Origin: Cenococcum geophilum 1.58
Taxonomy: Eukaryota; Ascomycota; Dothideomycetes; Gloniales; Gloniaceae
Assembly: GCA_001692895.1 (NCBI GenBank)
Contig: KV748191.1
Coordinates: forward strand, 1,984,001 to 2,048,000
Reading direction: 5' to 3'
Length of the DNA: 64,000 nucleotides
The notes below the pieces were generated by a model. It ran no database searches, was not told where the DNA came from, and saw nothing but the letters and a program-made list of their open reading frames with translations. This document shows positions 1-64,000 of this stretch, piece after piece; within the stretch, counting starts at the first letter, position 1, and each line of letters begins with the position of its first letter. Position numbers and translations under genes: made by a program.

Positions 1-1
1 A

Positions 2-1251
2 GATGGTAAGAGATTGCGAGAGTATTCCACTAAAGACCTTCCCGCCTTCTCAGGGAAGCTCCTCCCAGAGTTTGACAAGCGCAGAAGCATCAAGGACATG
101 TTCACGCGCAAGCCTTCTCCAGCGACCAGTAAGAGCAGCATCGAGCTACTTACGTTACCGTCAACAATTGTAGACAGTGCTGGCAACACACCAGAGACGG
201 ACACGGCGAGCACATCTAATGCAGGTTCTGCATCTGCCAGCCAGAATCTAGCCCCGTCATCGACGGCTCGCTCCACTTCAAGTTCGACGGGATCACCTGA
301 GAAGAAGCGTCGTTCGAATGACTCGCAGCCTACAAAACCTGCGAAACGAACGAAGGCATCCTCTAGCTCTTCCAACACAACTGCGACATTGAAAGGTCAA
401 CAATCCCTCAAAGGCTTCTTCAAACCCAAAGCTTCCACCTCCACATCAAGTAACATAGCATCTCTTGGTGCTCTCGAGGAATCTGCATCGAATGGCTCTC
501 CTTTAGAACCTACATTTAATGAGCAGGTGTCTGAAACAGCGGGTCTGACGACAGCTAGCCCTGCTCCTAACACACCAAGATCCTCCCGCAATACCCGCCG
601 CGAAACATCCGATACTCCAACTACTCCTAAGGCTAAACCGTCACCTTCTCCTCTACTTCGCAGTCCTTCCATGCGCTCAGAAGGAATTGATGCCGATTTC
701 ATTGATCCTATAGTCTCGAAAGAATCTTGGACGAAACTCTTCACGAAGAAACCAGCACCGCGTTGCGAGGGGCATGATGAGCCATGCATCACTCTCACTA
801 CCAAGAAGAACGGCGTCAACTGCGGGCGACAGTTCTGGATCTGTCCGAGGTGAGTGATATAATGATAATCAGTCCAATTTTCGCTAGCCCACAAAATGGC
901 GGTTTGGAGAAATTCCTAGGCCATTCTTCTTTCATCTCAAATGCTTTTCATCTATTCCTAGTTTCATGGACCCAACACACCTTCACCCTTCATGTCTTCC
1001 CCACCGCTAGGCAACATTTTAAGTCCACCTTTCCTAGTCGGTCATCTGTCCGCTTTTTAATTCCCATGCGCCTATATTTCTAGTGCATCAATTTACCCTT
1101 TCCTACTACATGCTACACACATCCTTCTTTAACACTAACCTTTCACGTCAACAGACCCCTTGGACCCTCCGGCAACAAAGAAAGAGGAACACAGTGGCGC
1201 TGCTGCACTTTCATTTGGGCCAGCGATTGGAATGGAGGTGGTGGTTCTTAA
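2..1251 (+). CDS. APN2: DNA-(apurinic/apyrimidinic site) endonuclease 2, C-terminal part (5' end outside window)
   Basis: Exons 2-849 and 1155-1251; the 5' part, with the catalytic exonuclease/endonuclease domain, lies before the window. APN2 is a class II AP endonuclease of nuclear base-excision repair. The visible part is a Ser/Thr/Pro-rich linker with a PCNA-interacting box (QSLKGFF, about 390-410) and a C-terminal GRF zinc finger. The finger is split by the intron: CEGH plus GRQFWICPR before it, then RPLGPSGNK and QWRCCTFIWASDW after it. The intron (850-1154, GTGAGT...CAACAG) is long for this window, and joining in phase 2 restores the finger exactly. The protein ends GGGGS. APN2 classically borders the MAT locus in Pezizomycotina, which fits the genes that follow. 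Identification is secure; only the missing 5' end limits it. Confidence 0.95.
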
Positions 1252-2259
1252 TCGTGATGACGACCCTGACTAACTTGTGTCGGCCGCTACTCTATCCGAG
1301 GCATTAAACGAGACGGTCTACAAAGTCCAATATGCTCCACAACCTAACGACTTCTTGCATTGATGTGGAACTTCACAATATTCTGGGCCAGCTAACAATG
1401 ACATTTCTGGACTGTCCGAGGACGGCAGTCCAAAAAGCCTTTTTTTTGCCCTCAATCAAGGGTATCCATCTTATTTAGCCTCGTTATATCAAGGCCGTCG
1501 TCATTTAATGCTGTGAAAGTCCCGGTCTACGAACAAGTGCAGAGTAAAGTGCAAGAGAAAGCAGAACAAGAGGATAGGCTCGCATCATTTCTGAGAACTT
1601 AGGAACGCTCGACGAAATCGGGAGCCAAACATCGGAGCCAAACATCATCGGATCGAGGCGGCAATCGTGTTTCAGCCGCGCTACTAGCCGAACGGAATTA
1701 TGGGTGACAAAACACAGGCCGACAATGAAAGAGCTTGGGCTTGTTGCAAGACTAAAGTGTTGTGGATATACATTCAACACTAAGTCTTTCATTTGTGTCA
1801 GTGGGTTTGGTATGGAATACAGAGATTTGGAGCATCTCAGTGCAGTGGAAAAGAGGCTAAGTGATAATCTCATACTTAAAACAATTATAATCCAATCCTT
1901 CTTCCTCATGCACAATGCTCTGAAATGTTTTGTAGAGTCCTTATTACACCGCTGTTTGTTTTCGCTTCAATGTGTGGTGCAACTAAGATCTTCCACCCTT
2001 GATTCTTGCGCGATAACTGGCCTCGCTCTTGGCGCTGAGGCCTCAATAGGTAAGACCGATTTCGTGAACCATAGCGGAAGTCAGTCCTATATGTGCCCAT
2101 ATCTCCTCAGTATACTCTAGCGAATGATTCAATTCCTCCCCATACCTTCAAGTTGGCTATTTGCATTAGCCCTCTTTGACACATAAGACCCAACCCTATT
2201 TTCATTCATGATTTGGTGGCGTGGCTTCCGTCGATAGTTCGATTCTTCCCCTTTTCTAG
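1252..2259. other. Intergenic, no gene recognised
   Basis: About 1 kb between APN2 and the sugar-transporter relic. Short open frames on both strands (for example minus 1505-1915) show no domain, no splice continuity and no repeated residues. The stretch just before 2260 may hold unrecognisable 5' exons of the relic. Confidence 0.5.
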
Positions 2260-3573
2260 TGCCAATCTACAGCGCCGAAGTAGCTCCGCCGAATATTCCC
2301 GGTGCTATGCTCGCCAACTGGCAACTGGCTGATGCCCTGGGTACGCCTTGACTTCTTTCTGGAACTAAGCGTCGCCTACTGAGACCCAACAAGGATGTTC
2401 CCCGACCCCACAGCTAATATAATCATAATTAGCTATGTCAAGGACATTAGCAAGAGCTGGCAAATCCCTACGAGTACTGTCCTCATCCCTACAATACCTC
2501 TGCTGGTCTTGATCTACCTCATGCCTGGTAGGCTTTTGGCTCTCTCCATGTCCGCAACGGACACAGCTAATAAGAACAAAATCACCGAGGTTCCTGATGA
2601 AACACGGCTATTATAGAAAAGCTTTGGAGTCCTTCTGCATCATCCAACCCACACCGCTGTTGGCTGCCCGAGATCTTATGTATGCACACGCTCAGCTCGA
2701 GGTCGAGAGCCGTTTGATTGAGAAGCGGAAGACAAGTCCTCAAGCGGTCGAGGAACTCCCCGATCTTGGAGACAGGCTTTGGAGTAGCGATATCCAGCAC
2801 GTTCAGGACGGCACAGTTTCAGTCGTTGACAAAGAGGCTGGAGCACGCGAGGTTGGACCCCAGGATAATCCACATACGTACCAGTTCGGCGTTAACGGGT
2901 ATTGGAGACGGCTGAGCCAGCTTTTCTCAGAACCTCGGTGCACAAGAGCTCTCTTAAGCGCGGTTGTAGCGATGATCACGCAGCAGATGACGGGCGTGAA
3001 CACGATCGGTAAGCGTCCCAAGCCCACGCTCAAGCACCCCATTTAACCCTCGCAGCGTTTCTTAGCACGACTGTCTACAAAAACTCTTTTGGCGCCGACA
3101 TCAGTGCTGAAGTTATTGCAAGCGCTGGTTTGGCATTCGGGGCTGCAAACTACATCTTTGGCCTGCCAGCGTACTGGCCCTCGGAAAAATACGGACGCTC
3201 GATCATGTTACCGCCTGGGCCCCCCAATCCGGCCTGGCTGATGCCCGTCTTCGCTTTCTGCTTCAAGATTCCCGACGGTAGCCCCGCACGCACGCCACTT
3301 ATCAGCATCTTCGCTATGATCTTCGTAATGGTGTACTCCCCGACCGGTGGCACGTCCCCTCCCTTGATTAGCGCGGAGGTCTTTCCGCTCGTGACGCGCG
3401 AGGTCGGCGTGGCGGTGAATTTGCTTGGGGCAGGAATCTTGGTGCCGGTGTTTCCTTGGCCGATGAATGCGATTGGAATCACAGGGGCATCGGCCGTCCC
3501 CGCGAGCCGATTCCAAGCCCCCCTATCCGTCACCCCGCATAGCCAATCCCCTTCCATTGCAGGCTGCTCTTAA
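2260..3573 (+). pseudogene. Decayed MFS sugar transporter
   Basis: Pieces of a fungal sugar porter occur in the right order. After a splice-acceptor-like TTCTAG at 2259 comes IYSAEVAPPNIPGAML and NWQLADALG. Then SWQIPTSTVLIPTIPLLVLI at about 2456, KSPRFLMKHGYYRKA at about 2580, QLEVESRL, QQMTGVNTIAFL across a clean intron (3009-3055), and YSPTGG...SAEVFPL...REVGVAV at about 3335-3420. The PESPRFL region cannot be joined without a one-base shift, the loop D-x-x-GRR is altered to SEKYGRS, the N-terminal helices are missing and the C-terminus dissolves into unrelated sequence. Sugar porters are about 500 aa with 12 helices; this would not fold as one. It may alternatively be a divergent gene with odd introns. 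It lies between APN2 and the mating genes, an unusual place for a transporter. Confidence 0.7.
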
Positions 3574-4250
3574 CCCCGTGGCCTTCATATCTACGAAGAA
3601 AATGAGGCTCTATACAAGCACCCTTGATCCAACTTTAATATAGTAGTGATCAGCACTAGGTGGACATCGGGCAACTAACCACACTGATCGCGGTCAAGCC
3701 CCAGTCCCATTATCAGACGCATTTCATACAATACGAATGGTCCTAAGTTGCTTCAGGAGTATTTTCTGCTCTCGGTGCCTCTATCATTTTCATATTTGAT
3801 CTACTGGATATACCCTTAAAGTTCCTACCTCGCCTGAGCCCACGCTGTCTCAGGCCCGTTACCAGACGCATTTAGCTCTATGCAACATACATCAAATAGC
3901 ACTAACAGCACTATTCCATTCTCTTCATATTTATATCAATTTGGGGTGTAATTTCCGAAGAACTGCCAAACCCCTTAGTTTCCGTCCTGGATGTATAAAC
4001 CCCAAAAGATTCCATATCACGTGATTTACAATTCCTCAGAGCAGCCCCCAGATAGTGCCAATAATGCGGTTACATTCTTTCGGTCCTCTTCTACTACCTA
4101 GTCATAAAAGGGACGGAATATACCTGGTGGTGTGGATGGATTCAGTATGTGTCGACCTGGTGTCGATCACCACCACATCAGGGTTAGATATGGGTGCCTA
4201 TGACTCACCCACCTCTTGTATATATCCCTTGATCCGTCAGCGCCCATCTG

Positions 4251-4260
4251 TTATCGATAA
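4251..4260. repeat. TTATCGATAA palindrome (1 of 5)
   Basis: Perfect 10-bp palindrome. Identical copies lie at 4320-4329, 25640-25649, 45516-45525 and 48555-48564. Function unknown. Confidence 0.5.
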
Positions 4261-4319
4261 AGATTCACTATTATTATTGATTGGGTATTTTGTATTTACC
4301 TGTCCGATTGGCTTAAATC

Positions 4320-4329
4320 TTATCGATAA
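4320..4329. repeat. TTATCGATAA palindrome (2 of 5)
   Basis: Second copy, 69 bp from the first. Confidence 0.5.
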
Positions 4330-5164
4330 GAGAATGTCCAATTTTGACGGGTTAAGGGATAGTCTCTCTTCTCCCACAGATTCATCTACACACGAGTTCC
4401 TCATCTAAGTATTTTCTAGTCAACGGTATGGGATTGCCAGCCAAATGGATAGAGTCTTGAGACGGCAACTGAAGATAGCGGCAACGCTGCGTTTTAGCTC
4501 TATCAACACTTTCCCTCTCTCTATTCATAAAAAGGATCATATATATATACTGGCGTAGATGGATTCTGTGTTGCGTTGAAAGATCAATGGTCATGGTTTT
4601 TCGACTAGAAATATCAGATCAGGAACATCGTGTGTCGATTGATCTATGAAGAAAAAGAGACTCTATGCACTCCGCTGACATGGTTGTAGTATGGCAATAG
4701 TAGATTGACGCCACCGAGAATCCAGAGAAAAGAGTAACCATGGCACTCCGTTCTTCTAAACCATTCATACCTTCTGCCCGCAAAAATTTATTGCATTATG
4801 TCCAGGCGTTGTCGAATGGCATGGGTAGTGGCTGAACATCATCATTTTTCGCTCTAGAAAACCTATCCAGGGTTTCGCTCAGGATGAGCAACGAGAGTTA
4901 CCATGATTAAGCTGGGAACGCTTATGCCAGTATGGCCAATGATATCTATCGTGAGAAAAGGAAATAGAAAATCTCAGTCAGACTTGGGCAGTAGATATCA
5001 CAGCTGCAAAGGTGCGATCAAGTCTTTTTTTGAGAGTATGAGGAATTTCTATCTACGTACAAAAGCAAGCAATTGAATCCAATGTTTCAAGCACAGTCCA
5101 GAGAAAAGTTAGTAGGGAAAGCAACATCTAATCCATCTTATCCACGAACCAAGTCCCTCAATTG

Positions 5165-6180
5165 CTAATTGTCATTAAAAAAGTTAAAGAAACGATCAAA
5201 GTCGCTTTCAACGCTGCGGTCGAGGGAAGCCGCGTTAGTGAGTGCAGCAATCTCCTCAATAAGCAGGTCTCCACTAACAGCAGAAGGTGCCGTTCAGCCT
5301 GCGCTAAGACTCCATCCGAGTACTGAAGAGGTTGCATCAAACCTGCCTCTACCGATGATCAGGCTGGAATGCTGGCATGGACTGGTGGCACAGCGGATCT
5401 GCGCGAATGCAACGTCGTTGTTGAAGTCTATTATGCCGTTGTTATTACCAACTAATCCCATAAGCATCTCATTGTTGAGAGCATGGCGGTTCAAAGAGCT
5501 AATTTCAAGTGGTGTGATTTTAATAGATGGCAGGGTGGTTGAGGGCTCGAGCGCAGCTTGATCATTGTGACGATCTGTCATGGATTTCAAGCAGCTCACA
5601 TAGTGGTACCCCGGAGAAATGGCGTATTGTACGTTCGATCTATCAACATATTTTTCGATGTCAAGGTGGTCAACTGTGCCTTCGAGAGGGTACTCGAAAA
5701 AGTTCGCTCGGGATCTCGTCTGGCACAGGAGCCTTCGCAGCACCATGAACAGCTTGGGTGATAATCTTATGCTAACTACGCTTCTTTTGTTCCGGCTTGC
5801 GAGGGTTATATTTATAATCTAGATGATCTTGCGCATGCTCAAGCTTGAGCTTCTTGGCTTTAACGCCCCAGACATCCTTGAAGGCTTTATTCCCATTTCG
5901 CCAATCGCTATTGCGAGCTGGCTATTCTCCTACAACGGATAGTCAGTCAGTGACTAAGTTCAATAGAATTTTCAAAAAGTGATTAAATTCACATAATTCT
6001 TCGTTAAGCATACCAGGATTCTCCACTCCGAGCTGTTTGTGTCTATGCCTATGGCACAAGATCCAGCGGCTACTAATCCGAAGTGCTAAAGTTTGTGGTG
6101 GCTTAAACGTAGTATCAGGAGCCGTACTATCACCATCATTGTTGCTCACCCCGTTGAAGTGAGGGCATAATAGCTTCCTC
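5165..6180 (-). pseudogene. MAT1-2-1: Relic of the HMG-box mating-type gene MAT1-2-1
   Basis: Read on the minus strand. A frame from about 6180 gives CPHFNGVSNND, then a degraded HMG-box start (SSRWILCHRHRHKQL, ENPGMLNEEL). It is followed by an intron-like gap (5992-5930, GTGAAT...TTGTAG) where the conserved HMG-box intron sits in MAT1-2-1. After it, WRNGNKAFKDVWGVKAKK and LEHAQDHLDYKYNPRKPEQK match the end of a mating-type HMG box. Then come APVPDEIPSELFRVPSR and, after a frame change, AQLTTLTSKNMLIDRTYNTP. A last part carries an in-frame TGA at 5294-5296 and ends EEIAALTNAASLDRSVESD...FFNDN and a TAG at 5165. At least three stops fall in the HMG half and one or more frameshifts follow, so no working protein is possible. 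The MAT1-1 context and APN2 flank support a mating-type HMG gene rather than another HMG protein. Confidence 0.8.
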
Positions 6181-6696
6181 GATGCTTTTAGGGAACAAGT
6201 GGTATATATTAATATTTGTGTTTAAATAGATATTCACCCACAACCGGACCAAACGTGAGAAGCGCTCAGCAAGATGGTCAAGACCTTAATCACCGATGGC
6301 CTGAACTGTATTTCCGCGAATAAATAATCCTCCCGATGTCATAATCTAGTTAGCCGAGTGAATCCTGCCAGGGTCGCTTAAGGTGCATCTGACGTTCCTA
6401 AACAAGCAAAGATAGAAGGGGCGGCCATGTTAGTGGTGCGATAAGTCAGATTAGGGCAGAAAGTAATTGACTTTTGCAGAACTAAGTGAACGCAAATGGG
6501 AAGAAGAGTTATGGGTGAGGGATGTGAAAAGTGAGGTTGCTGTGAAGACCAATGACAATGTGCCCGCCTGTTGATTCATCTTTTGCCTGGTGATTTCGAT
6601 CACAAGTTGATTTACCGCCTCCGTTTTTTGTATTTCACTCTCTGCTAATTCTTTTCAAATAATCTTGTCTCTCAAAATATACAAATTTTCTACGAG

Positions 6697-7984
6697 ATGC
6701 CGGAAACAGATACTGGCCTCGAGCTAAATGCCCTCGCTAACCTCACAGCCGATCTCAAACTGAACCTTGCTATTTCTGAGGCTCTTGCAACTCATCCTGG
6801 TCGTGGCGTTATTGATGGTACGTTTGCTAACTAAAACTTAACGTTATAGCTAATGAGGTACGCGTCTAGACCGTAACATAGTGCAACGATCATGCCACTC
6901 GTTATTCCTAAACCATGTGCTCCAGAACTTGGAAAGGATCTTCTACTGTTACGGCCTAAACTTCAATAATACCGGCGAACAATATCATGCCATTCTTTTC
7001 CGTTGGTCTGGACTAGTAATAGCGGAATGTCGACGTCTCCGACAATTCCCCAAGCTCTTTCCTAAGGATAAAGGTTACGTTTCATTCTTTCAACCCGCTA
7101 GCAGGCTCATAGTCCAGATCATTCGAGCAATGGATATAGTGGAAGATTACAGAAATTCTTGGGTTATTGCACGCGAGCAAGAATACGAATCCTGGCGCCC
7201 TAGCTTTGAGCCTAACTTGATGCCATGGGAGCAGTTTCTTTCCAAAGGCATGCCAGGAGTGAAAGTACCTTTCTCATCTTGCTTATCTCCCGGCCAAGAG
7301 CAGTGGGATTTCTCAGTCTTCGGGTCTGCTAGAGATTCCTATCAACAATGCATCCCAGCGGGTGGCGTGGCAATTCTGCGGAGATGGATAGAGCACGCAA
7401 GAGAGCAGGTGGACTGGTTCACAGCTAGGGTATTTTACACCGTAAGTCACGATCTCTAATAGTACTAAAGGCGAGAAATTTAACGAAATTTCCTAACTCA
7501 ACACTTCTAGTCCGGTAGTATTGAAGGGAAACAAGAGGCTGATGGATTTCTCCGAGAGTTTGATAGCAATGTAAGTGATTCTCGAAAGTTATTTGTACGA
7601 TAGTTAATTGGAGAACCTCAACTAATTTTTAGCAGTGCCCTGACCTCGCGAGAAAGTTTGAAGGCGTCTCAATTGAAGATAATCATATAATTGGTCAAAC
7701 TGTAATCAACGCCCAAATTTCTAATCAAATACTGGCTAATCTTTGAAGCTCTTTGCCCATTTCTCTGAGGAAAATGTACCTCAGAGTTATAAACTCCGCC
7801 AAGATCCAAAACTGAGCTTTGTGGAATTAGAAGAATTTGCGAGTAAGTTCAGAAGAGCAATTACAGGTTGGACATGGCTTATATTTAATTCCCTGTAGAT
7901 CAGGTTATAGGAGTTGAGGACGTAGCTAGCGATCCAAACTTTGATGACTACTTTCAGATGGTAATAGTGGCGACTGAGATCTGA
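6697..7984 (+). CDS. Unrecognised accessory gene of the MAT1-1 locus
   Basis: Six exons inferred: 6697-6817, 6882-7441, 7511-7570, 7633-7701, 7749-7842 and 7899-7984, giving 329 aa. The last intron choice is open: splicing at 7961 (after QM) to GATGG at about 8014 would end at a TAG at about 8040. The protein has no signal peptide or membrane segment and is rich in aromatic residues (FYCYGLNF, RWSGLVIAECRRL, WRPSFEPNLMPWEQFL, WIEHAREQVDWF). There is no HMG box or alpha box. It sits about 0.3 kb upstream of MAT1-1-1 on the same strand, the place taken in other classes by accessory genes such as MAT1-1-2 (Sordariomycetes) or MAT1-1-7 (Eurotiomycetes/Lecanoromycetes). The short HPG near residue 37 recalls the MAT1-1-2 HPG motif but proves nothing. 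Intact splice sites and frame indicate a real gene; its function is unknown. Confidence 0.6.
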
Positions 7985-8300
7985 GGGTTCTGGCCTTCAT
8001 ACTTAGCTCTTTAGGATGGTATTCAAAGGCGAACTACGTAGATAATTAGTTACCTAACATGAAGTGGTTCTAAGTGAATGCCCAACGTCCCTTTCGATGT
8101 GAATCGAAATCGCTTTGTAAAATCTAGTGTCTTTGTTGCGGTCCAGCCACTTCTATCTTCAATCTCTCACCAACCCTCTTGTTCGTCAAAGCTCCGAAAC
8201 ACACTGAACAACACCAATCTTTCTTTGTTAATTCTTTGACACGCCGCATTTGTGCGTAGCCTTTCATCATCAAGAACCTTGAACCTCGAAGATTTCCTAG

Positions 8301-9702
8301 ATGGCAGCTCCTACCGCAATTCAAATCCAGCACTTTCTAGTCACCCGCAATGGTCAGCAAATGCAAACACTTCTACAGTCTATCCAAGATCCAGAAGCAC
8401 AGAGAGGGCTTACTGCTTTCATGCTACTCCATCCTCCACCTACTGAAGGCCGTACTACTGCTCCAGGGAAATTGAAAAAGGCCTTGAATTCCTATATGGC
8501 ATTTAGAAGTGAGTTTTCAATTCATCATATACTGTGAAAGCTTTCTTTCGCTAATGAAAACAGGCTACTATTCATGCTGCCCGGAATTCCTTCTCTGGGT
8601 CATGAAGATACTATCAATGGCCATGGCTGTTCTATGGCCGGCAGACCCTTGGAAGCCTAAGTGGACCCTCATTGCTAAAGCATGGTCAGTCATTCGTGAT
8701 GAGGTTGGCAAAGACAATGCGCCTTTGGATGTCTTCCTCTCCATCGTCTGCCCTCTCCTTGGCCTGCTCTCTCCGTCGGAATACATGGATAAGATGGGTT
8801 GGAGTGTTTCTGTTCTTGAGGATGGTCAACCGATCGTTCTTCGAAAGTTTATTCCTGAATTTGACATTGACTCTTTCACAACAACCTTGTCCGTCGAAGA
8901 TCTTGTCAAACACTGCCGCAACATTGGTTACATCGCAAATGTTGCAGGAACTGCCGGCATTCCCTCAGGAATCAGTTCAACAGGTCAATCTTTAACCATG
9001 ATCGCTCACCCCAGCGCAAATGCGGCACGTCTAGCCCAGCGTCGTGCTCGCTGTCAACGAAAACAACAACTCCACTCAGTCCAAGCTACTCAATCAGCTT
9101 CACCAGCTCAATCAGCCTCGCCAGCTCAGTCAAACTCAGCTGCTCTAGCAAGTCAGCAAATTCCGTCAACTCAACTAGCTCAAGAATCTCACCTAACTCA
9201 CGTTGAGTATATGTCTCAGCCAAAAGATGCTGAAGCTCAGTACTTTGACTTTGATTCTTATTCCAAAGAGCCCTTTTCAGAGTTTGAGCTCAACGTCAGT
9301 GAACCGGTCATCGGAGGTCTCTCTGCACCATCCAATATCGATGCATCCTTGCTCACTCTTCCCCAAGATGATGAGGCAATGAGCGCTGGAAACACCGCTT
9401 GGGAATACGAAATCCTTCTTGCACTCAACCAGCACCAGGCGCCGGAGCAACCGCTGGTCTCCGACGAGGACGCTCTTCGCGATAATCCGCTAGCCGAGAC
9501 CTCGATGATTCAAGCGAGTGAGGATGCTTGGGGCCTTGAGATGGGTGTTCCTTACCGCGACCTCTTCAATCCCAACAATGGGGAGTCGCTGGCCTGGAAT
9601 CCTTATGAGGGCGATAAGTTTATTGCATGGGATATCAACGGTGCAAACTCATTCAGAGACTATGACATGTGGATGGAAGGTCGCGATGGCCGCAAGCAAT
9701 AG
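8301..9702 (+). CDS. MAT1-1-1: Mating-type alpha-box transcription factor MAT1-1-1
   Basis: Exons 8301-8508 and 8564-9702, 448 aa. This nuclear transcription factor sets mating identity in ascomycetes and drives pheromone and receptor genes. The MAT alpha box spans about residues 60-125: LNSYMAFR, intron, SYYS, then LWPADPWKPKW and KAWSVIRDEVG. The intron interrupts the serine of AFR-SYYS, the position conserved in MAT1-1-1 genes, and phase-1 joining restores it. After the box the protein is acidic and Ser/Gln/Ala-rich, with a run of SASPAQ-like repeats at about residues 240-280. It ends RDGRKQ. The frame is clean, so the gene looks functional, in contrast to the HMG relic 2 kb upstream. The start at 8301 opens directly into the conserved N-terminal region; no upstream in-frame ATG is needed. 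Confidence 0.93.
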
Positions 9703-10781
9703 GCGAGTTAGTTGTAAGACTTCTGGCGTTGGGTTAGTAACTGACTTTCTCTTCTCTCAGGTTCTCGAAGTCTTCTCGACAAACTTCTACGACAATGAAC
9801 GGCCACTCAAATTAGACTATGGAAAATTTTCTTGCCTTCTGCTTTCTTTGTACATTCAATTACTTGCGAGAGACGAGAATTTGATAGTGACGTGAAATCA
9901 TTTTGGACGGAACTGCCTATCTTGTATGTAGTCACAGATAGATGAATGGGAGTTCATCTTCTATATCTTGGGCCTAAACAACGCCCTCTCATGCTACAGG
10001 TGGTTTTCCTTGTTTCTGGTTGAAAACATCATCCTAACCTTGCTTCGTGGTGGCATGTAGACAATTTCACTAGATAATGTTCGGGGGGACCCTCCCTAAT
10101 GCGGAGGGTGCACTAGCGCCAAAATATCGGAGTTATTTGGGGTCACTGGCATACGAGGGCGCAAAAACAGGGTAATACATCGGATCAGATAAGTCATCAT
10201 TGTCTGTTGTTCCGGATCGGGAAAAGCCCTCCTCGGCAACACTCTTAACCCCTGCTCATATCCCCCTTGCTGTTCCGCCCTTGCTGTTCCTTGACACCTT
10301 TTCAGGTCTCTACTGCAATTGCTTTGGATGCAATACCGCCATGCCTGCTAGAAGAGCTAGTTGTTAAGTTTCATATATCTTTTGTCTTATCCCTAGTCGT
10401 ATCATACTGCTGGAAGGCTTCTGGAAGGGAGGGCAGGCTAACTAATCTACTTGATGTCATACATGGCTCTACCGGCTCGATCGTGCAAAAGCGATTTCAT
10501 GATACTGAAGATAGGCTCCTAGTAATAGGTGTTTAGGATAGGATCGAAACAAATTGCCACTATTTTCAATGTGTCATTTGAACTTCCAAATCCGCTGTGG
10601 TGACGCTCGAACATTATCGCAGTCTGTGATAAGCTCGACGCTCGCTAAGCTGAGATGTGGCAGCTCCAGCCTTGTCTGTTCAAAACACCCAGAACGTCGC
10701 ACCGCCACATCCCAGCTTCGCGCAAATGCAGATGCTAATGCGGGCGGCTGATTGTAAACTTAATACTCCCCTTCTACAGCG
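9703..10781. other. Intergenic, no gene recognised
   Basis: Between MAT1-1-1 and the NVJ2-like gene. The open frames at 10267-10536 and 10554-10751 have no recognisable domain and no splice logic. SLA2, the usual right flank of the MAT locus, is not here. Confidence 0.5.
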
Positions 10782-13700
10782 ATGGTAACAGTCTCCGCCT
10801 TCGTCTTCATCTACGTCTTAGGTGGCCTTACCTTCGTTCCACTCCTCCTCGCCGCGATCCTATGCCATGCCTACTTGACCTTTCCTGCGTGGGACTCGCA
10901 AGTATCTACCGATGCCTCGAGTAAAGGTGCAACTCAAGGACATGCTGCTAGCGGTGACACCTTCAAATCCGAGCTAGACAGTCTTCCAGATGAACTCAAA
11001 CCCCGCTCCCATGAGCCGGACGTTGCAGCTGGATACTTTGCGGTATGCCGAGAGTATGTACCTGGAGGTGTAAATGGGAAACCACCGGAAAGGACCACAC
11101 CTGCCGGGGCGGTGGTAGCAGCAGAGAGCCCGAGTGTTTATCAGAGCATGTATAGAAGCATATTCGATCGTAACAAACTGCAAACACCGACACTGGATGG
11201 TGGGAATGGGAAGGCCAAGAAGGCGCGAAACGTGTTCTTTGTCGTTCTCAGGTTCGTGGGACCGCCCCAGGGAACACCGCGCTACCTACAATGAGACTAA
11301 TTATTGTGTAGGCACGGCCATCTTATGCTATATGACGACGTCGAGCAACTCGAAGTCCGACATGTAATCGCACTCGCCCACTACGATGTAGATATTTATG
11401 CCGGAGGGGAAAATATACCAGAGGGAGAATTATGGATAAAACGGAACTGCATTAGATTGACGAGGAAGAGGTTATTTGGGGACATCGGACCCTCTGATCC
11501 AAAGCCTTTCTTCATTTTCTCTGAGAACTGCTTCGAGAAAGAGGATTTCTACCATGCGCTATTGCAAAACCAAGAACGCCAGCCGGGTTCTCCAGGAAGC
11601 CCGCCTACACCCTTACATTTTGAGACTGCTCATCTCGTTAAACTAGTTCAGCAGCTTCATGCTTCCGAGGAAAATCTCCAGACCCGCTGGATCAATGCAT
11701 TAGTGGGAAGGCTGTTTCTCGGATTGTATAAAACATCCGATGTTGAAGACTTCATCCGAATGAAAATTACGAAGAAGATTGCTCGTGTCCCGAAACCTGC
11801 ATTTATTAATAGCATAAAGCTGCAGAAGATTGATATGGGAGATTGTGCACCCTTCATAACAAACCCAAAGTTAAAAGAGTTGACTGTGGACGGAGACTTA
11901 ACGATCGAAGCCGATGTTAAGTACAAAGGCAACTTCCGACTCGAGATCGCAGCTGTTGCTCGTATTGAGCTTGGACGCTTCAAAGCTCGTGAGGTCAATC
12001 TGATCCTAGCTGGAATTCTGAAAAAACTTGGAGGCCATATCCTGATTCGAATCAAGCCACCTCCAAGCAACCGGCTGTGGATATCCTTTGAGACAGTGCC
12101 CAAGATGGACATGTCGATTGAACCCATAGTAAGTTCCCGCCAGATCACATACGGCGTGATTCTCCGAGCGATCGAAAGTAGAATCAGGGAGGTTCTAGCT
12201 GAAACACTTGTCTTACCGAACTGGGATGACATACCATTCCATGATACAATGTTACAGCGTTTCAGAGGCGGCATATGGGCAGACGATGTCAAAGTCGGGC
12301 CGATCCCGGATCGTCAAACCGAAGCTGCCGAACACGGCCTTGTTGATCAAGTCGACAAGGATTCAGAGTCAGACGAATCCGAGCCTCTGCCTGCACCGAA
12401 TTTGAGTATAAAGGACAAGATGATGAGCATGCCCAGTCTCGTTGACACGCCTCCAACCGGACTGACCCCGCGAAAGGCTGCGAAGTCAACAATTTCTCTA
12501 GATGGCAATGGTGAGAGGGTAGCAACTTCGTCTGGGGCTGAAGTGAGGCCCTCATCAAAACCAAAAGCGATCAGGTCTGGCTCTTTTGCAAGCGCCGCCA
12601 CTCCAATAGTGAACATGGACCCAGCGACCGTCGAGGCTTTGCGAATCCAAGCACGAAAGGGCCATCAAGATGCTGCGAGTGCGATGAAGGTCATTTCTTC
12701 ACGCTCTCAACCGACATCTCCAGCTGAATCTCCAGTCGGCTCTCCTTCCCAACCTAGTCTGATAGCGCGGGCAGTTAAAAAGGATAGCCTTTCTTCAATG
12801 GCCTCTTCTCAAGCTTCTAAAGAAGATTCCCAAACACTCCCCGACTCAGCTTCCTCCATATTCCTCCCTTCCTCATCCCCAAGCAGGCAGTCAACGATGG
12901 CTAGCCTAGCAAGCAACCCGGATACTGCTTCTACTACTAGCAGCACTCAAACTAAGCCAAGACATACGCCTTCCCTCTCCGCGGCTAAAAACGCTCTTGC
13001 GTCCCCAGAGAAACGGCAATCGATAGCAGCAGCTGCCAAAATGTGGTTTGCGAACAGGCAACACGGCTTATCCTCCGCTTCGCCCTCTCAGAGTCCTTTC
13101 TCTGTTCACCAATCCTCCGTCTTCTCTACCTCTAAAGATAATCTTGCACCGACCACTGCTACCGCATCCACATCCCAACCCTCTCTTCTTGATCAATCTC
13201 CACAGGATACGGAAACTCTCGCCTCTCTCGGTTCCCCTGCGTACCCAATTGGCCGTGGTCAGCCTTTACCACCACCGGGTACGCCGCTACCTCTCCCACC
13301 TAAGCCGGAAAAGCGGACTGCTAGCTGGAGCACGGCTGGCGCATCTGCACTGGCGAGCCTGGCGAAAAGGAAACCCGTTCCGCCGCCCAGACAAGCTACT
13401 GCTGCTGTATCTTCCACACAAACGCCGGTACATCCTGCGTCACCACCACCACCTAAGGAGCCTCTAGCACATCAAGAGAACAAACTTGTAGAAACACCGC
13501 AGCCCCTGCAGCGCAAACTCTCTTCTACTCACTCTGTTCCCCTGCCCCCTCTGCCGCCGCGTAGAAAGCGCCTGTCCAACGCTGAGACAGGGACACAAGG
13601 TTTGGGGGCAGACGAGGGCTTACTGGTTGTAGAGGCACCGGTAGCGGATATTAGTGCACCACCTAGTCCGATGGAAGAGCGGAATTTCGAAGAGCAGACG

Positions 13701-14039
13701 AAAAACGGTAGTAATGAAGGGGATGAAGAGCACATTGACGATGAAATTGAACAAGGTGACACTGGCGTGTTCCAGGCAATGGATATGGATGATTATGACG
13801 ATAGGTCTGGGACGAACGAAGTTGAATCTGATATCCGAATGGGAGCAGCGCATGAGATGGATGATCGGAAACATGGCATATCCGGGCAAGCAGACTCTGC
13901 GCACGAATATAAAGAGCAGAAGAGCGGCAGTACTCAATACGACAAAGAATTATACGAGAGATCGCAGAGGGAGCTCGTCGATGAAAAAATCAGCGACAGG
14001 GATAGTTTGAAAATGTTGGAGGAGTTGGCAGGACGGTGA
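10782..14039 (+). CDS. NVJ2: NVJ2-like membrane-contact-site lipid-transfer protein (PH + SMP domains)
   Basis: Exons 10782-11251 and 11312-14039, 1065 aa. An N-terminal membrane anchor (about residues 5-30, FVFIYVLGGLTFVPLLLAAI) is followed by a PH-like region (VFFVVLRHGHLMLYDD, about 150-270). An SMP lipid-binding region follows at about 300-480 (WINALVGRLFLGLYKT, FINSIKLQKIDMGDCAPFI, ELTVDGDL). Last comes a long disordered tail rich in Ser, Pro and Thr with polyproline stretches and an acidic end. In yeast, Nvj2 sits in the ER at nucleus-vacuole junctions and helps move ceramide between ER and Golgi. The intron splits the Arg of VLRHGHL and joining restores the PH strand. The neighbouring MAT locus is linkage only, not a functional tie. 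Confidence 0.85.
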
Positions 14040-16274
14040 TCAATCACGATTTTTGCCCAACTCTTCCTCAATATCTCATCGTTTCTTGTGTTGCTTCACA
14101 GGAGTATTGTGGTGTTAATGCATATTTCTGCGAAAGAGCGGATGGGCGGGATGCTGTAGACTTGCTAGGCGTTTTGTAGACTTGTCGTGGGCATAGGCAC
14201 ATGCATGAAATGAGCAAGGGTCTGGTAAAGGAAATCTTGTGGCATCTATATCTGAAATATTAACACCTTCATCGCATCCACTTTCAGCCATGAATGCTAA
14301 ATATACACTGCAAAGAAGTTTTCGACTCCCTTTCCTATAAAAATACACTTGCCCCCTCCTCCAAAACTCATTCACCACGCGAAAACATATAACCCGACAG
14401 CAAAAAATTTAGCTCCCAGCTCTCGGACTTATCATCTAATGGATTCAGCATCTATCTCCTCCCGAACGTAATGCCTTAGACCCAGCCCCGAGACATCAAA
14501 AGCCATGCCTCTGCATCAACCCGACTGTGTAGAAAGTCAACACACCTCACCTCCCGCATAGAGCTTCATAATGGCTGACTACATGGAAAGTAGCGGCCAA
14601 GGACACTAAACCCTAGATAAGCTATCGGATTTGCTGATGAACAGGAGGAGAAAAGCACTGAAAAGCGCCAGTCCAAGCCGAAAGAGGAATTGGACTGTCC
14701 AGACAGGAGAAAAGAGTAGATTTGCGCTGAGGCGCACGGACTTTGACATGCTATCGATCAGCCACATCGCTAGGCAGCATGTGCGTAATGGTTGACTGAG
14801 CGCAGGGGCTGAATCGGGAAGAGGCGGACTTGCCGCTTCTTTGAGCACGCAGGTTTACAAGGCAACCCCAGCTGTAGTCTCTGAATCTCCTATTCCTCTT
14901 GTCCTTTCTCAGTATCTCCAGGCATGTCCTCCTCAGCTCCTCCCTCTCCCTTCCCTGCGGCGCGCGATGGAAGGATCGCTTTAACGGACGAGGATAAATT
15001 TGGCTGGACACAAACACGCCCCAGCACATCTGGGGGCAATATCTGGAGTAGGGGGCACGGGCACAACAAGCGTTGGATGGGAACTTGAAGAAAGCTGGGG
15101 GATACCTTTGGACAAGGACGGTCGAGGAAATTTACGATAGTCATTCTCGAAATGCACACACGCAATGTAGGATTAAAAACCAGTAGCGGTACAATCGCAT
15201 TCTTGTATTCCGCAGTCTAGATTCTACCTTCCACCTTGAGGGAATAAGAGATGATTTTAAAGAGACGAGGAAGCTCATGGAAGGTAAGACGAGAGAGATA
15301 TAGAGAGTAACACGGTGGGGGTAGCAGAGCGAACTCCTCTCTCCCCAAAATAGATCTCCTCTCTCGCTCTTTTAGCTCGCGATACCACCACTAATGCGCA
15401 CCCATCGCCTTCTGCCACCCAACACTGCCATTTGCGCATCGTTGTTAGTTCAGCACGGGCGTAGTATTCACCATTCGCTCCATCCATTAATTGATAAGCC
15501 CAACCCAGTTCCTTCCCACTTGAGCAGCTAATACAGCTCTTCGCCAACCCCATCACGAGCCAAAAGCACGCCATGAGACCGAAAACGCGTACTCCGTAGG
15601 GCCAATGCAGGGGCAGGCCAGGAAATAATAACCGGAAAGACGGGGAATTTATTCAACGTAGCAGAGAAGATGGACAAGGCGGAACAAGAACACGCAGGAC
15701 GACCGCTATACCAAATAAGACCCTCGGTTGGAAGAGGATATTAAAAGAAGCAAAGCAACGCACATAACAACTAAAGATTCTCAACTCTAAGTAACGTCGG
15801 GCACCCTGAGGTCGAATAGTCTTTGTGATGTGATCATGACGGGTCATTCATCCTCGCGGGCCTTTGCAGTCTGGGTTGCGTTTTCGGGTAAGAAATGGAA
15901 ACAGATATCCACCCAAAATACGGCAATGAATGTTATAATCCATGTGTGCAAAGGAACAAGAAAGGATATAGAAAGAGTAGAGTGCGGAGTTTAGAGAGAG
16001 TTAGACTCTGAGCGAGGTGGAGACAAAAGGCAGGAATATAGGATATATGATGGATGGAAGGATGAACGTTGTGAGTTATGATCATCAAGAATTTCGTCGG
16101 ACTTCGTCAAGATTCGTGGGCCGCGTCGATAGTTATGCACATGCATAAACAAATAAGAAGAGTTCGGTAAACGCCGTGCTCATTTTCGCTAAATGGCGCA
16201 GAGAGACCTCCTAGGAGAGTCGTTTAATATGTTGGTTTAGGGTGATGTGTCGAGTCGGACGGACTAATCGCATG
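14040..16274. other. Intergenic, about 2.2 kb
   Basis: Probably the 3' ends of the NVJ2-like and otubain genes plus spacer, since the two genes converge here. Apart from a possible 54-codon frame (14924-15088) I see no coding signal. Minus-strand open frames such as 14751-15029 show no domain. Confidence 0.45.
14924..15088 (+). CDS. Possible small protein, 54 aa
   Basis: An ATG-to-TGA frame starting MSSSAPPSPFPAARDGR and ending HNKRWMGT. It is hydrophilic, with no signal peptide or membrane segment. A pyrimidine-rich stretch and AG precede the ATG, so it might also be a 3' exon. Support is only its composition and the otherwise empty 2.2-kb gap. It may well be chance. Confidence 0.22.
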   Translation: MSSSAPPSPFPAARDGRIALTDEDKFGWTQTRPSTSGGNIWSRGHGHNKRWMGT

Positions 16275-18184
16275 TTATTGCGATGATGATTTATGTCTTG
16301 AGCGATTGCTCGTCACGTATTCTGCTTCTGGCGACCACTCTTCTGGCTGGAAGTCTGGATTCAGGAAGTGCGCCGTATTGTAGTGCGAGCTTTATGCAGG
16401 TTAGAATTTATTAAGTAGCAGACATTGAAGGGAATAGACTCACTTTCTGAAGATCGATGTCTGGAATGGGAGAGAGTGAGAATGTCCAGAATGAAATCTA
16501 GGCTCCAGCTCGTACATTGAAGGTCTGAACGGTCCGCCACGCTCAATCGACGTGGGAGAATTTATGGACATATTAACCGGCGATTCTATTGGAATGGTCG
16601 GGTTCACATGGCTGACATAGTCTTGAGTTGTTATTGGAACGGGAATAGGAGCGTATGTTGGTACAGCAGTCATCTGCGGCTGGGGAATTGGTGTTGGTTG
16701 GTAGTCATACGAAACTGCCGGCCAGTTCGGACCTAGCCCGGTGGGATACATTCCAGGTATCAATGTCATCACGTCGGACATTCCTCTGCCTACTGGAACG
16801 AATTCGTCAGTATAGCCTACGAGCGCAACATGAAGAGGCGCCTGAGGAATATGGATATCTTCCATCCTGTAAAGGATGTCGTAATGACCCCTTCAGAAAA
16901 TTAGTGAAACGTTGAAATGGATAAAGCTAACGTTTCTACTCACGGTCGATAGAGTAATCGTAGCGTTGGCGGGTCCGGAATGGGAACACCATCGTGACCC
17001 AGCGGATCGATGCGATAAGTATTGATCTCCTCTCCAGGAGATCGGTCCAGGTAAAGCACCTCGAGGGCTAAGCCAGCGGGCTTGACAAGGACTTCGGCCA
17101 GAGCAGCCATACCAACATGATCAATTTCACAGATGGAAGGCTCTATCTGAGTAGCGCAGTATTCCCTGATGTCTTGGTCAAGGAGAAATGGCTGGAAGTC
17201 GTTGGCATGGGTTTGAATCCAGGCACTGGTTAACAGCTGCAGGAATGTAATCAGCCCCGATTCTTCCGAATGTATATTGAGGTAGAATTCGCGTAGACGC
17301 GAGTCATACAGCTAGCAGTAGCCTACCTTAAAATAAGTGATGATGGCCATTGAGAGGCCTACATCGTTGAAGCTGGTGAGAAGGCTTGCAGCAGCACTAT
17401 CATCTGCTGCAGGAACCGACGCGGCGGTCTTGCGAAGAAGTTCGAAGCATTCATCGGCAAAGTCTTCGTATAGGTCCTCTTGGAACCCAATGGTGTTGAG
17501 TAGATTGTGCAGTGACCTCAGCCTTGTTTCTTCTTCCAAGAACTTGTTCTTATCACCGAGGCGTAGCAGAGCCTCATAGTACGTGAAGGCGATAGCTAAA
17601 CAAGTAGATTAACCTCGTGTCTCACACAGCACAGCTACATGGTGGGTTGTAAACTATGTACCTCTCCAACCGCAGTGTCCATCGCCTCTGCAAGTCCGGT
17701 AGTGGGAGTACTTCGACGGGAGGGCCTGCGCCAATTGTTAGCACAGTGGTCGAGAGCAGTCAAGCTGATTCGGCGAAACTCACGGCAGTCTTCGTCCTGT
17801 AGACGGGGTCGGCGTTGGCATATTCTGTGGTTATCGCGCTACTTGACCGACGTTCGCCGACCAGCGGACCCTTTGCACAGCATTAGAAGATTTCGCTGGC
17901 GCAACGTCGCGGAGACTCACCGTCACTTCAGGCTCATACTCGTTCGAGAGCTTTTGCAAGTGCGCCAGGTCCTCTTCGGGGATGTAGGCTGAGCCGCTCA
18001 TCCTGATGGTGGATGTGCGGGAGTTGATGTGCGGAGTGTTGTAGCCGGCGGGAAGCTCCGGGGGCCGGAGAGACAGCTGAACTGGCCTGTATGAGGCACT
18101 TGACAGCGACGTGAGGACGGGGTCTGGGAATGGCTGCGGTTGATAAGAATGGAAATTGTTGGAGAGTACCGACGGTCGACTCAT
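16275..18184 (-). CDS. Otubain-type ubiquitin thioesterase (peptidase C65)
   Basis: Seven exons: 18184-17921, 17870-17784, 17725-17662, 17595-17327, 17236-16944, 16890-16444 and 16389-16275; 512 aa. Otubains cleave ubiquitin from conjugates with a Cys-His-Asp/Asn triad. The core starts at about residue 75 (YIPEEDLAHLQKLSNEYEPE), then EYANADPVYRTKTA and YSHYRTCRGDGHCGWRA, which holds the Asp and catalytic Cys. Later come VGLSMAIITYFK, the mid-domain EIDHVGMAALAE and GHYDILYR with the catalytic His. The C-terminus is an extended Pro-rich tail ending in NTAHFLNPDFQPEEW, a feature of filamentous-fungal members. All six junctions restore conserved residues in phase, for example GDGHCGWR|AIAF. The N-terminal 70 residues are disordered. 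The gene appears complete. Confidence 0.9.
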
Positions 18185-19846
18185 GGCCTCGCTAGCAGCT
18201 GAGCAGGGCGAGCAGGGCGGCGGCTTGGGCGACGGAGGGAGTGCGAGTCGTCACGATGGTGTTGAGTGAAGCTTCATCAACTAAAGGACAGCGTCCAGAG
18301 CGGGCTGGGCAGCAGGTCGATTCCACGACAGACTCGGCAGCGCAGCAAATCCTAGGTCACTCACGAAGCATCCATTGAGGAGGCAGTGGTGGTTAGTTTA
18401 GTATGCGCAGAGACCCGCGTCGTTGGGTGCAGAGACGGTGTCGTTGCTGTGATACCCACAGCGTCTACCAGGGACACGCCAATATATCAGAAAAACAGCC
18501 AGCTCGATCTACGGAGCTTGGAAGTGTTATTGAATATGCTGCCAGGTACCAATGCGCTTTGCAACATTCACGCAGACGGATTGAAACGGTGAGCCTCCGT
18601 TGCACTGCGAGCTTTGAAGAACCATCAAATCGATCTGGCTCAACGCTAAGGGCGCCTCATGCACATGGAGTGATGGGAAGGGTGCTTCAAGCGAAACCGG
18701 GACGATGCGAGAGGGTTGCGGCGCACAAGAGGGAGAGCTGTGCTTAAGGGTGCTTAAGGGTGCTTAAGGGTGAGTACAGCGCCCGGGGGCCGCGAGCAAA
18801 AGAAAGGCATCGAGACATGAACGAGGCATGGGCGAGGGACTCAGAAGCAGGACACGCAAGGCTCAGGCCTGCAGCGAATACATCGCAGCCGGGGGTTCTC
18901 GCAGGGCACACGCAGGGCATCGCAAGCGCGTGTAGATAATCAATTGAGCAGCGCTGGATCCACCAGAGTGTTGGCCTGGGTAGAGTGGGCAGAGTGGGCA
19001 GAGGGGCAGAGATGGCAGCGGCATGGGTATGGAGTCGGCATGATGGGGCAGGCAGTAGCAGCGACGTACCGAAAAGTGAGCTCTCACACAACAAATTGGC
19101 AGACCAGGCTCGCATCTGCTGTTTCCTGTCACTTCGGGCTTGCAGGCGCCGCATGATTCGCTGCTGGCCGTGGTGGCGCGCGGAGCGACCAGCGAAACGA
19201 AGAGCCGTCCCGCCCAGCGATATCCCACACGCCAACTCCAGAGGGCCTGCACAGATTGGATCATCCGTTGAATATATTGGCTACCATTAGACTCTGACTG
19301 CCTCACGCGAAAGCCCTCCCGCTTCCCCGACGCGATCGCGCGCGACAGCGAGAGACGGCTGCGAGCCTGGCCCAGCGACACCAGAGGCAAGTCCGGCGGC
19401 TCAGGGCCATTGGCTGGCTGCGGCGCCTCCTTCTCCGCACATTCGCTCTCCTTGGATCCTTTGAGAGTTTGGGCGTTTTGGGTGCTTGGATTGCTGCTTG
19501 GGTGCTTGAAGGGCTTGGCTAGTTGCAACGCAGAAAACGAGGCCAGGTTACATACACAGCAGTGTCGAAGGAAATGGCCGCATTGGATATTACCCGAACA
19601 AGTCCGCCCCGATCTTCGCTGAGACGCCGCCAGTGTGGAATGTGTGCAAGCAAAAGGAAGCCCATACCAAGTACCACCGGGCGGGAGCAATATTACCATT
19701 TATTTTGTGCCATCTAACAGCAGGTTTCAACCCTTTGAATCGACAGAGCCTCCATGACGGTATCGTGAAACCGCACCGCTCCGTCGCCTGTCCCAATCCC
19801 CATCCATTGGTTGTTCATCGGCGGGCTTGCAGAACACCGCTGCGAG
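18185..19846. other. GC-rich intergenic region
   Basis: Long open frames on both strands (minus 18863-19699 is the longest) are an effect of high GC, with no domain or periodic residue pattern. The region holds the otubain promoter. CSN2 reads leftward, so its 3' end is at the far side. Confidence 0.45.
18741..18770. repeat. Short tandem repeat, TGCTTAAGGG x3
   Basis: Three perfect 10-bp units in a row. A looser repeat of CAGAGTGGG units follows near 18985-19010. Confidence 0.8.
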
Positions 19847-21631
19847 TCATCCTTTGTTCCCAGCTCCCGGCAATCGTCCCGAGGAACCCTTGCCCTTTGC
19901 CCTTCCAACTTTGGAGCCGAGCCCATTGAGATTCCAAGGTCCTCTCTGTGTCGCCGTTGCTCCTCCATGTTCTGACTGAGGATTGGGTGAGAATTGAGAG
20001 CCAGTCTCGTCCGACTTGAAGCCTTCTCCGTCGTTGAGGACCGTCGCCCACAAGGATCCAATAGCAGCACTCCACTCCTGCATTGCCTGCACCCGATCCA
20101 TGTCTGTGCTACTCTCGATTTCCACCGTGCCATTGTGCTGGTTGATCTTCCCGCGCAGTTTCTTGTCCACGATAAGGAAGCTCACAATGTCTTGCACTTC
20201 TGGAAGCGAGATCTTGAGTTGCTTGGATATAAACGCTAGCGTGAACCGCGTGTAAGGTGCAACCAGCTTGACGACGGCCTTTGTGCGCATGTTACGCGTA
20301 ACTTCGTCAATGTTCTCAGCAATAAAAGGGTCTGCAAGGAGATCCTTGTTATTCTGCAAGATCTTCTCGTAGTTATGTATGTCGTCCCTCTGGTATGCAT
20401 CAACTAGATCCGTCATGGCGGATATGCGAGGATCATTCTTGTAGGGCTTCGTTTCCTGTGAGTCGAACGGATTGATATTAGATCTCATCAGCATCGTGGT
20501 TAACACAAGATACTTTAGGACTTGAATGCGCTGGAGTGATCCTGCCTCATCATAGTTCCGGAAACTCTCGAAGAAGTCGCTTTGGGCCTCCTTCCAGTTT
20601 TCTATGAAATGGTGAGAAACTCTTCGCACCGACGCAATTGCAATTCCACTTACCTTCGCTCATATGCATCTTACCGCCACATTCGCGGATGATACCCATA
20701 ATCTTGGGATGTGGAACTGCGGAACGAACCTTGAGTGCGCGCTGATACAGTGCCTGCGTGGAAATAGTCATGAGCATGCAAGTTAAAATTAAAACACGTG
20801 GCATGAACCACTTACTTTCAGGCGCTTGTTATTCCTGGTCTCCGCGTACATGAGAATTTCCAAAGAATATACCTCTAGCGAATATGTGCCTTTACTGGGA
20901 TCGTCTGTTCCATCCTCTTTCTGGCACGCCTTGTGCAGCTCCCGAACCTTGTCTATCAATTGCCGATAGTCTTTGCGCTCCAACCATAGCTTCGCAAGCT
21001 TGATGTTCGTCTTGAGCCATAATCTCTCGTTGTTTGTACTTTGGAAAGATTCGAGGGTTAGAGCGTAGAACTTCTCCATACAACGATGCGCTTCGGCGTC
21101 TTCGGCAGCCTTTTCGATAAAATCAAGCATATTGTTTATGGACTTTTCGGAATAGTTACGGGTGACAGCCGATTTGACGTAAGTGAGGAGCTCCTGGTAG
21201 TGCTCAACAGCCTGTAGATAGTCAGCCTCATTCCAATATAAAACCCTAGCAAAGTATGCTGACCTTGTCATAACGCTTAAGTTTGAATTCCAGCTTAATG
21301 GCTTGTTTCAGTCCTTTAAATCCCCTAGAAAGCACATTGTGAGTCGAAGTCGTATGCAAGCTGCCTCACTGTAGCATACCAATCTCCCTTTTCCTCCTCC
21401 AGTGCAGGTACGCCTAGGAATTCATCTATTGCTTCCTCAGGATTGTCACCTTTCATTTGCTTCGCATTGTAATATTTGTTCTCAATATCGACGTCGCCGC
21501 CCTGCTCATCGTCGTCATCTTCGTACTCAAAGTCGTATCTGTTTGTTTTTCAGCTTGAAAGTTTCTAGGGTAGTAGGAGTCTCATACTCCTCCTGGTCAG
21601 AATCTTGCATGAAATCATCATCATCAGACAT
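19847..21631 (-). CDS. CSN2: COP9 signalosome complex subunit 2
   Basis: Six exons: 21631-21588, 21538-21380, 21324-21264, 21211-20816, 20753-20654 and 20601-19847; 504 aa. CSN2 is a scaffold of the COP9 signalosome, the nuclear/cytosolic enzyme that removes NEDD8 from cullin ubiquitin ligases. The start [20 protein letters not shown] is the typical acidic beginning. Helical repeats follow ([67 protein letters not shown]). A PCI domain lies in the last third ([38 protein letters not shown]). The C-terminal tail (about 60 aa, Gly/Ser/Asn-rich) is a fungal extension. Every junction joins in phase. The start codon is the first ATG and gives the expected family length. Confidence 0.95.
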
Positions 21632-22261
21632 TACGGTAGGTGGGCGCGAGGTCGCAGAGACTTGAGGGCAGAGAAATCAGGAGCTATGTTCAAATTACAG
21701 GAGCCGTAACAAAAAAAAAAGGAAACTAGAAGGTTGTAGGAAGAAGATTAGTATTGAAGGTAGAGGGTTGCTTGGTGCCTGGTGGAATCCGTCCCCGCGG
21801 TTCGCTAACTATGGCCGACGCTAGTGAGGCTCCAAGCCGCGGTCCAGTTAATCGTTGCCAATCAGCTTTCTACCCTTTATGCTTGTATGAAGTGCTTTAG
21901 TTCGTTTGGCTAAGTCGATAAAGAATTTCATCATAGAACTAATGACTCCTTTACGCACTTAATAAATCTGTAAAGTGCATATTCCGTGGTGGAGTTCTTC
22001 AAAATGTGGCGCTGTGGCAATGACAACAGATCGCTTCTCGCTCCAAAGCTAAAGTCCCCGCCACCTGCCGTTTTTTACAGCCGTCACCTTTAAGCTTTCA
22101 TCAACGACCACCACCATTTTCGCGTTGTCTAGCTATCACCACTGTTCCACAGTTTGGATAGCTCCTTCACTGCTGTGTCATTTACTCAGCGCTCTTAGGC
22201 TTGCTGTTAGTCCTGCACCCATATCCACCCATCAAGGGACATCTCCTTTCCGACCGCCAAC
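21632..22261. promoter_or_regulatory. Shared upstream region of CSN2 and CWC25
   Basis: 630 bp between two divergent start codons, so promoters for both genes must lie here. There is an A-run at about 21711-21720. No specific factor site was recognised. Confidence 0.5.
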
Positions 22262-23345
22262 ATGGGTGGAGATTTGAATCTGAAGAAGAGTTGGAATCCG
22301 AATCTACTCAAGAACCAAGCGCGTGTCTATGAGGAAGAACGTAAGGCGCTTGAAGAAAGAAAGGTATGCTCTTTTGTTGCTTCTGTTGCTTGTAGCGTTG
22401 CTAACTCGTCATATCTAGCTCATCGATAAGTTAAAAAAGGAACGGGCAGAAGAGAGACAAATAGAAGAGCTACAAAAACTTGCAGAGGCAAATGGAGGTC
22501 CGACGCGGCTTAATCGTGTCGATTGGATGTATGCTGGCCCAGCAGCTGGTCAGACAGGCACCACGGAAGAGATGGAGGGCTATTTGCTTGGCAAACGACG
22601 CATTGATGGGTTGATAAAGAACGATGAGAGTGAGCAATTGAAGAAGGGGGCTGCAGCTCCTCTGGATAGTCTCAGCGGCAACGCAAACACCGCTCGAGAT
22701 ACAGCTGTAAAAGTCCGCGACGACCCTTTGATGGCGATCAAGAAGCAGCAGATGGAGGCAACTTTAAAGGCCCTGAAAGAATCTTCCCGTACTCAACACA
22801 AGCGGAAGGATGATGACCGAAGGCGCAGTAGGAGACACGAGGATCGAAGGTCACATCATCATCACCACCGTCGGCGGTCGCGGTCGCCATATGAGAGACG
22901 CTCAGACGACCGTAGACGTTCTCGTTCCCCGTATCAGAGGCGCTCAGATGAACGTCGGCGATCGCGTACGCCTCCACGAAGGCACTCTAATGGCCGCCGC
23001 AGATCGCGCAGTCCGCCACGAGAAATTTCTAGTCGCCAGCGATCGCCATCCCCACGTCGAAGATATACAGATAATCGCCGGCGTTCACGCAGTCCGCCCC
23101 AGAAGAAAGCAGACGATGTGCAAGATAGGCTGACGAGGATGCAGGTTGATGCAGCAGCCGTCGAGCAAGAACGCAAAAATAGGGTCCGACAAAGGGATGA
23201 AGAGGATGCTCGTGAGACTTCCAAGCATCGAGAATCGGACGGAGGGCACAGATTTATGGCAGGCATACACCGCAAAACGGGCGAGATGGACTTGGGAGAT
23301 CGAATCGCACGATCTCGGGGCAACTACAGCAAGGATGATATCTAA
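22262..23345 (+). CDS. CWC25: Pre-mRNA-splicing factor CWC25
   Basis: Exons 22262-22363 and 22419-23345, 342 aa. Cwc25 joins the activated spliceosome and promotes the first transesterification step. The N-terminus is the conserved CIR domain ([52 protein letters not shown]). Next come [15 protein letters not shown] and [14 protein letters not shown]. Residues about 190-275 are an Arg/Ser-rich tract with repeated RRRSRSP- and [14 protein letters not shown] units. The C-terminus carries the conserved [24 protein letters not shown] segment. The intron follows residue 34. Confidence 0.93.
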
Positions 23346-23842
23346 TATTGCTTTTTTGCCCTACTTAAGCATGGTAGAGGAGATTTTACTGGAGTGATAC
23401 CCCCTTTGAATATATTTGCATTCTCCACACAAGCATGACCTATAAATATCGTGAACATGCAACGAATAGGCTCAGCAACCGTTGATTATTATCCGATGCT
23501 TCAGCCTTGTAGGCAATCAGAGCGCCTTTCGCAGTCAGCTAGGCTGCGCCATGTTCGCGTCGGCTTCCAGGCGTCCGGAGATGGTGGAGAGGCGAACCGT
23601 GGCCCCAACTGGACTTTACATTGCTCATACTACCCGCTCTCGACCCCGACCCGTCCACAACTTCACACCGACCTCCACTCGACTGTCGACTTCAGCGCCT
23701 ATCTGTCGCTACCTGAAATCCTCCGCACGACTGCGATCCTAACGTGCCACGCATTCGTATCTCAATAAGCCCTAACATTCCTCCTTCGCGACTGAAACCT
23801 AACGCCGACCCTAAACGCCGACCCGTTCATCCTATTCTCGCA
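23346..23842. promoter_or_regulatory. CWC25 3' end and RHO3 upstream region
   Basis: About 500 bp. From 23640 it is rich in ACCC/CCGACC stretches just upstream of the RHO3 start, as expected of a 5' untranslated or promoter region. The open frame 23451-23768 has no recognisable product. Confidence 0.4.
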
Positions 23843-24949
23843 ATGCCGCTCTGTGGCGGAACAAAGTCCGTGCAGCGAAAACTCGTGCTTTTGTACGTCT
23901 ACCTGTTCGTGAATATAATTGAAAACTTGAGGAGGAAACACAGGAAAGGGCTTAACTGACGAGCATCCTGTAGAGGTGACGGCGCGTGCGGCAAGACGTC
24001 GCTGCTGAATGTTTTCACGAGAGGGTATGCCTTATCTGCCTCAGCCTCCATGCAGCCCTTTGTAAAAAAGGACAAAGGCTGACTGTGCTTGTACCTCCAG
24101 ATACTTTCCAACAGTATAGTGAGTACTTGCCGCTGGTAGATTGCAAGTGTCCGCCAATTGACCACCGCATTTCGTGTGTAGTGAGCCTACAGTGTTTGGT
24201 GAGCATGCCCTGACCGCGTTTTAAATATGTCTATATCAGCAGCTAATTCTCTAGCGCAGAAAACTATGTGCACGGTACGCTTATTCTTCTGGCGGAACCT
24301 ATCGTGGATTTACTGTGGCCTAACACTGCGCAGATGTCTTCATAGACAATGTGCACGTCGAACTCAGTCTTTGGGACACAGCCGGACAGGAAGAATTCGA
24401 TCGCCTACGCTCTCTCTCCTACGATGATACCCATGCCATAATGCTATGCTTTAGTGTATGTTTCTTCCCAGCTCTTAACCTTATATCTCTTGTCCTTCCT
24501 GACTCGCCGCTTACAACACATACCAGGTTGACTCACCCGACTCCCTAGAAAATGTAGAAACAAAATGGGTCGGGGAAATTGCCGAGAATTGCCCAGGTGT
24601 TAAACTAGTGCTCGTAGCTCTTAAATGTGACTTGCGACGCCGTGAGGAGGCAGACGACGACGAGAATCCGCAGCCGGAGAAGCCTATGATTAATTATGAT
24701 GAGGGGCTGAAAGTTGCGGAGAGGATAAGGGCATTACGGTATCTGGGTGAGTTCAAACATGTTTAGCACTCAGCTGATTGTTTAAATAAGGGCTTAAGAA
24801 GGTAGAGAAGTGAAGTTCCGACTAACAATCCTCCAGAATGTTCCGCAATGAAGAACCGCGGCGTCAACGAAGCTTTTACAGAAGCTGCACGCGTTGCCCT
24901 CTCAGTAAAGAACTCCAAAGACAGAGACCGGAGCTGCACAATTATGTAG
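23843..24949 (+). CDS. RHO3: Rho-family small GTPase Rho3
   Basis: Eight exons: 23843-23892, 23974-24024, 24101-24118, 24182-24198, 24260-24274, 24334-24455, 24527-24746 and 24837-24949; 201 aa. Rho3 acts at the plasma membrane in polarised growth and exocytosis. G1 is GDGACGKTS, the switch I/effector region GYFPTVYEPTVFENYVHD is built from three tiny exons of 18, 17 and 15 nt, G3 is [11 protein letters not shown]4 is a variant ALKCDLR (usually NKxD/TKxD), and G5 is [14 protein letters not shown]. The protein ends CTIM, a CaaX box whose Met favours farnesylation. All junctions are in phase with GT-AG borders, so the gene looks intact. A gene finder will probably miss the micro-exons. Confidence 0.95.
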
Positions 24950-26025
24950 TGTGATGGACCCCTCCACTGCTGAGTTTAGACCCACTTAGACCTCCCTTAT
25001 ATCCTGTTACAACACTATTCTTTTCTTTATCTTGGGTGGACCAATACCCCCATTCCTTCTTTTCTGCTTAGCGTTATGTATGAATCGGAGTTCTGGTTCT
25101 CTCATACCCTTCATTTTATTTTTATTCCCTTTTGGCTTTCTTGGTTTGCTATGTTCTCTTCGCATTATTCTGTACATGATTATAAGGCGACTGCTTTATT
25201 CTACTTGTTCTGTGGAATTCCGACCTGGACTTTCGAACCAACCCTTCGACCATCGACGATGGTTTTTCCTTAGAGAGGATCTTTGATTGGCATATTATTT
25301 ACTATTTAGGGTATGCGAGTTTTACTGCTTCGGCGATTTGGGTGGTGGGAGTCTGCTGTCGATCTTAGTGTAGGAATCTGGAGAGAAATGGTGGCATGTA
25401 AAAGCATCTTTTGGTAATTGATGACTTGAAAAATGTGCGCGAATACCATAACCAAAAGTACGCGTATAACCTACATAGATTCAATCAAATACAATTATCA
25501 ACTATGCCTACCAATCGTACTTCTAATGATATAGACTTCGTTCTACCGACTCGAAAGGCAAAACAACCCCCCCCCCCCCCGCAGCTCTGGCCGTTGCCCT
25601 CCTTTGAGCCTTGATCCCATTGATTCTATTAGCTAGCTCTTATCGATAACGATAGGGCGAAATTTGGCGTTGGAAGGGATAGTTGGCTTTGGGAGCTAAA
25701 TTTAGTTCTTGAACCTCCATATCTGTCAAGGCGCAACTCGGAAGTAGGGGTCTCACCAGGCCCATACAACTTTAGGATTGGTGAATTGTGAATTTATTCT
25801 TGATTCCCTGGATTGGTGGCGCTTGTTGTTTATGCATGAACACTACCTTCCATCACACATGGCACAAGGACTCGATGTGATCACAAGCTATCAATTGAAA
25901 CCAGGTCTTATGCATGACGACCCTAGGTACAACGCAGCCCTCAAATGTTCAAAAGCGCCCATCCAGAGAGAAAATTCCCATCCCAACAGCCACAACCCCA
26001 TTTTCCATTCACCACCCACACCACT
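24950..26025. other. Intergenic with a C14 tract
   Basis: No gene. It contains a run of 14 cytosines (25567-25580) and one TTATCGATAA palindrome (25640-25649). It lies between the 3' ends of RHO3 and the eL21 gene. Confidence 0.5.
25640..25649. repeat. TTATCGATAA palindrome (3 of 5)
   Basis: Identical to the copies at 4251, 4320, 45516 and 48555. Confidence 0.5.
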
Positions 26026-26642
26026 CTAAATCGTCGTCTCGTACGGAATTGGCGTGATACTCTCCGGGTAGTTGTCCTTCGTGGTGACTGTCCTTGCTTC
26101 CCTGGGCATCGCGGGCTGGCGCTTCAAATGCATGTGTACACCCTCGGTCTTCGCCTTCTTCATCTTCCCGGCGTTCTCCTTAACACGAGACAGGAAGTCT
26201 TCACGCGAGCGGGACAGGCGGATGTGCTCGATGCGGACGTTAACGCGCTTCTCGATGTAGCGATTGCCGACTTGCTTGTAGAGGATGACGCCGACAGCTG
26301 ATTTAGTAACGTTGTAGATGACACCAGTCTTGCCGTGGTAGACCTTGTAGGGCATGCTGAATGGAGGTTAGAATATTGCTCGCTGACTGGAGACCAAAGG
26401 TATTGCGTGAGTGAGGAGAATCGCGGATTTCACTGACCCTTTCTGGACGGCACCGTTTGCGACGACATCGACGATATCACCGACCCTGCAAAATTCGTCA
26501 GTACAAATTTGAGGAAAGAATATTTATCGCCTACTCACTTGTACTGCCTTAGGTATGTCGAGAGAGGAATATAACCACGCTTCTTGAAGCCCCGAGAGAA
26601 GGCATATCTCGTACCGGCGCGAAGACCCGCTGAGTGACCCAT
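26026..26642 (-). CDS. RPL21: 60S ribosomal protein L21 (eL21)
   Basis: Exons 26642-26539, 26485-26438 and 26356-26026, 160 aa, the usual length of the family. It is a structural protein of the large cytosolic ribosomal subunit. The start [20 protein letters not shown], the middle [20 protein letters not shown] and the part [20 protein letters not shown] are diagnostic. Introns follow QYK and QKG, and both joins restore the frame. The upstream region is shared with the uS4 gene, so the two may be co-regulated from one divergent promoter. Confidence 0.96.
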
Positions 26643-26900
26643 TGCGACGATGTGTTATCTAGAATTCAATCAGTTTCCCTCTATGATAGCCGAAAGCAGC
26701 GGTACTCACGGGTTTGCGGTTTAAGCGTCGAAAAGTTGTTAGTCGTCATCTCAGTCTCGCATCGTCAAATCCGCAACTTGGTGTGTGGACGGATTTTCTG
26801 AAATCCCGATAAGCGAGCGCACTGCAAATCCACCTCTCGAAATCTCTCGTCCCACAAGCAGGTCTTCCATCACCAACTCGACACTTCGACAACCGCGACC
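26643..26900. promoter_or_regulatory. Divergent promoter between eL21 and uS4 genes
   Basis: Only 258 bp separate the two ribosomal-protein start codons. Both promoters and any 5'-UTR introns must lie here. No known ribosomal-protein element was identified with confidence. Confidence 0.6.
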
Positions 26901-27808
26901 ATGGCTCCCAGGAGTTATTCCAAGACGTACCACGTCCCGCGGCGCCCCTTCGAGTCCGCTCGTCTGTACGTAGCTGCTGCTATACCCCTCAGGCCACTGA
27001 GCTAGAGCTTGCTCTCTGCTTAAGTCGGGGATGTTCTTAGGTTAATGGATAGGATAGGGACACTGAGTTGAAGCTCGTCGGCGAATATGGCCTGCGCAAT
27101 AAGCGCGAGGTATGGCGTGTGCAATTGACGCTATCCAAGATTCGTCGTGCTGCCCGGTATGTGATTCTCAATTTCATCCTCCAGTTCTTCCACCTCCGCA
27201 ATCCTCCTACACCAACTCTTTCAACCCTCAGTTTCAGCTGTTATCGTAAATTGTGGCAACCTTCGCTAACGGAGTAATCAGTCAACTTCTTACTCTCGAC
27301 GAGAAAGACCCCAAGCGCCTCTTCGAAGGCAATGCCCTCATTCGCCGTCTCGTCCGTGTTGGTGTGCTTGATGAATCCCGCATGAAACTCGATTATGTGC
27401 TCGCCCTTAAAATCGAAGATTTCTTGGAGCGGCGCCTCCAGACCTGCGTTTACAAGCTTGGTCTCGCAAAGAGCATCCACCACGCTCGTGTCCTGATTCG
27501 TCAGAGACACATCCGGTTAGTCACCACCCTAGGCAATCTATCGAAAGTTCACATCAAACTGCATTCCAACCTCCAGTCAAATTTGCGTTGGGAGATATAA
27601 GTTTAAAAACTGACATTGTGTTCATTACAGCGTCGGCAAGCAAATCGTCAATGTTCCATCTTTCGTTGTCCGTCTCGACTCTCAGAAGCACATCGATTTC
27701 GCTCTGACTTCGCCATTTGGTGGCGGGCGTCCCGGCCGTGTCAGGAGGAAGAAGGCCAAGGCTGCTGAAAAGAAGGATGATGACGAGGGTGAGGAGGATG
27801 AGGAGTAG
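26901..27808 (+). CDS. RPS9: 40S ribosomal protein S9 (uS4)
   Basis: Exons 26901-26965, 27058-27156, 27282-27515 and 27631-27808, 191 aa, the normal eukaryotic uS4 length. uS4 binds 18S rRNA early in small-subunit assembly and helps decoding fidelity. It starts [19 protein letters not shown]. The S4 RNA-binding domain covers about residues 105-170 ([40 protein letters not shown]). The acidic tail is [13 protein letters not shown]. All three introns share phase 2, and each join restores conserved residues ([25 protein letters not shown]). Confidence 0.96.
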
Positions 27809-30061
27809 ATGCTGCAACTTGACTGCATTGGGGGGAGCATTGACGGGTTTTCTTGGCTCTGGCATGTCCTTATGGTTCACGCAACTCACCTGCGCACGAG
27901 TTCTCAGTTATCTATGGATGGCGAGTGTGTGTGGCAAATAGAGTTTGATATATAGCGGTTAAAAATTCACACTTGATGAGCCATCCCGTCCATCTACCGC
28001 GCTATACATATTCGTGAGAGAAACTTGCGTCATTGTCTGCCCTGTTCCCCCTACCAAAAATCTTCCCCAATCATCTCATGCCTCATACTTGTCTGGATTT
28101 AGCAGCCGCATAAGCCATGCATTCCCCTTCCTCAGTACGCTTCCTTTGCTGCAAACCTCCCCAATCCTTCAGTCCACCCACGGTCCTCCTTTCCTTTACT
28201 AATCCTCAAAGTCTCCCTCCAATCAAACTCTTCCTATCCGAAGCCCCCAAAACATCCTCCCCAGTGCTTCTCGCAACTTCCCAGAATCGGTCGACCGAAG
28301 CCTTACACTCGAAACTTCCCCCGCAATGTTCTCTCCTCCCATTCCACAATTACCTATCTAAGACCCTCTTACGTCCTGCCAGTAACTCGATAATCGTGTT
28401 ACTTTACATTTTAGGTGTAATATAATGTTTTCGAAGGAAACTGTTGCAACGGAAGAAGAGCCGATTTCTCAAAAAGGAAGAGATCAAACGAATAAAAGTG
28501 CGCATGTAAAAGTCGTAGATTTAAAAAGGTACCCTATTCGTCTTAGGCGGAATAGGTGTATGAAAAAGCTCATCACTGCACAGTTTCGCGGCCCCGAGGC
28601 CTCGGATGTGAGCGTATAGAGTGAGAAATAGCTGATATGGAGGAATGATGTCACGTAGACTTTTGATAGGTTTGGGATCCTGTTGGTGTACTCGTGGTGC
28701 CTAATAGAACTACATCCCATTCGTCATTGAGGTCGGCATCGCTCTCGCTACCAGAGTTGTGAGTGTGCAATGGTTGTTTTTTCGCAAATCAACGTTGTAT
28801 TTTCGTTAGTGTGGTCGCGGATACGGTAGCGATATACAGAGTGGCGATGATATTAGGTCAGGGAATTACAGGAATGGTTCCATAATGTAGCATCAAAATT
28901 ATATCCGAGTCCGTTTGGTAATTCAGCGCTTCTCAACGTCGGCGCATAGGAAGTAATCAGGGTTGGTTTAATGGCAGAGTGTCGGTATCGCACTAAAAAT
29001 GGACGGTAAAGAGGGATGGTATCGCATGTCCGTTTATTTGTGTTGGGATAGGCAGAGTGGGATGGGAATGGTTTACTACTTGTTAGAGACTACTCCAAGA
29101 CAATGCCGCATGAATGAAGGAAATAAAACGATAACATTACCAGGCGGTGGCAGAAATGTAAGTTGGAAAGGAAGTGAGGCAGAAGGTAGTCATGAAGGGT
29201 GCAGAGAAAGAAAATAGAAGAACCGCAATCGGGAAATGATATGAAAATAATGTTGTAACGCTCGAGTGCTCCTTATAAATTTAAAGGAAAGTGTACTGAT
29301 GCTGATCATTGGTCAATAATATTCACGAGCTACCTAAGGTGCAACGGAAGCATACGTATGAAAGAATAGTGTACAAGGAGCGCAGGATGGCAGGAAGATA
29401 TTAATATAAGAAAATGGACAGCAAGTATTGAACAATTATGAATGCAGGGATTTTGTAAATGATCGACTAAAAGAACGAAGCAATAAAGAAGGAATTGAAA
29501 ATACTCCCTGCTTCAGCAAGTGCAGTGGAGTCGCACTGCTCCCATTTTTATACCCGAGAAACCTCATGACTCATTCTCTATTTCGGTATGGAATGACACG
29601 TACATAGTAACTGGATGCCTGGGCATAAACCAAGAATACTATTCGTGGTGTACTAATCTGAAGTGTTGTACTAGTTGAGATCAAGGAATATACCCACGTG
29701 CCTCGCAACTAGTTTCAACTGCGCCACAAAACTCATAAAATGATTCATCATGTTCCAGAGACAGTCATGGACTCCGAAAACTAACCAGTCATAGTCTATA
29801 CTCCCTGTATGTTGGTGAAAGTGTGAGTCGACGTTTTCAGCCTTGACGTTCTCGCCTCCCCTTTGGGACAGGAAGAGTAATTTAGCCGAGAACTCCCACA
29901 AACGTCTACATTTCCGCATCTACGCCGTCACAATCCCACTTCGAGATATCTCCAGAAGCCCGTCTTGAGCCAACTGCACCCGCTGTTTCCATCTTCAACA
30001 CCCACCTCAATCAAATCACCAACGGAAACAGCTTGTCAAGAACAACAAAAAGTCAAGCAAG
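27809..30061. other. Intergenic, about 2.25 kb
   Basis: AT-rich spacer. Open frames up to 102 codons (28117-28425) carry no domain or conserved pattern. No tRNA or repeat family was recognised. The last part is the eS27 promoter. Confidence 0.45.
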
Positions 30062-30572
30062 ATGGTGAGCCTGCCCCGATCTACATGATAGCCTGAACGG
30101 AGGCGAATTCTCTCCATGGAGGCACACGACATCGCATTTCCCATCAACACAAGCTTTAATAGACCTTCATAATAAACCTTTAGCTCAACCATCTTTTTGC
30201 CTTGCCTGGAAATGGAATTTTGAATCAAAACTTTTGATATGTAGAACGTTATGCTGACATTCGACGATCTGCAGGTTCTCGCAGTTGACCTCCTCAACCC
30301 CACGCCTCAGGCTGAGGTCCGCAAGCATAAGCTAAAGGTCTGCCTACGATATTAAACTGTTAGGTTCCGCGACTGACAACCACTTACAGACCCTAGTGCC
30401 CGCTCCTCGATCCTTCTTCATGGACGTCAAGTGCCCCGGCTGCTTCACAATCACCACCGTCTTCTCACACGCCCAGACTGTCGTCGTTTGCCAGGGCTGC
30501 TCACAAGTACTCTGCCAACCCACTGGTGGCAAGGCCCGGTTGACAGAAGGTTGTTCTTTTAGGAGGAAGTAG
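30062..30572 (+). CDS. RPS27: 40S ribosomal protein S27 (eS27)
   Basis: Exons 30062-30064, 30275-30337 and 30390-30572, 82 aa. The first coding exon is only the ATG, followed at once by GTGAGC; this keeps the known eukaryotic start [10 protein letters not shown]. The zinc-ribbon cysteines are visible (VKCPGC and [13 protein letters not shown]), and the C-terminus [10 protein letters not shown] is diagnostic. The first intron is 210 bp, larger than most here. eS27 is a zinc-binding protein of the small ribosomal subunit. Length and ending match the family exactly. Confidence 0.95.
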
Positions 30573-31376
30573 GGGGCGATGGATATGAATGGTGACGGGG
30601 AATTATGATGGTTTTTATGACGAAGATGTATTTCGAGACGATGCGGTAGATCTCACGGGTATCAATCGAGTCGACTTGCAGGATAGAAGAGGGATCTTCG
30701 TTCGAATCAAGCCAAAAATTCAAAACGGGAGTTCCGGATATCTAGCGTTGATCACCAACCCACTATTTTTCCTTTGTGCGTTAGTCAGGTTGGCATATTG
30801 GCTTCTTCTACTGCCTTTGTGTACATGCATGTGGGAGGGGAGATGGCATTCGCATGAGCTTTGAGCGCACTGCTTAGAGCGAGGACCGGTTTGCAAGCAT
30901 CGAGGATACCTCCACCTGCTAGCGGCCTTGTGTAAATCCAAAAAATTACTTCGTGTCAATCCCTTTTGCCTTTACTCTCTTCAGCCTTCTCCACTTTGAC
31001 CATACCTCTCTAGTGCACGATGTTTACAGTCTTCTCCCTTCTACAACACCACTGGGTACGATAGACTCCAAAAAAGCCCAAAACCAAGATATTATCCAAT
31101 CACCATTGGCAAGTAGCTAATTCACAACCAATCGCCGAAATTGGAATGAATTGTAGCCTGTTCGCATGACCAAGATGCTTGCCGTGCCAATAGCATCGTG
31201 AAGTACCAAGATCCATGCCGATCTGGCTGCAGCCCATTAATAGATGCAAAACACCACTTCCATCATCAGCCTTAAGCCTCAAAGACCCACCACTATACCG
31301 CCTTTAAAAACCAAGGCACACACCCTCGCTGGCCCCATCAAATAGTATAAAAGCCAGCGCACTCACCAACGTTACG
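30573..31376. other. Intergenic, no gene recognised
   Basis: About 800 bp between eS27 and the aldolase gene. Short frames (30589-30864) follow directly on the eS27 stop and are likely 3' UTR. A TATA-like ATAGTATAAAAG lies at about 31341-31352, some 30 bp before the aldolase ATG. Confidence 0.45.
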
Positions 31377-32720
31377 ATGCCTCAATTCGCAGCCTCCGCA
31401 GCGTCCACGGACCTCGGAAGCGCCACCACCTCATCCCTGTCCACAGACGTCCCTTCCCTCAACGCGAGCGTGTCGCCAGAGCTGGACACGATGACGGACC
31501 GCTACACCAACGCTGAGTGGGCGGCGCAGATTGCGGAGACGCAGAAGGCGGTGGTGCGGCAGGACAAGGCGTGGCCCGTGCCGGCGGCCGGGAGTCGCGA
31601 GTTTGCGCAGACCATCGACCATACGCTGCTGAAGCTGGATGCGACGGCCGCGCAGATTGACGCGCTGTGTGCGGAGGCGAGGCAGGAGGGGTTTAAGGTG
31701 GGTTTTGTTATGTTTGCCATGAAGAGATTCTACACGGATTAAGAGCAATTGGAGATTTATATCTTGGTTGGAAGAGCCATAGGATTTCCTCCACTGCTAA
31801 AGAACTTCAATCCCCCCACAGCAACCCGCTTCTCTACATGCCAGTAGCATTATTCAAGCTAACATCTCCTTCCTCCACAGAGCGTCTGCGTGCGCCTCCC
31901 CTTTGTCGCACGCTGTGTCTCCAACCTGCGCGGCTCTTCCGTCGTCGTCGCCTGTGTTGTCGGCTTCCACGAGGGAACCTACGACACGTACGCAAAGCTG
32001 CAGGAAGCTCAGGAGGCCGTCAAAGCGGGCGCGAGCGAGCTCGACATCGTACTGAACCACTCCATCCTAACCTCCGCGCCCACCCCCTCACCGAAAAGCG
32101 CCTCGTCAACCCCTCCTCCCGCGCCCTCACACAAACAGACGCTCTCAGACGCAACGACCGAGAGTATCACGGCGTCGAACTCCTCCACCCCGCCGACCAG
32201 CGGCCCGTACTCCGTCCCCTCGAATGACAGCAACACCACTACGACGACCCACCCCGCCCAGCCCCCCAACTACTCCGCCATCTTCACCGAGCTCGCCGCC
32301 CTCCGCACGCTCTGCCCAGCCCCAACGCTCCTCAAGCTGATCCTCGAAACCTCCGCGTTGACCCCCGCCCAGATCCTCGCCGCAACCCACCTCGCGGCCG
32401 CCGCGCGCTTCGACTTCGTGAAAACCTCGACCGGCTTCGCGGGCCGCGGCGCTACGGAGGCGGACGTCCTGCTCATGCGCGCCGCGTGCGACGTGCTGGG
32501 CCAGCGCGCGGCGCGCGGCATGCAGGTCAAGGCGAGCGGCGGGATTAGGAGTCTGGAGGGCGCGGTGGCGATGCTGAGGGCGGGCGCTGGGAGGCTGGGG
32601 ACAAGCAGCGGGGTGTGGATCATGCAGGAGGGGAGGAGGGTGGTGGCGGAGAAGGAGACGGGGAGGCCTGGAGGTGGGGTTACGAGGTTGTATACGGGTG
32701 ATTCGGTTGGGGGGTATTAG
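31377..32720 (+). CDS. Deoxyribose-phosphate aldolase (DeoC/DERA family)
   Basis: Exons 31377-31697 and 31881-32720, 386 aa. The enzyme reversibly splits 2-deoxyribose 5-phosphate into glyceraldehyde 3-phosphate and acetaldehyde in deoxynucleoside breakdown. The TIM-barrel motifs are present: IDHTLLKLDATAAQID, SVCVRLPFVARCV, GASELDIVLNH (catalytic Asp), FVKTSTGF (Schiff-base Lys) and QVKASGGIR (second Lys). An about 70-residue Ser/Thr/Pro/Asn-rich insertion follows ELDIVLN, and the N-terminus carries about 75 extra residues; bacterial enzymes are about 250-260 aa. Base composition is markedly GC-rich compared with the AT-rich spacer downstream. The insertion region is also open in another frame, so a local frame error cannot be excluded. 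Confidence 0.88.
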
Positions 32721-33846
32721 GAGTGGAGAGTCAGGAATCGAAGAGTTGGTTGGGAAAGAAGTGCACGTGTAAAATATATTTATCTATCGAGGCGTGATTC
32801 GTTTATTTAAAGGGGCGCCTGGAGTGGCGTTATCAAATTTGGCGCACCGAGCATGAGGCTCGGACCCCTAGAACTCGGCTACCCCTCATTTTCTACACAA
32901 CCAACCGTTCAATATAGATCAAGAGTAGATCTTATAGAGGGCTCTTGCTAGTTTTAAAGCTAGCGAATTTAAATTTAGTTTAGAAGCTATGCGCGCATAT
33001 AACGTCCCTTTATTAACTTCAGTAATTAATTAAATAGCAAGATGTCAGGTGTCGTGTCACCTCGCTTATATATTGTTCTACGCAACGTATCCGGCAAGTG
33101 TGCCAGATAACCGCTTACCTTTTTGGTATGTCTGATCCGGGCGGCGTAGAGCCTGCACCTCACGCGAGAAACTATAATAAATTATATATTAACTAGCAGT
33201 AATCAACTTCTATACAAAAGGCCTTCTTTCCTAGTTAGGTACTTAGACAAAACTTATAAAGATTTATTCCTTTATATATATAACTATAAAAAATAGTGGC
33301 CTAAATTCTTAATTAAAATAGTAAGACCCTATCGGGAGCCTGCCAGGGCGACCAGGAAATGGTTTTCCTGTCCAGGAGCCTGTCAGTACGATCAGGACGA
33401 TCAGGAAAACCAAATCCTACCAGGAGGCCTCCAGGGTCTTGGCACCCTAACAATTTGCCGATGTGATCAGATGCGGTAGCGATGGAGAGACCCCGACATG
33501 TGTGACGCTGTGGGCACTCTAAAGTCTAAACTCTAGCTCGAAGGTCTTTCTCCCTGGTTGACCTAGTTGTTCTGAATGATATGTTGGGTGATGCTGTGAA
33601 AACCCAATCTTCATCTATGAGATGTGATTTATTTGTGTTCATCCATACATTATATACACAGCATATAAATAGTTATATAAAATTAAATATCTTTAATAGT
33701 AGCAGAGTTAAAATAGATTTTAATGGGGTGACTCGGCCGGGTAGCTGACTCGTATGAGGTTTATACGTTTCTTATGGGGTTCTGCCCGCACATCTACTGA
33801 TTCCTGGTTACCCTAAACCTCCGGTATAAATCTTACACAGCACGTA
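32721..33846. other. AT-rich island, probable remains of mobile elements
   Basis: From about 32890 the sequence is strongly AT-rich and without genes. Short repeated phrases such as 'CAGGAGCCTG' and 'ACGATCAGGA' cluster at 33335-33440, separated by TA-rich stretches. This is what transition-mutated (RIP-like) transposon remains look like, but no element type can be named. Confidence 0.45.
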
Positions 33847-34657
33847 ATGCCTTCCGGTATTCTCTGGGTAGCCTCTCGGGTCAAGCAGCCAGGCCTGACC
33901 CCAGAAAAGTTCTGCTCCTGGTACGAAAACGTTCACATTCATGAAGTAACCGCTCTTTCCGGCGCCCCTCGCGCAGCTCACTACGAAGGCATCAAGCCAT
34001 CTCCCTTTCCCGGCACACTATCTAGTGGCACATCATGGCTCACTGTGTACGAAATGCCGGATATGAACTTTCGAGAGACTAAGGAATTCCGAAGTTTAGA
34101 TGGGCAGAGTGAGCCTGAGAAAGAACTCCTCGAGGGTGTCTTCAAGCAGGCGAGGTTTGATACGAGGTTTTATGAGTGTATACATGTGCATGAGAAGGAA
34201 GGAGGAGCTGCGAAAGGTGCGTCGTTACAATTGGCCATGAAGAATTCGAGTACCAAACTGTTTTGAGAGATGTGTTCCTGACACCGCTTCTTCAGATCCT
34301 GGTTCGCTCATCATATCTGGCGCCCTCACACCGGCTGAAGGTACGGATGCCGACTTCGACGACTGGTACCGAGAAGAACATCTTCCGCTTATTGAAAAAG
34401 TGCCCGGCTACAGGCGTGCACGAAGATTCAAAGTCGTCAATGCGACTGTCTTAGACGAGTTCAAGAGACTTGAACCTCAAATCCCGACATGGCTTGTGCT
34501 ATATGAGTTCGATGGCAAGGAGTTACCGGCGGCAGATCTGAAAAGGGCGAACGAGACGGAATGGAGCAAGAAAATCATAGAGGGACTGCAGATGGCTGAG
34601 CCGGGCTTCTATCGGTTGAAGAGGATGTATGACACAGAGAAAGAAGGAAACTTATAA
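33847..34657 (+). CDS. EthD-like dimeric alpha/beta-barrel protein, tandem domains
   Basis: Exons 33847-34216 and 34296-34657, 243 aa. Two related halves: the first has GILWVASRVKQPGLTPEKFC and WYENVHIHEV, the second SLIISGALTPAEG and FDDWYREEHLPLIEKVPGYR. Each half has the look of an EthD/Dabb ferredoxin-like domain. Fungal two-domain members are common but their reactions are mostly unknown; some take part in degradation or polyketide-type chemistry. The intron separates the two domains. The gene sits alone between two AT-rich, gene-poor stretches. No signal peptide or membrane segment is present. Family placement is by the WY..E/H pattern; a specific function is not claimed. Confidence 0.7.
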
Positions 34658-35739
34658 GTGATATAGCAATTGGCCATTTCATTTCATTAGCGACCTATGG
34701 TTTAAGAGATCTCACATCCTTGTGCAGCAAAATTCGCGAAAATCTCCCCACCCAACTCTAGATATGCCATGCGCTGTTGATAGAAGCATTAACGCCGTGG
34801 CATTCGTTTGGTCCTCACTATGTTGGTAATGGATGGGTGTCCAAAGTATCCGAAGCCACCACAATGGCACATTGAGCTCACCAAAAATTAAGTGTGCACC
34901 TTAACAGCGCAAGGGGGGTGTATATAATCCATAAGTATATTATAGGACAAATAGCTTTTAAAGATATCAATCATTGCTAGCTACTCAAAATATTTCGATA
35001 GCGTGATCAGGAACCGGGGGTTTGGCTTATTTTAGAGATTTTAACGAAGATTAAACTTAGAATGAGCTAACAGCCCCCGATTAGGCCCTTTTACATATCC
35101 CAAATCCTCCTAGACTACTTACTTCGACAAGGGACATGGGCGTTTGTCTGGTCTCCAGCCCTCTCGCGTCGGGGGCGAAGCAAGATTCATCGCGAGCAGA
35201 AGAAGTGATAAGTAACACATCCATTCACAATTAGATGTATTCATTCATTCACACAATAGCCATCGTCCTTATCGTCAACCTCCTCTCACCAGAAGCACAG
35301 CATCCCACACACGCCCTCAGAATCCTTCTCGCTCACCCAAAGACACAAAGCCCAAAGTGAGAGAATAGGAGTCACGCTGCGCCATAGCCAACAATGTTTA
35401 TACACAGGTTCTCGGGCCCAAGCGCGCACCTCTTCCCAAGCTCACGCAGAAGCCTGCAAAAAATTCTTTCGGAAAAATAAGCTCGCACCGCAGAAACAGG
35501 GAACCCGGTACTAAAAGAAGTAGAAAGGGAAAGCAAGAACGGAGAACAGGAAGAATCGCATATGCTGCATCTAAACGCCCCATATCCTCCCCACGCACGC
35601 GCATCCGATGGGCGTGAAGGTCTGCCAACGGGAGAACTGCATTTGGGTATGTAGTTTAGAGGGAGACGAATGACTGAATATCTGAATGTTTGCAAACAGG
35701 TTCCAAAATAAGTAGCGAGAGTGACTGGATGGGATCCGC
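34658..35739. other. Intergenic, partly AT-rich
   Basis: Contains the 3' ends of the EthD-like and ROM2 genes, which converge here. AT-rich sequence without coding signal lies at 34900-35080. Minus frame 35372-35695 is beyond the ROM2 stop and shows no domain. Confidence 0.45.
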
Positions 35740-38700
35740 TCAGCTCTTCTCATACGATCGGTTGTTCTCAATGGCACCGTGTGAGCGATGCGCAGGTGGG
35801 CTTTGCGGTGTCTGCCAGAAATCCAGGCTTGCAATGACATCTTCGCCCATTTCGTCTTCATAGGCGTATAATATCTGTACGAACTCTTTATCAGCCAGAT
35901 CATTCCAAACTGTTTCGGTCTGGTTTGTAGGAGTGAGTTAGAATTGCGGCGACATACCTCTCTAGTGGATGAGTGCAACATTCGAATATTCTTTGCCGTT
36001 AGAATATGCACCAGCATGCCGCTCTCCATATGCCTGATTTCAATAAAACTTGGCTCAAACGCAAGGATATACGGGTTGAAGATCGCAAAAGCCTGTGGAT
36101 TTCCCTCCCAGATAATCTTCCAGTCAGGCCTTGCCCGCCATCCGTTTCTATTAACGAAGAAGGAGAAATCAGTGTAGCATAATAAGAACTCGCTTGCAAG
36201 ACGCTCGATATGGATTGGCTTGATATTTTCTTTTCGTGCAACAAAGTCGAGCGATGTGTCCGCTTGATCAAGCAACGATTGCGTCTCGAGGGTCTCGAGG
36301 CTAACCACCTCAAAGCCACGAGCACAGCCAACGCAGAGTTTCGAGCGCAGAAAATGGATGGATGTAGATTCGGTGGGGATGTAGAATTCCTTATAGAACG
36401 ATAAGTTAGAATAACATGTCTCATCTGTTTCCGTCGAATCCTCCTCTGATGAATTCGAAGCTGTATCTAAAGAAAACTGATTCTTATCGAAGATTTGTGG
36501 GATTGGGTCAAAGAAATCCGGTATCTTTACCTTGTACGGTTTCAGAGCGTCCTGACCGCCTGCTAGCATCTTAGCTAGGCCTGATTTCTTTGATTTCTTG
36601 ATCTGGTTCTCCATTGGTTCGAACACCTTGATAGTGGTTGATAGCGACGTGGTCTTGACACAGGCTACCAGCTGTTGTCCCACGCAAATGCCAGCTTTAA
36701 AGAAGTTGCAGTGGCAAATCTTCCTACCGCGTTTGACGACCGCCGCCTGGCTATCTTCTGGGTCGAGTGCTTCTATAGGATAGGAGTACAATGTCTTATC
36801 CGACAAGACAAGAAGGATCTGATGTTGCTCGAGCACATCTATCTGGGTTACAGACTTGCAATCTAGGACTCGTTTGGGTTTGAATGATGCATCCTTCGGT
36901 TTTCGGTCAGAGACGTAGACACCAAAATCTGTTCCAAAAACGAGTTTGCGGCCACCATCTAGGGAAGGTTAGCACAAGACTTAATATTATCTTAATAAAA
37001 AACCTACCGATTGGTACACAGCAGGTAACCCTGATTGAGGAAGTGAAAAACCCTTCGTTAAGAATTGTCTTTGTGAAGATGTTGCTTCTTTCTCTTAAGT
37101 TCTTCTGTTGGGCCTCGATATGCTCCATCCATTTCTGCTGAGATATTTGGGTGCTGCAAAATAAAGTCAACTCATAGCCTCCCTTGCCCAGATGCTTAAA
37201 GGTGATTGGATATCCTTGTGTTTTAGCGTTGTCATTCTTCGGCGCCCCAGGAATCAAATTTGAGGATGGTCTCTTTGCAATGCCCATTTTGGGGATGATA
37301 TCATCCATTTGTGTGATAACGAGCAGTTCTAGTGGGATGGGCTTCTTATACACCTTGTGCTCTTCTCGCTTGTTTACCGTCTTGACCCTTACCAGGAGGA
37401 TGGCATGGTCGAACAGATAGCATGTAATGTCTCCTGTCGTATCCGTCGGACTCTTCTTTAGAGAACTCTTGAATACTAGCTGACGGCTCTCCTCAGTCAA
37501 TTTAAGATCAACGTACTCTCCAGGCCTGAATTTCAAGTCCCGATTGAGCTGCATCAGGTTGAAGTAGTTTTCGGCTTTTCCTGACTCGACGTTAACTTTG
37601 GACAAGATGCCCTTGATCATGATGATGGCTTTCGGAACATCTTGCTTATCGGGATTGTCGTCCGCAGTGTACTTAAGTACGTTCTCTAGTAACAAGGGAT
37701 ACCTCGCCAGTCTGGTAGTTGGCTTGGTAAGATAGCCATTAAGTTCCAACTTTCTTGATTCCTTCATCCTTTCGACTTCGTCGACAAATTTTGAAAACAA
37801 CACATTCGTTCTCTTCTCATGCTCAAACTCATACTTTCCAAAGAGCTGGTTCGATCCGTACTTAATAAAAGGGCTAAAGTGCGGCACGTATTCCAAGAAA
37901 ATATCTCCGACATTGCGAACAACTGGGCCCTGTTGTTGTCGCCTGGTAAGGGACTCTGCCATTCTTGAATTGACCATATAGACTTCTTGACAATTAGAAA
38001 ACACCGTCCGAACGAATTTCTCTCGTCGATGCTCCGGAATTGGTGATCCAGTAGGGTTGCGCAGCGGCTTCATCCAGAAGTCCCGAAGGTATTCCAAATC
38101 CTTTACAAAGTCTCGCTCCGTATACATCAACTCCGAAATTACCTCTTGACGCTTTTTCTCTTTGTCACCCACACTATCAGCGACTTCTTTCGATACAGTG
38201 TTGATCCAAAGCTTTTGTTCGTCGTTTTGATCTTCGTGCAAACTTGCGCGTGATTCTTCTCGTCTAAGACCCGGTTGTGGTTTCATGTTCAACCTCGCTT
38301 GTTGTTCTAGTCTACGAGGACAGGCTATTGAGTAGCAAAGCCGGTCTCGGGTACAAGTGGGAGAGTAACACTCCGTCAATAGTGTGAAAACCCCATTAAC
38401 TTCTGTAGTATCCTCTACCAAAGTTTCCCTAAATTGGTAGACCTCGTTAATGGAATCTCGTAAACGGTGGGCATAAGTTACATCGTGGAAAAACTTCTGC
38501 GCATCCAGGGACCTGCCTAAGAGTAGCGCAAGATTACGGTCTGTCGTTTTTATGATGTATGAAATGAGGTCCACGGCTTCTGCTCCAGTGAATGCGCTCT
38601 TGTATACTAGTCCATCTTTCTCTTTTTCGGTTAGGCCTATCCGATCCCGAAAAACCTCTGCCACTCGCGATAACAGCGCTGGATAAACAAGCGGGGCCCT

Positions 38701-39765
38701 GCGTTGTGACACCATCATTGCTTGTTGTTGCACGACCGTGGGGTTTGGTTTAGTCGCAGTGGATGGACTCTGCCGTAAGGTCATAGAATCACTTCGCTCG
38801 GATGGTACCACAGTAGACGCCATAGACATTGCCCTTGATGAGAAACTACTCTGACTTGTGCTTCTTGTTTTGCTTCCTGGTCCAACGTCAATTGGTGATG
38901 GCGAGCCACCAGGAGTCTTCTGATCCATCAAAGTCCCATCCCGCCCCCCAGATTCTCTCCTACGATTTGGTATTACTCGGCCACTCATTGTCTGCGCATA
39001 TTCGCTATCTCTCGCGTAAGAAGTCATAGACATTGCGCGCTCGTCCGGCCGCTCAGGGACGACACGGCCTTGAGCGGTTGTCCTCGCCAGATGGTTCATA
39101 TATGGTTGGTGGCGGAATGTATGAGCAGGAGATACACCGTAGCCTGGTCCGCCAGGCGGCTGAAATTGAGGGCGTGGCCCAGCCGCCATGGACTGGGAGC
39201 GATACTGATCCGAATTTAGTGCGGGTCCAGGCCCTCCACCAGGAAACCTGTTGGGAATAGGCTTATTGAAGGGTGGTTGTGCAGGAGGGGAAGTTCGAAC
39301 ATCTAACCGTTGCGGTTGGCCATAAGGTCGACGTTCCGGACGTAGAGGTTGTGGCAAATACTGTGGTTGAGGTTGACGTTGTGCTGCCAGAGGACCAGAG
39401 CCATCCGAATGGGGCTGTCCCGGGCCGTATCCATTTGGCGGAGGTCTATTGTAGTTATCTAGGGAAGACGGACTGTAATTGTTGGGAGGGGCCTGCTCAT
39501 ATCCGTTCGGACGTGGGCCATACCCGTTCACAGGTTGCCTCATAGGTGGAGCCCTTTGCATCATATCAGCCGTCTGAGTGGACATGGTTTGAGCTCGGTC
39601 TGGAGGCCTCATGACAGGTTGCGAGGTCATTGTCTGAGATCGTCCTGGCGGTGGCGTGGCCCCAAAGATGTTCGCAAACGCCGCATCTCTTTGCTGGTTT
39701 GAAGCGTGGCCGTAAGGCGGAGCTCGTGCATATTCTCTCCCTTGCTGAGCACTATAGTCTGCCAT
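35740..39765 (-). CDS. ROM2: Rho1 guanine-nucleotide exchange factor (DEP-DH-PH-CNH)
   Basis: Exons 39765-37008, 36958-35958 and 35919-35740, 1312 aa. Rom1/2-type proteins activate Rho1 at the plasma membrane in cell-wall integrity signalling. The order is a long Pro/Gln/Arg-rich disordered N-terminus (about 1-340), then a DEP domain (YPALLSRVAEVFRDRI...FTGAEAVDLI). The RhoGEF/DH domain follows (VISELMYTERDFVKDLEYLR, YLTKPTTRLARYPLLLENVL), then a PH domain (KKSPTDTTGDITCYLFDHAI). A CNH/citron domain starts around VCCVPI/DGGRKLVFGTDFG and runs to LYAYEDEMGEDVIASLDFW. The first intron joins CVPI-D-GGRK in phase. At the second, of two possible acceptors only the one giving TETVWNDLADKEFVQ keeps the frame. 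It ends NNRSYEKS. Confidence 0.93.
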
Positions 39766-40412
39766 ATAGGCCTATCCTTTCGAAGGTTTCAAGACAGTTA
39801 TCAAGCATCCGCTAGCGTCGTATTTGGTTTTGAAAATCTTTCGATGGTAGACGGGCTACGTAATGCACTTGAGGCCGAGGATGGGGCGTGGGAAAGAACT
39901 GGCTGTCAGAGCGGCACGTAGCTCTAAAGAGATAACAAGGAAGGCTTTTAGCGACGTCGCAGAAAGGAATGACGCCTCAGAGGCTTGCGTTGATGTGATG
40001 AATGCCGATGTTGGTGCAGCGAACGTCGTCGTGCTTGGTTCGGAGGTAGGGTATTATCTCCCCGTCCTATTGGTGGCCGGTGTGGGCCGCGAAAGGGTCT
40101 ATGGCTAGAGCGGGAGGGGGAAAGGAGGCTGAAAAAAACTCAAATAGATCAAATAGCGGATAGCTGAAGTGCAGAGACGCGGAATCTGCGGGAAAGTCTC
40201 ATCAACAAGATCTCTATCTAGGGTGCTTCCTTCTCATCACCTCAAACGGCGACGGCTTGGCTCGCTAAAGTCACAAGGCCCAGGGCAGTTAGCTATTGAT
40301 CGTCACCCAAGCAGCTATCGCAAACACCACACCTGCCTGCAGTTACACTTAGCTTCCATACATTACAGCCATCTAAGTAAATTCCCTGTGGAATAGCCTT
40401 CTAGCTGTCAAT
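39766..40412. promoter_or_regulatory. Divergent upstream region of ROM2 and the V-ATPase c gene
   Basis: 650 bp between two divergent start codons. Open frames here read through presumed 5' UTRs. No factor site was recognised. Confidence 0.5.
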
Positions 40413-41228
40413 ATGGAGTCGGCGTTAGCCCCGAAGTTTGCGCCTTTCTTCGGCATGGTAAGGTAGCATCCCTAGCATCCAAGCACTGCAGCTGACATGT
40501 CATAGGGTGGAATCGCATTCGCTGTAAGTTCTCATACATCATATGTACGACTAGTAGTTTACTGAACCCTACGGCAGATGATTTTCGGATGTTTGTCAAG
40601 TCCAGCTCCGCCGTTACGGCCCAAAGGCAATTTACTGATCGAAGGAACACAGGTGTAGGAGCGGCATATGGAACAGCGAAGTCGGGGATAGGCATTGCAG
40701 GTGTTGGCACCTATAGACCAGACCTGATAATGAAGGTGCTCATTCCGTTCTCCAGTCGGATGTGCTCATCGCTAATGGGCAACCTCCCCCACAGTCCCTA
40801 ATTCCTGTCGTCATGTCGGGTATTCTGGCAGTCTACGCCCTAGTTATATCGGTCCTCATTGCAGGAGATATGAGGCCACCTCCAACGAAATCATATACCT
40901 TATTTAGCGGCTTTATGCATCTTGCCGCCGGGCTATCAGTCGGCCTAACAGGATTGGCGGCGGGTTATGCCATTGGGATAGTGGGAGATATGGTTCGTTT
41001 CATGAAGAGAAGAGCAATAAATGGTGGCTAACAGTATCAGGGCGTTCGGGCTTACATGCGTCAGTCAAGGATATTTGTGGGCATGGTTCTGATTCTGATT
41101 TTCGCCGAAGTATTGGGTCTTTACGGGTGTGTGATGGCCAACCCAAAGCTCAGTCAAGATATGCGCCTGCTAATAGTCTTCATAGCCTTATCGTTGCACT
41201 CATCCTGAACACACGTAGCAATGGATGA
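40413..41228 (+). CDS. VMA3: V-type proton ATPase proteolipid subunit c
   Basis: Seven exons: 40413-40457, 40506-40523, 40578-40590, 40653-40735, 40795-40992, 41041-41126 and 41186-41228; 161 aa. Subunit c forms the proton-carrying ring of the vacuolar ATPase. Four membrane helices are visible: [60 protein letters not shown] and [20 protein letters not shown]. The last holds the essential proton-binding Glu of [10 protein letters not shown]. Exons 2 and 3 are only 18 and 13 nt, yet splice in phase to the conserved helix 1 and [11 protein letters not shown]. Length and four helices favour the VMA3 type over the longer VMA11. Confidence 0.95.
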
Positions 41229-41531
41229 GGATGTCTGCTAGCAATTCCGTGTACGATCACTCCAATTGATCCTATTGTACAGTAAGAAGCGGAGGAAGCA
41301 ATTGGTCAGGTTTCATAATCGGTAACAATGGGGACGTTCTACGCCCATGGAAAGCATCAATCAAACATCAAAATTTCCGTGTTCTACATCGGAAGGTATG
41401 CTTCTCGTTCATACTTCGCCGGCAACGAGATATAGAGGTGCATGAATGGAAACGCTCAACTACTTAGCTCTATTTTTATATCTAGTCACGCCGTATTAGC
41501 GACTTTTCCTACTGCATTCAAATATCAAATA

Positions 41532-41554
41532 ACGTAGGTAACAGGGTTTTGACC
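41532..41554 (+). repeat. Left terminal inverted repeat
   Basis: 23 bp, begins ACGTAGGTAACAGGG, with TA outside. Confidence 0.8.
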
Positions 41555-42181
41555 TCCCTGGGTTATGACCGCGCTAGCAGCCCGCTTTCTTTTTATAGCT
41601 AGCTTATTGCCTAAAGAAGATACTGCCGCTTCAGGAGTTTCTCAGCCACTTTTCCACACCTTAACTCCACGAAATACACCACCAATCTACGTCTACGCCC
41701 CGCTGACCTCAAGCACCAAATGCGGAAGATCGTATATAAGCCGCCCTTACTGCCTGACGAGCAGGCGGCTTATATCGCAGCCCCTAAGCCTGCGCGAATG
41801 CCCATGGAGTTCCTCCCACTACTTTTTGAAAAACGACTCTAAGGCAATTATGCAACGTTGAAATAATCAACTGCGGATGAATTCCAGAAGCGGGCGGAAG
41901 AGTCCTCTACTGCCGCCGCTACGGCTGCGGCTCTTGTCAAACAACTTCAGGAGGACGATGACATAAGCAATTCAAGCGACAAAGAGTCCCCAGATGAGGG
42001 GCCAACTCAGTGGCCAATTAAACAGTAAAATACCAAAAATCGGCTTTATATAGACTATTATATATATTTATATCTTCAAGACTTCTTACTAACGATGCGA
42101 TGACTTATAATAGTTTTTACTAGTTATTTGCCACTAAATCAGCATTTTGGCAATTTTTGGTGTTCAAAATGGTCAGAGAGC

Positions 42182-42204
42182 GGTCAAAACCCCGTTACCT
42201 ATGT
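42182..42204 (-). repeat. Right terminal inverted repeat
   Basis: Reverse complement begins ACATAGGTAACGGGG; two mismatches to the left repeat, TA outside. Confidence 0.8.
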
Positions 42205-42206
42205 TA

Positions 42207-42821
42207 CTCAGTGTCCTGCTGCGCCACCGGAATTGTGAACATTGAATCCGCCAAATCCTCGGGATGATGGCGGGTATGCTTTAGAGCAATGCACCAACGG
42301 ACACTCGTTGGGCAAGCCTTGACCGCTCTACGTACCTTTGCAAGGCTAGGATGCGAGTAATCCGTGACGCAGACGCGGAGCTGAGGGATATGCCTGACTC
42401 TCACCCGTGTCGGACTTTTACTAAAGAAGGAGCATTATACTCCGGACACGTCAGACAACGTGTTCTTATACAGAAGCAAGAATCAATTCTCGATTAAATT
42501 GATGGGACGAAGGGCAAGAATTCACTGGATAGTCCAGTTTTGCAGCCGGATTCCTCTCTGCCTTGATCGCGGCTCTTTGTCCAAGTCATTGACCCCTCAG
42601 ACCCTAGTCAGCCTCAAGCGTCATCTCCACCAGCTCCTTCTGCCATGTAACCCCGCCATCGGTCTCTGGATCTGACACCCCACGGTTGAATGCAACAAAT
42701 CTCGGCCACTCCGACCTCGAGCAGGTCCTTTCTCACCATTCAGCATCCGGCTAGCACCCCTCAACCCCCAGCGATGATTTAGGAAAGAAGGAAACACACT
42801 GCACCTGCAACCCTCGCGATC
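42207..42821. other. Upstream region of the PKA gene
   Basis: About 600 bp between the transposon and the PKA start. No coding frame of note. The pyrimidine-rich, GC-balanced stretch at 42600-42820 probably holds the promoter and 5' UTR. Confidence 0.4.
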
Positions 42822-44380
42822 ATGGCCACGGCGGTAGTTCACAAGTTGCTCCACCATGACCACTCCAATCGCGAGTCCTCTCCGCAGCCCAACCAGTTAC
42901 TGTCGCCGGCTCAGAACGATCAAGATCCGGCTGCCATGGACCCCGCGCGCGATGAGGAGAAGCGCATGCTCGCGCAGTGGGAGGAGGTTAAACGCCCCCT
43001 AAGTCCGGCGCAAATCACCGACGCGAACCAGAAGATGGTTGGACACTCATCGCGAGTTCTTCGCCAGGAAGATTTCGAGCTCGTTAAAACACTGGGCACT
43101 GGTATGGATACTTGCGGTGGGCGGCTTTACGGGTGATGCTGACAATGGCGTTTCACAGGAACCTTCGCGCGTGTATGGCTGGTGCAACTCACCAACCCAA
43201 AGAGTGGAGATCAGAACAAAGTTTTTGCTTTAAAGATATTGCGGAAAGTCGATGGTATGCAGTGACCTGTGATTGCACCGGCATCTTGCAGCTAGCTAAT
43301 CTAGCCATGTCTCAGTCATAAGGCTCAAGCAAGTCGAACATGTGCGCAACGAACGAAATGTGCTTGCAGCCGTTGCAGGTCACCCTTTTATTACAACGAT
43401 GGTAGCGAGTTTCCAGGATGCGGATTCTCTTTACATGCTTGTACGTTGTTGAAGCTCTTCTTAAGTCGGGATAGTCATCGCTAAAAGTTATCCGCGTTAA
43501 ATAGCTTGATTATTGCCCTGGAGGCGAGGTTTTCAGTTACCTTCGAAGAGCACGACGCTTTAACGAACCCACATCTCAATTCTACGCCGCCGAAATTGTT
43601 CTGATACTAGAATTCTTACATGAGAAGGAAGGAGTAGCATACCGAGATTTAAAACCAGAGAATATTCTCATAGATGCAGAGGGCCATCTAAAACTAGTGG
43701 ATTTTGGATTTGCAAAGAAGGTCGATAACAGTAGGTGTATAAGCAGTTTTTGCTTCGTCCTTAAGCTGACACGTCCAAAGGGGAAACTTACACACTATGC
43801 GGAACTCCTGAATATCTTGCCCCTGAGGTTATCAGAAACACAGGTAAGTCTGGACGTAGTGCCGCTGGAGGACTTCGTTACTGAGGAACATGTTTTCAAG
43901 GNCATGGTTGCGCCGTCGACTGGTGGGCATTCGGAATTTTAGTGTACGAATTCCTCGTTGGCCAACCCCCTTTTTGGGACCAGAATCCTATGAAAATATA
44001 CGAGCAGTAAGTATCCTGCCAAATAGCCGTTAATTTTCAGCTAAAACTTCTCCTTAAGAATCGTGGAAGGACGTGTCCGCTACCCATCTGCAATGTCACC
44101 CGATGCGCGTGACCTTATTGCAGGTCTTTGTACCGTGGACACCTCCAAGCGCCTAGGCAACATCAAAGGCGGCGCAGGCGCCGTAAAAGCGCACCCCTGG
44201 TTCCGAAATATTGATTGGGGCGCACTCTACCACCGCAAAGTGCAAGGCCCAATCGTACCGCACCTTAGGGGACCTGCTGATACGCGAAACTTCGATGAGT
44301 ACGAGCCAGAGCCCGAAGGCCGGGAAGAGTACGGACCCGAGATGCGGGAGCGGTGGGATGACTGCTTTAAAGATTTTTAG
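42822..44380 (+). CDS. cAMP-dependent protein kinase catalytic subunit
   Basis: Seven exons: 42822-43101, 43159-43254, 43316-43440, 43505-43730, 43781-43843, 43901-44006 and 44059-44380; 405 aa. An AGC-family Ser/Thr kinase released by cAMP from its regulatory subunit; in fungi it controls growth, nutrient response and development. Visible features: glycine loop [11 protein letters not shown], lysine strand [21 protein letters not shown] catalytic loop, DFGFAKKV, activation loop [33 protein letters not shown] and the C-terminal hydrophobic FKDF. The N-terminal 80 residues are disordered. One undetermined base (43902) falls in a glycine codon (GGN) just after a splice acceptor, so it does not change the protein. 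All exons join in phase. Confidence 0.94.
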
Positions 44381-45321
44381 TTTGTGAATGGCGCTTGGCA
44401 GGGTGACTGGATTGGGACGGTAGGAAGGGTGCGCAGAGGGGAGGGTCGGACATTGAGGCCCGTTTAGTTTTACCGGGTCTGGCGCATCAGGAGGGTCTTG
44501 GGCCACCGGGTCTTTTACGCGGTCAACGGTGTGAATTTCATGATGATACCTTGATGTATAGTTCATGTTGGAAAACCGATATCATATAGCAGAGCTGGAT
44601 ACCGTAGGTGTGAGTCTACTTTTATCTGTATTTTACTACCATGTTTTCAAGAATTTTATCACTCTTACATACTTGTGGCTGAGTACGCCATGTTAAAATC
44701 AAAATTTCTCTGCTTTCATTATATTCACGTCAAAAAAGGAAAAGTACTAGAAGATGTAGCCAAAGTGAGCCGTGCTCACGATATACCTGTCATCTACAAG
44801 GACTGAAAGAGAAACGCTGCTCCTCTCGTTCTAGTCAGTAACAACATGAATGACTAGAACTAAAAGCATTTGGCCACGCTAATCTTAAGGTCGTGGTAAC
44901 TAACGGGGTTTCCTAACAGAGCCATCTTAATGGCTTTTATGCCTAGCCTTTTAATTCCAAGTCAAGGTACACTAAATTCATTCCGAAAAAAACTGTACAA
45001 AATCTGCCTCGCAAACTAAGGACAAGCGCATTACTCCTTGAGCTAGCATTGAGCATTATAGTCAGTAAAGTAAGTCATCACATGATCATTTCTAGTCACT
45101 GTCCGACTAATACCAAATCCAGCACGATCTCCCAAAAAGCAATCCATACAGTGAATCTGGGTGTCTGGGTAGCTAGCCCGGTGGAGGTTTTGGTTGATGC
45201 AGCGCTCGGACTGAGTGGCGAGGCAGTGAGCTAGGATACACAATGCCACGGGTCTGACTACAGCAGAATCGGTATATTTTCTGGGCCATATTCCGAAGTA
45301 GTATCATCTAAAGTAGCCAAC
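44381..45321. other. Intergenic, no gene recognised
   Basis: PKA 3' end and spacer. The minus frame 45043-45249 is cysteine-containing but has no signal peptide or intron logic. Confidence 0.4.
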
Positions 45322-46117
45322 TTGAGCGTAATCTCCTGCATACCGCCGTATTGGCGTACATCCGGTTCCCTGACAGTGTCATTTCGGTCCAACGCTTCTC
45401 CCGAGCATGTCTCATTCACGCCAAGTAACACAACGGGAACTCATCCGATATTATACCAAACTCTTGAAACAACCCTACATGACTATCCCTTCGGCCGGTG
45501 TATCTCGTCCTACTGTTATCGATAAGGGCCGGCCAATAGAATCAATAGGATCAAGGCTCCGTGATCATGCGCGCACTTTTGATTCTGGTGTTCGCGCACG
45601 GTCCACATCTCGTAGGACGTCACTAGCGGAAGGGATACATTCTTCGACCCCACGGATAGCATATATGCAGACGCTTTCGGATTTTCTGTACACTCTTATG
45701 CGTTGGCCCAGGATGCAAATGATACCAGAGTTGTTCAAAAATTCGACCGAAGATATTTTCACCACCCTTTATGCTAGCTTGGCCGATAACCAATTGATCC
45801 AGCAGGGAAATAGTCCGCGAGCGGCGCAAGGCACCCTTTCTACTTCAGTGACTCGGCTCTTCGTCGTAAGCCCAGTTGCGTGGGTGATCGTGGGGATTCT
45901 GCTCCTTATACTTGTCTGTAATGCTTTGCTATTCGTATACGCAGCAAGAAACTACTCCATTCTTCAGGAAGAACCTATCGGTTTGCTTGGTAATGCTGCA
46001 CTCTTAGAAGAAAGCGATGTCTCTAGATTTGTGTCAACTTTTCGTCAACAACATCCTAATGTTTATGGTATGAGAGATTTTATCGAAGAGAATTATACTG
46101 TGGTCATTCTAGAATGA
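45322..46117 (+). pseudogene. Relic of a DUF3433-type fungal membrane protein
   Basis: The last ~120 codons read as the C-terminal end of a DUF3433 protein: FTTLYASLADNQLIQQGNS, VTRLFVVSPVAWVIVGILLL (membrane helix), then EEPIGLLGNAALLEESDVSR and QQHPNVYGMRDFIEENYTV. Upstream, matching sequence sits in another frame (LTVSFRSNASPEHVSFTPSN; FFDPTDSIYADAFGFS; YALAQDANDT), so at least one frameshift lies near 45735. Intact members exceed 1,000 residues with several helices. A recently decayed gene or truncated copy is the best reading. A TTATCGATAA palindrome lies inside (45516-45525). Confidence 0.6.
45516..45525. repeat. TTATCGATAA palindrome (4 of 5)
   Basis: Identical copy within the DUF3433 relic. 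Confidence 0.5.
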
Positions 46118-46546
46118 TTCTTGTTGAAGGCTTAGCGGAGAATGCTTCTAATCAGAGATCAACATGATGTGGCTTGATAATGCTGGATAATTATATTCTA
46201 GTTCAATGATAATATTATAATTCGATGACTGTCATGAAACTGCTGTATGCTGAGATAGCTATAGCATTATAACAGTATGTCTTTGCCTTTGCCGCCATCA
46301 AGCCTTTGTGAGGGCTCGTATGGTTTAGATTGCGGTTGTGGGATGGCCCATACCGGATGTTCCAATCATTGCCGTTATATCGAGCAATCTGCAAGCCTCA
46401 AGAGCAGAGAGCCGGAATCTCCCTTTGGTAGCCGTGCGAGGACTGTATTGATAGTCAAGCTAAGGAGGCCATAGTGGGCTAGAAACGCTCCACTAACAAC
46501 TCCTCCCCGCATTCCTCAAGTCGTACAACCAAGTGCCTATAGAGCC

Positions 46547-48429
46547 TCAACCGCTCTCAGCATCTGCTTCTTTTCCCTCCTCAACCCCTAATCCTAACAC
46601 ATCTTCCTCCTCTAGCCACCCCTCCACTAGTGCCAGCGCCACCAAATCCTTTACACTTCCCAGCCCGCTACTTGGCAGCGCCTCCGGCTCCAGCAAGTTC
46701 TGTAGCTGGCCAAGAATCTTCTCTAACTTCAATGCCCTCCTCCTGGCGCTCTTTCTTTCTCTTTGCGGTACCCGATCCAACAACAGTGCACACGATGGCC
46801 ATGTCATATTCTCTAGTAGCTTGAACAGCACGAAGTGCAACCATAGCAGGTTAGTCTGCGGATGAAACTCGCGCCACGTATGCCCGCCGGATTTTGCTTC
46901 TTCCCAGCGCGAACCGAGGTCAGCGAGCGGGTCAAGTAGGTACACGGATGCGCGCATGTAGCGATAGATTTCGTACTGATATTCCTCAGTCGCGTCACCT
47001 TCGAAAACTGCGGGGTCCAGCTCCAAGTCTAGGAATGCTACGTCTGGTTCAGAGGGAGCCGAAGATGAGGGGTTGACAATAGAAGTGTCATCCATATCGG
47101 CGCGAGAGAGCGTATAGTCGATAATGGTGGTTTCAAGACCTGTGAAGCCGAGTTTGCGGCGTGTGGTCCGGATTGAGGGAGAGGAGAGAGAGTCATCGGG
47201 GCTGTGGGAACGGATGCAGATGTTGCCGAGGTGGAGGTCGCGGTGCTGTGGTATTCGTGATTAGTTCAATGAATTTTATCGTCAAAGAAGCAGTGCTATT
47301 ATCAATGGCGGTGGATGGGAGTGTGACTGCGTACTTCAAATCTCATACCCTCCTCCCCTTTACCAACTGCAAGCACCACGCCCCAGAAAACATCCCATAC
47401 GCTCCAGATATCCTCAATCACCACATTTTCCAGGTCCGTCCCTGCATCTTGCATTTCAATCACGGCCCATAACTGCGTACCACCATAGCTCCCTTTCTTA
47501 CCCGGATCCGGAAAAATACTCTTTTGTCCTCTCGGCCTACTCTTATTAAAGGCTTTCCATGCAGCTACAAACGGCGGGCCCGGTCGTCCTTGTAGCACAC
47601 GCACCTCTCTGAAATTTGTGAAGCCAGGAACGGGCGTCATGCGCTGCAGGAGCTGTACTTCGGACAGGACGGAGGACACGGAGCTCATCCAGGCAATCTT
47701 CTCTTCACATGCCTTTTCTTTTTCAGACGCCCTTTCGCGGACTATCCTGGTACTGGGTGAGTCTTGCGTGATGAGAGGCGGCTTTAGCGCGATGATTTTA
47801 AGGACAGATTCGTCTGCTTTGGTGAAGCCTGGTATGGATTCTTTAAGTGAAAGACGGTATACCTCGCCGTAGGACGCTTCGGCAATTTTAGCAATGTCGA
47901 AGTGCGGTTCTAAATGCGTAGTCCAGGTCTCGAAAGGAGTAGGAATTTTGCGAGCTGCTGGATCGCTGCAGAGATTCAATAGAGGTCGGACATATGCAGA
48001 GCATGCATCTGATCCTGGTTGTGGTACTTCTAGAGCACTTGATTGCTGTGATGCTAGATCATCTTCTAGCCTTGTGGATGCTGGATTTGACTCCTTGTTT
48101 GATGTGAATTTGGCCTCCGGGGGTTTTGGCTTTGACTTCAACTGCTCCTTAGGCTCTTCCACTCTTATTGGATTCTGTGACACTGCGGCGTTCCCATCTC
48201 TTGTCCTAAGTGCTTTCCGAGGTTTTTCCTGGGTCGTATCCGCTTTAGATAGCGGATCGTCAACCTCTAATCCTCTAAGCCGACTCGCCAAATCCTCTAT
48301 CTCCTCAATTTTCTCATCCTTTTCTTTCGCTAGGGGCACCGCTTTGGCTGGACTCGAGGTGAAGACGGAAGATGAAGAAAAGAGCGGCATTGCCTTCGCT
48401 CGTTTTCCATACACTTGTTTGCGGGGCAT
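46547..48429 (-). CDS. Haspin-type serine/threonine protein kinase
   Basis: Exons 48429-47335 and 47245-46547, 597 aa. Haspin phosphorylates histone H3 on Thr3 at mitotic chromosomes and helps place the chromosomal passenger complex. The N-terminus is basic and disordered (MPRKQVYGKRAKAMP). The kinase domain starts near residue 170 (FDIAKIAEASYGEVYRLS). The intron separates MRFE from HRDLHLGNICI, the catalytic loop; IIDYTLSRAD is the haspin-specific replacement of DFG. It continues with YQYEIYRYMRASV and WREFHPQTNLLWLHFVLFKL. I chose the ATG at 48429 because it opens MPRKQVYGKR; an upstream in-frame ATG at 48462 is possible. Confidence 0.9.
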
Positions 48430-49076
48430 GGTGCTGAACTCCTCCAACGGTGCGCAATCCAAAAATATTGAAAATTTGGGAATGATGTCGTGGTGTTGAT
48501 CTCAGTGTATATCAATTTCTCGGAGAAGCTAGCGTGGAAGGTGTGGCAGGGCGATTATCGATAAGAGGATCTCAACGCCACAATTCAGCGATTACGAAAT
48601 CCTCATTCTCCCACACCCTCAAAGTGACTCAAATTAAGTCTCATTCCCAAAGCCCCAAGCCAAAAATAGGCCTTGCAGGATCACCCTCACCTTCTGAAAT
48701 TGAGGCGCAGTTTGCTTGGCTGTCGCCGCGCAACGCACTTTAGATGGGGTTCCGAAGTTCCCTCAGTAGCTCACGAGACCTATCCATGACCGCAGATGAG
48801 TCTTTATAGGCCTAATTAATTTATATCTAGACACAACAATTTGTCAGGCATTGGTGATAACCACTCATTCCAGATGTCTTTAGAAGCTCGCTAAAAGTAA
48901 CCATGGCACATTGCGACGCTAAATGAGTCTCGCCTAGGATATTAAAAACGGTGCTAGTATCGTGATGTTTATCCCCTGCCCGAATTCTATCAACTTTCTG
49001 TTCTATCGCTACATGACATATGGTGTGATGGAAAGTAACACATTACAGAACTACCTCTCTATATAGGCCAAGAAAT
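48430..49076. other. Haspin promoter and MFS 3' spacer
   Basis: About 650 bp, AT-rich from 48790. A TTATCGATAA palindrome lies 126 bp upstream of the haspin start. No coding frame. Confidence 0.4.
48555..48564. repeat. TTATCGATAA palindrome (5 of 5)
   Basis: The only copy close to a start codon, in the haspin upstream region. Confidence 0.5.
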
Positions 49077-50791
49077 TCATAACCGTCTATAACCATTAGG
49101 GCCATCTGGAGCACTCATAGTATAGGACCATGCCAGAGCAATCAATGCGATAATGGTGAGATACAGCCACCAAACAAGGCCCACAACTCCCTTCTCCATG
49201 CCCCACGCAAATACCACGCCGCCAAATACCGGCCCGACTGCTCGCGCTAAGCTGGAAAACATGTTTCCAGCGCCGTGCACAGTTCCTAGTACATTCTTAG
49301 CGGGCGCGGCGTTGGTCAGTAGAATAACCGTGCTCGGAATTGCAATTGTGCGAGCCATAACCTGTGCGCAGAGAATGACGGCAATGCATGGCCAGCGCGA
49401 GAATCCGTGATTCCCAAGGAGCGAAAGGTAAGGAGCGAACAGATACGCCAATGGGAAGGTGAAAAGAGCAACGCGGAAGCAGCCGAGTGTGCCTATTTTG
49501 GCCTGCATGCGTGGGTAGATGAAGAGCTGGAGCAGGATCCCGCAAACACCAAAGAAAGAAAGCCAGAGGCCCACGGAGGGCGATGTTAAGCCGAGACCAC
49601 CGTTGAAGGAGAGGAATGTCGCGTTACTATTGTCGGCTGACGGTGTGCAGAGGTAGACTGGAAATATGTGCATGAATGCGGAGTTGTGTAAAGGGAGTAG
49701 GCCGAAAGAGATCATTGTGACGAGGACTTCCCGTGTCCAGATGCTGCGAAACGGGGGCGGCGGAGGTTGAGATATTGACGGGAGAGGCTTAGAAAACTTA
49801 CCTTCGGCGATCTCATTTGTGGCCGCCTCTAGAAACTCGTCGAGTTGGATTGCGGCGTAACCAGCTGAGCGCCTCTGTAAGACGATCCGTTCAATAAAGC
49901 GGACAACCGATCTGCCGAGCACTACTCCAAAATCTCTATTACTCTCTCTGCTTTGGAGACTCTCCTTGAGTCCAAACACCGCGAGGATAAGACTAAATGC
50001 GAGCGCGAGCGCGTTTGTAATCGCCGGTAAAGCGTACGGATATTTCAATGCCCATGCCACACCTTCCGGATGTCGTTCGATATTGAAAAGGCCGTCAGGA
50101 CCGAATAACCATGGTAGATTAACCACCGGATCAGCCAAACAGCCACCTAGCGCCAATCCTGCTACCATGCCCGAGTTAAATACAAGGGGTAGGAGCAAGA
50201 AAGCACGGGTCTGATATTTTCTCTCTTTAACAATCTCCGCCGTCATCGTCCTCATTACAGCCACATTCCCATTGCCTAACCCAGCTAAAACCCTCCAGAA
50301 CATAAGCGCACCGATGCTCCTAGAGAAGCCGAATGCTAAGTTGGAAATTACGCTCGCTACGAGTCCGATGATGATTATAGGTTTACGGCCATGACTATCT
50401 GACAATCGTCCCCAAAGTATGCTGGTTGTAAATTGAGCGAGTGGAAAAGCTGCAACTAGAATGCCCGAATAACGTGAGATTTTTTGGGATGCAGAAGGGT
50501 CGTCCGAGGGGATGATGGACTTTATGAGGTAGTAGATATAGGGAAGGAGGCAGGTGTTCGAGAGTGGCTCGGATAGGCGGCATAAAGCTAGGATAAATAG
50601 TTGCCGCTTATTAGGAAGTGACATCCAGGTAACAGCTTTGGCATCATCACCGGTATCTCTGGTATTTGTATTACTAGGAGATGGTGGAGCTGATTTTGGA
50701 GGTTGTTTAGCGCACTGAGCGGTTGAGGATAAATTAAAGAAAAGTACTCACTCAGGAGGATTTCCTCCTCACAATTTTCTTTACTGTGCAT
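49077..50791 (-). CDS. MFS transporter, ZIF1/YCR023C-like
   Basis: Exons 50791-50752 and 50689-49077, 550 aa. The open frame from 50624 lacks the true N-terminus. A short first exon (MHSKENCEEEILL) splices in phase to TPPSPSNTNTRDTGDDAKAV and TWMSLPNKRQLFIL, giving the acidic cytosolic start usual for this family. Twelve helices are expected; motif A is WGRLSDSHGRKPII in the loop after helix 2, and later FWRVLAGLGNGNVAVMRTMT. The central loop (about residues 275-330) is cytosolic and Pro-rich (SISQPPPPPFRSIW). Relatives include plant zinc-induced facilitators and uncharacterised yeast vacuolar proteins; the substrate here is unknown. Confidence 0.88.
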
Positions 50792-52030
50792 CCTGAGAGA
50801 ATATCAGGCGAACAACAGTTCACAGAAACTATCAGAAAGTGTAGTCTTAGTGCGATATTTTATGAAACAAAGTTAAAGAATTAAAATGAGCGTGTGTTCA
50901 TAGAAAGAACGACTGAAAGAGCGACACTATCAAGGGTTAATCCATCAATCGCGACCTAAGTGGACCATGTTGATGAGGTTCAGAACCTTTTGGCCTTCAC
51001 CGAGAGGGTTGAAAAGAATGCTCAATCCATTCAGTGAGCGGCCATAAGGACCTCTATTTACACCTCAGCTCAGGGGTTGCGAAGGGCGTCGTGGCGTATT
51101 GTGCAGGGGCCTTTAGAACGCCACTGATACAATGCCATTGGGCTTGACAGCTTGTGCAAATAATAAACGCCGGGTATGGTTGAAGGGCTTAGGCAGAGAA
51201 ATTGATTGTTTCTAGGGCTAGAACATATTCTTTAGACGAAGGGTGTTGCAAGGAGGGGTCCCTTCTGGGCTAGGGAAACATTTGACATGATTTGTAGGGC
51301 TGAATTGATTGGTGAAATCACGACGGGACCTCCGCTCTTTCGCTCCCGTTCCCGCTGCCGGTTTAGCCGAATTTTAGGGGTTTGGCCAAGCTTTTTATTT
51401 CCTGTCACTCCAAAGTTTCCACTTGCTCCTCAGCCAAGATCAACTTTCAAAACTTATCTTCGGACGCTAAAGAAGCCATGACCGCGGTGTCGGTAGTGCT
51501 AGCCGAAAGAAGGGCATGCATTAAGGTTTGATCGGCTGACCTTCACACGCCAATCCGTGGGATATGTGGATGGTAATATGGAGTTTCGTTATGATGGATC
51601 AGAAAGGTGAGAGTAACCAATTCACAACCGAAATGCAGCATGCTAATAAGCTGGCTATTTTTGCCCGCTCCCTAGCGGCTCCTCGGATCCCATGGGCTTG
51701 CACATGTCTACTTTCGTAGCATATATGCCGCTGATAAGGGCAATCCAATGCCCCGCATCCGCGGGCTCTGCTCACTTTTTTTTTTCGCTTTTCTAGCTGC
51801 ACACTAGTCAACGCTAGACACGAGCTGCGCGCAGGGCCTAGATGCCCATCTGGACTCAAGCCACAGGCGGGGAATGTCATGCCACAGGAGTAAATAGCGG
51901 ACACTTCCTGCGTCAACTGAAGAATTTCGGTCGACTTATTATCTTACCGGGTCTGATTTTCCTAAGTATCGTCATTGAGCTCGCTTGATCACTGCCTAAT
52001 TTACCTATATTCATTTACGATTGCACGTGA
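50792..52030. other. Intergenic, promoters of two transporter genes
   Basis: 1.24 kb between divergent transporter genes. Frames at 51287-51481 and minus 51599-51916 show no domain. No repeat was recognised. Confidence 0.4.
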
Positions 52031-54081
52031 ATGGCGGTCTCTCCTGTTTTTAAGGAGCTAATTCCCTCAAAGGCCGCTATTAGATTGCACCGTCTATGCG
52101 CATTCTTTGCGCTAGCATCTTTCGTCTGGGGGTATGTCTCTTTCGACCTGCTTCTGCTTCACACGTGATTAGACGAACCTTTCTTCTCTATGTCTGATAC
52201 CGATACATTTCCATCTTGATAGATGACTAACTTGAAGGCAAACTGTACAGCTATAATATTGGCATCCTCGCTACAATTTATGTTCATCCCGGCTTCAAAA
52301 AAGCCCTTCACCATCCCAGTGCCTCCCACACTGGCCTCATTACCGCGATTTACTACCTTGGGACGTGGGTTAGCTATGTATTTCTCTCCCACCCAGCCAG
52401 CGATTATCTTGGACGAAGATGGGCAGCTTTTGTCGGAGTTTTTGTGACGTGCATTGGTGCTGCTTTGCAGGCGGGTGCTGGAGGATCAGGTGCCTATTCA
52501 ATGATGATCATTGGACGCATTATCTGCGGGCTCGGGCTTGCAGTAGTATCCACATCCGTGCCCCTATACCAGAGGTTCGTCAAATACCAACTTCCCGTAT
52601 AGCTTATGCTAAACCTGTCATCACAGTGAAGTTGCGCCTGCGAAGCAACGAGGACGTTATGTAGTGATGAATCATATTGGTTTAGTTACAGGCCTTGCGG
52701 TTGCCTTCTGGTAAGGAAGTTTTATATCCTTGCCAATAGCTAAACAGGCACCTCGCTAACATAATGAAGGGTTGGATATGGCATGACTTTTTGGGAGACC
52801 GGCCGGGGAGTGTATCTGGGATGGAGACTATCAATTGCTGTCCAGTATATCCCCGCACTTATCTTCTGCATTGGAGTGCCATTCTGCCCGGAAACGTATG
52901 TGTTTCTCAACCGATATCTCTCAAGTCTATTCTTCAATAGTGTACGTTTACTGAAAATGGGCACAGGCCCCGTTGGCTAGTAGAAAAAGGCCAACTAGAT
53001 CGTGCGCGAGCCTCCCTCCAATATCTCAGGGCCGTCGACCCCTCAGATCCTGCCGTCACCGCCGAGCTCGTACAAATCCAATCGAGTGTTGAAGCTCATA
53101 GATCCGCCACTAAATCGTCCTGGACGGTTCTCTTCACGCATCGTTCCCTCTTCGAACGCCTCTGGCGCGCCGCACTACTTCAATTTATGGCGCAGATGTG
53201 CGGCAATACCGCCATGAAGTACTATCTTCCATCCATCTTCATTTCGCTCGGCCTTGGGCGGCGGATGTCGCTAATGGTGGGTGGGATCGAAAGCACATTA
53301 AAGATCGGGTGTACTATAATAGACATGCTACTAATAGATAGGGTCGGGAGGCGCCTAACGCTTATAGTGGGCTGCTTGGTTATGTCACTTGCGTTACTGG
53401 TATGTCCATATGCGACAATAGAGAAGGGCCATTTTTTACTTACTCGTGCTTTGCAGATAAATGGGGTGCTACCAATAGAATACCCAAAAAATATTAATCA
53501 TGCTGCTGACTACACATGCGTGGTTTTCATTTTCTTCTTCACTTTTGGATATTCTCTAGGCTTCGGCCCTGCCGCCTGGGTGTATGGATCAGAGGTTTGC
53601 TCTTATTTTATCATTTAACCGACTTCTTCAATGCTGACGATGTCCTAGATATTCCCAACTAACTTCCGCGCTCGTGGACTCAATTTCGCCGCTTCGGGCG
53701 GCTCCATTGGCTCCATTGTTGCTGCGCAAGTCTGGCCTGTGGGCATGAAAAATATCGGCTCGAAGACATATTTCATATTCATGTCTATCAATCTTGCGTC
53801 TGTTGTGGTAAGTTTTCCTTTTCTGTCTCTCACATATATCCGACGCCTTTCCCCGCGTTTTGAATGTGGCGTTGAGTTTTGTTATGCTACATGTTAAATT
53901 TACTTTAACCAATATTCAGATCATCTACTTCTTCTATCCTGAAACCAAGCGGCGCTCTCTAGAAGACATGGACCCGCTCTTTGGTGAATCTCGTTCATCC
54001 CACTCAAACTTTGAACACGCCGACAGCCAGTCTATAGAGGCAGAGGATGAGGTAGTCAGACCGAAATCAAATGCGGTCTGA
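52031..54081 (+). CDS. MFS sugar transporter
   Basis: Eight exons: 52031-52131, 52251-52574, 52627-52710, 52770-52895, 52967-53399, 53457-53594, 53649-53807 and 53920-54081; 508 aa. Sugar-porter signatures occur in order: FVWGYNIGILATIYVHPGF, SDYLGRRWAAFVG, GLGLAVVSTSVPLYQSEVAP with KQRGRYV, FCPETPRWLVEKGQLDRAR, QFMAQMCGNTAMKYY in helix 7, IDRVGRRLTLIV, WVYGSEIFPTNFRARGL and YPETKRRSLEDMD. Twelve helices are expected at the plasma membrane. The third and fourth joins keep phase 2, giving FWVGYGM and CPETPRW. The substrate (hexose, disaccharide or other) is not readable from sequence. The gene is complete, unlike the relic at 2260-3573. Confidence 0.92.
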
Positions 54082-54954
54082 GTGGTAAGGGAGAGTTGTA
54101 GCTAGTGAGGAGCTCCTTTCTTGTTACCTACCAGAAGAAGGCTTAATGCCGCTCGTATGAGAATATATAGCGAGTTACGTGGAGAGACGGTTTCTTGCCG
54201 TTGAATACGATCTGAGAAGGTAACGAAATAACAACCTGGACTGGCATTTCCCGTAGCCATGGTTCATGATTAATTACGCTTCACATTGCTCTGCTGTATG
54301 CATAATAATACCCTGCTGCTGTTTACAACCGGCCATGAGAGTAAAAGTAAATATATGTCTTTTTAATCTGTATACCCTATGACCTAGGTCCATCCTTCTA
54401 TGTATTCAAATGGCCATAAAAGCCAGCATCGTAGAAATAATGCCTTACCTTTGCGGAGGTGAGCGCCAAGCTTTTAGGCAGCGTTCCGTGAACGAAAGCT
54501 AGAGGCATCAACCTCAAATTACTTACTGTGCCAGCTAAACCCTAAGTCAAGTTATTTGTCCGACAGTTGATTTCCTTTTTTCCGATACATGCTATTGGTG
54601 GCTCATTGAGTTGTGTTTTAGCTTTTGTTTATTTCGCCTCCTACAATGGAACTCGGGCGTCGTGATGCAACCGGGCTGGGGGGGCTGAGGCTGGGGCATA
54701 GAATTCTAACACAATATTCAGCCTCATGTTTCTGGTTCTCGGTCAACGCCGGCCTTCCGCTGGAGCCTGCCCATTTCGCGACAATGGCAGGTTTTGGTTG
54801 CTACGGCTGCCTAAGGTTTGTAGCAACTCCGCTGCCGCCTCTCTACTTCGGACCCCTCTATCGCGCCGATCTAATCTTGATAATGAACTCCTACATTTGC
54901 TAGCCTCCCAAGACGGCGAGACTCTCTACCTTGTGAGCCCCGCGCTATCACATA
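54082..54954. other. Intergenic, no gene recognised
   Basis: Sugar transporter 3' end and spacer. The frames at 54625-54903 and 54726-55055 overlap in different phases and have no domain. Confidence 0.4.
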
Positions 54955-56115
54955 ATGGAAACACTTGCCGCTATCGGCCCCGTTGGAAACATCGTCCGGT
55001 TCGTGGACTTCAGCGGAAAGATAATCTTGAAATAAGGCCAACTCTACCGGTCTAGCGAAGGCGCACTGGCGGAAAACACTGATATCTAGACAGCGACAAA
55101 TGACCTAGTCCTATTAAACAACAAGCTCAAAGATGCTGCCACCTCTGCTGGCGATGGATGTTCGAGAAGCTCTGTAGATCATGCAGCACAGTTGCGGAGG
55201 AGTTGCTAGATACATTGGATAAAGTGTACCACAGGAAACAAGTCTCTTAGTTTAAGCTAGAGCAGCCGCACCGTCTTAAAGCTCTCGATTTGATAGTAAA
55301 TAAAATTGTTGACGCTATCGTCGACTGGCAGGACGTGTTTCAGGCAGCGCACAACGTGCATCTTTCTTTAATGACGACACCGCATAAAGAGACGGTAACG
55401 AAAATTGTAGATGGGCGTAAGGCCACCCGTTGTGAGATACTTCAAGAAATTAGCCTTCTTTACGGTTCGTTCACCATCATACTAAACTTTTCCCAGCGAC
55501 GCTAGTGAACAGGAGCGCTGCCTAGCAAAACTACTTAATGCTACCCAGGCGGCCTTCAACTCTTCCTAGAGACAACATGAACCTCTATGCCTCGAGAATA
55601 CTTGAGTTAACATCCCTAAGGAGATAAGAGCATGGGATGGACAAGATGAGCGGTGAATATTTTGGCTGAACGGCTTGGCCGGGACAGGGAAGTCCACCAT
55701 TGCCCGGACCATGGCGCGAGAATACTATGAACAAGGACACCTTGGAGCAAGCTTCTTCTCCAGGGGTAGTGGAGATACTAGCCATGCCGGTAAGTTCTCT
55801 ACCAGAATTTCTGTACAAGTCACTGTCTGTTAAGCGCTACATTTGCGAAGCTATTGCGGAACACAGCGGGATTACTAGCCAAGCTCTCCGCAACTAGTGA
55901 CGTCAACTCATCCTTCAGCCGCTATTAAAACTGGACAGCAACTTCCCTCACCTATCGTTACTTATTGTAGTTGGTGCGCTGGATGAATGTGAGGGTGAAA
56001 TGACATTCGAGTAATTGTGCAGCTCTTTACCCAAGCCCAATTGTTAAAAAGTGTTCGGTTACAGGCCGTTATAACAAGCAGACCTGAAATCTCCATAATA
56101 TTTTAATACCAATAT
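54955..56115 (+). pseudogene. Decayed fungal NLR (N-terminal helical domain plus NACHT)
   Basis: Starting at the ATG at 54955: METLAAIGPVGNIVRFVDFS, a stop, then QLYRSSEGALAENTDI, a stop, and ATNDLVLLNNKLKDAATS. This is the helical N-terminal domain that precedes many fungal NACHT proteins. Further on, IFWLNGLAGTGKSTIARTMA (Walker A, about 55655-55715) and EQGHLGASFFSRGSGDTSHA are well preserved. A Walker-B region (VGALDECEGE) lies near 55970-56000, and VRLQAVITSRPEISI at about 56060-56100. Many stops and frame changes separate these parts, and no C-terminal repeats follow. It ends about 100 bp from the tail of the minus-strand NLR gene. Confidence 0.75.
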
Positions 56116-56211
56116 TTACACATAATTGCAGAGTTCCCACTCCTAAAGCAGTATTTAAGAGAAAGAACAATCACAGTGGTGGGTGGGGAAGGAGGTGTAG
56201 TGGAGGAATAG

Positions 56212-59200
56212 TTAAAAAGGAGTGTTATGGGGTTGTAGAAGCTTGATCACTGTCTCATGCCCGTTCCTTGCCGCCCATGATAGCGGCGTCTGTCCGTTCT
56301 TGTCCTTTGAGTCGGTCTTAACGTCATTGCGCGCCAGCAGCAGCTTGACCACCGCCTTGTGTCCGTTCTCTGCCGCCCGCGACAGTGGCGTCTGTCCGTA
56401 CACGGAATCCTTTAAGTCGGCCTCGACGTCGTTGCGCGCCAGCAGCAGCTTGACCACCGCCTCGTGTCCGTTCCTTGCCGCCAGCGACAGCGGCGTCCGT
56501 CCGCACACGGAATCCTTTGAGTCGGCCTCGACGTCGTTGCGCGCCAGCAGCAGCTTGACCACCGCCTCATGTCCATTCCTTGCCGCCCACGACAGCGGCG
56601 TCTGTCCGTTCTTGTCCTTTGAGTCGGCCTTAACGTCATTGCGCGCCAGCAGCAGCCTGACCACCGCCTCGTGTCCGCCCCCCGCCGCCCGCGACAGCGG
56701 CGTCTGTCCGTACTCGTTCTTTAAGTCGGCCTCAACGTCGTTGCGCGCCAGCAGCAGCTTGACCACCGCCTCGTGTCCGTTCCTTGCCGCCCACGACAGC
56801 GGTGTCTGTACGTACAAATAGTCCTTTAAGTCGGCTTTAACGTCGTTGCGCGCCAGCAGCAGCTTGACCACCGCCTTGTGTCCGTTCCTTGCCGCCCACG
56901 ACAGCGGCGTCTGTCCGTACTCGTCCTTTGAGCCGGTTTCAACGTCGTTGCGCGCCAGCAGCAGCTTAACCACCGCCTCGTGTCCGTTCTCTGCCGCCCA
57001 CGACAGCGGCGTCTGTCCGTATACGGAATCCTTTGAGTCGGCCTCGACGTCGTTGCGCGCCAGTAGCAGCTTGACCACCGCCTCGTGTCCGTTCCTTGCC
57101 GCCAGCGACAGCGGCGTCCGTCCGTGCTTGAAATCCCTTGAGTTGGCCTTAACGTCGTTGCGCGCCAGCAGCAGCTTGACCACCGCCTCGTGCCCATTCC
57201 TTGCCGCCCACGACAGCGGCGTCTGTCCGTACACGGAATCCTTTAAGTCGGCCTCGACGTCGTTGTGCGCCAGTAGCAGCTTGACCACCGCCTCGTGTCC
57301 GTTCCTTGCCGCCAGCGACAGCGGCGTCCGTCCGTGCTTGAAATCCTTTGAGTTGGCCTTAGCGTAGTTGCGCGCCAGCAGCAGCTTGACTACCGCCTCG
57401 TGTCCGTTCTCTGCCGCCCATGACAGCGGCGTCCGTCCGTACTTGTCCTTTGAGTCGGATTCAACGTCGTTGTGCCTCTAGTAGCAGCTTGACCACCGCC
57501 TTGTGTCCGTTTTACTGCCGCCCGCGACAGCGGCGTCCGTCCGTGCTCAGAATCCGTTGAGTCGGCTTCAACGTCGTTGCGCGCCAGCAGCAGCTTGACC
57601 ACCGCCTCGTGTCCGTTCTCTGCCGCCCGCAACAGCGGGGCGTCTGTCCGTACTTGTCCTTTGAGTCGGCTTTAAACGTCGTTGCGCGCTAGCAGCAGCT
57701 TGACCACCGCCTCGTGTCCGTTTACTGCCGCCCGCGACAGCGGCGTCTTTCCGTGCTCAGAATCCTTTGAGTCGGCTTCAACATCGTTGCGCGCCAGCAG
57801 CAGCCTTGACCACCGCCTCGTGTCCGTTCTCTGCCGCCCGCAACAGCAGCGTCTGTCCGTACTTGTCCTTCCAGGTCGGCTTCAACGTCGTTGCGCGCCA
57901 GCAACAGCTTAACTACCGCCTCGAGTCCGTTCTCTGCGCCCCGCGACAGCGGCGTCTTTCCGTACTCGGAATCCTTTGAGTCAGCTTCAACGTCGTTGCC
58001 GCGCCAGTAGCAGCTTGACCACCGCCTCGTGTCCGTTCTCTGCCGCCCCGCAACAGCGGCGTCTGTCCTACTTGTCCTTTAGGTCGCGCTTTAACGTCGT
58101 TGCGCGCAAGCAGCAGCTTGACTACCGCCTCGTGTCCGTTCTCTGCCGCCCGCAACAGCAAGCGTCTGTCCGTACTTGTCCTTTAGGTCGGCTTCAACGT
58201 CGTTGCGCGCAAGCAGCAGCTTGACTACCGCCTCGTGTCCGTTCTCTGTCGCCCGCGATAGCGGCGTCTTTCCGTACTCGGAATCCTTTGAGTCAGCTTC
58301 AACGTCGTTGCGCGCCAGCAGCAGCTTAACTACCGGCCTCGTGTCCATTCTCTGCCGCCCACGACAGCGGCGTCTGGTCTGTACTTGTCCTTTGAGTCGG
58401 CTTTAACGTCGTTACGCGCTAGTATCAGCTTGACACCGCCTCGTGTCCGTTACTGCCGCCCGCGACAGCGGTGTCCGTCCGTGCTCAGAATCCTTTGGTC
58501 GGCCTTAACGTCGTTGCGCGCCAGTAGCAGCTTGACTACCGCCTCGTGTCCGTTCTCTGCCGCCCGCGATAGCGGCGTCTGTCCGTACTTGTCCTTTGAG
58601 TCGGCCTCAACGTCGTTGCGCGCTAGCAGCAGCTTGACTACCGCGTCGTGCCCGTTCACTGCCGCCACCCACAACGGCGTCTGTCCGTACTTGTCCTTTG
58701 AGTCGGCCTCAACGTCGTTGCGCGCTAGCAGCAGCTTGACTACTGCGTCGTGCCCGTTCACTGCCGCCCACCACAACACGGCGTCTGTCCGTACTTGTCC
58801 TTTGAGTCGGCCTCAACGTCGTTGCGCGCCAGCAGCAGCTTGACCACTGCCTCATGTCCGTTCCTTGCCGCCCACAACAGCAGCGTCCGTCCGACGTTAT
58901 CCTTTAAGTTGGCGTCCGCGCCCAGCTGGATCAGCATCCGCACAGTAGCCTCGTGCCCTTTCTGCGCCACCATAAGCAGCGCCCTCCGTTCGGCGTCATC
59001 CTTCGCGCTCATGTCCTCGCCCAGCTTGGCCAGTGCCCGCACAGCTGCAATATACAACGCCGTCCGTCCGGCGTTATCTTTCACATTAACATCCGCGCCC
59101 AGCTGGACCAGCGCCCGCACAGTCGCCTCGTGCTCGTTCCCTGCTGCCCACGACAGCGGCGTCCGTCCGACGTTATCCTTCGTATTGACATCCGCGCCCA

Positions 59201-62200
59201 GCTGGACCAGCACCCGCACAGTCGCCTCGTGCTTGTTCCCTGCTGCCCATGACAGCGGCGTCCGTTCGATGTTATCCCTTACGTTGGTATCCGCGCCTAG
59301 CTCGACCAGCATCCGCACCGTCGCCTCGTGCCCCTTCTGCGCCACCATAAGCAGCGCCCTCCGTTCGGCGTCATCCTTCGCGCTCATGTCCTCGCCCAGC
59401 TTGGCCAGTGCCCGCACTGCTGCAATGTACAACGCCGTTTGTCCGGCGTTATCTTTCACATTGACATCCGCGCCCAGCTGGACCAGCGCCCGCACAGTCG
59501 CCTCGTGCTCGTTCCCTGCTGCCCATGACAGCGACGTCCGTCCGACATTATCCTTCGCATTGACATCCGCGCCCAGCTGGACCAGCACCCGCACAGTCGC
59601 CTCGTGCTTGTTCCCTGCTGCCCATGACAGCGGCGTCCGTCCGATGTTATCCTTTACGTTGGTGTCCGCGCCTAGTGCGACCAGCATCCGCACCGTCGCC
59701 TCGTGCCCGTTCCCCGCTGCAGTGAACAGCGCCGTCCATGTCTTATTATCTTTCGCGTTGACGTCCGCGCCCGTATCGATTAGCGCCCGTACCGCCACTT
59801 CGTGCCCGTTTCCTGCCGCAAGATGCAGAGTCGTTTGTCCTTTGTCATCTTTTGCTTTCAAGTTCGCTTTCTTTTTGACTAATAGTACCACAATACCCGC
59901 ATGACCTGTCTCTGCGGCGTGATGAAGAGCGGTTCGACCGTTATTGTCTGTCTTTTTAGGATTACATACTTGAAGTAACCGTTGAGTAATCTCAATCTTC
60001 CCTATCCTCGATGCTAAATGTAGTGCTGGAAGATTGTTATGGTAATAAAATGGTAGGTTGAAGATATCGGTTCTGGGCTTAGGGTTTTGTGGATCGAATA
60101 GAAGATCGAGAAGTGGAAGGTGACGGTTCACTATAGCCCACCCTAACAAGCCGGAATAGTGAGAATCAAGCGATTCTCCTATAGGTTCCCATGGATGCCA
60201 TCGCCATGACAAATTTGGTTCAAGCGCAAGCGTTCGGAACTTGTGCCAGCACTTGGAATCTTTGACTATGCCATGGGTAAGAGGTGCCCATTGTTCTTTT
60301 GCAAAGTGGAAGAAAGACGACAGTTCCGTGATAGGAGGTGCTCTCGAAGAATTTCTAGGGAAAGAAATCTGCGCTGATCTGGGTTTGGGCATGGCGAACC
60401 GCATCCATGAGATAGGTTGGACCAATTTTTCAACTGCTGTGGGACCCATTTTAATTGTCGAGCCTTTGCTTGCATTAGAGGGCTGCAAACTGAGAGCGTA
60501 GTCAGGGGAAGTAAGGTGCGCCACGCAAAGCTTCCCGAGTTCAAGCTCCGCGGCGTTTAGCTCAAAGCCAGTAGTAAAGAGTCGGGCATCAGCCTTTTGG
60601 TCCTCCAAGAACTGACGCACGGAGTGGTGTACGAGGAGGACTTGGTCGTTGTGGTCTCGAGTGATGAGGTTAGAGCAGCATTTCAAAAGCTCTTGTGCTA
60701 ATGGCATATTTTCTCGGTCAAGGCACCCGGTATCGGCATCAATCGCAAGTGCCTCCCTAAGCTGGTCGATTTTTAAAGGTCTAATAGCTGCACATACCCA
60801 GCGCAGAATCTTTTGGGCGAAGCGACTATGTTGCCTGCTTATCCTCGTCAAGCAGCGGTCGTATGTCTCGCTTAGATCCCTCGGTAGGTTCGCGAGGGCC
60901 TTTCGGATATCGGCGTCCGTGGAGCATTCGTCCCATAGAGCCTCTAGTTGCAGACTCACCCATAAAATCCTCCTCGAACATTAGCAATGGGTAAATTTGG
61001 GGTTTACTACAAGTGCTGTACTAACATGCGATCAGCCCTCTCATTAAGTTTGCTCTTAATGTCTTGAAGCACGCACTCCTTCTCGGTAATCTGCTTTTCT
61101 AGCATCTTTTCCTCAATTCTCCACTCAATAAAACGGTGAATATCTTCTCTATTGTCCTCGTTCGATATGCATATAGCGATAGAGTCTGGTATAGCGGTTG
61201 TCACGTCAAGGCCTTCGCGTCCAGAGATAAAAACTTTTGGGCCATGCGGCGACATTAATTCCCTAAAGGTTTTAAGTACCTTTCGTACTTCTTCTAGCCC
61301 GCACTCATCGAGCCCATCCACAACATATGTTGTAGTCGGAAGTAACTCGCTCAGGGGAACGAAGATGTTATCTATAGTCTCTTCGAAACTAGGATGATAC
61401 CGCTTTGGACCGTAGAATCGCTTAACATAAGATATTATGCGTAAGGGACACGGCTTTCCAATCATATCTAGGTGACCGAGGATCTGTTTAACGTAGCTTC
61501 TAAACAGATAGATTGCCTTTAGTTGGAATTTTTTCGAGTGACTGTAGAAAAAATGGGTCACTAAATCATCCGTCTTCTGGGATGCCTGTACCATGTGCTG
61601 AACTACGGTGCTCCTAAGCGATATTAATATTCTAATACTTTAGGGTAGGACAAGACGTTACCGTGGCAACATACGTGATAAGAGTCTTTCCGCAGCCAAC
61701 TAGAGCACAGCAATGAGCATGTAACTTTAACTAGCCGACATACAATGCATACTTTTACCAGATAGCCACAGGCACGGGTGACTTCTATTCTCAAGCCACG
61801 CTATAAACCTTTTATCTTCTAATATCCAGGTTGTAGTGTTCGGGCACCTGTTCCGTAAGTAGTCCTGGAAGGTGCGGTCTGGCTCATAGGCAGAGATGTG
61901 TTCGAAGATATTATAGGAGGCAATTCCTGCTTGGTATTAGAAATACTGCAATTGTGCGGGCAAAAGATTTAAGGTATACCCTCTTGAGCTAAGTCCCATT
62001 CCGATCTTTTTGAGAGAGCCAAGAATCGCGAATGATTATCCAGCGGAAGAGACTTTCCAAAAGCGTCCACTTTGTAAGCTATATTTACGTTGCAAATTAG
62101 ATATAGTACACCAAAGATGGATAATTCTTTTTAGAAAAGGGAATAGAGTAAGCGTTACGCGCTACACTAACCCTCATTCCCCTCAATGGCTTCATCCACG

Positions 62201-63140
62201 GTAGGTGTTGTGGCTACTTACCCGCAGGTATGACTGATAGGACCTCTTTAGCGCACGCGGCTGCTGTTGCGGCTGCGTAAGGTTGCCACCTCTTGTTCTT
62301 ATGCGAGTCGGCATAGTCGCAGATGCCTCGAATGACGAGACACGGAAAACTATTCATTAGCCCTGCTGCTTCCATCTCGAAGCAAAGGACACCACCAAGC
62401 TCCGAGCTCAGTCGGTCTCTAGTGACGCCGTCTCTGATGACTTGATTACCAGAGGCTATTGTGCCGTAGTGAACCATAATCTCTTGCCTTCCACGCTTAG
62501 TCCGCTCCAATAATCTGTCTATGCTACACTTTTCACATGTAGGCCCTCCAACATGATTGTACGTTGACTCGAATAGAATATCGGGGCCTGCGTTGCCGCG
62601 TGCGAATTCTGGTACACAGCAAAGTGCGGACAGGTATTCTGAGAGAACACCCCTGCGTCTAGTGTTATTAGCTTGTAGCTTCACAAGCGCGTTCAGTAGG
62701 ATAGTTGGCGGTGTGTTAAGGAAATTCGTCCGTACGAATCCGCTCGGTGTAGTCTTTCCAAAGTCATATTGAACTACTCCCCCATGCTGCATGTACGGTT
62801 GACTAACCACCACATCTCCAAGCCGAATATCTGATTCATCGCTTGGGACGCCGCCTCCGATGCCCACCATCAGACCGAACCGGATAGATGTGAACTTTGC
62901 CTGCATCTGAACAGCGACTGCGGCGGCTGAGTTGGTTCCTATCTGACCTGCCGGCAAACAAGCAATGACGATATTGTGTTCACCTATACGGCCGAGTGTG
63001 TAGAGGTTGGTGTCATTGGGGTCTTGGGGTATGTCTTCATGCTCTTCGTCCAGCAGCTCTGCTGCCGCGGCGAGCTCGACCGGGAGTGCAGAAACCCATC
63101 CCACCGTATAGTCTTCAGGGCGAAGGTAGCGTTTCGGCAT
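56212..63140 (-). CDS. NLR-type protein: PNP_UDP phosphorylase domain - NACHT - ankyrin repeats (frame broken in the repeat tail)
   Basis: Exons 63140-62222, 62078-61980, 61926-61759, 61699-61675, 61613-61026 and 60972 onward. Residues 1-300 form a nucleoside-phosphorylase-like PNP_UDP domain (YTVGWVSALPVELAAAAELL, GLMVGIGGGVPS, FEMEAAGLMN, VIRGICDYADSHKN). A linker follows (YEPDRTFQDYLRNRCPN). NACHT starts with SVGCGKTLITS, its P-loop on a 25-nt exon, and has Walker B TTYVVDGLDECG. After a helical arm (ADRMRILWVSLQLEALWDEC, VHHSVRQFLEDQ) the ankyrin repeats begin near residue 905. Known fungal NLRs with this architecture act as intracellular sensors in self/non-self recognition. The frame is continuous to about 58758, then broken by small indels to about 57400; a last open array runs 57288-56212. 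If unbroken it would be about 2,186 aa; as written the first 1,337 codons are open. Whether it is functional is open. Confidence 0.82.
56240..58890 (-). repeat. Ankyrin-coding tandem array A, about 26 near-identical 102-bp units
   Basis: Units read GQTPLSWAARNGHEAVVKLL-LARNDVEADSKD with one or two variable positions and an optional extra codon (SVYG/SEHG). Copies are almost identical at the DNA level, down to the phrase 'GTTGCGCGCCAGCAGCAGC'. 56212-57288 and 58773-58890 stay in frame; the part between has many indels. Confidence 0.88.
58891..59990 (-). repeat. Ankyrin-coding array B, about 11 units of mostly 99 bp
   Basis: Units of a second type, such as VRALVQLGADVNVKDNAGRT followed by LSWAAGNEHEAT. 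More varied than array A and fully open. It contains a 375-bp second-order duplication. Confidence 0.85.
58895..59644 (-). repeat. Second-order tandem duplication, 2 x 375 bp
   Basis: The phrase beginning TCTGCGCCACCATAAGCAGC recurs exactly 375 bp later (58961 and 59336). Flanking sequence stays alignable over about 375 bp on each copy, including the same truncated unit ALYIAAVRALAKLGED. 375 bp is 125 codons, so the frame is kept. Confidence 0.82.
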
Positions 63141-63229
63141 TTAAGCAGTAACCAAAAGAGATATGATCCTTATCGATTGCAAGGAACTTGTATTCGCGTC
63201 CCTATAGCTGGGAGTTGCGCTAGGAGTTA
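63141..63229. promoter_or_regulatory. NLR gene upstream region
   Basis: Only about 90 bp separate the NLR start codon from the transposon relic, so the promoter may lie inside or beyond that relic. A partial palindrome TTATCGATT occurs at about 63170. Confidence 0.35.
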
Positions 63230-63650
63230 ACGCGAAACACGGGGATTTGCTCGAGCCCTGAGTTTTGCTTGCGCTAGCAGACCGCCTCCATTTTTAGGCT
63301 AGGAAATTTCCTAAAGTAGAATACTGCCACCTCCGAGCTTTAAATATTAACCTTTTGACCTACTTTTCCATACCTTGACTCTATAAAACCTATTACTAAA
63401 TAACATTTATGCCCTCTAACCCTCGTAAACTAGTACGGAAGACCGTCTATAAGCTACTTTAATGGCCTAGCGAACTAGCAGCCTCTATTATAGCCTAGAA
63501 GCCTACGCAAACACCTTATCTTAACGAGGTGGCCAAGTTTAGTTCTACTAACCAATTGCAATAAAATTAATCTTATAATTATAGTTATAATTATATAATA
63601 TAATCGCCTACGCTAACTGTCGAAGAGGGCTAAAAAGGGGGTAGTATTTT
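63230..63650. mobile_element. Diverged relative of the 41.5-kb TIR transposon
   Basis: From 63230 the sequence aligns with the left part of the element at 41532. It shows a degenerate end (ACGCGAAACACGGGG) after a TA, then GCGCTAGCAG as in the other copy, a matching ATACTGCC block, and ACGGAAGACCGTCTATAAGC against GCGGAAGATCGTATATAAGC. Many differences are C-to-T or G-to-A type, as from RIP. The right end was not found. Confidence 0.6.
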
Positions 63651-64000
63651 AGAAAAGTGATCATTAGAATAGTTTCTTATCATCACGCGTTCACGTGTCC
63701 CTGCAGGTTCACATAATCAATACAATTGATTGACTTCGCCTAATAATGGCCAATCACAGTCCTAGCAACAACCCCTGGTTTTGCGGAAGGCTGTAGAGAT
63801 CCTTGAAACTGCGGGTACTGCGTGGAGATATATCGCTTTGGAAAGGAAATTTACCTACAGCTGGTCTTAAAGATACCGTCACTTAGTTCTAGAGAAGACG
63901 AACATTGTAGTTAACTGTTAACTACCATCTTTGACCCTGCTATATGTGTGTTGAGGCGCACACTTAATACGGTCTCACGATTATGCCTTCGTGAATTGGT
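63651..64000. other. Unassigned end of window
   Basis: No coding frame or repeat recognised. Confidence 0.4.

Follow-up and report, generated by a model that had tools for sequence, protein, structure and literature searches.

The mating-type (MAT) locus of Cenococcum geophilum strain 1.58 lies towards the left end of the window, by which we mean the whole 64,000-nt stretch of contig KV748191.1 that was analysed, and its features are listed in Table 1. The left flank is formed by APN2: its C-terminal zinc finger, at the window's left edge, scored 24.1 bits, just below the Pfam cut-off of 25.9, and the body of the gene was found just left of the window (PF03372 at 8.1e-10). ANAPC5 also lies to the left of the locus (1.5e-35). 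On the right flank is a gene for a PH-domain membrane protein, whose PF10296 match we take to be the former DUF2404. The domain PF04769 (MATalpha_HMGbox) was found once in the genome at E <= 0.001, in MAT1-1-1, and a relative of this gene, P0006, from metagenome-type sources, is 96% identical over 82% of the query. No Pfam family matched the candidate gene preceding MAT1-1-1, even with the threshold relaxed to E = 10; it is probably a MAT1-1 gene specific to the idiomorph. The remains of a sugar transporter lie at 2513-3573 (plus strand), between APN2 and the MAT genes; the transporter looks broken and is read in two overlapping frames with PF00083 at 1.2e-7 and 0.057.

Table 1. Features of the MAT locus of C. 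geophilum 1.58, in positions of the window
Feature	Position	Strand	Basis
APN2, C-terminal end, one intron (left flank)	1..1251	+	GRF zinc finger; end and intron placed by eye
APN2-side DNA beyond the relic stop, also beyond the stops of P0004 and P0005	5052..5108	-	tblastn
Putative MAT1-2-1 pseudogene (relic), near full length	5165..6418	-	Frameshift-tolerant alignments to P0003 and P0002; tblastn with P0002 to P0005; genome search with P0002
HMG box, second half, run WRNGNKAFKDVWGVKAKKLKLEHAQDHLDYKYNPRKPEQKK	5783..5917	-	Peptide reading, tblastn, frameshift-tolerant alignment
HMG-box intron, 75 nt (GTGAAT...CAG), 3' end uncertain	5918..5992	-	Splice sites of the P0001 model
HMG box, first half, strongly eroded	5994..6083	-	Aligned with P0003 residues 115-144; three-way count with P0004 gives 12 relic-only changes in 25 sites
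Candidate gene between relic and MAT1-1-1, spliceable to a 333-aa open frame	6697..7984	+	Splice model by eye
MAT1-1-1 (alpha-box), intact, one intron at about 8509-8563	8301..9702	+	PF04769 at 5e-32
PH-domain membrane protein gene (right flank)	10764..14039	+	PF15413 at 2.6e-8, PF10296 at 1.1e-5

The locus also holds a broken HMG mating-type-like gene, referred to here as the relic, which carries lesions and occurs in a single copy. The first-pass annotation had placed it between APN2 and an intact alpha-box gene, and both neighbours are borne out, by PF03372 for the body of APN2 and by PF04769 for the alpha-box gene. In frameshift-tolerant alignments the relic was identical to the intact relative P0003 at 267 of 409 aligned positions (intron columns counted) and to P0002 at 251 of 387, with the same stops. 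Along P0003 the alignment runs from 6418 to the last residue before a TAG stop at 5165-5167; the observation first made is thus real, but the span then proposed, 5165 to 6180, is too short by 238 bp at the 5' end. When P0002 to P0005 were compared by tblastn with positions 1-16000 of the window, the relic was covered in three minus frames, and the three HMG peptides originally quoted were all found on the minus strand in one frame. Where P0002 has its first methionine the frameshift-tolerant alignment gives a leucine in the relic.

Six stop codons lie on the path of the relic along P0003 (6400, 6352, 6288, 5945, 5924 and 5774), four of which (6400, 6352, 6288 and 5774), all exonic on this path, are certain lesions. 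The TGA and two TAG codons that the first-pass annotation had counted as damage do occur, at 5945, 5924 and 5774, but the TGA at 5945 is no lesion because it lies inside the HMG intron, and the exonic status of the stop at 5924 depends on which 3' splice site is chosen. The frameshifts it had also reported are there, six of them by the alignment to P0003 (6346, 6147, 5705, 5386, 5357 and 5295), together with a gap of 30 nt (10 residues) near 5330 relative to P0003; the exact lesion count varies with the alignment path and the penalties.

A public gene model covers this DNA: P0001 (V2W45_1470223), a C. geophilum "hypothetical protein" of 274 aa, can be read letter for letter from the relic DNA with six introns of 42, 64, 75, 24, 34 and 114 nt, this splicing being the solution with fewest introns among others that are possible. 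The 75-nt intron is the natural HMG intron, and the 24- and 34-nt introns at lesions indicate that the automatic model stepped over stops and frameshifts. It could be argued from the existence of the model, and from its exons all being joinable with GT...AG ends, that P0001 is a living gene of new shape, spliced around the lesions. The introns of 24, 34 and 42 nt, however, fall on frameshifts and stops, and the HMG box of the model stays below the Pfam cut-off (21.1 against 25.4 bits), so that we regard a living gene as highly improbable and V2W45_1470223 as very probably an annotation artefact and no gene. Assembly errors as the source of the lesions were considered and put aside, since P0001, probably from another assembly, can be read from this DNA around the same lesions, a comparison that is no independent check if both assemblies come from the same raw data.

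In the genome (177,193,698 bases in 162 contigs) the relic DNA occurs once, and neither a DNA search nor a search with P0002 at E <= 1 found a second copy. The latter gave six matches, four of them segments of the relic itself (6.1e-56, 3.2e-31, 3.8e-9 and 2.0e-5) and the other two weak HMG matches elsewhere (0.002 and 0.005), so that the likeness of the relic to P0002 goes far beyond chance. PF00505 was found six times in five places at E <= 0.001, the relic not being among them, and the translation of one of these places (L001) is NHP6-like in appearance. Another (L003, positions 1501-1704, plus strand; G000:C29:362801-363004) is an HMG-box gene with an open frame of 437 codons and PF00505 at 7.2e-8, and is the nearest match of P0002 in the genome outside the relic (0.002).

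When the relic was read through, with X at the stops, a protein search gave five matches at E <= 0.001 from 1556 candidates, namely P0001 to P0005; non-mating HMG proteins (for example Ste11-like or NHP6-like), which as best matches would have spoken against the first-pass reading, were not among them. The intact relatives P0002 to P0005 are 404-430 aa long, all lie above the Pfam HMG_box cut-off (66.8, 47.5, 48.9 and 52.3 bits), and the box of P0002 is nearest to SOX and SRY among solved structures. A Pfam scan of single pieces of the relic gave no match; joined over the intron, the box gave PF00505 at 5.6e-4 and 20.7 bits, below the cut-off of 25.4, as expected of a box in this eroded state. 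The intron falls after NEEL in the relic, at the same place in P0003, and is spliced out of P0002. This place is one that we take to be typical of MAT1-2-1. HMG introns are conserved, according to an excerpted account of the Botryosphaeriaceae (PMC8905617). The intron stretch of P0003 is unspliced and in frame, with 13 of 22 translated positions identical to the relic.

A search with the HMG region of P0002 for proteins named MAT1-2-1 returned, from 18 candidates, P0002 to P0005 and one Periconia protein, none of them so named, and no match bore that name; the unnamed HMG protein of Periconia digitata resembles them only in the box (43 of 83 residues). Against NCBIfam, P0002 and P0003 had no match and P0001 had one that is due to chance, and among viral contigs scanned for relatives of P0002 three stretches fitted a pattern, none of them confirmed. 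The HMG boxes of the intact relatives, the likeness to SOX and SRY, the kept intron and the locus nevertheless agree with the original proposal of a MAT1-2-1 gene in a MAT1-1 locus, and on the HMG box, structural likeness and locus we infer the intact relatives to be MAT1-2-1. Of the 38 HMG sites common to P0002 to P0005 and P0010, 28 are retained in the relic, compared with 23 among the 39 remaining HMG sites; this trace of constraint, which may predate its death or be owed to the position of the sites, counts against the explanation that we favour below.

The open intron of P0003 is an observation in its own right: it corresponds to residues 145-166, and an unspliced transcript would add an insert of 22 residues to the HMG box, though this may be no more than an intron missed in gene calling.

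The relic is not equally close to its intact relatives along its length. The comparison, made with the protein sequences of P0002 and P0003, used 382 sites, with stops, frameshifts, gaps and intron columns left out. In bins of 40 residues from 5' to 3', identity to P0002 and P0003 was 0.41, 0.49, 0.44, 0.60, 0.74, 0.82, 0.69, 0.82, 0.87, 0.93 and 0.92, a match to either being scored as an identity, a rule that tilts the values somewhat in favour of the relic, most where those two differ; P0002 against P0003 was about even over the same bins (0.95, 0.90, 0.90, 0.85, 0.95, 0.95, 0.97, 0.88, 0.82, 0.89 and 0.88). On the 346 sites invariant between P0002 and P0003 the trend gave r = 0.37, a value that none of 10000 permutations and none of 10000 block permutations reached, and a single change-point fell at position 5903 of the window, with an identity of 0.45 before it and 0.83 after it. 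A three-way count of unique changes, which is free of the either-match bias, gave ratios of relic to P0002 to P0003, from 5' to 3', of 70:2:4 (141 sites), 6:1:1 (41), 19:2:2 (84), 8:7:1 (62) and 4:2:4 (last 54), with a Fisher p of 0.0003 between the first and last parts. With P0004 in place of P0002, and left out beyond residue 364 since its C-terminal end is called in another frame, relic-only changes numbered 54/105, 12/25, 6/41, 18/84 and 9/62. A single death followed by even decay is unlikely, because the relic is old at its 5' end and at its 3' end no more changed than the intact relatives are. The young 3' part is no poorer in frameshifts than the rest: four of the six (5705 to 5295) sit there, together with the 30-nt gap. 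This counts against exchange, which would have to be old enough for them to gather, or short-tracted. Repeat-induced point mutation is not claimed for the relic because the dinucleotide indices are unremarkable (TpA/ApT of 0.79 in the relic and 0.81 in the whole window; second index 1.36 against 1.21).

Some of the DNA beyond the stop could also be compared, because in P0004 and P0005 the gene call ends in other frames and so runs on into the DNA downstream of their stop. The mis-called tail of P0004 matches window positions 5108-5052 at 17 of 19 residues, and the tail of P0005 is a second frame of the same place; if both tails stem from the same DNA, the flanks differ at no fewer than 3 and no more than 11 of 57 nt. 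Against a background of 65%, 17 of 19 has a binomial probability of 0.017, which alone is modest evidence for better preservation of the flank than of the gene, and the flank is only 57 nt long. Since the tails match the flank of the relic, the intact copies appear to share its 3' neighbour, lying at the same place and in the same orientation beside the APN2-side flank.

We think it likely that the relic is a dead allele of MAT1-2-1 on the MAT1-1 chromosome, lying at the border of the idiomorph, with a 3' end refreshed by exchange. A full-length relic of the opposite type in a MAT1-1 locus would imply an ancestor with both mating genes on one chromosome, the HMG gene next to the alpha-box gene. 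The HMG gene would later have lost its function on the MAT1-1 chromosome and decayed there through point changes and small insertions and deletions, while staying alive on the other chromosome type; the intact copies would accordingly be the MAT1-2-1 of MAT1-2 strains of the C. geophilum species complex. With recombination blocked in the core of the idiomorph the 5' part would have diverged freely, and the 3' end, which adjoins the shared APN2-side flank, would now and then have been replaced through crossovers or gene conversion involving the living allele. Such replacement from time to time would be the reason why the 3' end is nearly the same as the living allele, and it is to exchange of this kind that the identity gradient appears to be due. 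The narrower proposal, that the border of the MAT1-1 idiomorph crosses the dead gene, so that the living allele keeps refreshing the 3' end through the APN2 side and the 5' end is frozen, is tentative, and we put it a little short of an even chance.

As to the source of the two-gene chromosome, the dead-allele explanation can be read in more than one way. The ancestor may have been homothallic, with both genes joined at MAT since ancient times, and the loss reciprocal, as in the Botrytis model, MAT1-1 strains having lost MAT1-2-1 and MAT1-2 strains MAT1-1-1. This sub-reading, to which we give an even chance, agrees with the full length of the relic, with the compact order of APN2, relic (minus strand), candidate gene and MAT1-1-1 (both plus strand), in which 278 bp separate the 5' end of the relic from the next gene, and with homothallic Botryosphaeriaceae that, in the excerpted text, have both genes at one locus with similar flanking genes (PMC8905617). 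If the ancestor was instead already heterothallic, an unequal crossover between the idiomorphs could have moved MAT1-2-1 and the APN2-side flank onto the MAT1-1 chromosome, where the gene then decayed. That event would likewise leave a relic beside a shared flank, and excerpts of work on Grosmannia propose it for the mirror case, in which the MAT1-2 idiomorph holds a truncated MAT1-1-1 (PMC3583454), but it requires one extra event and no junction mark was seen at 4000-11500, where the search for junction or switching repeats gave eight short direct families and three inverted pairs, all weak; we consider it possible, though a lesser prospect.

Two further explanations were weighed. The young 3' part might owe its state to constraint, from a regulatory stretch or an overlapping gene, and a plus-strand open frame of 130 codons does overlap 5169-5561, next to which the retention of some conserved HMG sites (28/38) could be cited. 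Nothing marks this frame as a gene, however, and the frameshifts of the 3' part and its 30-nt gap relative to P0003 show that it is under no constraint to encode MAT1-2-1, which leaves constraint unlikely. For a chance insertion at MAT, by retrocopying or by transposition of a MAT1-2-1 duplicate, nothing speaks beyond the mere presence of a dead copy; this is disfavoured because the intron is kept and the downstream flank is that of P0004 and P0005, and we rate it the least probable of all the readings considered here.

If the border of the idiomorph does cross the dead gene and the living allele refreshes its 3' end, the divergence profile would mark where recombination stops in a fungus in which sex has not been seen, and would be molecular evidence of contact and recombination between the MAT1-1 and MAT1-2 chromosomes of Cenococcum. 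The age gradient would then serve as a direct genomic test of mating-type recombination that does not depend on seeing a fruiting body. Homology between the relic and the living allele could now and then rebuild chromosomes with two genes. In practical terms, PCR tests whose target lies in the 3' part of MAT1-2-1 could give a product from the relic when applied to MAT1-1 strains.

Peter et al. 2016 gave "one intact mating-type gene" for C. geophilum strain 1.58 (PMC5023957), and to judge by the excerpted passages the MAT locus of that paper is very probably the one studied here. The word "intact" suggests that a gene that is not intact was seen, so that the relic may already have been glimpsed, although neither the relic and its extent nor the gradient is described in the same passages (PMC5023957). 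In the portions of a 2025 review on which we draw, Dauphin et al. 2021 are cited as having confirmed heterothallism in C. geophilum through MAT1-1 and MAT1-2 idiomorphs, and as having found rearrangements around them (PMC11799279). No description of this relic or its gradient was found in the excerpted texts of PMC11799279, PMC5023957 and PMC8905617, all of which mention Cenococcum and MAT1-2, nor in the titles and opening lines of abstracts among the matches listed in wider literature searches, and in a mating-type literature search for Glonium stellatum that name was absent among the matches listed.

The flanks resemble those of the Botryosphaeriaceae, in which APC5 and APN2 lie on one side and a membrane protein of the PH plus DUF2404 type on the other; in the parts available of that account, homothallic species have both genes and heterothallic ones are reported with one, and the word "pseudogene" is absent from the main text (PMC8905617). 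Grosmannia and its relatives also have an eroded gene of the opposite type inside the idiomorph, but as the mirror case, with an alpha gene in MAT1-2 whose box is deleted, and the remnant in Grosmannia is, from the excerpted text, free of stops and expressed (PMC3583454). In Botrytis cinerea, as described in the excerpts at hand, fragments of the opposite MAT gene border both idiomorphs, which are flanked by APN2, with a MAT1-2-1 remnant at the MAT1-1 border and a reciprocal relic at the other (PMC3158057). The likeness to Botrytis-type loci suggested by the first-pass annotation therefore stands for the presence of an opposite-type relic at MAT, but only in kind, since the remnants in those excerpts have neither start codon nor MAT domain, whereas the Cenococcum relic spans the whole gene, box and intron included, with small lesions (PMC3158057). 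A relic of the opposite type is thus of a known kind and the Cenococcum case is new or nearly so, while the identity gradient is new and is the part worth following.
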